A DNA stretch of 60,421 bases, taken from NCBI GenBank assembly GCA_016872495.1, contig VGZT01000009.1, forward strand, positions 1 to 60,421, written 5' to 3'. A model generated the notes under the pieces. That model saw nothing but the letters and a program-made list of their open reading frames with translations, was not told the DNA's origin and ran no database searches. Positions within the stretch are counted from its first letter, which is position 1; the number at the start of each line of letters is the position of its first letter. This DNA comes from SAR202 cluster bacterium. Its GTDB lineage: Bacteria; Chloroflexota; Dehalococcoidia; Lucifugimonadales; Lucifugimonadaceae. Below, one piece after another: positions 1 to 60,421 of this stretch. Made by a program: the position numbers and the translations under genes.

Positions 1-2
1 GC

Positions 3-416
3 GGTACCGCACCCGGGGGCAGTTCACTCCGTGCCACACCTGGCACCGCGAAAGTCGCCGGCATCGATGTGGCGGAGCACCCCAACGAAGTTCCCAGGCA
101 GCTCGTTTTGACGGTGCAGACACCCTCTCTCGATATCTTCTCGACCGGTCGCGAAACGTTGGAGTTGGCCGACCGGCTGTACCGAGTCCCCGCCCAGTAG
201 ATCAAGCGTAGGACCAATGAGTCGCTCGAACTCATGGGGCTGCCGGTCGATAAGAAGATGACCGGTCCCTGCCCGGGCGGCATGAAAGGTCGCCTCGACC
301 TCCCCAGCGCGATGGCCCGCACGCCCGAACTGCTGATCCTGGACGAGCCCACCGAAGGCCCCGACCCACAGAGCAGGCCCGCGCCCTGGGAAGAGCTTGC
401 CCGGGTCAACAAGGGT
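3..416 (+). pseudogene. 5' remnant of a DrrA-type ABC transporter ATPase
   Basis: Frame 3 reads as the middle of a drug/daunorubicin-type ABC ATPase: a 'GTAKVAGIDV' strand, a degraded Q-loop (VQTPSLD), 'GRETLELADRLY', then a TAG stop at 198-200, then 'IKRRTNESLELMGL', a damaged signature (CPGGMKGRLDL instead of SGGMKRRLDL) and an intact Walker B (LLILDEPTEG). Similarity ends near 416 at 'WEELARVNK', where the DNA turns AT-rich. The Walker A part lies left of the window. The in-frame stop and signature damage show it is dead. Its C-terminal end reappears at about 1891, so this is one gene split by an insertion with loss of about 100 codons. Confidence 0.75.
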
Positions 417-760
417 AAGAAAGGGCGGAAGAATTGGTTTCCTGACAAAATAGGCGCTGAGCTCGCTACGCATGTCACAGTACATCAGCCCAAGCGAATC
501 AACCAGCCATTGTTTTGCATCCAACGGAGTGACGCCTTTACAGCAAATACATTGACACATATCGTCAATGGGGTTTGCAAAGGGCCGGTTATTAGCCGCT
601 CAACGTCACATAGCGGCGAACGAACTGAACCTTCATATCCGGCAGCACGTGCGGTTAGCTAATTTTCGCTAATGGCATTCGCCAGACACAGCAATATGGC
701 TAGAACACAACGCTACAATGACTTACGTCCTGTTATGCTTAAATAGGAAGTTGCTTTGCT
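417..760. other. Junction segment, no gene recognised
   Basis: Composition changes from GC-rich to AT-rich within this stretch. Reading frames on both strands are open for short distances but none resembles a known family. No terminal inverted repeats or target duplications could be matched with the other boundary near 1870-1890. Confidence 0.5.
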
Positions 761-1630
761 TTAAATAGATTTGGAGACCACTATTTCTCGTCCGCGACAC
801 ATAAATCGTTTGAACATATTGTTATGTGAATATGAAATCCATCCCCTTGAAGCAAAATAAATGAGAGCAGCATGCGCATCCATACTCACAAACGCATCAT
901 CATCGGAGATGTGTTCATATTTCTGCCATAAACTAAAGTCGGGCTCAAGTTTCGAGTATTCAAGCGGCAGTTGACTTTTCGTTGAAAAGAGTTTGACTTC
1001 GCGAAGTAGCCTAGATGGCATAGAGCAAAGCATTCGGAAAAGCAGGTTATTTCTGATGGGAATAAGAAGCTTGCCTATTTTTTCTGAGAGCTGAAGCTCT
1101 GAATACGGGCGCTGCTCGAGTTTTTTTACTGTCCAAGTCCGGCAGTTCCAGGCAGGGTTCAAAACGGCGATCCCATTTGGTTTAAGTATTCTTTCGATTT
1201 CTTTAAAGGCATTTTCGACTTCTGGAATGTGCTCTAAGGCTGCGAAGGAAAAAATAAAATCGACCGATGATGATTCAATCGGCAAAGCTCTCGCATCGCC
1301 TTCAATAATATTTAGGTCTCGTCCATAAAGATCCTTTGCCAAAGCTACAGCTGTATTGGAATATTCAAATCCTTTCCAGCGGGGATGGCAAATGTTGAGA
1401 TGGCCAAGACCACAACCGATTTCAATGACTACAGCATCATCAGCGACTTCATGGATCTTGAGATATTTTTTTACAATATCCAGCTGTGCATCAGGCCTCT
1501 CCAATGTATTTTTTTGCTTGTCGAATGATCCGTAATCGTATCCATCGATCTTATATATATCAGAATAAAGCTGCTTTGTATCAATCTTATGGCTGTCGTT
1601 GGGGTTGGCGCTATTCTTGCTTTGTGTCAT
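761..1630 (-). CDS. Class I SAM-dependent methyltransferase
   Basis: A 289-residue protein with a Methyltransf_11-type Rossmann core. Motif I is 'VVIEIGCGLGHLN' (about residues 67-79), the acidic end of strand 2 is in 'FEYSNTAVALAKDLYG', motif II is 'IIEGDARALP', and the post-core strand is 'DFIFSFAALEHIPE'. The second half (about 165-289) is not a known substrate domain to me; such tails are seen in methyltransferases of surface-sugar or small-molecule pathways. The gene is much AT-richer than its surroundings and uses A/T-ending codons freely, so it is probably acquired. It lies inside a broken ABC exporter. The reading frame is intact with ATG start and TAA stop, so it is likely functional. 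Substrate unknown. Confidence 0.85.
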   Translation of the reverse strand: MTQSKNSANPNDSHKIDTKQLYSDIYKIDGYDYGSFDKQKNTLERPDAQLDIVKKYLKIHEVADDAVVIEIGCGLGHLNICHPRWKGFEYSNTAVALAKDLYGRDLNIIEGDARALPIESSSVDFIFSFAALEHIPEVENAFKEIERILKPNGIAVLNPAWNCRTWTVKKLEQRPYSELQLSEKIGKLLIPIRNNLLFRMLCSMPSRLLREVKLFSTKSQLPLEYSKLEPDFSLWQKYEHISDDDAFVSMDAHAALIYFASRGWISYSHNNMFKRFMCRGREIVVSKSI

Positions 1631-1890
1631 TGTCGACTCTTTTGATTAACGTTATGAGTCATTCTACGTGCGCAACGTGGCGACGCAAAGCACTATGCGT
1701 TTCGCCTCGTAAAGCGTGACCAAAAACCGGTAAAATCCAACAATCTCAATTGGTTACGTGAGGGTATGCTACTACAAAAACGAACGAGAAAGGCACGCAA
1801 AACTTACACACAGAAGGCCTGGTGCGCTGTAAGCCGCTTGAATGCTGTGTTTTTAAACTACGTAATTATTGAGTGGTAGTAGCGGTGCCG
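1631..1890. other. AT-rich right flank of the insertion
   Basis: No gene seen. Holds the upstream region of the minus-strand methyltransferase, and AT-rich DNA up to the point (about 1891) where ABC-ATPase similarity resumes. Confidence 0.5.
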
Positions 1891-2031
1891 GTGCCGAACG
1901 CAGGCGCGGCGATCCCTGCGATCCTCAGGTAGCTGGACGGTAATGGCGTGCGCAGCATAGGGCTGCAGATGAGTCATCCAAGCCTGGATGACGTCTTCGT
2001 GAATACACAGGGCGGCGGATTCGAGAAGAGG
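1891..2031 (+). pseudogene. 3' remnant of the DrrA-type ABC ATPase
   Basis: The frame reads 'AIPAILR', a TAG stop (1930-1932), 'LDGNGVRSIGLQM' and then 'PSLDDVFVNTQG', the characteristic C-terminal end of DrrA-like ATPases (RPSLDDVFLxLTG). This continues the gene broken at about 416. About 100 codons, covering the switch histidine and the start of the C-terminal domain, are missing, so the insertion came with a deletion. Confidence 0.7.
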
Positions 2032-2067
2032 CTGCCTGCCTACCCCTGGTCATGGGATGGCAGGCAC

Positions 2068-2495
2068 GGTGACATTGCCGCGCTTGCCTCCAAGGCCTAC
2101 TTCCTGGGCAGACGCACCCTGCGTCGCTTTCTTCGTGTGCCATCCAGTCGGATGCCGATCCTCGCGTTTCCGCTGAGCCAGCTACCTCGCTTACCTGGCG
2201 CCCGGCCAGGTCACGTTCACGGCCTGCATGGCGCTGGCCTGGTCGGCCTGTCGCCTGCTCGTCGAGTAACGGAATGGTTACCGCGACCGCATTCGTGCCG
2301 GAATCCCTGGTGCCGCGGTGGATCCAGATCTTCAACGATTGGAACCCGATCACCTACCCGTTCGAGGTGATCCGCTCCCTGGTGATCACGGGGTACGACC
2401 GGGACGCACCAGGCAAGGCGCTGCTGGCCATCGGGATCATGGGCTTGGGCCTGCAGGCGGCCCCACTCCGGGCCTTCCGGCGCCTGACCCGCTGA
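2068..2495 (+). pseudogene. Degenerate ABC-2 type permease (DrrB-like)
   Basis: Directly follows the ATPase relic. An N-terminal piece reads 'DIAALASKAYFLGRRTLRRF', typical of DrrB starts ('W..r.lr...R.P'). After a frame change the C-terminal piece (2274-2495) reads 'TATAFVPESLVPRW', then 'NPITYPFEVIRSLVITGY' and a final hydrophobic helix, which matches the conserved end of ABC-2 permeases. The central transmembrane helices are gone. With the ATPase pieces this is a dead two-gene exporter. Confidence 0.65.
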
Positions 2496-2552
2496 TCGGA
2501 TCACTCGCCAGGGCCCCTGAATCCTGCTGGCGGTGGTACGATTTTGAACGGT

Positions 2553-2627
2553 GCTGGGGTAGCTCAGCGGTAGAGCAACGGACTGAAAATCCGTGGGCCG
2601 CCAGTTCAAATCTGGCCCCCAGCACCA
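2553..2627 (+). tRNA. tRNA-Phe (anticodon GAA)
   Basis: Cloverleaf: acceptor GCTGGGG/CCCCAGC, D arm GCTC-AGCGGTA-GAGC, anticodon stem CGGAC with loop containing GAA, T arm GCCAG-TTCAAAT-CTGGC, discriminator A and an encoded CCA. A TACGAT hexamer at 2537-2542 could be its -10 box. Confidence 0.95.
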
Positions 2628-2644
2628 CTCTCACGGATACAAAA

Positions 2645-2767
2645 TCGGCCCTCGTATGACGCGAGGACGCGGGGGTCGGTGAGCCAGCGTGCAAGCAGCT
2701 GGAAGTCGTCCTCGCGGTTGCGCATCGGGCGAATCGCCAGCGGACCGTCGGGCGCCACGAAAGACGT
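2645..2767 (-). pseudogene. Truncated GNAT acetyltransferase (N-terminal piece)
   Basis: On the minus strand a frame reads 'LAIRPMRNREDDFQLLARW' followed by 'LTDPRVLASYEGRF', the start of AAC(6')-like GNAT acetyltransferases (LRPMxxxDFxLLxxWLxxPxVxxWY). The homology stops at about 2645, just before the tRNA-Phe gene, so only about 40 codons of the N terminus remain and the acetyl-CoA site is absent. A relic, not a gene. Confidence 0.55.
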
Positions 2768-2785
2768 CAACTTAGAATCTCTGGC

Positions 2786-3121
2786 GTGTGCAAGGGCATG
2801 ATCGGTCGGCTGCGGCGCCAGGAGACCGCCCGCGCGGTCCTTTCCCTTTCGTGGCGGGGCCGTTGGCGCCTGCTTCGTCGTGTCATGGGCGACCGGCGGG
2901 TGCCCATCTGCGCGAAGCTGATCATCCCTGCCCTGGTCCTTTACCTTCTCTCGCCGATCGACATCGTTCCCGATTTCATCCCGGTCCTGGGTTACCTCGA
3001 CGACCTCGTCGTCCTGACGCTTGCGGTGTGGGCCTTCTCTCGCCTGGCGCGGGCCTCGATCGTGCTGGAGCACACCGCGGCGCTACTTGCGGAATCGCAG
3101 GAGAACCGGCCGGACCCCTAG
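2786..3121 (+). CDS. DUF1232 (YkvA-like) small membrane protein
   Basis: 111 residues with the DUF1232 hallmark 'YLLSPIDIVPDFIPVLGYLD' (about residues 53-72), preceded and followed by hydrophobic stretches. The family is widespread and its function is unknown; members are thought to be small membrane-associated proteins. The start is GTG at 2786; an ATG four codons later (2798) is the alternative. The stop codon overlaps that of livF on the other strand (shared CTAG at 3118-3121), so the two genes converge without spacer. Confidence 0.8.
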   Translation: MCKGMIGRLRRQETARAVLSLSWRGRWRLLRRVMGDRRVPICAKLIIPALVLYLLSPIDIVPDFIPVLGYLDDLVVLTLAVWAFSRLARASIVLEHTAALLAESQENRPDP

Positions 3122-3831
3122 CCGACGCCCAGGTAGGCCTCCCTGACGGCGTCGTGCGCTTGCAGCTCGGCCGCGGTGCCGGATAGTACGACACGCCCCG
3201 TCTGCAGGACGTAGCCGCGGTCGGCGACCTGCAGGGCCATGCGGGCATTCTGCTCGACCAGAAGGATCGTGGTCCCCTGGGAGTGGAGCCGCCTGACCGT
3301 GTCGAAGATGGTGTCGACCAGCACCGGCGCGAGGCCCATCGAGGGCTCGTCCAGGAGCAGGACCTTGGGTCCCGCCATCAGGCCCCGTCCCATCGCGAGC
3401 ATCTGCTGCTCGCCGCCGCTGAGCGTCCCCGCCAGCTGCCCGCGCCGCTCACGCAGGCGCGGGAAGAGCTCGAACACCTGCTCGATGCGCCTCGGGATCT
3501 CGGCCTTCCCGCGCACCGTGAACCCGCCCATCTCGAGGTTTTCCAGCACGGTCAGCCTGGCGAACACGTGCCTGCCTTCGGGCACCTGCACGACCCCCCG
3601 CGACACGATCTGGTGCGGCGGCAGTGTCGAGAGGTCGATGCCTTCGAGCATGACCAGGCCCCGGTCCGGACGCAGCAGGCCGGAGATCGCGTTGAGGGTC
3701 GTTGTCTTGCCGGCGCCATTCGCCCCGATCAGCGTGACGATCTCGCGTTCGTTGACCTCGAGTTCGACCCCGTGCAGGGCCGCGATCTGGCCGTACGAGA
3801 CGTGGAGGTTGCGGACCTCGAGCAGCGCCAT
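3118..3831 (-). CDS. livF: Branched-chain amino acid ABC transporter ATPase LivF
   Basis: 237-residue ABC ATPase with Walker A 'GANGAGKTT' (about 36-44), signature 'LSGGEQQMLAMGRGLM', Walker B 'LLLDEPSMGLAP' and switch His replaced in the usual LivF manner ('LVEQNARMAL'). 'SMGLAP' after Walker B and 'EQNA' are LivF-specific. It is the last gene of the livK-H-M-G-F operon and overlaps livG by ATGA. It should power import of branched-chain or related amino acids together with LivG at the inner face of the membrane. Confidence 0.95.
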   Translation of the reverse strand: MALLEVRNLHVSYGQIAALHGVELEVNEREIVTLIGANGAGKTTTLNAISGLLRPDRGLVMLEGIDLSTLPPHQIVSRGVVQVPEGRHVFARLTVLENLEMGGFTVRGKAEIPRRIEQVFELFPRLRERRGQLAGTLSGGEQQMLAMGRGLMAGPKVLLLDEPSMGLAPVLVDTIFDTVRRLHSQGTTILLVEQNARMALQVADRGYVLQTGRVVLSGTAAELQAHDAVREAYLGVG

Positions 3832-4610
3832 CAGGCGCCACTCCGGCCGAGGTACGCCTCGATCACCTTCGGGTCGTTCTGGACCTCGGCCGGCGTGCCC
3901 TCGGAGATCTTCCTGCCGTAGTCGAGGACCGACACCCGGTCCGAGATCCCCATCACGACCCGCATCTGGTGTTCGATGAGCAGGATGGTGATCCCGAGGT
4001 CGTCCCGCAGGCGGCGAATCGAGTCCATCGTGTGCTGCGTCTCCATGGGGTTCATCCCGGCGGTCGGCTCGTCCAGCAGCAGCAGGCGAGGCCTGGTCGC
4101 CAGCGCCCGCGCTATTTCGAGGCGCCGCTGCATGCCGTACGGCAGGCCCCTGGCCATGTAGTCGCCCATCCCGCCGAGCCCCACGGCCTCCAGGAGGCGG
4201 TCGGCCTCCGAGCGCGCCTCATGCTCCTCAAGCCTCGTGCCCGGAAGGGCCAGAACTGCCCCGATCATTCCGGTCTTCAGGTGCGTGTGCTGAGCGATCA
4301 GGACGTTGACTAGCACGCTCAGCTCGGCGAAGAGGCGGATGTTCTGATAAGTCCTGGCCACGCCGAGCCGCACGATCTGATCTGGGGAGCGGCTTACCAG
4401 CGACCGGCCTTCCAGCAGGATCTCCCCTTCCTCGGGCCGCTCGAAGCCGGTGATGCAGTTGAAAAATGTGGTCTTCCCGGCGCCATTGGGGCCGATCACG
4501 CTGTGGATGGCGTGTCGTTCGACGTCGAGCGTCAGCTCCCCGAGCGCGGTGAGCCCCCCGAACCTCTTCGTCACCTTGATCGCCTGCAGTAGAGGCACCC
4601 GTGCGGGCAT
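3831..4610 (-). CDS. livG: Branched-chain amino acid ABC transporter ATPase LivG
   Basis: 259 residues. Walker A 'GPNGAGKTTFFN', the LivG-specific 'CITGFERPEEG' and 'GVARTYQNIRLF' Q-loop region, signature 'LPYGMQRRLEIARALA', Walker B 'LLLDEPTAGMNPMET' and H-loop 'LIEHQM'. Second ATPase of the operon; its start is one base after the livM stop. Partner of LivF, forming the nucleotide-binding heterodimer. Confidence 0.95.
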   Translation of the reverse strand: MPARVPLLQAIKVTKRFGGLTALGELTLDVERHAIHSVIGPNGAGKTTFFNCITGFERPEEGEILLEGRSLVSRSPDQIVRLGVARTYQNIRLFAELSVLVNVLIAQHTHLKTGMIGAVLALPGTRLEEHEARSEADRLLEAVGLGGMGDYMARGLPYGMQRRLEIARALATRPRLLLLDEPTAGMNPMETQHTMDSIRRLRDDLGITILLIEHQMRVVMGISDRVSVLDYGRKISEGTPAEVQNDPKVIEAYLGRSGA

Positions 4611-4611
4611 C

Positions 4612-6357
<1,746 letters not shown>

Positions 6358-6376
6358 GCCCGATTCGCCAGCATGG

Positions 6377-7468
6377 CTACGCCTTCTTCTGCACCAGGCG
6401 CTCGCCCAGTACGCCGGTGGGCCGGAAGATCAGCACCAGCACGAGCATCGCGAAGGCGATCGCGTCCTTCAGCTGGTACGGCGCCTTGATGCCGAAGCCG
6501 TCGAGGAACAGGATCGGACCCAGGGACTCGAAGATGCCGAGAAAGGCCCCGCCGATCATCGCCCCGGGGATGTTGCCGATCCCGCCCAGCACCGCCGCGG
6601 TGAACGCCTTGATCCCGGGGATGAAGCCCATGAAGAAGTGGACCTGCTTGAACATGAGGGCGAAGAGCACTCCGGCAAAGCCGGCTGCCAGGCCGCCGAT
6701 GACGAACGTGATCACGATCATGCGGTCGACGCTGATGCCCATCAGCGCGGCGGCGGCCTTGTCCTCGGAGACTGCCCGGATCGCCTTGCCGGTCTTCGTC
6801 TTCTGGATAAACAGGTACAGCACGGCCATCATGAGCGCCGCGGCGACGATTACGACGACCTGCAGGTGGAGGATGCGGAAGTCGCCCAGGCTCCATGAGC
6901 CCTCCAGGAAGCTCATGCGCGGGTACGCCTTGAACCCGGAGCCATAGAGTCCGCGGAACGCGTACTGCAGGAAGAACGAGGCGCCGATCGCCGTGATGAG
7001 GGCGACGAGACGGGGCGCGTTTCGGAGCGGGCGGTATGCGATCCGCTCGACGAGCACGGCGACCAGGGCAGAGGTGCCCATGGAGACTGCAAATATCATC
7101 GCCAGGCTGATGACCGGATAGCGCTCGATCCAGCCATTCTGGGCGAGGGTGAACGCCAGGAAGTAGGCCGTGTAGGCCCCCGACATGAAGACTTCGCCAT
7201 GGGCGAAATTGATCATCCGGAGGGTGCCGTACACCATCGTGTAACCGAGCGCGATGAGGGCGTAGACGCCGCCCTGGGCCAGCCCGAAAACGATGAAGTC
7301 GACCCACTGGCGGAACGAGTAGATGCCCAGGCGGAGGGTCGCGATCGAACCGGCGACGATGAAGATCAGGATCGCCCCTCCGACGATCCACATCAGCAGG
7401 TCGGCCACGTTGATCCGTGCCGACCATCGGCGGATGGCAGCGAGGGAAGTCGCAGGGCGTCCTGTCAT
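6377..7468 (-). CDS. livH: Branched-chain amino acid ABC transporter permease LivH
   Basis: 363-residue membrane protein of the LivH family: 'GLAQGGVYALIALGYTMVYG', 'INFAHGEVFMSGAY', 'GKAIRAVSEDKAAAALMGI' (cytoplasmic coupling loop) and 'IPGIKAFTAAVLGGIGNIPG'. It starts with an N-terminal helix at about 23-45. It pairs with LivM to form the channel. It is separated from livK by a strong hairpin (7493-7523), which may set its expression below that of the binding protein. Confidence 0.93.
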   Translation of the reverse strand: MTGRPATSLAAIRRWSARINVADLLMWIVGGAILIFIVAGSIATLRLGIYSFRQWVDFIVFGLAQGGVYALIALGYTMVYGTLRMINFAHGEVFMSGAYTAYFLAFTLAQNGWIERYPVISLAMIFAVSMGTSALVAVLVERIAYRPLRNAPRLVALITAIGASFFLQYAFRGLYGSGFKAYPRMSFLEGSWSLGDFRILHLQVVVIVAAALMMAVLYLFIQKTKTGKAIRAVSEDKAAAALMGISVDRMIVITFVIGGLAAGFAGVLFALMFKQVHFFMGFIPGIKAFTAAVLGGIGNIPGAMIGGAFLGIFESLGPILFLDGFGIKAPYQLKDAIAFAMLVLVLIFRPTGVLGERLVQKKA

Positions 7469-7492
7469 CTCACTCCCGTCGATGTAGATGCG

Positions 7493-7523
7493 AATACGCC
7501 GGGCCGTGGAGGCCCGGCGTATT
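7493..7523 (-). terminator. Hairpin between livK and livH (attenuator or processing site)
   Basis: Perfect 13-bp stem AATACGCCGGGCC / GGCCCGGCGTATT with a 5-base loop. No U-run follows in the minus-strand direction, so it is more likely a 3' stabiliser of livK mRNA or a partial terminator than a full stop. Confidence 0.6.
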
Positions 7524-7558
7524 CAACTTAGCTCCGCGACTGCGGCGGGTTGTTTCGC

Positions 7559-8803
7559 CTAGTACGGCTTCCAGATCGGAGTGTCAGGAACCTTCGCCTG
7601 CTTCACGTTGTCGGCCGAGTTCTGGTAGACCGCGATCTTGGGATCGGCGCAGTCGCCGTTCTTATCGCAGTTGATCTTGCCGGTGAGGCCCTGGTGGTCC
7701 TTGGTCGCGAAGAGGGCGTCCCGAAGCGCCTTCTGCGGGATGTAGAGCGACTTGTCGGGACCCTCCACGCCCACCTTCTCGATCGCCTTGAACATGATCA
7801 TCGCCGCGTCGTAGGCGTGAGCGTGGAAGGCGCTGACCGGGTCCTCGCCGTACTTGGCCTTGTGCTTGGCCTTGAAGTCGGCGTACCCACCCGCGAAGGC
7901 CGAGAAGTCCGGGCTGGAGTGGTAGACGCCGACCGCAGCGTCGCTGGCAGCCTTGAGGAAGTCGACCGCGAAGGTGCCGTCGGCGCTCATCAGCTTGACC
8001 TGCTCGAGGCCCGAGGTCTTCCGCGCCTGGGTGGTCACGTGGCCCCCGGCCGCGACGAAGATCGGGTAGTAGATGAGGTCAGGCTTGCCCGCCGCGATCT
8101 TGGTCAGCACCGGGCGCATGTCGGTGTCGGTCGGTGCAACCGCTTCCTGCGCGGTGATCTGGCCGCCCAGCTTCTTGAACTCGGCCGCAAAGACGGCCTG
8201 CAGCTGCTCTGCGTAAGGGCTCCCGTCGTGGATGGTGGCGACCTTCGACACCTTCAACTGCTCGCGTGCGAACTTCGCGGCGACTGCGCCCTGCACCTTG
8301 TCGTTGTGCGCGGTCCGCAGGTAGCCGGCGAAATCTGCGCTTCGGTCCGGGGCGGTAAGCGACGGAGCGGTGTTCGAAGGCGACACCATCACCTTGCCCG
8401 CTTTCGTGATCAGGGGCGCTGCCGCACGGGCGGCGCTCGAACACGAGGTCCCGACTACCCCCACTATCTGTGGGTTCGCAGCCAGCTTGGTGCCGGCCGC
8501 CTGGCCGCCCTCGGAGCTGCAGCCATCGTCCTCGGCCTGCAGCTGTATCGAGTGGCCCTTGATCGCCTTCCGGTCCGCGATGGCCAGCTCCACGCCGCGC
8601 TGCGAGTCGGTTCCCAGGTTGGCGTCGGCGCCAGAAATGACGAGCGCGCTGGCGATGCGGATCGGGTCTTTGGGACCGATCTTGATGACGCCGATCGGGT
8701 CGCTCGGCGGAGTGAAAGCCGTAGTGGACGCTCCCCCACCGCAGGCCACCGCCAGAACGGCCAGGACCATGATCAGAAGCCCAAGGAAACTGAAGCGCCG
8801 CAT
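7559..8803 (-). CDS. livK: LivK-type periplasmic amino-acid-binding lipoprotein
   Basis: 414 residues from ATG 8803, chosen over an upstream in-frame start because AGGAGG sits just before it and the N terminus then becomes a lipoprotein signal (lipobox LAVAC, lipidated Cys21). The mature part is a type I periplasmic-binding fold: 'PIRIASALVISGADANLGTD', 'GVVGTSCSSAARAAAPLI', 'VMVSPSNTAPSLT', 'VATIHDGSPYAEQL', and 'DLIYYPIFVAAGGHV'. First gene of livKHMGF. It binds branched-chain or other amino acids, amides or urea; the exact ligand is not readable. A Cys pair ('NCDKNGDCADP') near the C terminus may form a disulphide. Confidence 0.92.
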   Translation of the reverse strand: MRRFSFLGLLIMVLAVLAVACGGGASTTAFTPPSDPIGVIKIGPKDPIRIASALVISGADANLGTDSQRGVELAIADRKAIKGHSIQLQAEDDGCSSEGGQAAGTKLAANPQIVGVVGTSCSSAARAAAPLITKAGKVMVSPSNTAPSLTAPDRSADFAGYLRTAHNDKVQGAVAAKFAREQLKVSKVATIHDGSPYAEQLQAVFAAEFKKLGGQITAQEAVAPTDTDMRPVLTKIAAGKPDLIYYPIFVAAGGHVTTQARKTSGLEQVKLMSADGTFAVDFLKAASDAAVGVYHSSPDFSAFAGGYADFKAKHKAKYGEDPVSAFHAHAYDAAMIMFKAIEKVGVEGPDKSLYIPQKALRDALFATKDHQGLTGKINCDKNGDCADPKIAVYQNSADNVKQAKVPDTPIWKPY

Positions 8804-8902
8804 ACCCCCCTCCTGTCGGTAGAAAGTGGACGACGGAACAGGCAACCTCGGATTGTGGCGTTTCAGATTGTCGCCTGTCGCGCCCTCTCTGGATCCGGCG
8901 CG

Positions 8903-8931
8903 ATCTTACTAGCGCCCAAGCCCCGCCGCAA
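8903..8931 (-). promoter_or_regulatory. Candidate sigma-70 promoter of the liv operon
   Basis: Minus strand TTGCGG (8931-8926), 17-base spacer, TAAGAT (8908-8903), about 100 bases upstream of the livK start. Consensus match is good but untested. Confidence 0.45.
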
Positions 8932-9078
8932 CTTTGCAGCTACAACCTCCTCCTTTCTGAACGATTTCTTCTCCCTAAAACGATCATTCGCCGGAAACCG
9001 TCTTTCATATGGGCCAGGCTGGCGACCCCGAACGGGATCCATCCCCTGTGTGCAATACAGGGTGGAGCCGCTGCTGAA

Positions 9079-10130
9079 CAAAGCTGCGGTGGAGAACTGC
9101 ATCGCCCGGACCGACTATGGATCGCGTCCAGGACTGACCACTTATGAACGGGCAAGCTGCGGCAGCTCGAGCGGGAGGACAAGACGCTCCGGCGGGCGAA
9201 CCAGAGCCTGCAATCCGCCTCGGCTTTTCGCGCGGGAGATCAACCCGCGCCGGCCGGCGAGATGACCCTCTTCGTCGATGCCCACAGGGAACGTTTTGGG
9301 GTCGAGCCGATCTGCAGGGCGCTGCAGGCCGCTCCATCGACCTGCTGCGCCGCCAGGACGGGAGCGATGCCGGCGCGTCGCGTCCACGACGAGGCTCTGA
9401 AGGTGAAGCTGAGGCACGTCCATGCCGGGCACTTTGGCGTCTACGGGGCCCGCAAGCTGTGGCGGCCCGCTGCACGGTCGAGCGCCTGATGCGCGCGATA
9501 GGCTCCAGGGCGCGGTCCGCGAGAGGATCGTCCGTACCACGATGCCCAACGAGACGGCAGAGTGGCCGGCAGAGCTGCTCGAGCGCGACTTCAAGGCGCC
9601 CGTTCCCAACCGCCTGTGGGCGCCGACCTGACCTGCGTTGGTACCTGGTCTGGCTTTGCCTAAGTCTCGTTCGTGATCGATGCCTTCTACCGCTACATCG
9701 TAGGCTGGCAGGTGACGAAGTCGCTGCGGGCTGAGAGCACCCTGACCGCACTCGAGCAGGCACTGCGGGCGCGGGACCCGGCACCTGGCCTCGTCCATCG
9801 CTCGGACCATGGCGTCCAATATCTTGCGATCCGCGGCAACGAGCGGCTGTCTGAGGCAGGTGCGTTGACGTCGGTGGGGGAAGTCGTGGCGACTCCTACG
9901 GCAACGCGCGGGCCGAAACCCTCATCGGCTTGTTCAAGACCGAGCTCATGCGCCGGCGCGGCCCCTGGCGGGGCGTGGAAGACCTGGATTTGCGAACCTT
10001 GAATGAATCGACTGGTTCAAGAACCGTCGGCTCATGAGCACGCTCGAATACGTCCCGCCGCTGAGCATGAGGTCGGCTGGTGCCGTCCAACCGCCCCGGC
10101 GCTGGCAGGGAGCCAAAAAGCCGAGTCTCC
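9079..10130 (+). mobile_element. Decayed IS3-family transposase (orfA tail plus orfB)
   Basis: Several frames in succession give IS3-family pieces: an orfA-like end 'RPGLTT' and 'RQLEREDKTLRRANQSLQSA' (about 9115-9210), then orfB from 9262 'FVDAHRERFGVEPICRAL', 'HAGHFGVYGARKLWR', 'RCTVERLMRAIG', 'LLERDFKAPVPNRLW', the rve core 'VIDAFYRYIVGWQV', 'GLVHRSDHGVQYL', 'LIGLFKTELMRRRGPWRG', 'DWFKNRRLM' and 'PSLHESRAVQ'. At least four frameshifts and stops separate these, so it cannot encode transposase. The DDE parts can still be traced. Terminal repeats were not identified. Confidence 0.85.
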
Positions 10131-10322
10131 ATGAAAGCCGGGCGGTTCAATCTATTTCAGCGGTATCCCGGGTTGGCGATCGTTCTATTCTGTTGGCCCC
10201 GTTTCGGCTGCGATCGTGCAGCAGGCTTAGAGGCCGTCACCAAGCTCGCGGATTTCGTTCACGCAGGACGCACTCTCCTACCGAGTGCATGATTTCACAG
10301 GCGCCCTTGTTGCGACTCAGTC

Positions 10323-11255
10323 TCAGGGACAGTCAAGCGCAGTCTGCAGGGACTCCAGGTTCCGATCCATGATCGTGAAGTAGGTACTGCCGGCGGCTGC
10401 TTCGGCAGAGGTCAAGTATTCAAGCGGGTGCAGGGGCAGGACGGTAGCGCCTACGGTCTCAGCGATCTGCGCCACTAGCTTCTCGTTGACGACCGGCTCG
10501 GCGAGCACGTGCCTGATCCCCTGCTCCCGCATCAGGTCGACGATCCTGGCGATAGTCGCCGGGCTCGCCGCTTCCTCCGCCTCCAGGCCCGACAGCCCTG
10601 CCTGTTCCACGCCGAAGTCTTCGAGGAGGTGACCGTAGGCCTCGTGTGAAACGACGGCAGTCTTGATCCGGCAGCCTTCGAGCGCCTGAGACATGCGTGA
10701 TTCGAGCGACTCAAGCTCCGCGATGAGCGAGTCTGCATTCGCCTCGAATGTGTCGCGGCCTTCCGGGTCGACTTCGATCAGGGCATCGCGTATGCGCTCC
10801 ACCATCTCGATCGCCTCGTGAGGGTTGAGCCATACGTGCGGGTCAGCCTGGTCGTGGCCGTGGCCGTGACCGTCCTTTTCCCCCGTTGTCCCATGCTCGT
10901 CTTCGATGTGCGCCGCCTCGACCGCCATCACCGAGGAGCCGGCCGATTCGAGAGCTCGGCTCATCCAGGTCTCGAAGAACTCACTGACGTAGACGACGAG
11001 GTCTGCCTTGCTTATGGCCGCGAGGTCGGAAGGTCGAGGCTCAAAGTCATGAGCGTGTGCCCCGGTGGGCACGATGGAGGTCAGCCGGATGCGATCGCCT
11101 CCAACGCGCTGCGTGAAGTAGACGGCAGGATAGATCGTGGTAACCACGTGGACCGCGGGCGAGGAGATCGGGACAGGTGTCGGCTTGGCCGAGCTGCAGG
11201 CAATGGCCGTGAGCCCTAGAACTCCGAACACCACCAAGAGAACAAGACGAGCCAT
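10323..11255 (-). CDS. znuA: ZnuA/TroA-type metal-binding lipoprotein (zinc or manganese uptake)
   Basis: 310 residues. Lipoprotein signal ends at Cys20 (AIAC). The cluster A-I fold shows metal ligands His69 ('AHAHDFEPRP'), His140 ('ADPHVWLNPHEAIEM') and His204 ('VVSHEAYGHLL'), separated by a long helix. A His/acid-rich loop (about 117-135, 'EDEHGTTGEKDGHGHGHD') just before the second ligand is typical of zinc rather than manganese binders. No permease or ATPase of a metal ABC transporter lies nearby, so its partners are elsewhere or lost. A palindrome just upstream may be its metal-responsive operator. Confidence 0.88.
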   Translation of the reverse strand: MARLVLLVVFGVLGLTAIACSSAKPTPVPISSPAVHVVTTIYPAVYFTQRVGGDRIRLTSIVPTGAHAHDFEPRPSDLAAISKADLVVYVSEFFETWMSRALESAGSSVMAVEAAHIEDEHGTTGEKDGHGHGHDQADPHVWLNPHEAIEMVERIRDALIEVDPEGRDTFEANADSLIAELESLESRMSQALEGCRIKTAVVSHEAYGHLLEDFGVEQAGLSGLEAEEAASPATIARIVDLMREQGIRHVLAEPVVNEKLVAQIAETVGATVLPLHPLEYLTSAEAAAGSTYFTIMDRNLESLQTALDCP

Positions 11256-11271
11256 GGCACGAGATCCCTTT

Positions 11272-11286
11272 TGATATGCGGTATCA
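11272..11286 (-). promoter_or_regulatory. Palindrome upstream of znuA, possible metalloregulator operator
   Basis: TGATA-N5-TATCA inverted repeat 17-31 bases upstream of the znuA start, in an AT-richer patch with a further TGATAC on the minus strand at 11307-11312. Position suits a Zur/DtxR-like operator, but the motif is not a consensus I can name. Confidence 0.35.
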
Positions 11287-11482
11287 GTTTTACTGGAAAT
11301 TAGACTGTATCACGAGCCTGTCAACTGGTTGGCGCGCCGCGGCCTCTAGCGGGTGATCTATACGACCAACGGGCAATGACCAGTTCGTCGAACGGGACAC
11401 CCGGGAATCGGCCAAAGCCGCCGCACAAGTACAGTCAGCCGCCAGATGACGCCGCTGCTGTAGTGCCGTACCGGGCCATGCA

Positions 11483-11694
11483 CTGCGTGTGAGCAGCGGT
11501 CGTAAAGGGGATCGCCGGTCCACTTCAGGTGAACATGCTCATCCGGATCGATGAGGCCGTCGTCGGCTGCCAGTCCGAGCGCTGCCCACGTGAAGGCCTT
11601 GCCTGGGTAAGCGGACTGGGATAGGTAGTCCGGGTCCCCCAGGAGTGAACGAGGAAACCGCCGCGCGCCACGACTACCCCGTACTCGCTGGCGG
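11483..11694 (-). pseudogene. Relic of a beta-lactamase-like serine hydrolase
   Basis: Minus-strand frames read 'SEYGVVVARGGFLVHSWG', then after a +1 slip 'DPDYLSQSAYPGKAFTWAAL' and 'GLAADDGLIDPDEHV', which resembles the region around the SxxK motif of PF00144 serine hydrolases (GVVVxRxGxxVxxWGDPD...S.xKxFxxxLxGxAxDxGLxDLDxPV). The SxxK itself is altered to YPGK, the frame is broken and both ends are missing. About 70 codons survive. The rest of 11290-11760 holds nothing else I can identify. Confidence 0.5.
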
Positions 11695-11760
11695 GGCGAA
11701 ATATGATGTCACTCCTGCTCCGGGCAGGCGATCCACGCCGGCAACTTCATGCATGCCGGC

Positions 11761-13761
11761 TCATTCGCCGGCCCGGGCGAAGCGGTCCCACAGTATTCCT
11801 GCCTTCTGCTGACACACCTCGACATCCTCCTCGAGCAGGTACCGTTGCTTGACCAGTTTGCGGCTGGCCGCCCGAATGAGGTCGAGGTAGGCCGATTTGC
11901 TGGAGTAGCGTTCCTCGATCGAGGGCCGGAGATCGCCGGACCGAATTCGAGCTCTCCTGGTAGGAGCGAAGGGAAGGGTCGCTCCGGCGAACATCAGTAG
12001 CTGCGTCTCCCCTCCCACGTCGGGATGCCGGAGCGTCCATCCGGTCGTTGCTGCGAGTGGAACTTGCACCTCGGGCATCCTTATCCCGGCGACCTCATTC
12101 CCGTCGGAGTCAACCGCTGAAACCAACGCGCCGTAGACGCTGCCGACCTTCGGCGGCAACGTCGTCACCTGCTCGCGCGCCTGCAGCAGGCCAAAGTCCC
12201 GCCGACGCGGGTGGGCATGGTGCCCCGGGTATGCCGAGCCCGGTATCGCATCAAAGACCACCCGGAGTTGTTCGACTGACACCGCGGTTCCGTCATCGAC
12301 GCGCGGGTGGCAGCTGGAGGGCGGCTCCACGCCCCCGGCGACCCACCGGTCCAGGTTCTCCAGGCAGGCCCTCAGCAACGGCGCGTAGTCGATCACGTTG
12401 CGCAGGTTCTGTGAACGGTCCGCCACGAAGTTGACGGCAGCGCCGAGATCGCTCGGAGGCCACGTCCCCAGACCGTGCTCCGTGCCCGCAAAGGCATACA
12501 CCCGTACATTGGGACCGGGATCGATATCACGGGTGCCATCGGGGTCGGTATGCACCAGCGACGCGTCCCCACGGTGGTACTCCGCCGAGGAATTGGTGTA
12601 GAAGACCTTCAGCCTGCTCCCACGGGCGTCCAATCGACCGTGCAATGAACCGGCTTCCTCGGTCTTGGGGTCGGTACTCAGAATGCTGGTGAAGGGGAAC
12701 AACTGCGTCAGCATGTTGTTCCGGTCCTTGGAGTTCTGGCCAAAGCGCTGGTTGAACTCCCCGCGCATGCCCCCTGCTACATTCGCGATGACGCCATCCA
12801 GCGCCTCCCGGCCCTGCTGGTCGAGGTTGAAGTCGTTGTGGACATAGGTGCGCAGGAAACGTCCTGTCTGCGACATTCCGTAGGCGTAAGCGTGACGGAT
12901 CCCGGGCACCGGGGACTCAAGGCGGGGCGCTCCGTATTTGAACCACGATGTTGCGTCCCGCAGCGCCGCAAAGCTGAGTCCCAGCACGCGTGCTCCGGCG
13001 GTCGTGTACACGATCTGGTACAGGCGGCCCTTCTTGAACTTTTCCGGGGCGCAGACGTAGTCGGGGTCCGCGACGTACTTCCCGGAATCATCGATACGCC
13101 CGAATCGCCAGGAGCTTCTAGGGACGGGGTGTGGAGCCCCATCAGGCTCAGCGCGGTACTCCATCGAGGCGTTGCGCTCTTCCAGGTCTGCGGCTGGATA
13201 CGCTCGATGATTCTTGTCGGAAAGCAGGAAATTGTGCGTGTCGACCGGCGACTGCAGCTGCGAATACACCTTGCCGCGAATCGGGGTGCCGTCCGGGTTT
13301 GCCGCATCCGGGCCACGCAGGGTTATCAGGGCCGGGTGAGGCGGAGCGTCCTTCTGCCAGCCACACGCTACGACCACATAGCCCCGGCGCATCAGAAAGC
13401 CGTCGCCCGCGTCAACGGGGACGTCGATCGGGGTCCGTTCGTCGATCGCCGGGCGGGTCGCGCGGTTGAAGTTTGGCAACGCGACGCGGTTCCCGCGATT
13501 GACGACGTCGAGCACCATCTTCCCGGTCGCCCGCGCCCGGTCAACTGGCAACAGGATGGAGATATCGGCGTTGAACTCCACCATGCCTGCGTGATTCCGC
13601 GGCGCCAGCTTCAGGTCGGTAATGCGCTCGTTGGCCGGGTTCAAAGGATCGATTTCGAAGTAGAGCCGCCCGCGCAACTCTTCGTAGGGTCCAACGTCAC
13701 CCCAACTGCGGCCGTCGGACAGCGGACGCCTAAACAGCAGCTCGAATCGCTCGACAGGCAC
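11761..13761 (-). CDS. Large alpha/beta hydrolase domain protein (Abhydrolase_10-like)
   Basis: 666 residues from GTG 13761, chosen because GGAGGG lies four bases upstream and because the longer frame would run into the divergent gene at 13884. The family (alpha/beta hydrolase domain proteins of 500-700 residues) is recognised by 'LPVDRARATGKMVLDVVNRG' near the N terminus, the nucleophile elbow 'AYGMSQTGRFLR' with Ser297, and the late 'FAGTEHG' segment that should supply the catalytic His. Substrate unknown; members are annotated as putative esterases. A signal peptide is not evident with this start. It is transcribed divergently from the neighbouring ATPase gene. Confidence 0.8.
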   Translation of the reverse strand: MPVERFELLFRRPLSDGRSWGDVGPYEELRGRLYFEIDPLNPANERITDLKLAPRNHAGMVEFNADISILLPVDRARATGKMVLDVVNRGNRVALPNFNRATRPAIDERTPIDVPVDAGDGFLMRRGYVVVACGWQKDAPPHPALITLRGPDAANPDGTPIRGKVYSQLQSPVDTHNFLLSDKNHRAYPAADLEERNASMEYRAEPDGAPHPVPRSSWRFGRIDDSGKYVADPDYVCAPEKFKKGRLYQIVYTTAGARVLGLSFAALRDATSWFKYGAPRLESPVPGIRHAYAYGMSQTGRFLRTYVHNDFNLDQQGREALDGVIANVAGGMRGEFNQRFGQNSKDRNNMLTQLFPFTSILSTDPKTEEAGSLHGRLDARGSRLKVFYTNSSAEYHRGDASLVHTDPDGTRDIDPGPNVRVYAFAGTEHGLGTWPPSDLGAAVNFVADRSQNLRNVIDYAPLLRACLENLDRWVAGGVEPPSSCHPRVDDGTAVSVEQLRVVFDAIPGSAYPGHHAHPRRRDFGLLQAREQVTTLPPKVGSVYGALVSAVDSDGNEVAGIRMPEVQVPLAATTGWTLRHPDVGGETQLLMFAGATLPFAPTRRARIRSGDLRPSIEERYSSKSAYLDLIRAASRKLVKQRYLLEEDVEVCQQKAGILWDRFARAGE

Positions 13762-13883
13762 TGAACCCTCCGTGGCACCCCTTGATAGAATCCGGGCCGG
13801 AACGAAACCGCTGCGATGGCCCAGAGAAGTCGCCTGAGCACCAGTTGCCAGGCTGAATCCTACCCCGAGGACCTGCCCGACCG

Positions 13884-14885
13884 ATGCCAACACTGCTGAT
13901 CGTCTCGACGTCGCCAGGAGCGGGCAAGACCGCTGTAGGCTGCTGGATCGCGGCTAAATTCGTGGCGGCCGGCCGCAAACCGGCCCTGACCAGTGCGTTC
14001 GTGCGGGCGGGCACCGCTGGGGAACGCGATCCGGAAGCGATGGCCAGACTCGTCCCTGGATCCGCGCCCGGCACGCCCACAAGAATTCAGACCACGTTCC
14101 CGCAGCTTGCTCAGATCCCGGGCGCGGCTGCGGCCATCAATCGGTTAAGCGACCGCGCCGCGCCGATCATCGTCGAAGGGCTCAGTGGCTCACCGGAACT
14201 GAACCTTCGCCTCGCCGAGGAGCTCGACGCGCAGATCCTGATCGTGGCTGCCTGGGGTGACGACCCGTTGGCGGCCGCCCGGACATTCGGGCGACGGACC
14301 CTCGGCGTCATCTACAATGCGCTGCCGCGTTACCGGGAACACACGTTGCGGACAAAGTCCGTCCCCGCGCTGGACGCCGCCGGCGTACCCTTCCTCGGAG
14401 CGATCCCGGATGACCGTCACCTGCTCGCGGTGACGATCACTGAGCTGGCCGCCCACCTCGACGGCAAGATCGTTGACGGCGAGGACAGGGCCGACGGGCT
14501 TGTCGACTACTTCCTGGTCGGCGGCAACATCTGGGACTGGGGCGTCCACTACTTCGGGACCCGCGAAAATGCCGCGGCTGTCATCCGGGGCGATCGGCCT
14601 GACATCCAGATGGCGGCCCTCGCAACCCCGATCAAGGCGCTGGTGCTCACCGCGGGCAAGCCGCCGGTGCCGATCCAGTACGTCCAGTACGAAGCGCGGG
14701 AAGAGGGGGTTCCCCTGATCACGGTGCCGCACGACACACACAAGACGGCGGCCCGCCTCGAAACGGTGCAGGAACGCGCGCGGTTCGACCACCCCGGGAA
14801 GTTGCTGCGCCTGCAGCAGATCGCCGAGGGCGCGGTCAGTTTCGGGCGCATCGAGGAGTCGCTGGCCGTCGGCGCCGTGCGCTAG
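13884..14885 (+). CDS. BioD-like / DRTGG-domain ATPase (Pta N-terminal-like)
   Basis: 333 residues. N-terminal P-loop 'STSPGAGKTAVGCWIA' (about 8-23) of the AAA_26 dethiobiotin-synthetase type, with 'PIIVEGLSG' as the second BioD-like motif. The C-terminal part (about 205-310: 'YFLVGGNIWDWGVHYFGTRE', 'IKALVLTAGKPP') is a DRTGG domain. The same pair forms the N-terminal half of some phosphotransacetylases, but here no catalytic acetyltransferase domain follows. Stand-alone members are annotated as phosphotransacetylase family or cobyrinic-acid-synthase-like proteins; the role is unproven. ATG start; monocistronic with about 50 bases before the helicase gene. Confidence 0.75.
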   Translation: MPTLLIVSTSPGAGKTAVGCWIAAKFVAAGRKPALTSAFVRAGTAGERDPEAMARLVPGSAPGTPTRIQTTFPQLAQIPGAAAAINRLSDRAAPIIVEGLSGSPELNLRLAEELDAQILIVAAWGDDPLAAARTFGRRTLGVIYNALPRYREHTLRTKSVPALDAAGVPFLGAIPDDRHLLAVTITELAAHLDGKIVDGEDRADGLVDYFLVGGNIWDWGVHYFGTRENAAAVIRGDRPDIQMAALATPIKALVLTAGKPPVPIQYVQYEAREEGVPLITVPHDTHKTAARLETVQERARFDHPGKLLRLQQIAEGAVSFGRIEESLAVGAVR

Positions 14886-14926
14886 CGAACGGACACCGCA
14901 ACCTGAGAGTTCCGACCCTCCGCTGC

Positions 14927-14932
14927 TAGAAT
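14927..14932 (+). promoter_or_regulatory. -10 box placing a leaderless start at the helicase GTG
   Basis: TAGAAT ends seven bases before the GTG at 14939, the distance of a transcription start. No Shine-Dalgarno sequence precedes the GTG. Suggests a leaderless mRNA. Confidence 0.4.
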
Positions 14933-14938
14933 CGGGAC

Positions 14939-17173
14939 GTGACATCCCCAGCTTCGACGCAAGCTATTCTCGAAGGCCTCACTGAACGCCAGCGCCAGGC
15001 CGCCACGCACGCCGACGGACCGCTCCTGATTGTTGCCGGTCCGGGAAGCGGCAAGACGCGGGTGATGGCGCACCGCATCGCGTACCTGGTCTCGGCGCTC
15101 AACATCCAGCCCCACCGCATCCTGGCGGTAACCTTCACCAACAAGGCGGCGCGCGAGCTGCGCGAACGCTGCGAGCGCATCCTCGGCGCGCCTGCGGGCG
15201 GGCTTGCGGTCAGGACCTTCCACTCTTTCTGCGCCCAGCTGCTGAGGATCGACGGGGCGCTGGCCGGACTTCAACCGAACTACTCGATCTACGACGACGA
15301 CGACCAGGAGCGCATGGTCAGGCGCGTCCTCGAGGAGTTCGAGATCGATCCCAAGCGCTTTGCCCCCCGTGCCGTGCTGGCTGCGATCTCCGACGCCAAG
15401 AACCAGATGATCGAAGCCCGGCAATACGCGGCCGGGCCAGGCTCGTACTTTGAAGAGATAGTTGCGCGCGTCTATCGCAGGTACCAGGAGCTGCTGCTCG
15501 CCGCCAACGCGGTCGACTTTGATGACCTGCTGCTGGTCACACATCGCCTCTTCGAGAGCAGCCCGGAGGTGCTTGAGAAGTACCAGGCGCGGTTCAAGCA
15601 CCTGCTGATTGACGAGTTCCAGGACACCAATGCCCTCCAGTTCGGCCTGGCACGCATGCTTGCCGCCGGGCACCACAACATCTGCGTGGTGGGTGACCCC
15701 AACCAGTCCATCTACTCCTGGCGGCACGCCGATCCCAGGAACATGCTCGATTTCAAGAGGGTCTATCCGAACGCTCGCACCGTGACTCTGGACCAGAACT
15801 ACCGGTCGACCCAGACGATCATCGAAGCTGCGGCCGCCCTGATCTCGCACAACAAGGGGCGGCTGCCAAATGACCTCTGGACCGAGAACGACAAGGGGGC
15901 GCCGGTCGTGATCGGCGAGGCGTACGACGAGGAAGAAGAGGCACGGCTGGTCGTGCAGGAAGTGGAGCGGCTGGTCCAGGACGACCAGGTCCCCCGGAGC
16001 GCGATGGCGGCCATGTACCGCGTCAATGCCCAGTCACGGGCGCTCGAGGTGGCCTGCAACCGGCATGGAATCCCCTACCAGCTGGTCGGTGGCCTGAAGT
16101 TCTACGAACGCCGCGAAATCAGGGACGTCCTGGCCTACCTGCGGGTGGTCTCGAACCCGGCCGATGATGTCTCACTTGAGCGGGTCATCAACGTTCCAGC
16201 ACGTGGCATCAGCGACCGGACCGTCACCGCGCTCAAGAACACCGCAGCTCGCCACGGGCTCTCGATGTTTGAAGCGATTGCCAGGCGCCTCGACCCGGAG
16301 GTCGGCGTCGCAGAAGCCGTGAACAAGCGAGCGATGACCGCGCTCGAAACATTCTCCGCAACGATCCAGGAACTGGTCGCCCGCAGCTTCGACCTGGCGC
16401 CCACCGACCTGATCGACTTTGTCCTGGACCGGACCGGGTACAAGCGTTTCATTGAACAGGATGAGGAGACGCGCGAGGAACGGTGGGAGAACATCCTTGA
16501 GTTGCGCGCATCCGCCGCCCCCTACGATGGCGCAGATACCCATGAGCGGCTCTGGGACTTCCTCTCAAACGTCTCCCTCGTTTCGGACGTGGACACGATG
16601 GATGGCAATGCAAGCGATGCGCTCACCCTGATCACCCTCCACCAGGCCAAGGGGCTGGAATACGACGCCGTATTCATGCTCGGCCTCGAGGAAGGACTGC
16701 TGCCGCACTCGCGATCGATGGAAGACCCGATGCAGCTCGAGGAGGAGCGCCGCCTTTGCTACGTCGGGATGACGCGTGCCCGCAAGCGCCTGTACATGTT
16801 GCGCTCGTTCAAGCGCGGATTTCGCGGTGGCGGTTTGCCGACCCTCCCGTCCCGCTTCCTGGACGAGTTGCCCCGCAGCCACATCAGCGGTGGGCGGGCC
16901 CAGACCAGGCATGACGCTCGCCGTGCCGAACCCTTCCGCGACCCCGCCTCGCTGCGGCGCGCTGCGGCCACGCCGCTGCCCGCCTCTACGGGTCCCCGAG
17001 ACACATACACGGCTGGCGAGCGCGTGCGCCATTCAGTATTCGGGGAAGGCGTGGTGGTCAGTTGCACGGCGTCGCACGGCGACTTCGAACTGACCGTCGC
17101 CTTCGCAGGCAACGGCGTGAAGCGACTGATGCAAAGCTACGCGAAGCTGGAGAAGGTGCCCCGCGCGGGCTGA
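14939..17173 (+). CDS. pcrA: UvrD/PcrA-family ATP-dependent DNA helicase
   Basis: 744 residues, normal PcrA length. All superfamily 1A motifs are seen: motif I 'VAGPGSGKTRVMAHRIAYL' (about 32-50), Ia 'TFTNKAARELRER', motif II 'LLIDEFQDTN', III 'VVGDPNQSIYSWRHAD', IV 'LDQNYRSTQTI', V 'LHQAKGLEYDAVFMLG', VI 'CYVGMTRARKRLYML'. The C-terminal Tudor-like segment 'GERVRHSVFGEGVV' is typical of PcrA and binds RNA polymerase in that family. It unwinds DNA 3'-5' in nucleotide excision repair and plasmid/phage replication. GTG start; no Shine-Dalgarno, see the -10 box just upstream. Confidence 0.95.
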   Translation: MTSPASTQAILEGLTERQRQAATHADGPLLIVAGPGSGKTRVMAHRIAYLVSALNIQPHRILAVTFTNKAARELRERCERILGAPAGGLAVRTFHSFCAQLLRIDGALAGLQPNYSIYDDDDQERMVRRVLEEFEIDPKRFAPRAVLAAISDAKNQMIEARQYAAGPGSYFEEIVARVYRRYQELLLAANAVDFDDLLLVTHRLFESSPEVLEKYQARFKHLLIDEFQDTNALQFGLARMLAAGHHNICVVGDPNQSIYSWRHADPRNMLDFKRVYPNARTVTLDQNYRSTQTIIEAAAALISHNKGRLPNDLWTENDKGAPVVIGEAYDEEEEARLVVQEVERLVQDDQVPRSAMAAMYRVNAQSRALEVACNRHGIPYQLVGGLKFYERREIRDVLAYLRVVSNPADDVSLERVINVPARGISDRTVTALKNTAARHGLSMFEAIARRLDPEVGVAEAVNKRAMTALETFSATIQELVARSFDLAPTDLIDFVLDRTGYKRFIEQDEETREERWENILELRASAAPYDGADTHERLWDFLSNVSLVSDVDTMDGNASDALTLITLHQAKGLEYDAVFMLGLEEGLLPHSRSMEDPMQLEEERRLCYVGMTRARKRLYMLRSFKRGFRGGGLPTLPSRFLDELPRSHISGGRAQTRHDARRAEPFRDPASLRRAAATPLPASTGPRDTYTAGERVRHSVFGEGVVVSCTASHGDFELTVAFAGNGVKRLMQSYAKLEKVPRAG

Positions 17174-17210
17174 CGTCCCTGAGTGCCGGTGGTTGGCCAG
17201 GCGCCGCAAT

Positions 17211-17240
17211 TTGACACTTTTCGATTACGCTGCCTATGCT
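17211..17240 (+). promoter_or_regulatory. Promoter of the MaoC-MaoC-SDR operon
   Basis: TTGACA (17211-17216), 18-base spacer, TATGCT (17235-17240), about 40 bases before the first MaoC gene. A strong sigma-70 match in a GC-rich background. Confidence 0.6.
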
Positions 17241-17279
17241 CGCCGGCGTCCAAAAGTCGTCGCTCGCTGAGAGGTTTTC

Positions 17280-17732
17280 TTGGCCGAAACGTCCGTCATC
17301 ACCCCTGAGATGCAGGCCCTGGTAGGAACCGACTCCGTCCCGGTCTTCTATGACGTTGAGAAGGGGGCTATCCGGAAATTCGCGCGCGCGATCGGCGATC
17401 CAAGTCCTCTGTATGTTGACCAGAAAGCGGCGGTCGCCGCCGGATATGCCGGCATAATCGCCCCTCCAACCTTTGCTCGGCTGCTGATTCCCGGTCCCGG
17501 AAGCAAGCCGTTCCCGGAGCCATTCCGGCGCATCCTCGATGGTGGAAGCGCCTACCGGTATTCGGAGCCGATCGTGGCAGGCGACCGCATCCGTGTCATC
17601 GCGCGGCTGGTCGAGCTCTTCGAGAAACATGGCCGGCTGGGCACGATGCTGTTCAAGGTCCATGAGATCCGCTATGAGAACCAGCATGGGCGCGTTGCGC
17701 AGGCCCAGCGTTCGACCGTGATTACCTACTGA
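17280..17732 (+). CDS. MaoC-like dehydratase, FAS1/HTD2 N-terminal type
   Basis: 150 residues, TTG start after a GAGAGG stretch. The hotdog hydratase segment is 'FARAIGDPSPLYVDQKAA' then 'AGYAGIIAPPTFA', typical of the FAS1 dehydratase-region (MaoC_dehydrat_N) half. Such halves pair with a second MaoC domain to form a functional hydratase. It overlaps the next gene, the C-type MaoC, by ATGA, so the two are probably made in equal amounts and form a heteromer that adds water to enoyl-CoA or removes it from 3-hydroxyacyl-CoA. Confidence 0.88.
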   Translation: MAETSVITPEMQALVGTDSVPVFYDVEKGAIRKFARAIGDPSPLYVDQKAAVAAGYAGIIAPPTFARLLIPGPGSKPFPEPFRRILDGGSAYRYSEPIVAGDRIRVIARLVELFEKHGRLGTMLFKVHEIRYENQHGRVAQAQRSTVITY

Positions 17733-18175
17733 TGAGCACGCGAAAGGCCGGCGCAATCCTCTATTTCGATGACCTGCGCGTAGGCGATCTGCTGCCGGTG
17801 CTGACCAAGCGGCCCGACACGAGGCAGCTCGTCATGTATGCCGGCGCCTCCGATGACTACGTGCCCATCCACTACGACAAGGATCTTGCCGCCGAGGCCG
17901 GGCACCAGTCGGTGATCGTGCATGGGGCGCTCAAGAGTGCGTTCCTCGGGCAGCTCGTCACGGACTGGATGGGCTCGGAGGGCCGCATCGTAGAGCTGCA
18001 GGTCTCGTACCGGGGCATCGACTACCCTGGCGATGTACTGACCTGCAAGGGCAAGGTCACGGCGCTAAGACGCGAAGGCACACAGAACCTGGTGGATTGC
18101 GACATCTGGCTCGAGAACGGAAAAGGCGAAGTCACGACACCCGGCAAGGCAGTGGTAGCACTGCCGGCGCGCTGA
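17732..18175 (+). CDS. MaoC-like (R)-hydratase partner
   Basis: 147 residues. The R-specific enoyl-CoA hydratase motif is seen as 'YAGASDDYVPIHYDKDLA' followed by 'AGHQSVIVHGAL' (Asp/His catalytic pair of hydratase 2). The end 'KGEVTTPGKAVVALP' is the common terminus of this subfamily. ATGA-coupled to the N-type half upstream and 32 bases before a tandem dehydrogenase, it likely forms the hydratase of a beta-oxidation-like or 3-hydroxyacyl-CoA pathway. Confidence 0.88.
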   Translation: MSTRKAGAILYFDDLRVGDLLPVLTKRPDTRQLVMYAGASDDYVPIHYDKDLAAEAGHQSVIVHGALKSAFLGQLVTDWMGSEGRIVELQVSYRGIDYPGDVLTCKGKVTALRREGTQNLVDCDIWLENGKGEVTTPGKAVVALPAR

Positions 18176-18207
18176 CCGCGTCAGGCGTAGGTCGCGAAAG
18201 GACCCCA

Positions 18208-20070
18208 ATGGAAAGCTTGCTTGAAGGACGTGTGGCAGTCGTCACCGGGGCCGGGCGGGGGATAGGCCGGGCCTGCGCTGAACTCCTCGCAAACCTGGGC
18301 GCCCGCGTCGTGGTGAACGACCTGGGGAGCGCGGTCGACGGATCGGGCCGCGCCAGCGGCCCCGCCCAAGAGACGGTCGACGCGATCAGGAAGGCAGGCG
18401 GGCAGGCGGTCGCCAACACCGACTCGGTCGCCGAGATGGCCGGCGGCGAGCGGATCGTCAAGGCGGCACTGGACGCGTTCGGCCGGCTCGACATCGTCGC
18501 AACTCCCGCTGGAATCCTGCGGGACCGGATGATCTTCAACATGTCCGAACAGGAATGGGACGACGTCATCGGCGTCCACCTGAAGGGCACGTTCACGGTT
18601 GTGAAGCACGCCGCCATCCTGTTCCGGCAGCAGCGCGGCGGCCGGATCATCACCTTCAGTTCCGAGTCCGGGCTGATCGGATTTGCCGGGCAGGCTAACT
18701 ACGGCGCGGCCAAGTCAGGTATCGCCGGCTTCACCAAGGTGGTTGCCCGGGACATGGGCAAGTACGGCGTGACTGCGAACTGCATCGTCCCGCGCGCGGC
18801 CACGCGCATGCTGGCCACGGTTCCGGAAAGCGCGCGCGCCGCGATCACAGCTGCCGGCGGTGAATTCTCATTCGACGCCGCCAAAATCGATCCCGCCGAC
18901 GTAGCCCCCATGGTCGGATTTTTGGCCAGCGACTACGCGGCCGGCATCAACGGACAGCTCTTCCTAGTCCACGGCGGGACGGTCGGTCTCCTGACGCAGC
19001 CCAGACCGGTGCGTACGATCTTCAAGCCCTCGGCCCGATGGACCGTCGAGGAGCTCGACAGGCTGGTGGCGCGCAACCTCCTCGGTTCTGCCCCCGAGAC
19101 GCCGAAAACGTCTTCAACCCGGTTGGAAGGCAAGGTCGCCGTAATCACCGGCGCCGGGCGTGGGATAGGGAGGGGCATCGCCAGGCAGCTGGCGTCCCAG
19201 GGGGCCCGCGTCGTGGTGAACGACGTTGGCGCCGCACTTGACGGCTCGGGCACTGACCTGCGCCCCGCCGAGGAGGTCGTGAAGGAGATCAAGTCCGCGG
19301 GCGGCGACGCTGTCCCGTCGTACGACAGCGTGGCCAGCGCAACGGGCGGCGAAAAGATCGTCCAGGCGGCGCTCGACGCATTCAAGCGCCTCGACATCGT
19401 CGTCACGCCCGCCGGAATTCTGCGCGACCGCATGGTCTTCAATATGAGCGAACAGGAGTGGGACGACGTAATCGCGGTGCATCTGAAGGGCACTTTCTCG
19501 ATCGTGCGACCCGCCTCGGTGATCTTCCGCCAGCAAAAGGGTGGACGGGTCATCACGTTCACTTCCGTGTCCGGCCTCTACGGGTACTCCGGCCAGTCGA
19601 ACTACGGCGCCGCCAAGGATGGGATCGCCGGGTTCACCCGCGTCGTCGCCAGGGACCTGGCGAAGTACGGAGTGACAGTCAATTCGATCTCGCCGGGCGC
19701 CGCCACACGCATGACCGCCAGCGTGCCTGACCAGATCCGTCAGATGCGCCGCGCGGGCATCGCGCCGCCGCCCGAGGGGATCATCACCCGGGAAGCGGAT
19801 GACATCGCGCCGATGGTCGGATGGCTTGCCTCCGATGCCGCCGCGGGCGTGACCGGCCGCATCTTCCACTGCGTCGGCAACACAGTTGGTCTGATGGGCG
19901 ATACAACGGTCAGCCGGGCGATCCACAAGGACGGCCGGTGGTCGGTGCAGGAACTTGCCGCCGTATTCCCGGGAACAATTGGCCACGAACTGGCTAACCC
20001 GGCGCCCCCGCAGCCGCCCGCGGACCCCGCCACGGCCCCACCTGCGGCCAGTACGCCCACGAGGCAGTAG
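18208..20070 (+). CDS. Tandem double short-chain dehydrogenase (SDR-SDR fusion)
   Basis: 620 residues from ATG 18208 (preceded by GAAAGGA); upstream in-frame codons overlap the previous gene and lack homology. Two complete SDR domains of about 300 residues each: domain 1 has 'VVTGAGRGIGRA' and active site Y165xxxK169 ('ANYGAAKSG'); domain 2 has 'VITGAGRGIGRG' and Y466xxxK470 ('SNYGAAKDG'). Both keep the acidic 'VVNDLG/VVNDVG' element, 'RDRMIFNMSEQEWDDV', and a 3-hydroxyacyl-CoA dehydrogenase-like style. Domains are about 60% alike by eye, implying duplication. The arrangement recalls the two dehydrogenase domains of fungal peroxisomal MFE2, with hydratase supplied by the two MaoC genes. A Pro/Ala-rich tail ends the protein. 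Confidence 0.9.
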   Translation: MESLLEGRVAVVTGAGRGIGRACAELLANLGARVVVNDLGSAVDGSGRASGPAQETVDAIRKAGGQAVANTDSVAEMAGGERIVKAALDAFGRLDIVATPAGILRDRMIFNMSEQEWDDVIGVHLKGTFTVVKHAAILFRQQRGGRIITFSSESGLIGFAGQANYGAAKSGIAGFTKVVARDMGKYGVTANCIVPRAATRMLATVPESARAAITAAGGEFSFDAAKIDPADVAPMVGFLASDYAAGINGQLFLVHGGTVGLLTQPRPVRTIFKPSARWTVEELDRLVARNLLGSAPETPKTSSTRLEGKVAVITGAGRGIGRGIARQLASQGARVVVNDVGAALDGSGTDLRPAEEVVKEIKSAGGDAVPSYDSVASATGGEKIVQAALDAFKRLDIVVTPAGILRDRMVFNMSEQEWDDVIAVHLKGTFSIVRPASVIFRQQKGGRVITFTSVSGLYGYSGQSNYGAAKDGIAGFTRVVARDLAKYGVTVNSISPGAATRMTASVPDQIRQMRRAGIAPPPEGIITREADDIAPMVGWLASDAAAGVTGRIFHCVGNTVGLMGDTTVSRAIHKDGRWSVQELAAVFPGTIGHELANPAPPQPPADPATAPPAASTPTRQ

Positions 20071-20146
20071 CCACCCGGGCTGACCAGCACCCGGCGCCCC
20101 GCCGCGCCCGCGCAAGCACTGCAGACCGGGTGGGGCGGGGCTCGGC

Positions 20147-22540
20147 GTGACCGGCTATCTTTATGCGATGACGTTCGTACGCTCCCTGACGGGCCCGCCC
20201 CTCAAGCTCGTTCTCACGGCGCTGAGCCGCCGCACCGTCCCGCGCACTTCGGGTCGCCTGGACGTTGACGGACTCGGCGATGCGGTCGAGATCATCCGGG
20301 ACACATGGGGTGTGCCGCACATCTATGCCCGTTCCCCACGCGACGCGTTCCTCGCCCAGGGATTCGTGCATGCCCAGGACCGCCTGTTCCAGATGGATCT
20401 GCGCAGGCGGGTTGCACGCGGGACCCTGAGCGAAGCGTTTGGCGCCGGAGGTCTCGCCACGGACCGGTACGCACGCACCCTCGGCATCGGCCGGATCGCC
20501 GAAGCGGAGTGGGAGAAAGCCTCGCCCGAAGAGAAGGAGGCTCTGCAGGCGTACTCCGACGGAGTGAACGCCTGTATCGGTCGCAAGGGCTGGCGGCGTC
20601 CACTCGAATTTGCGCTGGTGGGGCTTAACCCGCGACCGTGGGAGCCGGTCGACAGCCTGGCATTCCTGCGCCTGATGATCTGGCAGCTGGCCTTCGGTTG
20701 GCACGGTGAACTGGTGCGCGCCCGGTTGCGGTCCGCGGTTGGCGACGAAGCCGCGGCCGAGTGGAACTTCAGGTACCCGGAAGGGAATCCGACGACCATC
20801 GCTCATCGGAGCCTGGAGAAAGCCGTCTCCAGCGTTGCCGACCCTGGAATTGTCGGGCCAGGCGCGGGGGGCGGTAGCAATGCATGGGCGATCGCCGGCA
20901 GCCGCACGGACTCTGGCCGGCCCCTGCTGTGCAACGACCCCCACCTTTTCATGTCATCGCCGTCGGTCTGGTATGAGAACCACCTGTCGGCGCCCGGGCT
21001 CAATGTCACCGGCGCGTCGCTGGCGGGCGTACCCGCAGTCATGATCGGGCACAACGAGCGGATTGCGTGGGGCATCACCGTGGCCTTCACCGACTGCCAG
21101 GACCTGTTCGAGGAGAGGTTCGACGGGGATCGGTACCTGTTCAAGGACCAGTGGCTGGACAGCGATCCACGCACCGAGACGATCCGCGTCAAGCACGAAG
21201 ACGCGCCTGTGACCCATCGCGTTACCACGACCAGGCATGGGCCGATCGTGGAAGAAGGGCCACCCGGATCCGGGTCCCGGTACGCGCTGAGCGCGGTCGC
21301 GTTGACCGGGTCCGGTGATGCGCTCGCCCTGCTGAAGCTCAATCGAGCCGGCAACTGGAGCGAGTTCTCTGATGCGATACGCCGCGCGGAATCGGCACAA
21401 CTGAATTTCGTCTATGCCGACGTCGATGGGAACATCGGCTACCGCGTCGCCGGACGCGTTCCGGTCCGCGCCCGCGGCGACGGATCTGTGCCCGCGCCGG
21501 GCTGGGCCGGCACACACGAGTGGACCGGCTATCTTCCATTTGACGAGATGCCGAGCGCCTTCAACCCCGCAGAGGGCTGCATCGTCTCGGCCAATCACAA
21601 GATCGCCCCCGACTCATATCCTCATGAACTCGGGAACGCCTGGATGAACGGCTACCGCGCTCGCAGGATCACTGACCAGCTGGCGGATGCCTCCCGGGTT
21701 TCCGTGGACCTGTGCCGCGCGTTGCAGGCCGACGTCACATCGATCCCGGGGAGCGAGTTCGTCCAGATTGCGGCCAGTGTCAGGTCGGAGGACCCGGCGG
21801 TCCGACTGGCGATCGACCTGCTGAAGGCCTGGGACGGCCGGCTGGGCCCGGACTCGATCGGTGGGACGGTGTACGAGGTCGCCCGCTACCACCTGATCCA
21901 GCTGCTTTTGGAACCGGTGGATGTCGAGCTTCGCAGGGGCCTGACCGGGATCGGTCCGAGCACTCTGCTGGCGCCCGGGAACGAGTTATATGCGAACGAC
22001 ACCGTGGCGGTGCTCGGGATGTTGCGAAGAGCGGACTCCTGGTGGCTGGCTCGGGCGGGTGGGCGCGATGCCGTGGTGTCCGAAGCACTGGCGCGCACAG
22101 TCGCCTGGCTTCGGACTCAGCTGGGCAAGAACCCCTCCAGATGGCGCTGGGGCCGAATCCATCGCGTTCGCTTCTCGCATCCGATTGGCCTCAGGCCGCC
22201 CCTTGACCGGGTCTTCGATCGCGGCCCGTACCCGATCGGCGGTGACATGGACACGCCCGCCCAGAGCGGCCTTTCGCCGGCCAAACCGTTCGATGCCCTG
22301 GCATCCTGTCCGTCGTACCGGCAGATCATCGATCTCGCCGACCTCGAGAAGTCAGTGTCGATCCACGCGCCGGGGCAGTCGGGGCAGATAGGCAACAGGC
22401 ACTACGACGACCTGGTGCGACCGTGGCTTGCGAACGAGTACCACGCGATGCCGTTTGCTCGCACGGCCGTCATGCAGCACGCGCGTCGTACGCTGAGGCT
22501 TGAACCGTTGGGAGCGACCACCGCGGTCAGGCCTGGGTAG
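20147..22540 (+). CDS. Penicillin acylase family Ntn-hydrolase
   Basis: 797 residues. The alpha-chain start 'VEIIRDTWGVPHIYARSPRD' and 'QGFVHAQDRLFQMDLRRR' are family signatures. Autoprocessing should occur before Ser244 in 'GAGGGSNAWAIAG', giving the N-terminal nucleophile of the beta chain. Later 'NDPHLFMSSPSVWYENHL' , 'GVPAVMIGHNERIAWGIT' and 'LNFVYADVDGNIGYRVAGRV' match the beta chain. No clear export signal, though a second start (ATG 20168) is possible. The family cleaves amides including beta-lactam side chains, acyl-homoserine lactones and acylated peptides; substrate not deducible. Its 3' end overlaps the convergent GNAT gene by 14 bases. Confidence 0.9.
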   Translation: MTGYLYAMTFVRSLTGPPLKLVLTALSRRTVPRTSGRLDVDGLGDAVEIIRDTWGVPHIYARSPRDAFLAQGFVHAQDRLFQMDLRRRVARGTLSEAFGAGGLATDRYARTLGIGRIAEAEWEKASPEEKEALQAYSDGVNACIGRKGWRRPLEFALVGLNPRPWEPVDSLAFLRLMIWQLAFGWHGELVRARLRSAVGDEAAAEWNFRYPEGNPTTIAHRSLEKAVSSVADPGIVGPGAGGGSNAWAIAGSRTDSGRPLLCNDPHLFMSSPSVWYENHLSAPGLNVTGASLAGVPAVMIGHNERIAWGITVAFTDCQDLFEERFDGDRYLFKDQWLDSDPRTETIRVKHEDAPVTHRVTTTRHGPIVEEGPPGSGSRYALSAVALTGSGDALALLKLNRAGNWSEFSDAIRRAESAQLNFVYADVDGNIGYRVAGRVPVRARGDGSVPAPGWAGTHEWTGYLPFDEMPSAFNPAEGCIVSANHKIAPDSYPHELGNAWMNGYRARRITDQLADASRVSVDLCRALQADVTSIPGSEFVQIAASVRSEDPAVRLAIDLLKAWDGRLGPDSIGGTVYEVARYHLIQLLLEPVDVELRRGLTGIGPSTLLAPGNELYANDTVAVLGMLRRADSWWLARAGGRDAVVSEALARTVAWLRTQLGKNPSRWRWGRIHRVRFSHPIGLRPPLDRVFDRGPYPIGGDMDTPAQSGLSPAKPFDALASCPSYRQIIDLADLEKSVSIHAPGQSGQIGNRHYDDLVRPWLANEYHAMPFARTAVMQHARRTLRLEPLGATTAVRPG

Positions 22541-23165
22541 TCCTGTCGCGCATATCCCGTGCGGATCGAGTCGGAACGCCGGCCGGGGAGTTCACCTGGC
22601 TATCTTCACGCCGCGCTTCTGCGGGCTCACCGAGCCTGGCCAGCCAATCGCGTCGGAACACTTCCATCATGAGGAAGCTATGGCCGTCCCGACGCACCGG
22701 GCCGACGTCCTTGAATCCGACCCGGCGAAAGGCGCGCTGAGCGCGGAGGTTGTAGTCGAGCGTGTGCAGGTACACGCGCTCGAGCGGGGTTTCCGTGAAG
22801 ATATGGCGCAGGACCGTGCTCAACGCGTCGGAACCGTAGCCGCGATCCCAGTAGTCGCGGTTGCCAATCATGATCCCGATCTCGGCATGCCGCTCGTCGT
22901 CATTGATGTCGTAGTACATGCAGTTGCCGATGTGGATGCCATCGCGCGTATCGATCGCGAGGCGGACCGACCATGGCGACGGGTACTCGAGCTCGTCCCG
23001 GAAGTAGCGGACGTACTCCCTGAGCGTCATCCGCACCGGGGTCGTGGCGTCGAGCCTTGCTAGCTCCGGGTCGGTGCGCCACGCGTAGTCGGCTTCGGCA
23101 TCCGACGCTCGCTTCTGCCGCAGGACGGTTAGCTCGCCTTCGAGCCTGAGATCAGCGGCGTTCAT
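22527..23165 (-). CDS. GNAT acetyltransferase, RimJ-like
   Basis: 212 residues from ATG 23165 ('MNAADLRLEGELTVLRQKR'); a longer start is possible but lies deep in the Nudix gene. The acetyl-CoA region reads 'AEIGIMIGNRDYWDRGYGSD' followed by 'VYLHTLDYNLRAQRAFRRVG', the Acetyltransf_3 (RimJ/RimL) pattern. It starts 14 bases inside the end of the Nudix gene, so the two are co-translated. A C-terminal tail of about 35 residues after 'EVFRRDWLAR' is polar and unlike the family. Substrate unknown. Confidence 0.85.
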   Translation of the reverse strand: MNAADLRLEGELTVLRQKRASDAEADYAWRTDPELARLDATTPVRMTLREYVRYFRDELEYPSPWSVRLAIDTRDGIHIGNCMYYDINDDERHAEIGIMIGNRDYWDRGYGSDALSTVLRHIFTETPLERVYLHTLDYNLRAQRAFRRVGFKDVGPVRRDGHSFLMMEVFRRDWLARLGEPAEARREDSQVNSPAGVPTRSARDMRDRTTQA

Positions 23166-23619
23166 CGGTTTGCTGCGCGGCCATGGCAACAGCCGCTTCC
23201 ACGATTCTCGCTTCATTGGGGTATGTCAGCCGCCGCAGCGCCTCAGTTACTTCTACCCATTCGACAAAGTCGTATTCGTGATCGTGGGCGGCCGTGTCGC
23301 CGCCGGTTGCACGCATCAGGAAGAAGCGAACCGTCTTGTCAACGCGCAACCCGTCTTCGGGTCGAATGTACGAGTAGTTTATGTCACCGACTTCACCGGC
23401 AACCCTGACCTCCAGGCCCGTCTCCTCCCGGACCTCCCTCAGCGCCGTCTCCGAGGGCCCCTCACCAGGGTCAGGGGTACCCTTCGGAAGCGCCCAGAGC
23501 GAAGCAGCGCGGCGCCCACAGATTACGACTTCCACCGCGGACCGGGCGTTGACACGAGTGACAACACCACCAAACGAGGCGGCATTTACGGCATCAGGCG
23601 TCGGATATCGTAGTGACAA
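23152..23619 (-). CDS. Nudix hydrolase
   Basis: 155 residues with the full Nudix box G-x5-E-x7-REVREETGL ('GTPDPGEGPSETALREVREE', residues about 47-66) and the usual 'WALPKG' before it. N-terminal 'ASFGGVV' strand and 'EVVICGRR' fit small diphosphohydrolases of the MutT/Ap4A type. First gene of a two-gene unit with the GNAT enzyme. Likely removes nucleoside diphosphate derivatives; exact substrate unknown. Confidence 0.92.
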   Translation of the reverse strand: MSLRYPTPDAVNAASFGGVVTRVNARSAVEVVICGRRAASLWALPKGTPDPGEGPSETALREVREETGLEVRVAGEVGDINYSYIRPEDGLRVDKTVRFFLMRATGGDTAAHDHEYDFVEWVEVTEALRRLTYPNEARIVEAAVAMAAQQTDERR

Positions 23620-24015
23620 TGGGGTTCCGATTCGAACATACCCGGCTACCCTGCTGCGGTCCGGCAGGCAGGGAAAGCCTCAGGTTATAACAGCAACGCG
23701 GCTGACCTGTTCGATTGACATCGCATATGTGAGAAACAAATAATAAAAGACTTGGGCTACGATTCTCGCTGCCCTCGTTTGGAACCGGTCTCCGGCCATG
23801 GTCAGGGGAAGGTTCCGCGGGCAATGGAACGAGCGCCTGACACACCTGCCTTTAGGCGGTGACGGGGGCGCCAGCATCCGAACCGGTACTGAGTCGCCGC
23901 CCGGCACGCGCGACAGCGCGCGACGCGAATTGGCCGCGCGGTGTGCTCAGCCGCACCGCTGATCGGTGGAGACCGTGGTCGAAGTGTTCGATCGGGTCCT
24001 GATATGGAGGGTTGC
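23620..24015. other. Divergent intergenic region before korA
   Basis: About 400 bases with no convincing gene. It contains an AT-rich patch with a plus-strand promoter-like pair (TTGACA 23715-23720, 18 bases, AATAAT 23739-23744), which would give korA a leader of about 260 bases. I see no riboswitch consensus in the leader. Confidence 0.5.
23715..23744 (+). promoter_or_regulatory. Candidate korAB promoter
   Basis: Perfect -35 TTGACA, 18-base spacer, AATAAT -10, inside the only AT-rich patch of the gap. Confidence 0.5.
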
Positions 24016-25734
24016 TTGAAGAGCCGCGATTTCGTAGTCCGGTTTGCCGGCGAGGGTGGCCAGGGCGTGGTGACATCCGCCGAGGCGCTGGCGCGCGCTG
24101 CGGCACAGGTCGGCTACCACGTCTACACCTTTGCGACCTTCCCTTCGCAGATCCTGGGCGGCCCGACCTGGACTCAGGTACGGATCTCGACCAATCCGGT
24201 ACAGAGCCAGGGCGACTCGCTGGACATCCTGGTTGCATTCAACCGGTACGCCTATGACAACCACATTTCCGAGCTACGGCCGGACGGGGTCGTGATCTAC
24301 AACTCCGAAGAGTTCGACCTGGGCGGAGAGAGCGGCCGCAGTTTCGGGATGGCGGTCGACCAGATCGCGAAAGAAGTCAACAATGCCCGCGCGGCCAACA
24401 TGGTCGTTATCGGGGGCGTGGCGCAACTGGTCGACATGCCGGTCAAGTACCTGGAAGACTTCGTGGTGAAGCGCTTCACCAGGGGCCGCGACGAGGACGC
24501 CCAGATCATCGAATCGAACATCAAGGCGCTGCGCGCCGGAGCCGAAGTCGCGCGCAAGAGCGGCTTCCAGCTCGGCGAGCTCGAGCCTCCCACGCCTCCC
24601 AAGTACGACCAGCTGCTGATCAGGGGCAACGAGGCGCTCGCCCTCGGAGCAACCGCCGCCGGGCTGAATTTCTATGTCGGTTACCCGATCTCTCCCGCGA
24701 CTACGATCCTCGTGTGGATGGAGAACAACCTGCCCGGCAAGGGCCGTTTTGTCCACCAGGTCAGCTCTGAGATCGAGGCGATCACCGCGATCCTCGGCGC
24801 GGGTTACGCCGGGGCGCGTTCGATGACGGCGACCGCCGGCCCTGGCTTCTCGCTCATGAGCGAGGGCCTCGGGCTGGCCTGGATGGCCGAGATCCCCCTC
24901 GTGGTAATCGATGTCCAGCGCGGCGGGCCGGCCACGGGGCTGCCCACGAAGACCGAACAGTCAGACCTGCTTTCAGCCCTCCACCCAGCGCACGGCGACG
25001 TCAAGCTGCCGGTGATTGCACCGGGGACGGTCGAAGAGTGCTTTGAAGCGTCGATCTACGCCCTCAACTGGGCCGAACGCTACCAGGGTCCAGTGATCGT
25101 GCTCAGCGAAATGGCGCTTGCTGAACGGTCCCAGAACATCCGCAAGCCGGACCTGGGCGCGGTGAAGTCCGAGCGCCGCAAGGTCTACACCGGAAGCAAC
25201 GGGTACCAGCGCTACGAGGCGCGCGAGCTTTCCGAGATGCCGCTGCCGGGCGGGCCCGGGGCCTACGTCGCCAACGGCTCGGAGCACGATGGCATGGGCG
25301 ATACGACGCACCTCCCGGAGCGCCACATCAGGGGCACCGAGCGTCGCTTCGGCAAGCTGAACCTGTTGAACGACGGCCACTACGAGGCTGAGCACGCCAG
25401 CAGCCCGATCGTGGTACTGCCGTGGGGCGGTTCCAAGGGCCCGGCACGCGAGGCCTTCAACCTGCTGCGCGAACAGGGCGTCGACATCGGCTGGCTCTAC
25501 ACCATGTTCCTGCACCCGATGCCGCCGAAGCTCCTCGAAATCCTGCGCAAGAAGGAACTCGTCATCGTCCCTGAGCTGAACTACCAGGGCCAGTTCTCGT
25601 CGATCCTGCGCGGCGACGGCATCCGCGCCGAGTCGATCCGCCAGTACAGCGGCCTGCCGTTCAAGGCCAACGAGCTCGCCGTCCGCTTGAAGGCGAGGAT
25701 CAAGCAACACCAGGAGAGGAAGGTCCCTGCATGA
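24016..25734 (+). CDS. korA: 2-oxoacid:ferredoxin oxidoreductase, fused gamma-alpha subunit
   Basis: 572 residues from TTG 24016, which has GGAGGG four bases upstream; ATG 24004 is the alternative but overlaps that ribosome site. Residues about 1-180 are the gamma domain ('VRFAGEGGQGVVTSAEALAR', 'TFATFPSQILGGPTW'); the rest is the alpha subunit: 'GNEALALGATAAGLNFYVGY', 'TAGPGFSLMSEGLGLAWMAE', 'DVQRGGPATGLPTKTEQSDL', and a transketolase-C-like end 'VIVPELNYQGQFSSIL'. Gene pairs korA-korB with this fusion oxidise 2-oxoglutarate (or another 2-oxoacid) to acyl-CoA, reducing ferredoxin, and can run in reverse for CO2 fixation. ATGA-coupled to korB. Confidence 0.93.
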   Translation: MKSRDFVVRFAGEGGQGVVTSAEALARAAAQVGYHVYTFATFPSQILGGPTWTQVRISTNPVQSQGDSLDILVAFNRYAYDNHISELRPDGVVIYNSEEFDLGGESGRSFGMAVDQIAKEVNNARAANMVVIGGVAQLVDMPVKYLEDFVVKRFTRGRDEDAQIIESNIKALRAGAEVARKSGFQLGELEPPTPPKYDQLLIRGNEALALGATAAGLNFYVGYPISPATTILVWMENNLPGKGRFVHQVSSEIEAITAILGAGYAGARSMTATAGPGFSLMSEGLGLAWMAEIPLVVIDVQRGGPATGLPTKTEQSDLLSALHPAHGDVKLPVIAPGTVEECFEASIYALNWAERYQGPVIVLSEMALAERSQNIRKPDLGAVKSERRKVYTGSNGYQRYEARELSEMPLPGGPGAYVANGSEHDGMGDTTHLPERHIRGTERRFGKLNLLNDGHYEAEHASSPIVVLPWGGSKGPAREAFNLLREQGVDIGWLYTMFLHPMPPKLLEILRKKELVIVPELNYQGQFSSILRGDGIRAESIRQYSGLPFKANELAVRLKARIKQHQERKVPA

Positions 25735-26594
25735 GCGCCAAGAACCCCGAGTACGACTTCAAGTGGTGCCCGGGTTGCGGCGACTTCGGTGTGCGCAGAG
25801 CGCTCGAGTTCGCCCTGACCGCCCGCAGCCAGAAGCATGAGAAGCCAATGTCGACGAACGTCGTCGTGGCCGGTATCGGTTGTTCCGGAAACCTGGTCCA
25901 CCTTCTGGAGGGCGAACAGCCGTTTGGCATCCACGGCATTCACGGGCGAACCCTCCCGATCGCCTTCGGCGTGAAGATGGCGCGGCCGGAGCTTAACGTC
26001 GTGGTGGTCGCCGGCGACGGCGACTTCCTCAGCATCGGCGCCGAGCACCTGGGGCCGCAGGCGCAGCGAAACCTCGATATCACCTGCGTAATCATGGACA
26101 ACGGCGTCTACGGACTGACCAAGGGCCAGAGCTCGCCGACGACCAGCCTCGGGGTCAAGACCAGCTCGACCCCGTTTGGCAAGATCGAAGACTCCATGAA
26201 GCCGCTTTCGCACTACCTGGAGCTTGGCGTTTCATTCATCGCCTCGCACTACTCCAGCAAGCCCAAGGAGCTGGCATCGCTGATCGAACAGGCGATGGAC
26301 CATCGCGGGTTCTCGATCGTGCACGTGCAATCACCGTGCACGACCTACAACGACACCTACGAGCTGCTTAAGGGCAACAAGGCCAAGGGCATCGAGCCGA
26401 TGGCGGTCCCGGTCCCCGACGACTACGACCCGACCGATATCAACCAGGCGGCAGACCTGCTGTCCAGGCCCACGATTCCGGTGGGGGTCGTCTACAAGTC
26501 AACCCGACCCACTATGAGCGACCGGTACGCGCAGGTGCTGACGGGCATCAAGGAGCGCACGCCGGAATCGCTCATGCGGCCCTACGCCCTCTAA
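25731..26594 (+). CDS. korB: 2-oxoacid:ferredoxin oxidoreductase beta subunit
   Basis: 287 residues. Thiamine diphosphate binding is seen in 'WCPGCGDFGVRRAL' (about 12-25), 'GIGCSGNLVHLLEG' , 'VVVAGDGDFLSIGAEHL' (GDG) and 'CVIMDNGVYGLTKGQ' (N-x-x-YGxTxGQ). No [4Fe-4S] ferredoxin domain is fused, and no delta subunit gene is adjacent; the cluster would be bound by the Cys residues of the beta subunit as in other two-gene enzymes. Translationally coupled to korA. Confidence 0.94.
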   Translation: MSAKNPEYDFKWCPGCGDFGVRRALEFALTARSQKHEKPMSTNVVVAGIGCSGNLVHLLEGEQPFGIHGIHGRTLPIAFGVKMARPELNVVVVAGDGDFLSIGAEHLGPQAQRNLDITCVIMDNGVYGLTKGQSSPTTSLGVKTSSTPFGKIEDSMKPLSHYLELGVSFIASHYSSKPKELASLIEQAMDHRGFSIVHVQSPCTTYNDTYELLKGNKAKGIEPMAVPVPDDYDPTDINQAADLLSRPTIPVGVVYKSTRPTMSDRYAQVLTGIKERTPESLMRPYAL

Positions 26595-26600
26595 GGGGAG

Positions 26601-26933
26601 TCAGCGCTGCTCGCCGAGATAAGGCGCCAGCATCTCCCGAAGCGCCAGGCGGCCGCGGTGCAGCCGGGTCTTGAACGTCGAGACGCTGATCTTGAGCGCC
26701 CTGGCCGCTTCGTCGTTGGAAAGCTCCCGAACGTCGCGCAAAACCACTGCGTCACGCAGGTCAGGCGGTAGTTTCGCGGTCGAGGCCTGGATAACCGAGG
26801 CCCGCTCCTGGCCGAGCGCGTCCCGTTCCGGCGCTGCCTGCTGATCCGGAGAGTCATACCGCCGAACCATATCGGCTGAGTCCGTGGCGCGGTCGACCTT
26901 CTGTTTAGACGGTGGAGAGGATCCGGAGGACAC
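26601..26933 (-). CDS. Region-4-only sigma-70 (ECF) fragment
   Basis: 110 residues. The C-terminal 60 residues are a clear sigma region 4: 'ASTAKLPPDLRDAVVLRDV', 'ELSNDEAARALKISVSTFKT', 'RLHRGRLALREMLAPYL'. Region 2, needed to bind core polymerase, is missing, and the DNA where it should be is occupied by plsY. The first 45 residues are polar and unlike region 2. Either a truncated relic of an ECF sigma gene or a small stand-alone DNA-binding protein; frame is intact. It converges on korB with six bases between stops. Confidence 0.6.
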   Translation of the reverse strand: MSSGSSPPSKQKVDRATDSADMVRRYDSPDQQAAPERDALGQERASVIQASTAKLPPDLRDAVVLRDVRELSNDEAARALKISVSTFKTRLHRGRLALREMLAPYLGEQR

Positions 26934-26954
26934 CCGGATGCCACTGGCTCCCGG

Positions 26955-27626
26955 TTACGGTTGCCGCTGTTCGGATAGCTCCCCGTCGCCCACCTGCTCG
27001 CCCTCGGCGGGTGAGGACACCCGGGCCCTGGTGGGATGCCTGCGATGGTAGATCACGCTGTGCAGCAAGATGGCCGCACAGATGACCGTGATGCCCAGCA
27101 CCACGCCGCTGTCTACGTTGATCCAGCTCGACTGCGCGAGGGCCAGGAACACGACGTAGCCCACGATGCCGCCCCAGAGCGTCGGGTGCGCGGTCCCGTG
27201 CCGGCGCCACAGAACAACCGCCGCGATCACCATCGGAATCGCAACGGCAAACGGGGCCAGGACGAGGGCGATACCCACCCCGGTCGCAACGCCGTCGCCG
27301 CCCTTGAAACCCGTAAAGATTGAGTTCCAGTGACCCATGGTTGTTGCCAGGGCAGGCACCAGAAGCCACCCGCCGGTCAGTCCCAGCCAGCCCCCGAAGA
27401 GGATCGAAAGCGCGCCCTTCGACACATCCCCGAAGAAAACGATCGCCGCGTACCGGGCGCCCACGTTGCGGAAGACGTTGGTCGTCCCGGCCTGGCCGCT
27501 CCCTACCCGAAAGATGTCGATCCCGCGTGTCTTACTGACCCCGTAGGCGAAGGGGAGAGCGCCCAGCAGGTATCCCAAGAGGGCTGCAAGGCCGAGTTGT
27601 GTTAGCGGTGGCAGAGCGCTGAGCAT
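26955..27626 (-). CDS. plsY: PlsY-type glycerol-3-phosphate acyltransferase
   Basis: 223-residue integral membrane protein of the PlsY (acyl-phosphate:G3P acyltransferase) family. N-terminal 'GYLLGALPFAYGVSKTRGID' then motif 1 'RVGSGQAGTTNVFRNVG', motif 2 'GFKGGDGVATGVG', and 'DVSKGALSILFGG'. Two positions differ from the usual motifs: Asn to Gln in GSGN and Lys to Asp in GGKGVAT, so the enzyme may be a variant. It makes lysophosphatidate for phospholipid synthesis. A hydrophilic tail follows the last helix. Start ATG 27626. Confidence 0.88.
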   Translation of the reverse strand: MLSALPPLTQLGLAALLGYLLGALPFAYGVSKTRGIDIFRVGSGQAGTTNVFRNVGARYAAIVFFGDVSKGALSILFGGWLGLTGGWLLVPALATTMGHWNSIFTGFKGGDGVATGVGIALVLAPFAVAIPMVIAAVVLWRRHGTAHPTLWGGIVGYVVFLALAQSSWINVDSGVVLGITVICAAILLHSVIYHRRHPTRARVSSPAEGEQVGDGELSEQRQP

Positions 27627-27722
27627 CCATCATTTCCTGAGTGGTGTTCGCCGGGCACGAGCATAACATTCCGGGCGGGTATCAGAGCTAAGCCCCAGGG
27701 CTATGCCGGGGCCTCGCCTTCG

Positions 27723-28241
27723 CTAGCTGCCGGTAGCGCTGTACTGCTCGGTCTGATAGGGCGCCTCTTCGCCCGACTCCTGCAGAGAGACGTACTTGGA
27801 GGGGCATCTGACGATGAGCGTCTCGGTATGGAAGATCCTGTCGCCCGTGTACTTCCCTTCGAGGATCAATTCGGAGTGCTCGTTAAAGAAGAGCTGGCCG
27901 ACCTCCCCGCGATAGGCGACTGGCAGCGTATTACCCCGGTCATCCTTCAGTCGAAACGAAACATCCAGGCCGTCGGCGTCCCTCACGAATGAGCCGTCGA
28001 CGAGTTTCCCCGCGACCCGGACGAGCCTGCCTTCGGCGGTCGGGCCAGTCTGTTCGAGTTCACCCACGGTGAGGTAGTAGACGGTCGCGCTGCGGAACGC
28101 CAGGAAGGAGAAGTAACCGAGCGCTCCAATAAACAAGACGGCGGCGATCGCCAGGCGTACACGGGGTGACATCAAGGTCGTGGCCCGGGCGGTTGGCTCC
28201 GGAGCGGGTGAGTTTTCGGGACGAGATTCGTTCGCGTTCAT
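27723..28241 (-). CDS. ccmE: CcmE heme chaperone, CXXXY variant
   Basis: 172 residues from ATG 28241. One membrane helix near residues 33-52 ('RLAIAAVLFIGALGYFSFLA') and then the OB-fold of CcmE: 'YYLTVGELEQTG', 'VRVAGKLVDGSFV', 'LPVAYRGEVGQLFFNEHSEL', 'LEGKYTGDRIFHTETLIV'. Where standard CcmE has HDENY (the His that binds heme covalently), this one has C146-P-S-K-Y150 with codon TGC at 27806-27804. The CXXXY form is known from archaea and some sulfate reducers (called system I*). Last gene of ccmABCDE; starts two bases after ccmD. Confidence 0.92.
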   Translation of the reverse strand: MNANESRPENSPAPEPTARATTLMSPRVRLAIAAVLFIGALGYFSFLAFRSATVYYLTVGELEQTGPTAEGRLVRVAGKLVDGSFVRDADGLDVSFRLKDDRGNTLPVAYRGEVGQLFFNEHSELILEGKYTGDRIFHTETLIVRCPSKYVSLQESGEEAPYQTEQYSATGS

Positions 28242-28243
28242 TT

Positions 28244-28543
28244 TCAAGTACGTTTCGCCGGCGAAGATGATTCCTCGCCGAGGCGCTCCCGCAGGCGGGA
28301 TAGTTCCTTCTCGATCTCCTTCTGTCGCCTGGACACCAGGAACAGGTAGGCGAAGAAACCCGCCCATGTGACGATGTACACCGCGAACAGGTAGCCCAGA
28401 TTCGTGCTCGTGTTGGTGTTCTTTTGCGAGGTGATTGACCCGGCCATCGCCCCGGCCTGTTCGCCCGCGGCCAGGGCAACGGTCGCGATCGAGAGCATGG
28501 CCGCCGCCAGAACGCAGGCCGAAAGATACTTGCCCATCGTCAC
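28244..28543 (-). CDS. ccmD: CcmD-like small membrane protein
   Basis: 99 residues, GTG start overlapping the ccmC stop as GTGA (ATG 28537 is the alternative). First about 26 residues form a hydrophobic signal or anchor ('YLSACVLAAAMLSIATVALA'); the second hydrophobic helix 'NLGYLFAVYIVTWAGFFAYL' followed by a charged coiled segment 'SRRQKEIEKELSRLRERLGE' is the CcmD pattern. Longer than classic CcmD (about 60-70) because of the N-terminal segment. It should stabilise the CcmABC-heme-CcmE release complex. Confidence 0.8.
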   Translation of the reverse strand: MTMGKYLSACVLAAAMLSIATVALAAGEQAGAMAGSITSQKNTNTSTNLGYLFAVYIVTWAGFFAYLFLVSRRQKEIEKELSRLRERLGEESSSPAKRT

Positions 28544-29316
28544 CCTTTGCTCATCGCCTTCAGAGCCCCCGTTGCCGGTCCGCTCACCTCGCTGTGCGCC
28601 ATCTGGATCCTCCGTCCAAGCTCAATCACATCGGCCTCGGACTTTCGTACCCGGTACCGTTCGACCAGCATGTAGGCGAATGCCGAAAACACCGCGATGC
28701 TCGACACCAGCAGCGTGAGCAGCATCTCGGATTCGAGGCTGCCATCCGCCCCCGGACCGGTCACCCGTCCGGGATGTGCGGTCCGCCACAGGTCGGCCGC
28801 GTAGTAGATGATCGGCGCGTCGATGGCGCCGATGACGCCCAGGATGGCGGCAAGGCGCGCGCCCTGGCGACCGGGTGGCGCGTAGGCCCGCAGCATCAGG
28901 TAGCCGATGAAGATAAACCACAGGATCAGGGTCGTGGTGAGCTTGGCGTCCCAGGTCCACCATACGTTCCAAATGGGACGGGCCCAGATCGACCCGGTGA
29001 TCAGGGCCAGGGCACCGACCACCACCCCGGTCTCGGCGCTGGCGTGCGCGAACCAGTCCCAGCGGGGGCGGTTCGTGATCAGGAACCCAACGCTGCCGAT
29101 CGCAACCAGGACGATCGCACCAAGCGCGAGGATGGCAACCGGAACGTGGAAGTAGAGGGCCCGCTGGACCTCGCCGAGATTGGATTCCGTGGGTACCCAG
29201 ATGAAGATCAGCCACAGGGTCAGACCCATCAGCCCGGCGGTCAACGCGAGCCAGATTGTCCTCGCCGGAAAGGCGCGCAAGACATAGCCTCCGCTGCTTC
29301 GATGAACTATGTGCAT
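28540..29316 (-). CDS. ccmC: CcmC heme-handling membrane protein
   Basis: 258 residues from ATG 29316. The tryptophan-rich heme site reads 'WNVWWTWDAKLTTTLILW' (119-124 WWTWDA). Candidate axial ligands are His57 ('ALYFHVPVAIL') and His181 ('DLWRTAHPGRVTG'), matching the conserved pair in the family. About six membrane helices. It loads heme onto CcmE, here a CXXXY variant. An upstream in-frame GTG (29355) would nearly touch ccmB, but the family start fits 29316. Confidence 0.92.
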   Translation of the reverse strand: MHIVHRSSGGYVLRAFPARTIWLALTAGLMGLTLWLIFIWVPTESNLGEVQRALYFHVPVAILALGAIVLVAIGSVGFLITNRPRWDWFAHASAETGVVVGALALITGSIWARPIWNVWWTWDAKLTTTLILWFIFIGYLMLRAYAPPGRQGARLAAILGVIGAIDAPIIYYAADLWRTAHPGRVTGPGADGSLESEMLLTLLVSSIAVFSAFAYMLVERYRVRKSEADVIELGRRIQMAHSEVSGPATGALKAMSKG

Positions 29317-29373
29317 CCTATCACAATCGGCCCGATTTTCAGGTTGCTCCCCCACCCCGACGTCCCTTGCCGG

Positions 29374-30045
29374 TCAGTCCTCCAGGACGTACTGGAAGAG
29401 AAGCACCCCGGCGACCACAAAGACGAGGTCGAACACCGCGATGATCTGGAGCCACTGGGACACCGCCGACCAGCTGGCCCCGGACGCCACCCGGGCGGTC
29501 GCCTCGACCGCGCCGATCAAGACCGGCGATATCACCGGGAGGAACAGGACGGGCAGCATGATCTCGCGGGAGCGGGTGCTCACCGCCATCGCGCCGAACA
29601 CCGTCCCGGCTGCCGCCAGGCCCAGGGACGCCAGGAGAGCGACTGCCAACGTCTCTAGCCTGAGGATGTCGACGCCGAATAGTGCCGCGAACACCGGGAA
29701 TATCACGAGCTCTGACAGGAGGATGAACCCCATGCTGCCCAACGCCTTCCCGAGGAAGATCGTGTCGCGGCTGACCGGGGCCAGCATGAGACCGTCCAGC
29801 GCATCGTGGTCCTTCTCGAGCACGAACGTCCGGTTCAGGCCGATCACACCCGCAAAGGCGATCGCGACCCACAGGATGCCGGGTCCGAGTGCATCGAGGT
29901 TGACCGCGGTCAACTCGATCGCGAAGTTGAAGATGATGAGGACCAGCATGGCGAAGACGACCAGTGAGACCAGGATGTCGCGGTTCCTGAGTTCGAGGAG
30001 GAAGTCCTTGCGCGCGATCGTCAGCAGCGGTCCAAGCGCACCCAT
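29374..30045 (-). CDS. ccmB: CcmB heme exporter permease
   Basis: 223 residues from ATG 30045, placed eight bases after GGAGGG. N-terminal 'TIARKDFLLELRNRDILVSL' and 'FVLEKDHDALDGLMLAPVSR' are CcmB hallmarks, followed by six hydrophobic helices and 'STRSREIMLPVLFLPVISP'. Works with CcmA and CcmC to release heme-bound CcmE. GTG 30051 overlapping the ccmA stop is a possible earlier start. Confidence 0.92.
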   Translation of the reverse strand: MGALGPLLTIARKDFLLELRNRDILVSLVVFAMLVLIIFNFAIELTAVNLDALGPGILWVAIAFAGVIGLNRTFVLEKDHDALDGLMLAPVSRDTIFLGKALGSMGFILLSELVIFPVFAALFGVDILRLETLAVALLASLGLAAAGTVFGAMAVSTRSREIMLPVLFLPVISPVLIGAVEATARVASGASWSAVSQWLQIIAVFDLVFVVAGVLLFQYVLED

Positions 30046-30047
30046 GC

Positions 30048-30776
30048 TCACGCCCCTCCGGTAAGGCGGGTGTAGCTCGCCCGCAGCCCCGGGAGGTCGA
30101 CATCGACGGTCCGGGCATCGGCCACGACGCGCCCGCCGGCAAGCATCAGGATCCGGTCGCACATCTCGATCGACCGTTCCAGGTTGTGGGTCACCAGGAG
30201 CGTAGAGCCCCCGTCCGCGCGCTGCGCGGCCAGGACCGAAACGAGCACCGCCAGCGACGACTGGTCGAGACCGGCGTCCGGCTCGTCGAGCAGGAGAAGG
30301 CGTGGCCGGTGAAGCAGGGCGCGCGCGAGAGCGACACGCTTCTGGAGCCCGTGCGAGAGATTGCGAACCCGATCGTCCAGGCGATCGGCCACGCCCAGCA
30401 CCCCGGCCGCGTCCCGGATTCGCCGAGCCCCGTCGGCGATCCGGTACATGCCGGCATGGAATTCGAGATTCTCGCGGGCCGTCAGGTCCTGGTAGAGCAT
30501 CGGGGCGTGCATCACCACGCCTGTGGTGCGGCGTGCCTCTTCGGGCGCCCGAATCAGATCGTGCCCATTCACAGCGACGCTGCCGGAGTCGAGCTTCGAT
30601 AGCGTGGCGAGGACCCTGAGCAGGGTTGTCTTCCCGGCGCCGTTGGGACCGAGCATGCCGACGGACTCTCCCGGTTGGATCTCGAGGTCCAGGTCGTTGA
30701 GCACGTGGACGCGGCCGAAGCTCTTCTGAAGCCCTGCGGCCGACACTACAGCCTGGCCGGACCCTGGCACGGTCAT
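30048..30776 (-). CDS. ccmA: CcmA ABC ATPase
   Basis: 242 residues. Walker A 'GPNGAGKTTLLRVLATL' (about 43-59), signature 'LSHGLQKRVALARALL', Walker B 'LLLDEPDAGLDQSSL', H-loop 'LVTHNLERS'. First gene of ccmABCDE. With CcmB and CcmC it drives release of heme-CcmE. The 'LSHGLQKR' and 'DAGLD' wording fits the CcmA branch. ATG start; 41 bases separate it from the upstream amidohydrolase gene, so these may share a transcript. Confidence 0.92.
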   Translation of the reverse strand: MTVPGSGQAVVSAAGLQKSFGRVHVLNDLDLEIQPGESVGMLGPNGAGKTTLLRVLATLSKLDSGSVAVNGHDLIRAPEEARRTTGVVMHAPMLYQDLTARENLEFHAGMYRIADGARRIRDAAGVLGVADRLDDRVRNLSHGLQKRVALARALLHRPRLLLLDEPDAGLDQSSLAVLVSVLAAQRADGGSTLLVTHNLERSIEMCDRILMLAGGRVVADARTVDVDLPGLRASYTRLTGGA

Positions 30777-30817
30777 GGGACGTTAACGCTCATCGGTTTC
30801 TGGCAACGCGACTCGCT

Positions 30818-31954
30818 TTACGCCTGGATCGCAAAGTGACGGTGTCCCGCACGTACCGTTACCACGGGTAACAGTCGGCGCTTGCCTTCCCGCCGGTCGC
30901 CCTGGGCGTCAACGAACGTCACCGGACCCTCCTGGAGCTTCAGGACGGAGATGTCGGCCACCGAGCCGGGCTTGAGGGTTCCGAACTCGCCCAGCCTGCC
31001 TATGGCACGGGCCGGGTGCAGGGTCGCGAGTGCGATGACGTCGTCGAGCGGAATGCCAAGGTGCAGAAATTTGGAAAGCGTGGTCACGAGGTCGAAGACC
31101 GGACCACGCAGATTGTACACGTGGATGTCGCTCGAGATCGTGGCGGGCGCGAACCCCTGCTCCATCGCCTGCTCCGCAACCTTGAATCCGAAGCTGCCGG
31201 CGCCGTGACCGACGTCGAAGATCACCCCGCGCTTGCGCGCCTCGAGCGCGGCCGGAAGGAGCTTGCCGGAGTCAGTGATGATCCCCGGTGGCCTCGCCGT
31301 GAAGCTGTGGGTGACGATGTCACCCGGGCGAAGCTTGCCGAAGATCTCCTCAAGCGGGTGCCTGGTGCCACCGATGTGGATCATTACCGGCTTCTTGATG
31401 TGGTTAGCCGCTTCGATGGCCCGGCCAAGCGCCACGACGTCGTTGGCTCCGACGATCGCCTCGCTGAGGCGGACCTTGATCCCGACGATGCTGTCGGCAA
31501 AGTGGCGGGCGGTCTCCACCGCCGGCTCTACGCGCGCCCACCGGATGTCTTCCAGCTCGCCGATGTCCCGGTCCAGCTGGCCCATCCCTGAGATGTGGAG
31601 GAACGCGAGGGTGCGCGCATGCGTGTGGTCGATCACGTATCGCTTGAAGCCTGCAAAAGTGTTGGCGCCAGACGATCCGGCGTCGACTACCGTCGTCGCC
31701 CCCCGGGCCAGGCTGTGCGGATCGGCCTCGATGGCCAGATGGGCGACGCCCCACCACACGTGCACATGCAGGTCGACCAGGCCCGGCGTGACCAGCAGCC
31801 CTTCTGCTTCAATGACGTCGCGCGCGTTGTTGTCGGAGATCGAGGGCTCTACGGACACGATCTTCCCGCCGCTCACGGCGATGTCGCGCTTCTCGTGCAG
31901 GCGCTGCGACGGATCGATCACGGTGCCGTTCTTGATCACGAGGTCGTATGCCAT
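30818..31954 (-). CDS. Amidohydrolase (D-aminoacylase/dihydroorotase-like)
   Basis: 378 residues from ATG 31954, six bases after GGCGGAG. Composite hydrolase fold with N-terminal beta domain ('DLVIKNGTVIDP', 'LVTPGLVDLHVHVWWG'). Metal ligands expected are His63 and His65 (DLHVH), the carboxylated Lys160 ('VGIKVRLSE'), His193 ('VMIHIG'), His216 ('VTHSF') and Asp276 ('SSDIH'). All are present, so a binuclear enzyme is likely. The family, often annotated amidohydrolase/deacetylase metallohydrolase, acts on N-acyl amino acids or cyclic imides. Divergent from the unknown gene at 32043. Confidence 0.88.
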   Translation of the reverse strand: MAYDLVIKNGTVIDPSQRLHEKRDIAVSGGKIVSVEPSISDNNARDVIEAEGLLVTPGLVDLHVHVWWGVAHLAIEADPHSLARGATTVVDAGSSGANTFAGFKRYVIDHTHARTLAFLHISGMGQLDRDIGELEDIRWARVEPAVETARHFADSIVGIKVRLSEAIVGANDVVALGRAIEAANHIKKPVMIHIGGTRHPLEEIFGKLRPGDIVTHSFTARPPGIITDSGKLLPAALEARKRGVIFDVGHGAGSFGFKVAEQAMEQGFAPATISSDIHVYNLRGPVFDLVTTLSKFLHLGIPLDDVIALATLHPARAIGRLGEFGTLKPGSVADISVLKLQEGPVTFVDAQGDRREGKRRLLPVVTVRAGHRHFAIQA

Positions 31955-32042
31955 TTGCATCTCCGCCGGTCGCTTGGATTCAGGCGCTGCAGGGACGCTA
32001 AGATAACCGGGCCCCCCAACGCAAGCCAGTCTGGAGGAAACC

Positions 32043-32621
32043 ATGCCGCCGCCAGTGGATCCGAATAACGTCCTGATGACAGGCGAGAACTCGTTCATCA
32101 GGCTCAGCCCCGATGGTGGCAAGACGATGACCGACCGGATCAGCCACTGGCGGGTGCTGTGGTGCCCCGCCGGCTCGGGTCATGCCCTCTTCATCCAAAG
32201 CAAGCTGACCGATGGCGTACGGCTTTACTCGGACAACATTGCGGTCGCCCGCTGGTTGCAGTCGACCATCGAGTCGCTTCTGTACCCGGCATTCGCCGAC
32301 TTGAAAATGCCGGTCAGATACGCGGAGTTCGCGCGGGTCGGCGGGGCCCACTCCTCCGCGTCCGAGCAGGTGAGTGGAGATGAGGACGAAATCTTCCTGA
32401 CCTGGTATGACTTCCTCGAACCTTTTGTCCTCAACGCTCCCCCGGGATTCAACGGGCGTCCCCTGGGCGTTTTCAGCACATTCTTCCCGGCGAGGCGGGC
32501 CCAGATCACGGTCAACGGAGAACACGCGCCGGGGGAGCCGTGGCTCGAAATGCGCGGCGACCGGCAGGCCTCTACGGCGTGCCTGGCCTGGTCGGAGACC
32601 TGGGTGAAACCGCGCCCTTGA
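32043..32621 (+). CDS. Unknown protein next to amidohydrolase
   Basis: 192 residues, not recognised. Start ATG with GGAGG six bases upstream and TAAGAT (-10-like) near 31998-32003. No signal peptide, membrane helix, or Cys/His cluster; mixed hydrophobic strands ('GHALFIQSKLTDGVRLYSDN', 'VARWLQSTIESLLYPAF', 'IFLTWYDFLEPFVLN') suggest a compact globular fold. Shares the short intergenic region with the amidohydrolase and precedes a FAH-family enzyme, so a role in the same catabolic step is possible. Codon use resembles neighbours. Confidence 0.7.
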   Translation: MPPPVDPNNVLMTGENSFIRLSPDGGKTMTDRISHWRVLWCPAGSGHALFIQSKLTDGVRLYSDNIAVARWLQSTIESLLYPAFADLKMPVRYAEFARVGGAHSSASEQVSGDEDEIFLTWYDFLEPFVLNAPPGFNGRPLGVFSTFFPARRAQITVNGEHAPGEPWLEMRGDRQASTACLAWSETWVKPRP

Positions 32622-32730
32622 GCGCGGGCCGCCAACCCGGAGCGCCGACCCTGTAAACTACGCCGGTTCCATGCCCAGCCGTAACGAGTGCACGGCTGCG
32701 GTACTTAGCGGATTCAGGAGCCCACACAAC

Positions 32731-33483
32731 ATGCGTTACGGCAAATTCACGGCCAAGGGCGTGACCGCCCACTGCGAGATCGAGGGACAGACGGTCCACC
32801 AGGTTTCCGGGCTGCCCTGGAACGCTGGTTACAAGCGGACCGGAGAAACCTACAAGCTCTCCGAGGTCAAGCTGCTGGCCCCGATCCAGCACCCTGGCAA
32901 AGTCCTCGCGATGGCGTTGAATTACGGCTCGCACCTTCACAACGCGCCGAAGCCCGAACGGCCGGAGCCCTTCCTCAAGCCGTCGACCTCGATCGCAGGC
33001 CCCAACGACGCCATCATCCTGCCGCGCGACTCGACCCGCATCGACGCGGAGTCCGAGCTGGTGGTCGTCATCGGCAAGACGGCAAAGAACGTCTCCGAGA
33101 AGGACGCCCTCAACTACGTGTACGGCTACACCTGCGGCAACGACGTGAGCGCGCGCGACTGGCAGCGTGGCGATAAGTCGTGGTGGCGCGCCAAGGGGTC
33201 GGACACCTTTTCGCCAATCGGCCCATGGATCGAGACCAAGCTCGACCCCACGAATGCGCAGATCATCGGGCGGATCAACGGCAAGGAAGCCCAGCGCTGC
33301 AACACGAGCGAGATGATCTTCAACGTTGTGCAGTGCATCGCGTTCATCAGCAAATACATGACGCTGAACCCGGGCGACATGATCTTCACGGGCACGTCGG
33401 GCACGCCCGATGCCCTGAAGCCGGGCGACAAGGTCGAGATCGAGATTTCCGGCATCGGTACCCTGGTCAACACCTGCAAGTAG
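32731..33483 (+). CDS. Fumarylacetoacetate hydrolase family protein
   Basis: 250 residues from ATG 32731 ('MRYGKFTAKG'), with AGGAG ten bases upstream; an ATG at 32671 close behind a TAAACT box is a possible earlier or leaderless start. FAH fold signatures: 'VLAMALNYGSHLHNA', metal ligands Glu107, Glu109 ('DAESELVVVIGK') and Asp138 ('CGNDVSARDWQ'), and 'MIFTGTSGTPDALKPGD'. The family hydrolyses or decarboxylates beta-diketones such as 2-hydroxyhepta-2,4-diene-1,7-dioate. Ends just before a strong bidirectional terminator. Confidence 0.9.
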   Translation: MRYGKFTAKGVTAHCEIEGQTVHQVSGLPWNAGYKRTGETYKLSEVKLLAPIQHPGKVLAMALNYGSHLHNAPKPERPEPFLKPSTSIAGPNDAIILPRDSTRIDAESELVVVIGKTAKNVSEKDALNYVYGYTCGNDVSARDWQRGDKSWWRAKGSDTFSPIGPWIETKLDPTNAQIIGRINGKEAQRCNTSEMIFNVVQCIAFISKYMTLNPGDMIFTGTSGTPDALKPGDKVEIEISGIGTLVNTCK

Positions 33484-33540
33484 TACGCCGGTCCGGATCA
33501 GGTCCCGTTCTTGCACGTTTCTGATACGGGTCTGGAAACG

Positions 33541-33569
33541 ACAGGCCCCGCCAGCAAGGCGGGGCCTGT
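33541..33569. terminator. Bidirectional terminator between FAH and ccdA
   Basis: 12-bp stem ACAGGCCCCGCC / GGCGGGGCCTGT with loop AGCAA, between two converging genes. U-run is weak on both sides. Confidence 0.7.
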
Positions 33570-33613
33570 TGGCGTCCCGGGATCAGTTATCGCCCCGGGC
33601 CGGTAACTGAGAT

Positions 33614-34516
33614 CTATCCGATCTGCGCGGCCAGGCCGCCTTCGGTCAGCCAGTAGAAGATGATGAACCCCCCGGCCAGCAGGACGAGGACGGCGGACAC
33701 CGGTTGCATGACCGGCATCACCCTCCTGAAGACGCTGATAACCGCGCCCTTGAAGATCGCCATGCTCACGGTCAAGAGCAGGATCACGGACGTCATGCCC
33801 AGCGCGTAGACGATGAACTGTCCCAACGCGAACGCGAAACCGCCGGTCGCCAGTGAGCTGCTGACCAGCGCGAGGAAGACCGGCAGAGTGCAGCTCAGCG
33901 ACGCCAGCGCGTAGCTGATGCCGAACAGGAAGTAGCCCCGAATCGAGGCGTCGCGCGGGTCGCCGATCTTGCTTGCCGCCCGCGAAGCCATGGCGGTGTA
34001 CAGCTTGCCCCCGCCCAGAATGTACGCGCCCATCAGGACGACGATGATGCCCACGCCGAGCCCGATGTACGGGAATGCGCGGGCGATCGACCGGGCGCCC
34101 GCCGAAAGCACCACACCGGTCGAGCCGAACAGAAGCACGAAACCGGCGCCCACCGCGGCGCTGACCACGATTGCGTTCAAGAGTCGGTGTTCGATCCTGA
34201 CACCCTTGCCTTCCTGTGTGCCGACGTAGAGGCCGAGGTAAGCAGGGAGCATGGCGAACCCGCACGGGTTAACGACGGCAACCATGCCGGCGGCGAAGGC
34301 AAAACCAAGTCCAAGCCCTGCGCCGGCACTGCCGAGGAGCGCGCTTGAACGGGCCGACAAATTCAGGACCCCGCCGACCACCCCGCCGCCGGTTCCGCCG
34401 ACGGCCAGGCCGGTGACAAATGCGAACAGGATCACGCCCAGACCGGCCGCGGCCGGGACGACCACGCCGCGCCTCAGAAGCTTGCTGCTCCCAGCTGGAA
34501 CGTCAGATGTCGCCAA
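33614..34516 (-). CDS. ccdA: CcdA-type cytochrome c biogenesis thiol transporter
   Basis: 300 residues, TTG start with AGGAGAGG three bases upstream. About six to seven helices with the two CcdA cysteines in 'VVNPCGFAMLPAYL' and 'LASLSCTLPVFLALV'. The first helix ('VPAAAGLGVILFAFVTGLAV') is an extra N-terminal segment. Moves electrons from cytoplasmic thioredoxin across the membrane to keep apocytochrome c thiols reduced. No thioredoxin-like CcmG/ResA is adjacent. Its presence 3 kb from ccmABCDE fits the same pathway. Confidence 0.92.
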   Translation of the reverse strand: MATSDVPAGSSKLLRRGVVVPAAAGLGVILFAFVTGLAVGGTGGGVVGGVLNLSARSSALLGSAGAGLGLGFAFAAGMVAVVNPCGFAMLPAYLGLYVGTQEGKGVRIEHRLLNAIVVSAAVGAGFVLLFGSTGVVLSAGARSIARAFPYIGLGVGIIVVLMGAYILGGGKLYTAMASRAASKIGDPRDASIRGYFLFGISYALASLSCTLPVFLALVSSSLATGGFAFALGQFIVYALGMTSVILLLTVSMAIFKGAVISVFRRVMPVMQPVSAVLVLLAGGFIIFYWLTEGGLAAQIG

Positions 34517-34764
34517 GCGCCTCTCCTGGCCTGCTTATTCCCCGCATGCGGGCTCACGCGGGGAAATCAAGCGCCGCTCGCGAATCCGTCAAAGCCCGTT
34601 TTCAGTCCGCCGTGACGGATTTGATATCGCCGTCCACACTACCTGATCTGATACGACGAAGCCGGGATCCCGGTCGGCACGCGCGTCCGATGCCATCATT
34701 ACGATGTGTGAAGCCGCGTTATCGTGGCGCCTTCTTCGGAAATGGCGCCGCGCCTGACAAGAAT

Positions 34765-35493
34765 ATGCCTCATCGCCAGTTCATATCTGCACCCCCCACC
34801 GAGCGCCGGGCGAGACGTGGGCGCCCACTTACGCCGGCGCAATCAAGCTTCCACCAGGAGGCCGACCCGCCCCGGAGGCCGATCCTCGTCGTCGCCAGCC
34901 TGATCGACCCCGAGCTCTCGGCGCGTGTCCGGGCATATGTTGAAAACACGCCCGGGCTCGAGATGGTGCCGGTTGAGACGGCCGGCCGCCCGGTGGATGT
35001 TTCGGTCATCGAGTACCGGCCGCCTGACCGGATCGCGATGGTGCATGGCTTCGATTCCGCGCGCCCGATTGCGCTCACCGGGCAGTGCACGGACGCGGCC
35101 CTGATCGGGGCCCTTCAGGATGGCGCGTGGGCGCTGTTGCCGACCCGCGCTTCGTCGTTTGAGTTCCTGGCTGCGGTTCGGCAGGTCGCGGGCGGACGGT
35201 GCCCGATCTTGGCCGAGATCGCCAATCGGCCTTCGCTCGCCCACGATATGCGGGCGCGCTTGCAGGCGACCGCCGCATGGCGGAGCAACCCGCTTTCGGC
35301 GCGCGAGGCCGCGATCCTGGCGCACGTGGCGTCCGGGGCCAAGAACGGCGTGATCGGCGCGATCTTCGGGCTCAGTGAGCAGACCGTGAAGAACTACCTG
35401 TCCGGCATCTTGAAGAAGACCGGGACGGGCAATCGGGCCGAGGCGGCTGCGATCGCCGTCAGGAACGGCTGGGTGACAGGCCACGGCGAATAG
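34765..35493 (+). CDS. LuxR-type regulator with an Asp-less receiver-like domain
   Basis: 242 residues from ATG 34765 (ATG 34690 is an alternative with no homology gain). The C-terminal 65 residues are a LuxR/NarL helix-turn-helix: 'LSAREAAILAHVASGAKNGV', 'IFGLSEQTVKNYLSGILKK', 'NRAEAAAIAVRNGW'. Residues about 38-150 follow the NarL receiver layout, but the acidic pair is absent ('ILVVASLID' where IxxVDD is normal), the phosphorylated Asp position is Glu83 ('VSVIEYRPP'), and the conserved Lys is missing ('ALLPTRAS' for xLLKD). So it cannot be switched by phosphorylation in the usual way. Orphan; no kinase nearby. Confidence 0.8.
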   Translation: MPHRQFISAPPTERRARRGRPLTPAQSSFHQEADPPRRPILVVASLIDPELSARVRAYVENTPGLEMVPVETAGRPVDVSVIEYRPPDRIAMVHGFDSARPIALTGQCTDAALIGALQDGAWALLPTRASSFEFLAAVRQVAGGRCPILAEIANRPSLAHDMRARLQATAAWRSNPLSAREAAILAHVASGAKNGVIGAIFGLSEQTVKNYLSGILKKTGTGNRAEAAAIAVRNGWVTGHGE

Positions 35494-35610
35494 CGAGCTC
35501 ATTTGACCGATCGGTCGGTCTCCAACGAGGCTGACTCCGCAGTGCCCGGTGGCAGGACCCCGAGAATCGCGGGCGGCTACGAATTCCGTCTATCCAAGTA
35601 CGGATTGTGC

Positions 35611-35616
35611 TATACT
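35611..35616 (+). promoter_or_regulatory. Extended -10 of the rpsB promoter
   Basis: TGC-TATACT with no clear -35 hexamer at 17 bases. Followed by about 95 bases of leader containing an imperfect CCGAG/CTCGG hairpin, consistent with an S2 leader. Confidence 0.5.
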
Positions 35617-35712
35617 CCCCGAGGCTTTCCGGAGGCTCGGCGACCGGGCGGTTTTGCGCGCGCTATGGCGTCCCGAGCGTTCCTCGATTCATGTTCCAAG
35701 AAGGCGGAATTG

Positions 35713-36591
35713 ATGCAGCAGTCGGTCGAGTCGTCCCTGACAGGCGAAACGCTCACAGTGCGTTCGCTCCTCGAGTCAAGCGCCCATATCGGTCACCCGA
35801 CCAAGCGCTGGCACCCCAACATGCGGCCGTACATCTACGCGAAGCGTGGCGGCGTTCACATCATCAACCCGGCGCGCACGCTCCAGCAGCTGGAACTGGC
35901 CTCGCGCTTCCTCAGCGCCCTGGCGGCGCGCGGCGGCAACATCCTGATGGTCGGCACAAAGAAGCAGGCCCAGGAGACGATCGCCGACGAGGCGATTCGC
36001 AGCGAGTCCCACTTCATCAACCGTCGCTGGCTGGGCGGGCTGATGACCAACTTCCAGACCATCCAGGAGCGGGTCGATTTCCTGGTCCGGATGCAGGAGC
36101 GCAAGGCCAAGGGCGAGCCGCTCGGCCACACCAAGCGCGAGGAGCTTCTGGCGACCGGCGAGATGAACCGCCTCGACAACTACCTGGGCGGCATCAAGAA
36201 CATGACCCGGCTGCCGGACGCGATCTTCATTGTGGACATTGAGAAAGAGAAGAACGCGATCGCCGAGGCCCAGCGCCTGGGCATCCCGATCATCGCGATC
36301 GTTGACACGAACTCGGACCCCAGTCAAGTCGACTACCCGATTCCGAGCAACGACGACTCGGTCAGGGCCATCCGCCTCATCGCTCACCGGCTGGCGAGCG
36401 CCATCCTGGAGGGCCGCGCCCAGTACAAGCGGTCGGAGGAGGAGCGCCTGGCCGAGGTGGCCGAAATCGAGAAGCAGGAGGCCGAGGCTCGGGCTTCCGC
36501 CCAGGCGGCCGCTGCCGCCCGGCTGGCACGCGCACGCGCCGAGGCGATCGAAGCCGATGAATCGGAAGACGACTCGGATAGCAACGCTTAG
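35713..36591 (+). CDS. rpsB: 30S ribosomal protein S2
   Basis: 292 residues from ATG 35713; codons upstream have no homology. Family landmarks: 'LLESSAHIGHPTKRWHPNMR', 'PYIYAKRGGVHIINP', 'NILMVGTKKQAQETI', 'NRRWLGGLMTNFQTI', 'RLPDAIFIVDIEKEKNAI', 'DTNSDPSQVDYPIPSNDDS'. The C-terminal 55 residues are a long charged Ala/Glu/Arg helix ending in an acidic tail. First gene of the rpsB-tsf-pyrH-frr block. Confidence 0.97.
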   Translation: MQQSVESSLTGETLTVRSLLESSAHIGHPTKRWHPNMRPYIYAKRGGVHIINPARTLQQLELASRFLSALAARGGNILMVGTKKQAQETIADEAIRSESHFINRRWLGGLMTNFQTIQERVDFLVRMQERKAKGEPLGHTKREELLATGEMNRLDNYLGGIKNMTRLPDAIFIVDIEKEKNAIAEAQRLGIPIIAIVDTNSDPSQVDYPIPSNDDSVRAIRLIAHRLASAILEGRAQYKRSEEERLAEVAEIEKQEAEARASAQAAAAARLARARAEAIEADESEDDSDSNA

Positions 36592-36603
36592 ACCTCCAAA
36601 TAT

Positions 36604-36619
36604 GGGGAGCTTGCTCCCC
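36604..36619 (+). terminator. rpsB-tsf intergenic hairpin
   Basis: GGGGAG-CTTG-CTCCCC stem-loop just after rpsB, without a U-run; likely partial terminator or mRNA stabiliser, as seen between these genes in other bacteria. Confidence 0.45.
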
Positions 36620-36665
36620 GTTCCTCACGGCGCCACCGGCGCCGCAAGTACGGGTCAGGTACCAG

Positions 36666-37169
<504 letters not shown>

Positions 37170-37178
37170 ACCCGCCTG

Positions 37179-37919
37179 ATGGGCGCCTACGTGTACGAGC
37201 GAATCGTTCTAAAGCTGAGCGGCGAGTCGCTCAAGGGGAGCCGCCCGTCCGGCCTTGACCCAGACACCGTTCGCTTTGTAGCGGAAGAGGTTGCGGCCGC
37301 CGCCCGTGGCGGCGTGCAAGTGGGCCTGGTCGTTGGCGGCGGGAACATCTGGCGCGGTGCCGACTACGAGGCGACTGGCATGGACCGCTCGACCGCCGAC
37401 TCGGCCGGCATGCTCGCCACGATCATCAACGCGCTGGCGCTGCAGGACGCGCTCGAGCGCGCCGGAGTCATGGTCCGGACGCAGACCGCGATCACGATGC
37501 CGTCGGTGGCGGAGCCCTATATCCGTCGCCGTGCGATCCGCCATCTCGAGAAGGGCCGGGTGGTGATCTTCGCCGGCGGCACCGGCAACCCCTACATGTC
37601 GACCGATACCGCGGCCGCGCTGCGGGCCCTCGAGATCGGGGCAGATGCCCTCGTAATGGCCAAGAACAACGTCGACGGCGTATACACGGCCGACCCGCGT
37701 AAGGACGCGTCGGCGACCAAGCTGACGCACATCACGCACCACGACGCATTGCGCCGTCGCCTGGGGGCCCTGGACTCGACCGCCCTTTCCCTCTGCATGG
37801 ACAATACGTTGCCGATCGTCGTCTTTAATATGTTCACACCCGGCAACCTCGTGAAAGTGCTCGACGGCGAGCCGGTAGGCACCCTGATCTCAGAAAAATT
37901 GCCCGCGCCGGCCACCTGA
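37179..37919 (+). CDS. pyrH: Uridylate kinase
   Basis: 246 residues. Amino-acid-kinase fold: '[12 protein letters not shown]' (about 9-20), '[20 protein letters not shown]' , '[20 protein letters not shown]', '[20 protein letters not shown]', '[16 protein letters not shown]'. Phosphorylates UMP to UDP. Start ATG 37179 lies nine bases after tsf stop. Standard length and motifs. Confidence 0.97.
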
Positions 37920-37980
37920 AAACCGAGAGCGCAGGCGAACCCGATCCGTCCGGCACGAACCAGGAAGGACCAGGCAGGCG

Positions 37981-38538
37981 ATGACCATGCAACAGATCGA
38001 TAGTGCGAAAATCAGGATGAAAGGTGCTATCGACGCCCTCCAGAAGGACCTGTCGAGCGTTCGGACTGGCCGCGCCAGCCCGGGCATGATCGACGGCCTG
38101 ATCGTCGAGTACGCCGGTAGCCAGCTGGCGCTCCGCCAGCTGAGCCAGATCTCCTCGCCGGACCCGCGTACCCTGCTGATCCAGCCCTGGGACCAGGGCT
38201 CCATGGCGGCCATCGAGAAGGCGATCCGGAACTCTGACCTGAGCATCATGCCCAACGTTGACGGGCGGGTCATCCGCCTCAACATCCCCCCGCTCACCGA
38301 AGAACGCCGCAAGGACCTGGTGAAACTGGTGCGAAAGCGGGTCGAGGATTCGAAAGTTGCGGTTCGCAACGTACGACGGGACGTGCTCGAGGGTATCCGG
38401 AAGCTCGAGAAGGACGGCCAGGCGTCGCAGGACGAGTCGCGCCGGGCCCAGGCCGATCTCCAGAAGCAGACCGATGCCGCGGTGGTCCAGATCGATCAGC
38501 TGAGCAAGCGCAAAGAAGAAGAGGTAATGGCGGTCTAG
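37981..38538 (+). CDS. frr: Ribosome recycling factor
   Basis: 185 residues, full length. 'LSSVRTGRASPGMIDGLIVE', 'PDPRTLLIQPWDQ', 'IEKAIRNSDL', 'NIPPLTEERRKDLVKLVRKR' and 'NVRRDVLEGIRKLEKDGQAS' are the family blocks. It splits post-termination ribosomes with EF-G. Start ATG 37981 (a second Met three codons later is possible). Three-base gap to uppS, so the two are coupled. Confidence 0.97.
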   Translation: MTMQQIDSAKIRMKGAIDALQKDLSSVRTGRASPGMIDGLIVEYAGSQLALRQLSQISSPDPRTLLIQPWDQGSMAAIEKAIRNSDLSIMPNVDGRVIRLNIPPLTEERRKDLVKLVRKRVEDSKVAVRNVRRDVLEGIRKLEKDGQASQDESRRAQADLQKQTDAAVVQIDQLSKRKEEEVMAV

Positions 38539-38541
38539 GCC

Positions 38542-39285
38542 ATGCTCACCCAGAAGAAGTTACAGGCCCAGGTCGTCCAGGTCGGAGTCGACCATGGCGC
38601 AATCCCGGATCACGTTGCGATCATCATGGATGGCAACGGCAGATGGGCCAGCGCCCGCAGCCGGCCGCGTACCGAAGGGCACCGCGCTGGCACCGGCAAT
38701 GTGCGCCGGATCGTCCAGCACCTGGCCAGGAAGGGCGTCAAGCACGTGACGCTGTTCGCGTTCTCGACCGAGAACTGGGAGCGGCCGGCCGAGGAGGTCT
38801 CCTTCCTGATGGAGCTGGTCCGGGAAGTCATCAAGACGGAAGTCGCCGAGCTACATCGGCAGGGCATCCGAGTACGCCACCTGGGCACTCTGGACAGGCT
38901 CGACCCGGGCTTTCGCCAGGAGATCGAGAACGCGGTCGCACTGACTGCGCTGAACCAGGGAATGACCCTCAACGTCGCCTTCAACTACGGGGGACGAGAC
39001 GAGATCGTGCGGGCGGTGCGGCGTATCGTCGAATCCCGCGTGCCAGTGGAAGATGTCGACGAGGCACTGGTTCGTCGCCACCTGTTCTGCCCCGAGCTTC
39101 CTGATCCCGACCTCATGATCCGCACCGGCGGAGAGTTCCGGATCAGCAACTTCCTGCTTTTCCAGTCGGCCTACAGCGAGTTCTACTCGACCGAAACCAA
39201 CTGGCCGGATTTCGGACCCGAGGACGTCGATCGCGCGCTGGAAGCCTACGCGCGCAGGCAACGACGCTTCGGCAAGGTCATCTGA
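38542..39285 (+). CDS. uppS: Undecaprenyl diphosphate synthase
   Basis: 247 residues. cis-prenyltransferase motifs: 'HVAIIMDGNGRWA' (catalytic Asp), 'GHRAGTGNVRRIV', 'LFAFSTENWERP', 'FNYGGRDEIVRAV', 'DPDLMIRTGGEFRISNFLL', and 'FYSTETNWPDF'. Makes the C55 lipid carrier for cell envelope synthesis, using isopentenyl units from the MEP genes dxr and ispG downstream. Confidence 0.96.
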   Translation: MLTQKKLQAQVVQVGVDHGAIPDHVAIIMDGNGRWASARSRPRTEGHRAGTGNVRRIVQHLARKGVKHVTLFAFSTENWERPAEEVSFLMELVREVIKTEVAELHRQGIRVRHLGTLDRLDPGFRQEIENAVALTALNQGMTLNVAFNYGGRDEIVRAVRRIVESRVPVEDVDEALVRRHLFCPELPDPDLMIRTGGEFRISNFLLFQSAYSEFYSTETNWPDFGPEDVDRALEAYARRQRRFGKVI

Positions 39286-39297
39286 CCGCCCCGTCCG

Positions 39298-40176
39298 ATG
39301 GCAATGCCCCTCCCGGCGCGCCCAGCCCCGGCCGCCCCGGCCGGTTCAACTCGCGCAGGAACGTTGCGAGCCCGGCTGATCAGTGCCGCGATCGGGATCC
39401 CGATCGTCTTCACCGCCGTCATCCTGAGCTGGCAATCTACGGCCGCACTGGCGGCGACCGCCGCAGTGGCCGTCGGTTGGGAGTCGGCGAGGCTGACCGG
39501 CGCCCGTGGCATCGCCCGCTGGGCGACGATCGGGCTGCCGCTGGCGTGTGTGACGGCCGGTATCGGCTTCGCGTCCGGCGCTCAGTGGCTGCTCTCCGCC
39601 GCGCTGGTCGGAGCAGCAGTTCTTATCGCCGGCTCCCTGGGCGGACTGGGAGCCCGCGGGGTGCGGATCGCCGTGGCGGGGACACTGGTCGCCCTCTACT
39701 TCGGCGCACTCCTCGCGTTCGCTCCGGCAACCAGGGGATCTGAAAGCGGCGGGCCTGCGGTCCTGGCCTTTGCCCTGCTCGTCTCTTTCTCGGTCGATAC
39801 GTCCGCCTACTTCGGGGGCCGCGCCTTCGGACGGAGGAAGCTCGCGCCATCGATCAGCCCGGGCAAGACCTGGGAGGGCGCGCTGATGGGCCTGGCAGCG
39901 GGGTCGGCTGCAGGCGCAGCCCTGGCCATCCTCTTGCCACTGGTGGCGGGCGACGGCCGCATGAATTTTGGCGCCGCGACCGGCGCCGGGCTCGGCCTCG
40001 TCATCGCGGCCGTGGCGGTGGCCGGCGACCTGCTCGAATCCTGGTTCAAACGCAAGGTTGGGGCCAAGGACGCCAGCGGCCTCATACCGGGGCACGGCGG
40101 CGTCATGGACCGGCTCGACTCGTTGGCGCCGAATCTGGCCGTCGTATACTACGCGGCGGCATGGTTGAACGGGTGA
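39298..40176 (+). CDS. cdsA: Phosphatidate cytidylyltransferase
   Basis: 292 residues with about eight helices. CDP-alcohol synthesis signature: 'WFKRKVGAKDASGLIPGHGG' then 'VMDRLDSL' at the C terminus, and 'AYFGGRAFGRRKLAPSISPG' in the middle. N-terminal 20 residues are a Pro/Ala-rich lead. Converts phosphatidate and CTP to CDP-diacylglycerol. Its 3' end overlaps dxr by 16 bases, so the two are coupled. Confidence 0.95.
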   Translation: MAMPLPARPAPAAPAGSTRAGTLRARLISAAIGIPIVFTAVILSWQSTAALAATAAVAVGWESARLTGARGIARWATIGLPLACVTAGIGFASGAQWLLSAALVGAAVLIAGSLGGLGARGVRIAVAGTLVALYFGALLAFAPATRGSESGGPAVLAFALLVSFSVDTSAYFGGRAFGRRKLAPSISPGKTWEGALMGLAAGSAAGAALAILLPLVAGDGRMNFGAATGAGLGLVIAAVAVAGDLLESWFKRKVGAKDASGLIPGHGGVMDRLDSLAPNLAVVYYAAAWLNG

Positions 40177-41306
40177 AACGGGTCGCGATCCTCGGGTCCA
40201 CGGGGTCTGTCGGGACCCAGACCCTCGATATCGTTCGGTCGTTCCCGCAGTCCCTGCGTGTGGTAGCTCTGGCGGCCGGACGCAACGAGCGTTTGCTGCG
40301 CGACCAGGTGCTCGAATTCAAACCGAGCTACGTCCATGCCGGAAGCGGTCGCCTCGATTCGGTAGACGGCGCGACCCAGATAGCGAACCTCGAAGATCTC
40401 GCCTGCCTGTCCGACGTCGACCTGGTGGTCGTCGCCACGGTGGGAGCGGCCGGGCTAAGGCCGACGCTGGCGGCCCTTGGGGCCGGCAAGCCGGTGGCCC
40501 TCGCCAACAAGGAAGTGATCGTGATCGCGGGCGATCACGTGATGGCAGCGTCCAGGGACTCCGGGGCGCCGATCCTGCCCGTCGACAGCGAACCGTCTGC
40601 GGTCTGGCAGTGCCTGGCGGGCGAGTCCGGCGCGGTAGGCCGGCTGATCATCACGGCATCTGGCGGCGCCTTTCGCGGGCGAAGCTGGGACTCGCTCGCC
40701 AACGTATCCCCTGAAGAGGCGCTGAAACACCCGACCTGGACGATGGGTCGCAAGATCACGATCGACTCCGCGACCCTCGCCAACAAGGCGTTCGAGGTGA
40801 TCGAGGCCCACTACCTTTTCGATATCCCGTATGACCGGATCGACGTCGTGATCCACCGGCAAAGCATCATCCATTCGATGGTCGAATTCACCGACGGCAG
40901 CGTGAAGGCGCAGATCGGGCCACCCGACATGCGGTATCCCATCCAGTTCGCGCTGTTCTACCCGGAACGGCAGGCGAATCCGTCCCTGCCCCGCTTCGAC
41001 GCCGCAAATGCCGGGACCCTTACCTTTGAACCGATGGATCCGGAACATTACCCTTGCTTTCAGATGATCGTCGATTGCGGCAAGCGGGGCGGCACGTGGC
41101 CCGCGGTCGCGGCGGGCGCAGATGAGGCCGCCGTTGACCTCTTCCTTGACCGCGCAATACGGTTTACATCGATTCCAGAGGTGATCAAAACGACCCTCGC
41201 CGCGCACCGGCCGATCGCGAATCCCGACCTCGACGACCTAATCGGCGCCGCCGAGTGGGCTCGCGGTCACGCGCTTGCGCTGGCGACGGGTCATGCCATC
41301 CGATGA
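40161..41306 (+). CDS. dxr: 1-deoxy-D-xylulose 5-phosphate reductoisomerase
   Basis: 381 residues, normal length. NADPH site 'VAILGSTGSVGTQTLDIVRS' (about 7-26), 'GKPVALANKEVIVIAG', metal/substrate block 'ILPVDSEPSAVWQCL', 'TASGGAFRG', 'NPTWTMGRKITIDSATLANK' with His for Asn at one place ('KHPTWTMG'), and 'HRQSIIHSMVEFTDGS'. Second step of the MEP pathway. Start ATG 40161 inside cdsA; stop overlaps rseP as ATGA. Confidence 0.96.
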   Translation: MVERVKRVAILGSTGSVGTQTLDIVRSFPQSLRVVALAAGRNERLLRDQVLEFKPSYVHAGSGRLDSVDGATQIANLEDLACLSDVDLVVVATVGAAGLRPTLAALGAGKPVALANKEVIVIAGDHVMAASRDSGAPILPVDSEPSAVWQCLAGESGAVGRLIITASGGAFRGRSWDSLANVSPEEALKHPTWTMGRKITIDSATLANKAFEVIEAHYLFDIPYDRIDVVIHRQSIIHSMVEFTDGSVKAQIGPPDMRYPIQFALFYPERQANPSLPRFDAANAGTLTFEPMDPEHYPCFQMIVDCGKRGGTWPAVAAGADEAAVDLFLDRAIRFTSIPEVIKTTLAAHRPIANPDLDDLIGAAEWARGHALALATGHAIR

Positions 41307-42943
41307 CGGCGCTCTACGGTGTCATAACCTTCCTGGTCGTCCTTGGTCCGCTGGTCATCCTCCATGAACTGGGCCATCTGTTTGCTGCCCGGCTCATGAA
41401 GGTGAAGGTGATCGAGTTCGGATTCGGCTTCCCGCCGCGCGCGTTCGGCCTCTGGACCGGCAGGACCCGTGTCCGGCTCGACCACGACGCCTCATTCGAC
41501 GAAGGCATGTCGAGGGAGGACCTGCGCGTTGGGCGGCAGGTAGCGCTGGTCACCGCAAAAGACCAGGCCGGCCAACTCGTCGTCCGCCACGTGGCGCGCA
41601 ATCAGGCCCGCCCCAAGGGGGCGACCGGCCTCATCAGCGGTAAGCTGCGGGCGATCGAGGGCGATGACCTCGTCATCTCCGAGATGGTCTGGTCGTTCAA
41701 CTGGCTGCCGCTCGGCGGTTTCGTGAAGATGGTCGGCGAGGAGGACCCGTCTTCCGAAGGCTCGCTGGCCGGCAAGAGCCGGCTCGCCCGCGCCTTCGTG
41801 CTGGTCTCCGGCGCGGCGATCAACGCGATCATCCCATTCGTCCTCTTTGCGGCGATCTTCATGGTGCCGCAGGAGCAGGTCTCTGGTCGGGTGGTGATTA
41901 CGAGCGTCTTCCCGGGGTCTCCCGCCGACGGGGCCGGCCTGCGGCAGGGGGACCTGATCCGGAAGGTTGACGGGCGCGACATCGACTCGCTGGCCGACCT
42001 GCAACAGGCCGTCACGCTTCGCCTCGGCGCCGTCAGCCACTGGGACGTCCAGCGAGGTATCCCAGATCCTGCGCCCGAGCCCGGCGGTCCCCGGTTCCAG
42101 TATCGCGGCGGGACCGACCAGATCAGCGTCGTTCCACGCTGGAAGCCGCCGAGTCGTGCCGTCGTCCGGGAGGTCGCCAACGAGGGGTCCGAGATCGCCC
42201 TCTGGAAGGCCCGGCAGAGCGACCCGTTCATCGGCATCTCTGACCGCCTCGTGGTGGTGGAGCGGGCGACCGACACCGTTACCCAGATTTCTCTTCTGAA
42301 CGCGCAGGCCCTGGATGCGCGCCTGGCGGTCGGCGCCACCCTCAAGGTGGTTCGTACCGTCACCGATCCCCTTACCCAGATTTCGATCGAGGACGCCAGG
42401 CGGCACGACGCTTCGCTGGGGACTTCGACCAGGCTGCAGGAGGGCGCGGTCGGCATCACGATCAGCATGACGGAGCCGACACGCGAGAGCATTGCGATGA
42501 ACCCGTTCGCAGCCATCGCCGCCTCGGTGCGCCAGGTGGGCGATGTACTTGTGCTAACCAAGAACGGCATCACCGGAATCTTCGTCGGCAGCTCCAACCC
42601 TCAGCTAGAGGGGCCGGCAACCGTGGGACCGGTCGGCATCGGTCAGCTGACCGGCGAGATTGCGACCTCAGGGGCGGATGGCAAGGCCAAGGTCCTTACC
42701 CTGGTCAGCCTCGCGGCCACGCTGTCGCTGAGCCTGGCAATCCTGAATATCCTCCCGATACCCGCGCTGGACGGCGGCCGCCTGCTGTTCGTGGTCATTG
42801 AATGGGTGCGCGGCGGCCGGCGGATCTCGCCCGAACGAGAGGGTCTGGTACATTTGGCCGGCATGATCATGATCCTGATGCTGGTTACGTTGATCAGCGT
42901 GCAGGACGTCCTTCGCATCTTCCGTGGAGAGAGATTCTTCTAA
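41303..42943 (+). CDS. rseP: RseP-type site-2 protease with large insertion
   Basis: 546 residues from ATG 41303, well above the usual 350-450. Zinc site 'HELGHLFAARL' (21-25 HELGH) in the first helix, and 'NILPIPALDGGRLL' with Asp490 in the last. One PDZ domain (about 195-240, 'VFPGSPADGAGLRQGDLIRK'). Between the first helix and 'LPLGGFVKMVGEEDP' are about 105 residues instead of about 30. After the PDZ are two imperfect repeats ('TDTVTQISLLNAQALDA', 'TDPLTQISIEDARRHDA'). Cleaves membrane-embedded substrates such as anti-sigma factors; an ECF/anti-sigma pair lies 13 kb away. ATGA overlap with dxr. Confidence 0.92.
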   Translation: MTALYGVITFLVVLGPLVILHELGHLFAARLMKVKVIEFGFGFPPRAFGLWTGRTRVRLDHDASFDEGMSREDLRVGRQVALVTAKDQAGQLVVRHVARNQARPKGATGLISGKLRAIEGDDLVISEMVWSFNWLPLGGFVKMVGEEDPSSEGSLAGKSRLARAFVLVSGAAINAIIPFVLFAAIFMVPQEQVSGRVVITSVFPGSPADGAGLRQGDLIRKVDGRDIDSLADLQQAVTLRLGAVSHWDVQRGIPDPAPEPGGPRFQYRGGTDQISVVPRWKPPSRAVVREVANEGSEIALWKARQSDPFIGISDRLVVVERATDTVTQISLLNAQALDARLAVGATLKVVRTVTDPLTQISIEDARRHDASLGTSTRLQEGAVGITISMTEPTRESIAMNPFAAIAASVRQVGDVLVLTKNGITGIFVGSSNPQLEGPATVGPVGIGQLTGEIATSGADGKAKVLTLVSLAATLSLSLAILNILPIPALDGGRLLFVVIEWVRGGRRISPEREGLVHLAGMIMILMLVTLISVQDVLRIFRGERFF

Positions 42944-44100
42944 TGGCGGCTCGTCGAGCTACCAGACAGATATCGGTAGGCGGCGTAAAGATCGGGGGCC
43001 GCAACAACCCCGTCGTCGTCCAGTCGATGACCAAGTCCGACACCCGTGACGTCGCCAGGACGGTTGCCGAGATCAAGGGCGCAGAGGCGGAAGGGTGCGA
43101 GATCATTCGCTCGGCCGTCCCGGACATGGCGGCCGCCGACGCCCTGGTCGAGATCAAGCGGCAGATCTCGATTCCGCTAATCGCCGACATCCACTTTCAC
43201 CACGAGCTCGCCCTGGCTTCGATCAAGAACGGCGTAGACGGGCTTCGCCTGAACCCCGGAAACATCCGGGACGCCGACAAGGTCCGTGAGGTCGTGCGCG
43301 CCGCCCAGAGGGCGCGCATCTCGATCCGAATCGGCGTCAATTTCGGCAGCCTGCCGCCGGTCGGCAAGATCGGTGCGTCCGGCGGCCGCCGCGTAGTGGA
43401 CGGCGTCAACGAGCTTCCTACGATCGCGGAGGCGATGCTCAGCGGGCGGCCCGACGCCTACACGGTCGTCGACCATATGGTCGCCACCGCGCTCTGGGAG
43501 ATCTCGATCCTGGAGGCGCTCGACTTCGACGACATCAAGATCTCACTGAAGGCGTTCGACGTCCCGACCACCGTCGAGTCGTACCGACGCCTCGCCACCC
43601 TGGTGCCCTATCCGTTCCACCTGGGCATCACTGAGTCCGGCACGGTACGGACGGGGTCGATCCGCAGCGCGGTCGGCCTGGGAGTCCTCCTCTACGAGGG
43701 GATCGGAGACACGATCCGGGTCTCCCTGGCGGGCGATTGCCGCGAAGAGGTGAAGACCGGATTCGAGATCCTTAAGTCGTTGAACCTCAGGAACAAGGGG
43801 ACGACGCTGGTTGCGTGCCCGAGCTGCGGACGCGCCGACATTGACGTGCTGCGGTTGACGGCGAAGGTGGACGAACTGCTCAAGGGCCGGGCCACGCCGA
43901 TCAAGGTGGCGGTCATGGGTTGCGAGGTGAATGGCCCCGGCGAAGCGAAGGATGCGGACGTCGGCATCGCCGGTGGCAACGGGCGGGCGGTCATCTTCCG
44001 CAAGGGCGCCAAGGCGCGGGTCGTACCCGAGGCCGAGATGCTCGAGGCGCTCATGAGCGAAGTCGAAAAGGCCGAGGAAGCGCTCAAGGCCCGTGCCTGA
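42943..44100 (+). CDS. ispG: 4-hydroxy-3-methylbut-2-enyl diphosphate synthase
   Basis: 385 residues from ATG 42943, overlapping the rseP stop as TAATG. TIM-barrel domain: 'VVVQSMTKSDTRDVARTVAE', 'PLIADIHFHHELALASIKNG', 'LRLNPGNIRDADKV', 'IGVNFGSLP'. [4Fe-4S] ligands Cys292 and Cys295 ('ACPSCGRADID') and Cys327 ('VMGCEVNGPGEAKDADVGIA'), plus the usual Glu. Reduces MEcPP to HMBPP in the MEP pathway. Electrons should come from ferredoxin or flavodoxin. Confidence 0.96.
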   Translation: MAARRATRQISVGGVKIGGRNNPVVVQSMTKSDTRDVARTVAEIKGAEAEGCEIIRSAVPDMAAADALVEIKRQISIPLIADIHFHHELALASIKNGVDGLRLNPGNIRDADKVREVVRAAQRARISIRIGVNFGSLPPVGKIGASGGRRVVDGVNELPTIAEAMLSGRPDAYTVVDHMVATALWEISILEALDFDDIKISLKAFDVPTTVESYRRLATLVPYPFHLGITESGTVRTGSIRSAVGLGVLLYEGIGDTIRVSLAGDCREEVKTGFEILKSLNLRNKGTTLVACPSCGRADIDVLRLTAKVDELLKGRATPIKVAVMGCEVNGPGEAKDADVGIAGGNGRAVIFRKGAKARVVPEAEMLEALMSEVEKAEEALKARA

Positions 44101-44124
44101 TCCGGGCGCGGGGATCCGAGAAAC

Positions 44125-45822
44125 TTGAAAACCTCCAGATACTTCGGAAAAACGTTGCGCGATGCCCCGTCCGAGGCGGAAACCGTCTCGCACCGGCTGT
44201 TGCTTCGGGCCGGCATGGTCCAGCAGCTTGCCGCCGGCATCTACAGCTACCTGCCGCTCGGGTGGCGAAGCCTGTCCCGGATCAAGACCATCATTCGTGA
44301 GGAGATGGATCGGGCGGGCGCCATCGAGGTCAACATGCCGGTGGCCCAGCCACGCGAGCTGTGGGAGGAGTCGGGCCGCGCCGACACCTTCGTGCCGCCG
44401 CTGGCGCAATTCGAGGACCGGCGCGGCAGGCAGATCGTGCTGGCGCCGACCCACGAAGAGGCGATTACGGCGATGGTGCGCGCCAACGTCAGGAGCTATC
44501 GCGACCTCCCCTTCACCCTCTATCAGATCCAGACCAAGTTCCGGGACGAGCCGCGACCGCGCGCCGGCCTGCTGCGCGTTCGAGAGTTCGAAATGAAGGA
44601 CGCCTACAGCTTCGACGCCGGCGTCGAGGGGCTGGACGTCAGCTTCAATGCCATGGCTGACGCCTACCACCGGATCTTCGCGCGTTGCGGCCTGAAGGTC
44701 GTCATGGTCGAGGCCGACAGTGGTCCGATTGGCGGCAAGGACTCGAACGAGTTCGTACTGCTGGCTGAAAGCGGCGAAGACACGATCTTGCTGTGCGAGG
44801 CATGCGGCTACGCGGCGAACAGCGAGAAGGCCGACTTCAAGAAGAGGCCGTTGCCGCAGGAGCCGGAACTCGCGGTTGAGGCGATCCATACTCCCGGGAT
44901 CAAGACGATCGAGGCGCTTGCCAGGTCGCTCGGGATCCCCGAGTCGAAGACCGCGAAGGCGGTGTTTTACTCGGTGAGCGGGCAAGTCGTCCTGGTTACG
45001 ATCCGCGGAGACCTAGAGGTCAATGAGACCAAGCTGCGCAATGCGCTTGGCGGCGCCGAGGTCCGCCTCGCAACTGCAGAGCAGGTCGCAGCGGCGGGGC
45101 TGGTTCCGGGTTCCGCCTCGGCGGTGGGCCTGAACGGGGTGCGGTCGATCGTCGACGATTCGATGAAACTCGGCCACAACTTCGTTGCCGGGGCCAACAG
45201 GCCGGACCATCACCTCAAGAACGTCAACTTCCCGCGCGATTTCAAGGCGGACCTGCTCGTTGACCTCGCGATGGCAAGGGCGGGTGACGCCTGCCCGCGC
45301 TGCGACGGCAAGCTGATCGCCCAGCGCGGAATCGAAGTCGGGCACATCTTTAAGCTTGGGACCGGCTACGCCGAGAAGATGGGCGCCTCGTACCTCGACG
45401 AGTCCGGCGGGTCGCACCCGATCGTCATGGGTTGCTACGGGATCGGCGTCGGCAGGCTGCTCGGGGCGGCGATCGAGGCGAACCACGACGCACGCGGGAT
45501 GACGCTCCCCAGGGCCATCGCGCCGTTTGAGGTCTACCTGGCGGGCCTGGGCGGCGACGCCGAGGTCGCTGCCGCCGCCGAAGGGCTGTACGGGTCGCTC
45601 AGGGAGGCCGGGTTCGACGTGCTGTTCGACGACCGGAACGAGCCCCCGGGGGTGAAGTTCAACGACGCCGACCTGATGGGGATCCCGGTGAGGGTAGTCG
45701 TCAGCACCCGCTCTTTGAAAAACCGACAGGTCGAGCTGAAGCTCCGAAAGGCGGAGAAGCCGACCTTGCACGCACTCGAGGACGCCGTGCCGGCCGTCCG
45801 GTCGGCTCTCGAGCAAGCGTAG
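44125..45822 (+). CDS. proS: Prolyl-tRNA synthetase (bacterial type)
   Basis: 565 residues, TTG start 44125, bacterial-type length. Class II motifs 'RLLLRAGMVQQLAAGIYSYL', motif 2 'LYQIQTKFRDEPRPRAGLLR', 'REFEMKDAYSFDA', motif 3 'GCYGIGVGRLLGAAIE'. An editing (YbaK/INS) domain lies between motif 2 and 3 (about 225-385: 'FYSVSGQVVLVTIRGDLEVN', 'AGANRPDHHLKNVNF'). Anticodon domain at the end. Followed by the nusA promoter rather than rimP. Confidence 0.96.
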   Translation: MKTSRYFGKTLRDAPSEAETVSHRLLLRAGMVQQLAAGIYSYLPLGWRSLSRIKTIIREEMDRAGAIEVNMPVAQPRELWEESGRADTFVPPLAQFEDRRGRQIVLAPTHEEAITAMVRANVRSYRDLPFTLYQIQTKFRDEPRPRAGLLRVREFEMKDAYSFDAGVEGLDVSFNAMADAYHRIFARCGLKVVMVEADSGPIGGKDSNEFVLLAESGEDTILLCEACGYAANSEKADFKKRPLPQEPELAVEAIHTPGIKTIEALARSLGIPESKTAKAVFYSVSGQVVLVTIRGDLEVNETKLRNALGGAEVRLATAEQVAAAGLVPGSASAVGLNGVRSIVDDSMKLGHNFVAGANRPDHHLKNVNFPRDFKADLLVDLAMARAGDACPRCDGKLIAQRGIEVGHIFKLGTGYAEKMGASYLDESGGSHPIVMGCYGIGVGRLLGAAIEANHDARGMTLPRAIAPFEVYLAGLGGDAEVAAAAEGLYGSLREAGFDVLFDDRNEPPGVKFNDADLMGIPVRVVVSTRSLKNRQVELKLRKAEKPTLHALEDAVPAVRSALEQA

Positions 45823-45874
45823 ACGGGCTTTGAAAGGGCCCTTGGCGGGGCCTGTTTTTGCGCGCGTGTTTGAA

Positions 45875-45904
45875 TTGCGCCCCGACACCTGCCACTGGTA
45901 TACT
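45875..45904 (+). promoter_or_regulatory. Promoter of the nusA operon
   Basis: TTGCGC (45875-45880), 18-base spacer, TATACT (45899-45904), placed in the proS-nusA gap, about 25 bases upstream of the leader hairpin. Confidence 0.6.
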
Positions 45905-45932
45905 GGCCTCGTACTAGTCGGATGTTCTTTTG

Positions 45933-45964
45933 AGAAGTGGGTTCGGCCCACTTCTTTGTTTCTT
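45933..45964 (+). terminator. Terminator-like hairpin in the nusA leader
   Basis: 9-bp stem AGAAGTGGG / CCCACTTCT with loop TTCGG, followed by TTGTTTCTT. Resembles the hairpin found in the leader of rimP-nusA operons, and could act as an attenuator sensitive to NusA itself. It precedes the AGGAGGGG ribosome site at 45984-45991. Confidence 0.7.
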
Positions 45965-45999
45965 ACGGGATTTCGAAACCCGCAGGAGGGGATAGCGCG

Positions 46000-47631
46000 A
46001 TGAAGAGCGATCTACTTCTCGCGGTCACCCAGCTTGCCGCTGAGCGCAACTTGCCGAAGCATGTGGTCATTGGCGCTGTGCGTGACGCCCTCGTCATGGC
46101 TTACAAGCGTGACAAAGCTGCGGGTGGGACTGACATCTCGGTCGACCTCGACCCGGAAACCGGCGACGTTACGGTCCGCCGGTTCCAGAACGTCGTTGAA
46201 GTAGTCGAGGAGCCAGGCATCCAGGTCACGGTCGAAGAGGCCAAGAAGACCAAGAAGGACGCCCGGATCGGCGACCAGATCACGGTCGGCTACATCGAGC
46301 AGAACCCCGGCCGGATCGCGGCCCAGACCGCCAAGCAACTCGTGATGCAGCGACTGCGCGATGCCGAGCGCGAACTGGTTTACGACGAGTACGCAGGCAA
46401 GGCCGGTGAGGTCATCACCGCCGTCATCCAGCGCGTGGACTCGCGGTTCGTCACGATCGACCTGGGGCGTGCGGAAGCGATCATGCCGCCCAGTGAGCAG
46501 GTCAACTCGGAGCGCTACCGGCCTGGCCAGCGGGTCAAGGTGTACATCGTCGAAGTCCGCAGGTCCGTGCGCGGCCCCGAGATCATCGCGTCGCGCACCC
46601 ACAGCGAGCTGATCCGCCGCCTGTTCGAAACCGAGGTGCCCGAGATCTTCAACGGGGTCGTTGAGATCAAGGCGATCGCCCGCGAGCCCGGCGCTCGATC
46701 CAAGGTGGCGGTGTTCTCCAACCAGGAGGGAGTCGACCCGGTTGGCGCTTGTGTCGGCCTGCGCGGTATCCGCATTCAGAACGTCGTCAACGAGCTGATG
46801 GGCGAGAAGATCGACGTCATCGAGTGGAGCGCCGACCCGGCCCGGTTCATCGCCAACTCGCTGAGCCCGGCGCAGGTCGAAGGTGTCCGGCTGGATGCCG
46901 CTGAGAATTCGGCGACGGTGGTCGTGCCTGATCGCCAGCTGTCGCTGGCCATCGGTCGCGAGGGCCAGAACGCCCGCCTGTCCGCCAAGCTGACCGGCTG
47001 GCGAATCGATATCAAGAGCGCGGCCGATGCAGGCGTTGCCGCCGCGCCCAGGCCTTCCGCAAAGCCGGCGGTTGCGCCGGCCGCAACGGTCGCCGACGCC
47101 GCTGCTGCGGTCGAGGCACCGCGTGTGGTCGCGCCCGAGCCGGCGGCACCCGCGGGCGGCATGCCCGAACGGCCTGCTGCCCAGAAGCCGGAGCCGGCGG
47201 CCGCGCAGCCTTCCGTCGAGCGGCCTGCCGCGCAGAAGACCGCGGCCCCGGCCGCCGAGACGAAGCCGGGGCTTTCCGCCGAGGAAGAACTGGCGTTGCT
47301 GTCGCTTGAAGAGGAGCTCAAGGCCCTCGAGGCACAGGAAGCGGCCAACCGGGAGCGAGAAGAGCAGGAAAAGTCCAAGAGCGCCGCCGAGGCCGAGGCT
47401 GGCTCAGACGACATCTGGCAGGTACCGGAACTGGAAGTTGCGGAGCCGGTCGGCCAGATCCGATTTGCCGAGGACATCCTCGACTACCGGGATATGGGTG
47501 GCGGCAAGCGCGGTCGCAAGCGCGGTGGAAGCGACAATATGAGCGCCAAGGCGCGCAGGGCGCAGGCGCGCAAGACCGGTTCCGGGTCCGGCTCAGGGCA
47601 GACTCCAAGCAAGGGCGGCGGTCGCGGGTAG
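46000..47631 (+). CDS. nusA: Transcription termination/antitermination factor NusA
   Basis: 543 residues from ATG 46000, with AGGAGGGG nine bases upstream. N-terminal domain (1-125), S1 domain (about 130-200: '[20 protein letters not shown]'), KH1 ('[19 protein letters not shown]', '[18 protein letters not shown]') and KH2 ('[19 protein letters not shown]', end about 350). From about 355 comes a 190-residue Ala/Pro/Glu-rich extension not found in E. coli NusA, with an acidic helix ('[20 protein letters not shown]') and a basic Gly/Arg-rich end. Controls pausing, termination and rRNA antitermination. Confidence 0.95.
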
Positions 47632-47635
47632 CCGC

Positions 47636-47956
47636 GTGGCCACCGGCGACCAGCCCAGGGCCGGCGGCCCGGCGTTGCGGCCAAGGCACGCTCCGGAGCG
47701 GTCGTGCGTGGCCTGCCATCGGAAGGGCCCGAAAAGCGACTTCGTTCGGGTTGTAAGGACGCCCGAAGGCGCGGTGGCGATCGATCCGCCTCGCAGCGTG
47801 CCCGGGAGGGGCGCATACGTGTGCCGCCAGCTCTCGTGCTGGCAGGCGGCAATCGAAAAGGGACGGCTGGCTCACTCGTTAAAGGGGCCCGTTACTCCGC
47901 AGGTTCGAGCAAGCCTGCTCGAGCAGGCACGTGAGAGGTACAAGACACAGGGATAG
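47636..47956 (+). CDS. rnpM: RnpM/YlxR family RNA-binding protein
   Basis: 106 residues, GTG start 47636 directly after nusA. DUF448 signature: 'PERSCVACHRKGPKSDFVRV', 'VPGRGAYVCRQLSCWQAAI' and 'GRLAHSLKGPVTPQV'. The 'R-C-x2-C' and 'GRGAYxC' are typical; YlxR is an RNA-binding protein reported to modulate RNase P in related bacteria. In the usual nusA-ylxR-infB order. Confidence 0.9.
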   Translation: MATGDQPRAGGPALRPRHAPERSCVACHRKGPKSDFVRVVRTPEGAVAIDPPRSVPGRGAYVCRQLSCWQAAIEKGRLAHSLKGPVTPQVRASLLEQARERYKTQG

Positions 47957-48009
47957 CAGCCGCAGCAACCCAGGAGTGGCCCGGCTGTTAGGGAGAAAAC
48001 GGGGCGATT

Positions 48010-49932
48010 ATGGCAAGACGAGGGTCACCACCACGCGGGAACTACGCTGACAGACAGGCCGGAGGCGGTGCTCGTGGACGGCCGCCCGCGCCTCCCATGC
48101 CGGCGCGTCCCACTCCACCGACCCGGGTCGCCGAGGCTCCTGCTGGCGCACCGGTCGAAATCCCCGCCAGCCTTTCGGTCGGGGAGCTGTCGGTGATCCT
48201 GAAGGTGTCGACGGTCGACACGATCAAGGCGCTGATACGCATGGGCGTCATGAGGACAGTGACACAGACCGTGGACTTCCAGACCGCGGCGCAGGTGGCC
48301 ACGATCCTCGGCATCCAGGTCCGCAAGCCGAAGGAGCGCGAAGCAAGCCCGGCCGGGGCCCGGATATCAGAGAAGACCGACAATAACGCTACTTCGAGAC
48401 CCCCGATCGTCACGATCCTCGGCCACGTCGACCACGGCAAGACGACGCTGCTAGATGCGATACGCGGGACCACGGTCGCCGCGGGCGAGGCGGGCGGCAT
48501 CACCCAGAAGATCGGTGCCTACCAGGTCGAATCTGATGGGCGCAAGATCACGTTCATCGACACCCCTGGTCACCAGGCCTTCGCCCAGATGCGTGCGCGG
48601 GGAGCGCAGGCGACCGACATCGCCGTGCTTGTGGTCGCCGCCGACGATGGCGTCCAGCCGCAGACCAAGGAGGCGCTTGACCATGCGCGCGCCGCCAAAG
48701 TCCCGATCATCGTGGCGATCAACAAGGTCGACAGCGCGGGCGCCGACGTCAACCGCGTCAAGCAGCAGCTCGCCGAGATCGACCTGATCGTCGAGTCCTA
48801 CGGCGGCGACGTGGTTTCCGTCGAGGTTTCGGCCCTCAAGGGTGACGGCATCCCCGGCCTCCTGGAAGCGATCCTCCTCGTCGCCGATGTCGAAGAGATC
48901 AAGGCCAACGCTGACAAGCCGGGGAGTGGGATCGTCATCGAGTCGAACCTCGATAAGTCACGCGGCCCCGTTGCGACGGTAATCGTCCGCTCTGGCACGG
49001 TCCGGGCGGGCGACAACATCGTCATCGACACGGTGCGCGGCCGGATCCGGGACATGATCGACGGTTTCGGGAACAGCGTCACCGAGGCAGGCCCGGCCAC
49101 GCCGATCCAGGTGATGGGCCTGGACGGCGTCCCCCAGCCCGGGGACAAGATGGACGTGGTTGAGAACGACCGGACCGCGCGTGATCTCGTCGAGGCCAGG
49201 AAAAAGCTGAAGGACCAGCGCGGAGGGGTGCGCCCGCCGCCAACGATTGACAGTATCAAGCACCGTGTCCGGACCGGTGACGTCAAAGAGTTGAACCTGA
49301 TCGTCAAGACCGGTACCCAGGGCTCCATCGATGCCGTCCGGAGAGTCGTTGAGCCGCTGTCGAACGACGAGGTGCAGGTCAGGATCATTCACGCCTCCAC
49401 AGGGTTCGTGAACGAGATGGATATCAATCTTGCGCAGTCTTCGGCCAGTGCGGAGTCTTCGGCCAGCATCGTCGTGGCGTTCGAGACCGACGTGCAACCG
49501 GGTGCGCTCAATCAGGCCAATGCCCATGGCGTCGAGATCCGCCGCTACAACGTGATCTACCGCCTGGCAGAGGACCTGATGAGTGCCATCAGCGGCATGC
49601 TGACGCCGGAGACGCGTCAGGCCGTGCTGGGGCGAGCCGTCGTCCAGGCCGTGTTCACGGTCGGCCGGCGAGGCAGCGCAGCGGGTTTCCGGGTCACCGA
49701 AGGCAAGATCACCCGCGGAGCCAACGTACGGGTCGTGCGTGCCGGCAAGGTGGTCGTCGACGCGCCGATCAGCAGCCTGCGGCACCTGAAGAACGACGTG
49801 CGCGAGGTGGCGCTGGGCTTCGAAGGCGGTCTCACCATGACCGGGTTCAGTGCCTACGAAGAGGGCGACATCCTCGAAGCGTGGGAAACGCAGACCACGG
49901 CACGGCGATTGCCCCAGGAGCAACGAGCTTAG
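48010..49932 (+). CDS. infB: Translation initiation factor IF-2 (short)
   Basis: 640 residues, shorter than E. coli (890) because the N-terminal repeat region is reduced to about 50 Arg/Pro/Gly-rich residues. IF2_N-like helix '[20 protein letters not shown]', then the G domain from residue 138: G1 '[15 protein letters not shown]', G3 '[18 protein letters not shown]', G4 '[13 protein letters not shown]', G5 '[13 protein letters not shown]'. Domains II-IV follow, ending '[20 protein letters not shown]'. The stop codon overlaps that of ribH (TTAG 49929-49932). rbfA and truB, often next, are not here. Confidence 0.96.
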
Positions 49933-50402
49933 GGCGTGTCCTGGATCGCGCGGTGGAGGTTGGCCATTTCGACCGCCGCCGCCGCGAATTCACCGCCCAG
50001 GTTCAGGCCTGCGGGGTCGGCACGCTTGATGGCCTGGTCTGTCGTGTAGGTCGCCAGCACGCCGAAGATGATCGGCTTGCCCGAGTCGAGTCCAACGCGG
50101 GCGATGCCCTCCGCGGCGCCCGCCGCGACGTAGTCGAAGTGGGCGGTCTCCCCCTTGATGACGCAGCCGAGGCAGATCACGGCGTCGACGTCATCGGATC
50201 TTGCGAGCGCACCGGCGGTTCCTGGCAACTCGAATGAGCCAGGGACCCACGCCACGGTGATGTCCTTGTCTTCGACACCCCGTTCCTTGAGCGTGGTGAG
50301 CGCTCCGTCCAGGAGCTGGCGGGTGATGTGCTCGTTGAACCGGGCGATCGCGATCGCGACGCGCAGTCCTTTGCCGCTTGAGTGACCTGAAAGCTCTCGC
50401 AC
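49929..50402 (-). CDS. ribH: 6,7-dimethyl-8-ribityllumazine synthase
   Basis: 157 residues, GTG start. Lumazine synthase blocks: 'VAIAIARFNEHITRQLLDGA', 'VAWVPGSFELPGTAGAL', 'AVICLGCVIKGETAHFDYV' (catalytic His in the loop 'GETAHFDYV'), and 'PIIFGVLATYTTDQAIKRAD'. Last gene of the riboflavin operon; ten bases after ribBA. Forms lumazine from the two upstream intermediates. Confidence 0.95.
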   Translation of the reverse strand: MRELSGHSSGKGLRVAIAIARFNEHITRQLLDGALTTLKERGVEDKDITVAWVPGSFELPGTAGALARSDDVDAVICLGCVIKGETAHFDYVAAGAAEGIARVGLDSGKPIIFGVLATYTTDQAIKRADPAGLNLGGEFAAAAVEMANLHRAIQDTP

Positions 50403-50412
50403 CGGGATGGGG

Positions 50413-51624
50413 CTACGAGCCGGGCCCGGCGATGTCGAGGATGTGTCCCATCTTGGAACGCTTGGCCTCCATGTATCGCTGGGTCTCCGGCCTCGGCTCC
50501 GCCACGATGGGGACCCGCTCGACCATCTCCAGGCCGTAGCCTTCGAGGCCGACGATCTTCTTGGGGTTGTTGGTCAGGAAAGCGAACCGACGCACGCCGA
50601 GATCCACCAGGATCTGGGCGCCGATCCCGTAGCGGCGCAGGTCCATCGGAAAGCCCAGCTTGGCGTTGGCCTCGACCGTGTCCATGCCCTGGTCCTGTAG
50701 CTCGTACGCCTTCAGCTTGTTGACGAGGCCGATCCCCCGGCCCTCCTGGCGCATGTACACGAACACCCCGGTGACGGCCCCGGCGATCTTCTCGAGCGCC
50801 AGCTCCATTTGATCGCGGCACTCACACCTCAGTGAGCCGAACACGTCGCCGGTCAGGCATTCGCTGTGGACCCTGACCAGCACCGGATCGCCCGGGCTGA
50901 TCTCGCCCTTGACCAGCGCGATGTGCTCCCCCGGATCGACGACACTCTTGTAGGCGATGACGCGGAAGGTGCCCCACCTCGTCGGCAACGTGGTCTCGGC
51001 TACCCGCTGGATCAGCTTCTCGTGGCGGAAGCGGTAGTCGATCAGGTCGGCGACGGATACGATCCCGATCCCGTGCTCGGCCGCGAAGCGCTCGAGCTGG
51101 GGCCGGCGCGCCATCGTGCCGTCTTCGTTCATGATTTCGCAGATCACGGCACCCGGATATCTGCCCGCCAGGCGGGCCAGGTCCAGGGAAGCTTCGGTCT
51201 GCCCCGCCCTGACCAGGACACCGCCTTCCGTGTAGCGGAGCGGAAAGATGTGCCCGGGTCGTGCGAGATCCGCCGGCTTGGAGTCCTCCCGGATCAGTTC
51301 TCGAATCGTTATCGAGCGGTCCTTGGCTGAGATCCCGGTAGTCGTCCCGCGTAGCGCGTCGACCGATACCGTGAATGCAGTCTGGTGGCGCGCGGTGTTC
51401 GATCCCACCATCGGCGGCAATTCGAGATCATCGAGACGCTTGCCTTCGAGCGAAACGCAGATTAACCCGCGTGCGTGCTTCGCCATGAAGTTGACCGCGT
51501 CAGGCGTGGCGGCATCCGCCGGCATCGCCAGGTCGCCTTCGTTCTCGCGGTCCTCATCGTCGACGATGATGACCATCTGCCCGCGCCGGAACGAGCGGAT
51601 CGCTGCTTCGACTGAATCGCTCAT
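50413..51624 (-). CDS. ribBA: Bifunctional DHBP synthase / GTP cyclohydrolase II
   Basis: 403 residues. RibB half (1-200): 'VIIVDDEDRENEGDLAMPAD', 'RHQTAFTVSVDALRGTTTGI', 'RPGHIFPLRYTEGGVLVRAG', 'AVICEIMNEDGTMARRP'. RibA half (205-403): 'ILVRVHSECLTGDVFGSLRC', zinc ligands Cys in 'SECLTGDVFGSLRCECRDQ', 'YMRQEGRGIGLVNKLKAYEL', 'RRFAFLTNNPKKIVGLEGYG'. Makes both riboflavin precursors. ATGA overlap with ribE upstream. Confidence 0.96.
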   Translation of the reverse strand: MSDSVEAAIRSFRRGQMVIIVDDEDRENEGDLAMPADAATPDAVNFMAKHARGLICVSLEGKRLDDLELPPMVGSNTARHQTAFTVSVDALRGTTTGISAKDRSITIRELIREDSKPADLARPGHIFPLRYTEGGVLVRAGQTEASLDLARLAGRYPGAVICEIMNEDGTMARRPQLERFAAEHGIGIVSVADLIDYRFRHEKLIQRVAETTLPTRWGTFRVIAYKSVVDPGEHIALVKGEISPGDPVLVRVHSECLTGDVFGSLRCECRDQMELALEKIAGAVTGVFVYMRQEGRGIGLVNKLKAYELQDQGMDTVEANAKLGFPMDLRRYGIGAQILVDLGVRRFAFLTNNPKKIVGLEGYGLEMVERVPIVAEPRPETQRYMEAKRSKMGHILDIAGPGS

Positions 51625-52241
51625 TGCCTGCCCTTGCGACGGCGCCTGGAAAGCTTGTCGTTGAAATACAACTCGACCATCTGCCCCACGTACTTCGCCG
51701 TGACGTCGACCTCGACGTTCACCAGGTCGCCGACCTTGCGCTCACCGAATGTCGTGATCTCCCACGTATGAGGTATCAAGGCGATCGAAAAGGAGGTCTT
51801 GGTTCGGTTGGCGATCGTCAGGCTGACGCCATCGATCGCAATGAACCCCTTCTCGACGACGAACTTCATTATAGAAGGGGCAGCTTTGAACCTGATCCGG
51901 TGCGAGTTACCGTCCGGCTCGATCGCGATGATCCGGGCCCGGCCATCTATATGACCCTGCACGATGTGCCCGCCGACCCTGCCTTCGTACCGGAGCGAGC
52001 GTTCGAGGTTCACCCGGCTCCCGGGCTTCAGGTCCCCCAGGTTCGTGCGGTCCAGGGTCTCGGCCACGACGTCTACCGAGAAGCCTCCCTCGTGGCGGGC
52101 CACGACCGTGAGGCACACGCCGGACACCGATATGCTCTCCGAGACGTTCAGGTCCTCCAGTACCTTCCTGGCGCGAACCTCCAGCCGCCCCCCAAGAAAG
52201 CTGGCGACCTGGCCCGTCTCCTCGACGATTCCTGAGAACAC
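51621..52241 (-). CDS. ribE: Riboflavin synthase alpha chain
   Basis: 206 residues from GTG 52241 ('MFSGIVEETGQVASF'), with AGAGGTAGG just upstream; longer frames into ribD are spurious. Two lumazine-binding halves: 'MFSGIVEETG...SVSGVCLTVV...GGHIVQGHIDG' and 'AIDGVSLTIANR...IPHTWE', the 'NLGDL/..' and 'GVSLT' repeats expected for trimeric riboflavin synthase. Three bases downstream of the ribD stop and ATGA-coupled to ribBA. Confidence 0.94.
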   Translation of the reverse strand: MFSGIVEETGQVASFLGGRLEVRARKVLEDLNVSESISVSGVCLTVVARHEGGFSVDVVAETLDRTNLGDLKPGSRVNLERSLRYEGRVGGHIVQGHIDGRARIIAIEPDGNSHRIRFKAAPSIMKFVVEKGFIAIDGVSLTIANRTKTSFSIALIPHTWEITTFGERKVGDLVNVEVDVTAKYVGQMVELYFNDKLSRRRRKGRQ

Positions 52242-52243
52242 GC

Positions 52244-53326
52244 CTACCTCTTGATCCTGCCGGTGACCAGCAGGTCCTCGCCCAGTTGCTCCACTGCCAT
52301 ATGCTCCAATCGCAGAACCGATTCCGGTTCGTCGACGCCCAGCCCGGCAACCGCCGGCACCGCGCCCGCACCTCCCATGATCGCCGGGGCGATGAAGACG
52401 GCGACGCGATCCACGAGTCCGGCGTCGAAGAACGAGCCCAGCAGGGCCGCCCCGCCTTCCACCAGCGCGGTGGTTGCGCCGCGCTTGCCCAGCACGTCCA
52501 GCAACGCCCCTAGGTCGACCTTGCCGTGGTCCCCAGGAAGCGTAGCGGTCGCAACTCCAGCAGGAGCGTCTTCGCCAGTCGGGGAGGCGACGGCCCACAG
52601 GACGGGCCCGCCGGTCCCGAGCAAGGCGGCGGTCGCCGGCAGCCGCCTCCGCGAATCCACGACTACCCTCAGGCGCGGGCGAGACTCCTTGAATTCGGCC
52701 GCCCAGGGAACGCGTGCGGTCAGTTGAGGATCGTCGGACAGCACGGTGCCGATCCCGACCACCAGCGCGTCGTGCGCCGCCCGCAATTCGTGAGCACGCG
52801 CCCGCGCCTGCGCGCCAGTCAGCCAGCGAGATTTGCCGGTCCGTGTCGCCAGTTTGCCATCGAGCGTCATCGCGTACTTCGCAGTGACGAGCGGTCTTCC
52901 GGTCGCCGTCAGGTGCGCAAACCCGGCTATCAGTTCCGAGGCCTCTGCCCGCTGGCGGTCCGGAACGTCGGTCACAACCCTGATGCCCGCCTCTGCGAGC
53001 CTGCGGTGGCCCGCCCCGTTCACCGCCGGGCTCGGGTCCTGCAGCGCGGAGACGACCGCCGTAACCCCGGCCCGGATTATCGCCTCGGTGCATGGCGGAG
53101 ATACCCCGTGGTGTGCATGGGGCTCGAGCGTGCAGTAGAGCGTCGCCCCCCGGGCGCGCTCCCCTGCTGCTTCGAGCGCCACCACTTCGGCGTGCCTGCC
53201 AGGCCGCGCTTCCGTGGCGCCTTCGCCAACTACGTCGCGGCCCCGCGCGATCACCGCACCGACGGCCGGGCGGGGGCCGACGCCTCCGAGAGCGCGACGC
53301 GCAAGTTCTAGCGCCCGATCCATCAT
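52244..53326 (-). CDS. ribD: RibD deaminase-reductase with altered zinc site
   Basis: 360 residues from ATG 53326 (or the next ATG, 53323). N-terminal cytidine-deaminase-like half: 'RHAEVVALEAAG' keeps His45 and catalytic Glu47; the zinc Cys pair normally 'EPCxHxGxTPPC' is here 'LEPHAHHGVSPPC', so the first Cys is His70, with Cys79 kept. The substrate-binding 'NPxVG' is 'RPAVGAV'. C-terminal reductase half: 'KYAMTLDGKLATRTGKSRWL', 'VGIGTVLSDDPQLTARV', 'LVEGGAALLGSFF'. Second to third step of riboflavin synthesis. Confidence 0.92.
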   Translation of the reverse strand: MMDRALELARRALGGVGPRPAVGAVIARGRDVVGEGATEARPGRHAEVVALEAAGERARGATLYCTLEPHAHHGVSPPCTEAIIRAGVTAVVSALQDPSPAVNGAGHRRLAEAGIRVVTDVPDRQRAEASELIAGFAHLTATGRPLVTAKYAMTLDGKLATRTGKSRWLTGAQARARAHELRAAHDALVVGIGTVLSDDPQLTARVPWAAEFKESRPRLRVVVDSRRRLPATAALLGTGGPVLWAVASPTGEDAPAGVATATLPGDHGKVDLGALLDVLGKRGATTALVEGGAALLGSFFDAGLVDRVAVFIAPAIMGGAGAVPAVAGLGVDEPESVLRLEHMAVEQLGEDLLVTGRIKR

Positions 53327-53342
53327 TCGGGCGTGGACCGGA

Positions 53343-53921
53343 TTAGCGCGCTCGGCGCTGGTCGAAATCAATGTGGACTCGGCTTGCAGTCGGATCCTTC
53401 TGGCCTTGATACCGGCTGCCAAGTTCCTTCGAGCCATAGGGGCGATCGACCGCCGTCGTCATGCGCAGGAAGGAGATCTGCCCGATCCGCATCCCGTAGT
53501 AGAGCGTGATCGGAAGGCGAGCGACATTCGAGAGCTCGAGGGTCAAATGACCATCCCAGCCAGGGTCGACGTAGCCGGCCGTCGAATGGATGAGGAGCCC
53601 GATTCGACCAAGCGAACTCTTGCCCTCGAGCCTGGCCACGATGTCGTGGGGGAGTGCGATGCGTTCCAGCGTGCTTGCGAGGACGAACTCCCCGGGGTGC
53701 AGGATGAAGGGGTCATCGCCCGGGATCTCGAGGCCCTCCATCAGCTCGGGGAGCGGCTTGCGTAGGTCGATGTATGGCAGGCGGGAGTTCCGGAAAACGA
53801 GCAGCTTGCGATCAAGGTGCAGGTCGATGCTCGCCGGCTGGATGTCCCTGGGATCGTGCGGTTCGACGATGATTCGTCCGGCCGCCAGTTCTTCTTTGAT
53901 CGTCCGGTCGCTCAAGACCAA
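53343..53921 (-). CDS. dcd: dCTP deaminase
   Basis: 192 residues, TTG start (53921; a second TTG at 53915 is possible). Family blocks 'IKEELAAGRIIVEPHDPRDI', 'QPASIDLHLDRKLLVFRN', 'FVLASTLERIALPHDIVARL', 'EGKSSLGRIGLLIHSTAGYV', 'HLTLELSNVA' (catalytic Glu) and 'MRIGQISFLRM'. Deaminates dCTP to dUTP on the way to dTTP. First gene of the transcript that continues into ribD, 16 bases downstream. Confidence 0.94.
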   Translation of the reverse strand: MVLSDRTIKEELAAGRIIVEPHDPRDIQPASIDLHLDRKLLVFRNSRLPYIDLRKPLPELMEGLEIPGDDPFILHPGEFVLASTLERIALPHDIVARLEGKSSLGRIGLLIHSTAGYVDPGWDGHLTLELSNVARLPITLYYGMRIGQISFLRMTTAVDRPYGSKELGSRYQGQKDPTASRVHIDFDQRRAR

Positions 53922-53974
53922 CTGGGATTTACTCCGGGAGACGGACCACGGCGCCCGTCCGGCGCCGGACTCGG

Positions 53975-54003
53975 ATTCTATCTGCGCGGCATGGGATTGT
54001 CGA
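53975..54003 (-). promoter_or_regulatory. Promoter of dcd-ribDE-BA-H
   Basis: Minus strand TCGACA (54003-53998), 17 bases, TAGAAT (53980-53975), 54 bases before the dcd start. No FMN riboswitch signature lies between it and dcd or within the operon. Confidence 0.6.
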
Positions 54004-54011
54004 AAAACCGG

Positions 54012-54039
54012 ACGAGGCGGGCACTGCTGCCCGCCTCGT
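54012..54039 (-). terminator. Intrinsic terminator after the SIMPL gene
   Basis: 12-bp stem ACGAGGCGGGCA / TGCCCGCCTCGT with a four-base loop; in the minus direction followed by CCGGTTTTTCG, giving a U-run. Confidence 0.8.
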
Positions 54040-54056
54040 TCCCTTCAGGCCGTGAC

Positions 54057-55022
54057 CTACTGGATCGAGAACACTACCTGGACGGACGCCGTCAGCTTCA
54101 GCGTGTCGGCACTGATCGGCGTGGGCGCCGACTCGGCGGCCGCCACCCGCATCCGGGCGTAAGGCATATCCTTCTGCACGACCGGCGCCTGCGACCCTAG
54201 CTCGGCGATGTAGATGACGCCGCCGACCTTCACTCCCAGGGCCCGGGCATAGATGCTCGCCTTGGCCAGGGCGTCCTTTGCCGCGAGCTCACGCATCTCC
54301 GCAGCGTACTTGACCGTGTCTTCGACCGTGAACTGGACGTCGTTGACTCGGACCAGGTCACGACCTGCCACGACGGCCGCGTCGATGACCTTGCCAACGT
54401 TGTCCAGGGCGCGGACCTTCACCGCAGCGGTATTGGTCACGATGTAACCGGTCAATTCCTGCTTCCCGTGGTTGCCGTCGGCGCTCTTCACTTCAATCCA
54501 GCGGTACTCCGGCTGGATGTTGAAGTGCTGCGTCGAAATGTCCCTGGCCGCGACGCCGTTCGCCTTGGCCGAGTCGATGATCCTGTTCATCGCCGATGCC
54601 GCCGCGCCGCTGGCTTCAGCCACGGTCTTGGCCCGCGACTCCACCCCCAGGGACAGGATCGCCACATCCGGGCTCACGCTGAGCTCCCCGACTCCGTTTA
54701 TCCAGAGGCCGGTCGGGTTCTGATGCTCCTGTGCGAATCCTAACGAAGGAGAGCGAACCGGGATACCTGAATTCACCGGCACGAGCGCCTCGATGCCCGA
54801 TGACATTCCGCTGAAGCCCGTGGAGCCGCCAGTCGAGGGCCTGGTCTCACTGGCCCCGCCACGGACCCCTTCCGAGGTCGCCACCGAGGTGATGACCGTC
54901 TCTGGTGACCGCGTCGGCACGGCCGGCTTTTCGCTGCTGCATGCCATGGCCGTGATTGCCATGAGCGACACCACGCTCAGTCCGAGGAACACCGTCGACT
55001 TCTTCCACAACTTGCGATTCAT
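54057..55022 (-). CDS. SIMPL (DUF541) domain lipoprotein
   Basis: 321 residues from ATG 55022, four bases after AGGAG. Lipoprotein signal with Cys28 ('MAITAMACSS'), then a Ser/Thr/Gly-rich linker (30-105) and the SIMPL domain: 'LWINGVGELSVSPDVAILSL', 'GVESRAKTVAEASGAAASAM', 'GYIVTNTAAVKVRALDNVGK', 'VNDVQFTVEDTVKYAAEMRE', 'DALAKASIYARALGVKVGG'. Function of SIMPL proteins is not settled; they sit in the periplasm or cell surface. Next to an ECF sigma/anti-sigma pair on the same strand, 207 bases downstream. Confidence 0.88.
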   Translation of the reverse strand: MNRKLWKKSTVFLGLSVVSLMAITAMACSSEKPAVPTRSPETVITSVATSEGVRGGASETRPSTGGSTGFSGMSSGIEALVPVNSGIPVRSPSLGFAQEHQNPTGLWINGVGELSVSPDVAILSLGVESRAKTVAEASGAAASAMNRIIDSAKANGVAARDISTQHFNIQPEYRWIEVKSADGNHGKQELTGYIVTNTAAVKVRALDNVGKVIDAAVVAGRDLVRVNDVQFTVEDTVKYAAEMRELAAKDALAKASIYARALGVKVGGVIYIAELGSQAPVVQKDMPYARMRVAAAESAPTPISADTLKLTASVQVVFSIQ

Positions 55023-55228
55023 CGAGCTCCTACCTTTCCTTGACCAGATCTTTTGACTCTTATTTGTGCAGCGCCCGGGGCTTGCGAGGGGAACCGACCA
55101 CGTCGTGTTTAGACCGACGACCGGGCGCTGCTTGAGATACAGACGAAACCAGCGCCCGAAAAGTTCCCGGAGATCCCACCGATCGCACGCTGGGACCTGC
55201 GATCGGGGCCCTTGTCTCGCCACGGCGG

Positions 55229-56002
55229 CTATGCCCTGCCGGCCCGCCGTCGCAGCGCAAGCACCAGTGCCGAAGACCCGAAGGCAATCGCCACCAGGGC
55301 GAGGGCCAGCTCCAGTTGCCAGAGTGGGAGCAGGACGGCCTCCGAGGGCGCGGTAGCCGGGGCCAGCGCCGTCTCGCCGACGCCAAGCTTATCGGCGGAG
55401 GCCAGAAGCGCCGGCGACCCGTCCGTTGCAGGGTCCTCGGGGGTGCCCGCCGCGGACTTCAGAGCGAATGAGCGCGCGCCCTGCGGCGCGGGGGCGGCGG
55501 ATTCCGGGCCAGCGACCTTTTCGGCCGGTGCCTCGCCCACCGCGGTCGCAGCCATCATGGGCGGAAGTGAAGAGATCGTCGACTCGGCGGCGTTTTCCTG
55601 CCTGGTGAGCATGCCAGACTCCATCAGGTCCCGCGCTCCGCCCGACTGGCCGAGCGTGCCGGCGAGGTTGCCCACCAGGAGCAGTCCAACAGCTACGGCC
55701 GCGGCCGCAGCAGCGAATGCCGGCACCATCGGAGAAGGCCCGCGACGCTCGAGCGGCCTGGCCGGCCCGTAAGCCTGTTCAGGCGTCAGCGCAAACGAGC
55801 GGGGAGCGGAGACCGGTTCCGCCGAGCGGAGCAGGTCGACCGTCGCGCGGGTGCCACCGAGTCGCTGCCTCAAGACCTGGGAAGTCTTGAGTTCGGCGTC
55901 GATTTCTGCACGGCGTGCCTCGTCGAGCAGGCCGTCGACATAGGACGACAGTTCGTCGTCGATCGACGTTCGGCGCCAGAATTTCCAGCTAGAACGCATC
56001 AT
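55229..56002 (-). CDS. Putative membrane anti-sigma factor
   Basis: 257 residues. ATGA overlap with the ECF sigma gene, the usual arrangement for a cognate anti-sigma. N-terminal part 'IDDELSSYVDGLLDEARRAE', 'IDAELKTSQVLRQRLGGTRA' has the anti-sigma (RseA/ChrR-like) helical look but no zinc HxxxCxxC. A first membrane helix (about 92-112, 'VPAFAAAAAAVAVGLLLVG') is followed by an Ala/Pro-rich extracytoplasmic stretch and a second helix near the end ('LALALVAIAFGSSALVLAL'). Could be a substrate of the RseP-type protease encoded at 41303. Confidence 0.78.
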   Translation of the reverse strand: MMRSSWKFWRRTSIDDELSSYVDGLLDEARRAEIDAELKTSQVLRQRLGGTRATVDLLRSAEPVSAPRSFALTPEQAYGPARPLERRGPSPMVPAFAAAAAAVAVGLLLVGNLAGTLGQSGGARDLMESGMLTRQENAAESTISSLPPMMAATAVGEAPAEKVAGPESAAPAPQGARSFALKSAAGTPEDPATDGSPALLASADKLGVGETALAPATAPSEAVLLPLWQLELALALVAIAFGSSALVLALRRRAGRA

Positions 56003-56628
56003 CCGTCCCGTCCGGGCGAAGCTATCTGCTTCTCGCCCTCGGTATCTAGACGGAATTGGGACGGCAAAAGTTCCGGCCTCGTTTGCAGGAAGTCTCGGAG
56101 CTTGCCGCGCCCCCTTGCCACGCGCGACTTCACCGTGCCGATCGACACCTGCATCGTTTCGGCGGCCTCCTCATAGCTGAATCCCTGCACGTCAACCAGT
56201 ACGACCGCAAGCTTCTGGTCGGCCGGCAGAGAGTCCAGCCCGCTACTGATGTGCGAGCCAAGTTCGGCGCGCTCGGCGGCTGACTCGGGCGATTCGGCAG
56301 GCGAAACGAGCCGTATCTCAAACGTAACGACGTTGGCTTCGATCGACTCGGTCTTTCGTCGCTCGCGGCTGCGGAAATAGTCGTAGGTCGCGTTGGTGAC
56401 GATGCGAACCAGCCACGCTTTGAAGCTACCGCCCCGGTAGCTCCTGATGTTCCGGAATGCGGAAATGAAGGCGTCCTGCGCCAGGTCTTCGGCGGCGGCG
56501 CGATTACGCGCCAGGCGCATGGCTACCGCGAACACCTGGTGCTGGTAGGTCTCCACGAGCCGGTTGAAGGCGGGGAGATCGCCCGCCTGCGCGCGCGAGA
56601 TCAGTTGTTGTTCGTCTGGCGCAGTCAC
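55999..56628 (-). CDS. ECF RNA polymerase sigma factor
   Basis: 209 residues, GTG start. Region 2: 'FNRLVETYQHQVFAVAMRLA', 'RNRAAAEDLAQDAFISAFRN', 'FKAWLVRIVTNATYDYFRSR'. Region 4: 'LDSLPADQKLAVVLVDVQGF', 'SYEEAAETMQVSIGTVKSRV', 'ARGRGKLRDFL'. About 30 extra residues after region 4. Directs a regulon probably including itself, the anti-sigma gene and perhaps the SIMPL lipoprotein; no -35 GAAC-type autoregulatory box was clear upstream. Confidence 0.93.
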   Translation of the reverse strand: MTAPDEQQLISRAQAGDLPAFNRLVETYQHQVFAVAMRLARNRAAAEDLAQDAFISAFRNIRSYRGGSFKAWLVRIVTNATYDYFRSRERRKTESIEANVVTFEIRLVSPAESPESAAERAELGSHISSGLDSLPADQKLAVVLVDVQGFSYEEAAETMQVSIGTVKSRVARGRGKLRDFLQTRPELLPSQFRLDTEGEKQIASPGRDG

Positions 56629-56675
56629 GTCAGAGATCGTAGTTCACAGGTTCGGATACCGGGAAAGATCGCACC

Positions 56676-56681
56676 TATAAT
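56676..56681 (+). promoter_or_regulatory. -10 box TATAAT of lepB
   Basis: Perfect TATAAT in the 64-base gap between the divergent sigma gene and lepB. A weak -35 (TTCGGA, 19-base spacer). Transcription would begin near 56688. Confidence 0.55.
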
Positions 56682-56728
56682 TGTAGATACGCTTGCCGCC
56701 GCCGAATCGAAAGGTTGTTGCGCCCGGA

Positions 56729-57289
56729 ATGAAGGTGTTTCGAGAGTTCGCGGAGACGGTCATCGTCGCCGCGCTCATCTTCGTGGCGCTACAGCTCGCC
56801 ACACAGACGTTTCGCATCGTCGGTCCCAGCATGCGCCCTACGCTGATCAGCGGTGAATACGTGCTGGTCAACAAGGTCGTCTACGCGAACGCCGGCCGGG
56901 TTGCCCGCGCAAGCGCGGCGGACGAGGCCGTGGTCGAGCGCCAGTACTTTTTCAGGGCGCCCCAGCGCGGTGATGTCATCGTCTTTCATCCACCGGGCGG
57001 AGAGGAAGCGGATTTCGTGAAGCGGATCGTGGGCGTCCCCGGGGACGAGGTCGACATTCGCGACCGACACGTCTATGTGAACGGCAAGCTGGTCGAGGAA
57101 GCCCTCGAGACCGGCCCCGGCAACACCTTGACCTATCCCGTCGAAGTGCCTCCCGACCAGTACTTCGTGCTGGGAGACAATCGCGCGCAGTCGAACGACT
57201 CCAGGGCGTGGGGCTTTGCACGCGCGGACCAGATCATCGGACGCGTGATGCTCCGCTACTGGCCGATCAGCGACCTCAGGCTGTTCTGA
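56729..57289 (+). CDS. lepB: Signal peptidase I
   Basis: 186 residues from ATG 56729; a TTG at 56693, only about five bases after the predicted transcription start, is an alternative that adds 12 basic residues. One N-terminal helix (about 7-25), catalytic Ser in 'GPSMRPTLISGEYVLVNKV', catalytic Lys in 'DFVKRIVGVPGDEVDI', and 'YFVLGDNRAQSNDSRAWGF'. Cleaves signal peptides at the outer membrane face of the cytoplasmic membrane. Confidence 0.94.
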   Translation: MKVFREFAETVIVAALIFVALQLATQTFRIVGPSMRPTLISGEYVLVNKVVYANAGRVARASAADEAVVERQYFFRAPQRGDVIVFHPPGGEEADFVKRIVGVPGDEVDIRDRHVYVNGKLVEEALETGPGNTLTYPVEVPPDQYFVLGDNRAQSNDSRAWGFARADQIIGRVMLRYWPISDLRLF

Positions 57290-57396
57290 GCGATGCCACG
57301 CTCGTTTCGGCTGATCGTGACATTCTCGGCGCAGGCGATCGCCCTGACCGGCGCGACGCCCGGGAGTAGCGACTAAGCCTGATATCCTCGGCCTGT

Positions 57397-57472
57397 GGGC
57401 CGTTAGCTCAGTTGGCAGAGCAGCAGACTTTTAATCTGAAGGTCGAGGGTTCGATTCCCTCACGGCCCACCA
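57397..57472 (+). tRNA. tRNA-Lys (anticodon TTT)
   Basis: Acceptor GGGCCGT / ACGGCCC, D arm GCTC-AGTTGGCA-GAGC, anticodon loop with TTT, T arm GAGGG-TTCGATT-CCCTC, discriminator A and encoded CCA. Confidence 0.96.
57440..57472 (+). other. Probable attachment site (tRNA-Lys 3' end)
   Basis: The 3' half of tRNA-Lys lies 75 bases from the end of a tyrosine recombinase gene oriented toward it, the usual layout of an integrated element. The second copy of the site is not within the window. Confidence 0.45.
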
Positions 57473-57547
57473 TATCTACGCCAGATATGGCATGGCAACC
57501 CTAGAATCGTAGTCCTTCCGTGTTGGTGGTGCCAATTCCGGTGCCAC

Positions 57548-58702
57548 TTACCCCGCGGAGGCGGTGCCAGCGGGCAGCGCGGACCCGTGGCCGTTGAGCA
57601 GGGCCCCGAGCCTCTCGGCGGCCTCGGCCTGAGCGCCAGGGAGGAATCCCGCGTAAACGCTCAAGGTGAATCCCGCCGTCGCGTGCCCAAGCCGTTGACT
57701 CACCAGATGCACCGGGACGCCGGCGGCCAACATGAGAGTGGCGCTTGAGTGTCTCAGGCCGTGGAGCTTCACGGGGAGGCCGAGCTTCGAAGCGGCGCGT
57801 CGCCACACCCCGCTGAGGGAATCAGGAGCCCACGGTGCGCCCTGCGCGTTGGCGAATACTGGATCGGTGTCTTTGACCTTGCGCCCGAACATCGAGGCGA
57901 TCCGGTCGGCCTCGGCCCGCTGGTCGCGTAGCAGCTCGACGGTGTGCGAGTCGAGGGCTATTGCCCGCCGGGAGCGGTCCGATTTGGGCTCTTTGTAGAT
58001 GGCCTGGCCAGCGATGACGTGATAGGACCGGCGCACGAGCACCCGGCCGTGTTCGAGGTCAACGTCTCGCCACTGGAGGCCGCACAGCTCAGAGCGCCTC
58101 ATGCCCGAGGTCAGCAGCAGCGACAACGGCCGGACGCCCCAGGGCGCTTGCTCCTGCAGGTAAGCGCGGATCCTCTGCCACTCGTCCGGCGAGAGGACCG
58201 CGATCTCACGCCGTGGCACCCGTGGGCGCTCAACGCCTCGAAGCGGCGACTTCCCGATTGCGCCCTGGCGAAGCGCCGCGTTGAAGACCAGGCGCAGGAA
58301 CACGTACACATGGTCCGCGGTCGCAAGCTGGCCCTTCGATGCGAGACGGCCGACGATACCGGAAAGCTCCGCGCCGGTGATCTTCTGGAGCGGTCGAGCG
58401 CCTATCGCGGGGAGCACATGGATATCGAGCATGTTCCGGTACGTGCGGGCCGTCGTTGGTGCGATTGCGGCCGCTTTCGATGGCCACCATGAGGCGATGA
58501 ACGCCGCGAACGTTTCGGGCTGCCGGGCGACATGGCGGCCGGTGTCGAGGTCCGAGGCGATGGCCCGGCCCCGGCGCTGTGCGTCGGTTTTCGAGCCTTC
58601 GAATCGCTCGGAGACGCGCACCCGGCGGCCCTGGTTGTCGGTGCCGGCGCTCACGAACACACGCCATTTGCGCGGACCTAGTTCGACCAGGCTAACGCTC
58701 AT
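57548..58702 (-). CDS. Tyrosine recombinase / phage-type integrase
   Basis: 384 residues from ATG 58702 ('MSVSLVELGPRKWRVFVSAG'). N-terminal arm-binding domain (1-70), core-binding SAM-like domain ('FAAFIASWWPSKAAAIAPTT', 'LDIHVLPAIGARPLQKI'), and catalytic domain with Arg in 'LLTSGMRRSELCGLQWRDVD', Lys-containing 'EPKSDRSRRAIAL', HxxR in 'LHGLRHSSATLMLAAG', and LGH...Tyr in 'LGHATAGFTLSVYAGF'. All RKHRY positions are present. Ends 75 bases from tRNA-Lys and points at it. Confidence 0.94.
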   Translation of the reverse strand: MSVSLVELGPRKWRVFVSAGTDNQGRRVRVSERFEGSKTDAQRRGRAIASDLDTGRHVARQPETFAAFIASWWPSKAAAIAPTTARTYRNMLDIHVLPAIGARPLQKITGAELSGIVGRLASKGQLATADHVYVFLRLVFNAALRQGAIGKSPLRGVERPRVPRREIAVLSPDEWQRIRAYLQEQAPWGVRPLSLLLTSGMRRSELCGLQWRDVDLEHGRVLVRRSYHVIAGQAIYKEPKSDRSRRAIALDSHTVELLRDQRAEADRIASMFGRKVKDTDPVFANAQGAPWAPDSLSGVWRRAASKLGLPVKLHGLRHSSATLMLAAGVPVHLVSQRLGHATAGFTLSVYAGFLPGAQAEAAERLGALLNGHGSALPAGTASAG

Positions 58703-58912
58703 GTAATGCCGCCTTACCGCCAACACATTTGCTCGCGCCATGCGCGGGCCGTCCGGAGTCGGGATGTTCCCAAATGAGAAATCTCGGGTCACGTGGCTTC
58801 ACAAAAACCTTGCTGCTATTGGCGCTCCCGGCAGTGATGGAAACTGCGACCTGCGGTTTAGGAAAGCAACAACTCGCTGGAGATCTGGCGGCGAGTTTGA
58901 ACCCTCGAGGTT

Positions 58913-60097
58913 TCAAGGAACATAGAAGTTCAGTGGATCGACTGTCTCAGCCTCGCATACTGACACGAAACCCCCGTCGGTAGCGCGAGCGTTATTTGAT
59001 GCGCGCACGGCTTCATGGAATAAGTTGAACGACGAAGATCCAATCGTACGCGGACAAATGTGCCAACTGGTGTTGTCAATGCGCCGGGTGTCCTTGTTGA
59101 CCTGAAACTCGAACCGATGGGTGGTCTCGTTCAACGATGTGGCGATCCAGTCGCCCGCCTTCACACGGGCACCCTCGGCAACGTGCACCTTTGCTACATG
59201 GTCATAAACCAGCATCCACACGTCGTCTCCAGCAGAGAGATGGAACTCAAGATCGTTGGGTTCTTGGGTGATGACGCGCGTTATCGTGCCATCCATCGAG
59301 GCGTAGATCTTGGCATTTGCCCGCAATCGATAGGTGTAGTGAGGTAAGTACTTGTATCTGCCGGCAACCCCATCAAACACCTTGTCGGCAAACGACGAGA
59401 AGCAGTAGTAGCGCGCTGTCACCATTGGCTGTCCGGCGTCACAGTTGAGACCCGCGTTGTCGATCGGAGCATGCGTCAGTGTCGGCGGCACGGCAGTCGG
59501 CGTAGGCATTGGAGTTGCCGTCGGCACCGCAGTCGGTCTCGCAGTCGGCGTAGGCATTGGAGTTGCCGTCGGCACCGCAGTCGGTCTCGCAGTCGGCGTA
59601 GGCATTGGAGTTGCCGTCGGCACCGCAGTCGGTCTCGCAGTCGGCGTAGGCATTGGAGTTGCCGTCGGCACCGCAGTCGGTCTCGCAGTCGGCGTAGGCA
59701 TTGGAGTTGCCGTCGGCATCGCAGCCGGAGTCGCAGTCGGCGTCGGCACTGGAGTTGCCGTCGGTATCGCAGTCCGAGTCGCAGTCGGCGTAGGCATGGC
59801 CGTGGCGGTCGGCGTTGCCGCAGGGGACGGCATGCTGGTCGGGATGGCGGCCGCGGTCGCTGCCCGGAGAGCTGAAACAGTCGCAGCGAGCGAAACCTCG
59901 ATCGTCGCTGCGATGTTCGGCGTCGGGCTGAGCGTTGGGCTTGGCAGTGCTTTAGCGATCGCGGCCTGGACGGTCGCATCGGTGTCGGCAGTCGGAGGCA
60001 GCGTTGCGAACGCCTGCGTGGGAGGTTGCGGCGGGGCGCATCGCACCGCCAGCAGACAGACGGTCAACACAATGCACGCGGCAGCGATTCGACTCAT
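58913..60097 (-). CDS. Pro/Thr-repeat exported protein with degenerate M23-like domain
   Basis: 394 residues from ATG 60097 (ATG 60109 is an alternative). Signal peptide ends near Cys20 ('VCLLAVRCAPP'); Arg before the Cys is unusual for a lipobox. Then an Ala/Thr helix, then about 110 residues of Pro/Thr repeats: a 16-residue unit (e.g. 'PTAVPTATPMPTPTAR') four times identical plus two diverged. The C-terminal 190 residues resemble a LytM/M23 sandwich ('AKIYASMDGTITRVI', 'VWMLVYDHVAKVHVAEGARV', 'KAGDWIATSLNETTHRFEFQ') but the HxH of the zinc site reads HRF, so it is probably not a peptidase. Six Cys in the tail could form disulphides. Confidence 0.75.
   Translation of the reverse strand: MSRIAAACIVLTVCLLAVRCAPPQPPTQAFATLPPTADTDATVQAAIAKALPSPTLSPTPNIAATIEVSLAATVSALRAATAAAIPTSMPSPAATPTATAMPTPTATRTAIPTATPVPTPTATPAAMPTATPMPTPTARPTAVPTATPMPTPTARPTAVPTATPMPTPTARPTAVPTATPMPTPTARPTAVPTATPMPTPTAVPPTLTHAPIDNAGLNCDAGQPMVTARYYCFSSFADKVFDGVAGRYKYLPHYTYRLRANAKIYASMDGTITRVITQEPNDLEFHLSAGDDVWMLVYDHVAKVHVAEGARVKAGDWIATSLNETTHRFEFQVNKDTRRIDNTSWHICPRTIGSSSFNLFHEAVRASNNARATDGGFVSVCEAETVDPLNFYVP
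59497..59784 (+). repeat. 48-bp tandem repeat array (six units)
   Basis: Units at 59497, 59545, 59593 and 59641 are identical; 59689 and 59737 are diverged; a seventh partial unit follows. 48 bp equals 16 codons, so unit number changes would keep the reading frame of the lipoprotein. Confidence 0.95.
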
Positions 60098-60151
60098 CGG
60101 CCATCCCATTCGCGAACGCGATCCGGAGACGATCGCACGAATTTGTCCCAG

Positions 60152-60421
60152 TCAATAGTGTATTCGCAGCCTTCGGGTCGTTTGCAACGGAAAGTTCTCA
60201 CGTTTGCCCCGATAAGCGAACTCGACGCGGATCCGTTTCAGTGGGAAGGGACGGAAGAATTGGCGCGTTGCCCTAGTTGGGCGGGAACGGTTGCGGCTCT
60301 TGAAGTTCATTCGAATCTCACACGCGTAGCAGTAGGCCGTTGCATACGTCTTTCGGGTGTGGTTACGGGAATCCTTGCCTTGTCCGCCGAGAACAATCGC
60401 GGAAATACCTTGCCCGCAGGC
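60152..60421 (-). CDS. Possible 3' end of an unknown gene (runs off the window)
   Basis: An open minus-strand frame of 89 codons from the window edge to TGA at 60154-60152, rich in Arg and aromatic residues ('KTYATAYCYACEIRMNFKSR', 'FFRPFPLKRIRVEFAYRGKR'). No family recognised; it may be chance, but no other frame in this stretch is open that long. GC at third positions is lower than in the core genes, as for the neighbour. Confidence 0.25.
   Translation of the reverse strand, partial: ACGQGISAIVLGGQGKDSRNHTRKTYATAYCYACEIRMNFKSRNRSRPTRATRQFFRPFPLKRIRVEFAYRGKRENFPLQTTRRLRIHY

Follow-up and report, generated by a model that had tools for sequence, protein, structure and literature searches.

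The locus considered here raises two related questions: whether a gene of a SAR202 cluster bacterium encodes a genuine CcmE with cysteine in place of the heme-binding histidine, and whether this residue points to System I*, which was first defined by a Cys-type CcmE in the absence of CcmH. The gene lies in the window, the whole stretch of 60,421 nucleotides that was analysed, together with the following features.

27723..28241 (-): ccmE, heme chaperone of 172 aa, assigned by PF03100, motif, structural model and alignment
28244..28543 (-): ccmD-like small membrane protein (NCBIfam TIGR04391 CcmD_alt_fam, 8.1e-12, 44.9 bits, cut-off 24)
28540..29355 (-): ccmC, heme-handling protein loading CcmE (PF01578, 3e-27; TIGR01191 ccmC, 7e-42, below the model cut-off)
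29374..30162 (-): ccmB, membrane subunit of the ABC transporter (PF03379, 4e-32)
30048..30776 (-): ccmA, ATPase subunit (TIGR01189 ccmA, 2.1e-40, 138.5 bits, cut-off 131.6)
33614..34516 (-): possible CcdA-like reductant transporter, a candidate with NPC...P and SC...P motifs recognised by eye

The gene ccmE is the last of a ccmABCDE operon, with ccmABCD upstream on the same strand. The open reading frame of ccmB overlaps ccmA, hence the true start of ccmB is probably located downstream of the start of the reading frame. No promoter-like site was found within the operon region. A search of the candidate CcdA-like gene against Pfam gave no confirmation, only a sub-threshold match to SfLAP (2.9e-05).

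The product of ccmE consists of an N-terminal membrane helix (residues 26-52) followed by an OB domain, with the internal sequence ...TETLIVRCPSKYVSLQESG... and the C-terminal sequence ...IVRCPSKYVSLQESGEEAPYQTEQYSATGS. It matches the Pfam family CcmE (PF03100) with an E-value of 1.6e-20 and 73.7 bits, the curated cut-off being 24.6 bits. The heme-binding motif reads Cys146-Pro-Ser-Lys-Tyr150 (CPSKY, window positions 27806-27792), with TGC for Cys at 27806-27804 and TAC for Tyr at 27794-27792; there is no HxxxY. In the sequence alignment with E. coli CcmE, Cys146 pairs with His130 ('AKHDENY'), leaving no alternative His at the heme site. The gene thus encodes a CcmE with Cys where E. coli has His, and a Tyr four residues later, as in the Cys-type (CXXXY) form.

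An AlphaFold2 model of the protein (mean pLDDT 80.9, the OB domain mostly above 90) matches the solved CcmE structures 8ce8, 1lm0, 1j6q, 2kct and 1sr3, with Z scores of 10.9 for 1sr3 (E. coli CcmE) and 11.4 for 1j6q. VIA-align pairs residues 35-130 of 1sr3 with residues 54-146 of the model, such that Cys146 meets residue 130. We note that unrelated OB folds match the model with scores as high as those of the CcmE structures. The fold is therefore consistent with CcmE without being proof of the family, and the assignment rests on the sequence and on the adjacent ccmABCD genes. Both the presence of a CXXXY-type CcmE in a Chloroflexota genome and the replacement of the heme-binding His by Cys, as proposed in the initial annotation, are borne out by profile, codons and the sequence and structural alignments.

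A search with an alignment of close relatives identified 48 relatives from named records, all from Chloroflexota/Dehalococcoidia. SAR202 cluster genomes are among them, as is Candidatus Lucifugimonas marina, and the highest identity, 72%, is to a groundwater genome. All 48 carry the Cys, within the motifs CPSKY (38), CPSKF (7) and CPTKY (3), and most of them keep the order ccmABCDE. The Cys is likewise found in all 15 other CcmEs from the order of the window. A query with the single protein against viral and named genome contigs returned no matches. In a tree comprising Chloroflexota and E. coli, the CcmE of the window falls into starred clades that contain Cys forms only, all of them from the family and order to which it belongs. 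The Cys in the 48 independent named records and in the same-order CcmEs rules out both chance and a sequencing error; a degenerate His-type CcmE that has lost its ligand would moreover be difficult to reconcile with the intact operon and with nearest starred clades that are all Cys. We regard the possibility of error or degeneration as negligible.

CcmE is encoded in 265 of the 400 Chloroflexota genomes examined. The initial annotation had suggested aligning the His/Cys position across Chloroflexota, and this position, read in 130 CcmE sequences, is Cys in 109, His in 20 and Glu in one, in a sample that is not random (the strongest matches, the order of the window, and one or a few per weakly matching family). 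Counted by family code, 62 families have Cys, 10 have His and none has both, with the relatives of the window included and the window itself left out. A quick tree requires 5 changes between His and Cys within the phylum; a tree in which all His rows are held together has a higher likelihood (p-AU 0.82). A single split is thus compatible with the data, and we do not claim switching between both residues.

Several individual sequences deviate from the common pattern. Phe frequently takes the place of the motif Tyr (32 Cys forms, for example loci L005, L016 and L024), whereas Met (L061), Gln (L079), Leu (L096) and Trp (L129) rarely do; the position of the supposed axial ligand is therefore more variable than the Cys. 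A CcmE with Glu at the heme site (ITRESRKYIPITEE), neither His nor Cys, is encoded at L131:328-825 (-) in G404, an 80% complete draft from the same class that has CcmH and is the only genome analysed from its family. A CcmE-like protein with a weak match (43 bits), encoded at L133:207-635 (+) in G427, ends in ...SNALCNVCHS* and has a cytochrome-type CXXCH at the place expected for CXXXY; G427 is also a draft from this class (69% complete), and likewise the only genome analysed from its family. Tandem pairs of ccmE are found at L003:1501-2403 and L004:9-947, each combining a CPSKY copy with a CPHSY or CPHRY copy. A single open reading frame at L123:359-1066 (-) seemingly contains two CcmE-like OB domains, with a CASKY motif in the second only.

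The Cys form is not new to the phylum. Stevens et al. (2011) named chloroflexi and firmicutes among the organisms with a Cys-variant CcmE, and reported CPSKY as the commonest motif (25 of 36 variant CcmEs, with F for Y in four) and CcmH in approximately one third of the bacteria with Cys-CcmE (PMC3601427). The claim that the gene extends the variant to another lineage consequently fails, as Chloroflexi were already listed in 2011 and Cys is the majority residue in our sample: the observation is correct but ordinary, and the CcmE of the window is a plain member of a described group. In the literature on SAR202 Ccm genes we found nothing on CcmE. Compared to the bacterial Cys-type CcmEs of Desulfovibrio, Chloroflexi and Firmicutes (PMC3601427), the protein has the same CPSKY at the position of His130, the same succession of membrane helix and OB domain, and the same ccmABCDE operon; there is no substantial difference, and CcmH is present here as it is in about a third of those bacteria. 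The archaeal CcmE of Methanosarcina acetivorans (PMC9084895) shares the CXXXY motif, although CcmD, CcmH and CcmI are missing from the archaeal system, whereas the genome of the window encodes a CcmD-like protein and CcmH. The E. coli protein (PDB 1sr3, 8ce8) is alike in family, fold and operon neighbours but has HDENY in place of CPSKY.

CcmF is absent from the window. The search for it covered the whole genome (2.34 Mb in 102 contigs, 98% complete), and contig 1 encodes CcmF (Pfam CcmF_C, 1.2e-50) with CcmH directly upstream (65363-65683 (-), Pfam 1e-28, 100.5 bits, cut-off 25, with a CPVC motif). The cluster preceding CcmH and CcmF resembles alternative complex III and comprises a pentaheme protein with five CXXCH motifs, a monoheme cytochrome c, NrfD-type membrane proteins and an iron-sulphur/molybdopterin-like pair. 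The alternative complex III-type cytochromes are likely clients of the ccm pathway.

Taken by its CcmE motif, which is that of System I* (PMC3601427), the organism might be expected to operate the full system as in Desulfovibrio and archaea, with the Cys-type CcmE acting without CcmH and CcmG. We consider this highly improbable given that a CcmH with a CPVC motif, well above the Pfam cut-off, is encoded directly upstream of CcmF and that 13 of 14 further genomes from the same order also contain CcmH. The connection with System I* drawn in the initial annotation thus holds for the CcmE residue and fails for the system. A hand count in 80 genomes of the phylum whose CcmE type is known gave CcmH in 47 of 62 genomes with Cys, 15 of 17 with His and the single one with Glu, while six Cys-CcmE genomes that are 99-100% complete have no CcmH. 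A Metabacillus (Bacillota) plasmid also encodes a CPSKY CcmE beside CcmF and CcmH. With CcmH both present and absent among genomes with the Cys form, the Cys does not imply loss of CcmH. What we very probably see is a Cys-type CcmE serving a cytochrome c maturation pathway that is standard in other respects.

By analogy with known systems, CcmA, CcmB, CcmC and CcmD would move heme and load CcmE outside the membrane, where it would act as a periplasmic chaperone with Cys146 holding the heme and Tyr150 as its likely axial ligand. CcmE may then carry heme to CcmF and CcmH, encoded elsewhere in the same genome, and these two would complete its attachment to apocytochromes, for example the subunits of alternative complex III. 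Work on Desulfovibrio and Methanosarcina suggests a covalent (thioether) link of heme to Cys146: covalent binding has been reported for a Cys-CcmE of Desulfovibrio (D. desulfuricans; PMC3601427), and in a 2022 study of Methanosarcina the Cys of the archaeal CcmE was required for heme attachment, as M. acetivorans CcmE relies on this residue for its heme stain (PMC9084895). The CcmE domain of D. vulgaris is reported to bind ferric heme non-covalently via C127 (PMC3884852, review), which makes covalent binding by the CcmE of the window less than certain; against the D. desulfuricans and M. acetivorans results, exclusively non-covalent binding nevertheless appears unlikely. A heme-release chemistry different from that of the His form may likewise be expected from studies of other organisms.

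The phylum-wide count indicates that Cys is the normal heme-binding residue of Chloroflexota CcmE, usually in the company of CcmH, and hence the Cys by itself is not sufficient ground for assigning System I*. With some reservation, we favour the view that the Cys-type CcmE of the phylum mostly works together with CcmH, and that possession of the Cys is a trait distinct from having lost CcmH. If true, the SAR202 set of Cys-CcmE and CcmFH could reveal how heme leaves the Cys for a standard synthase.
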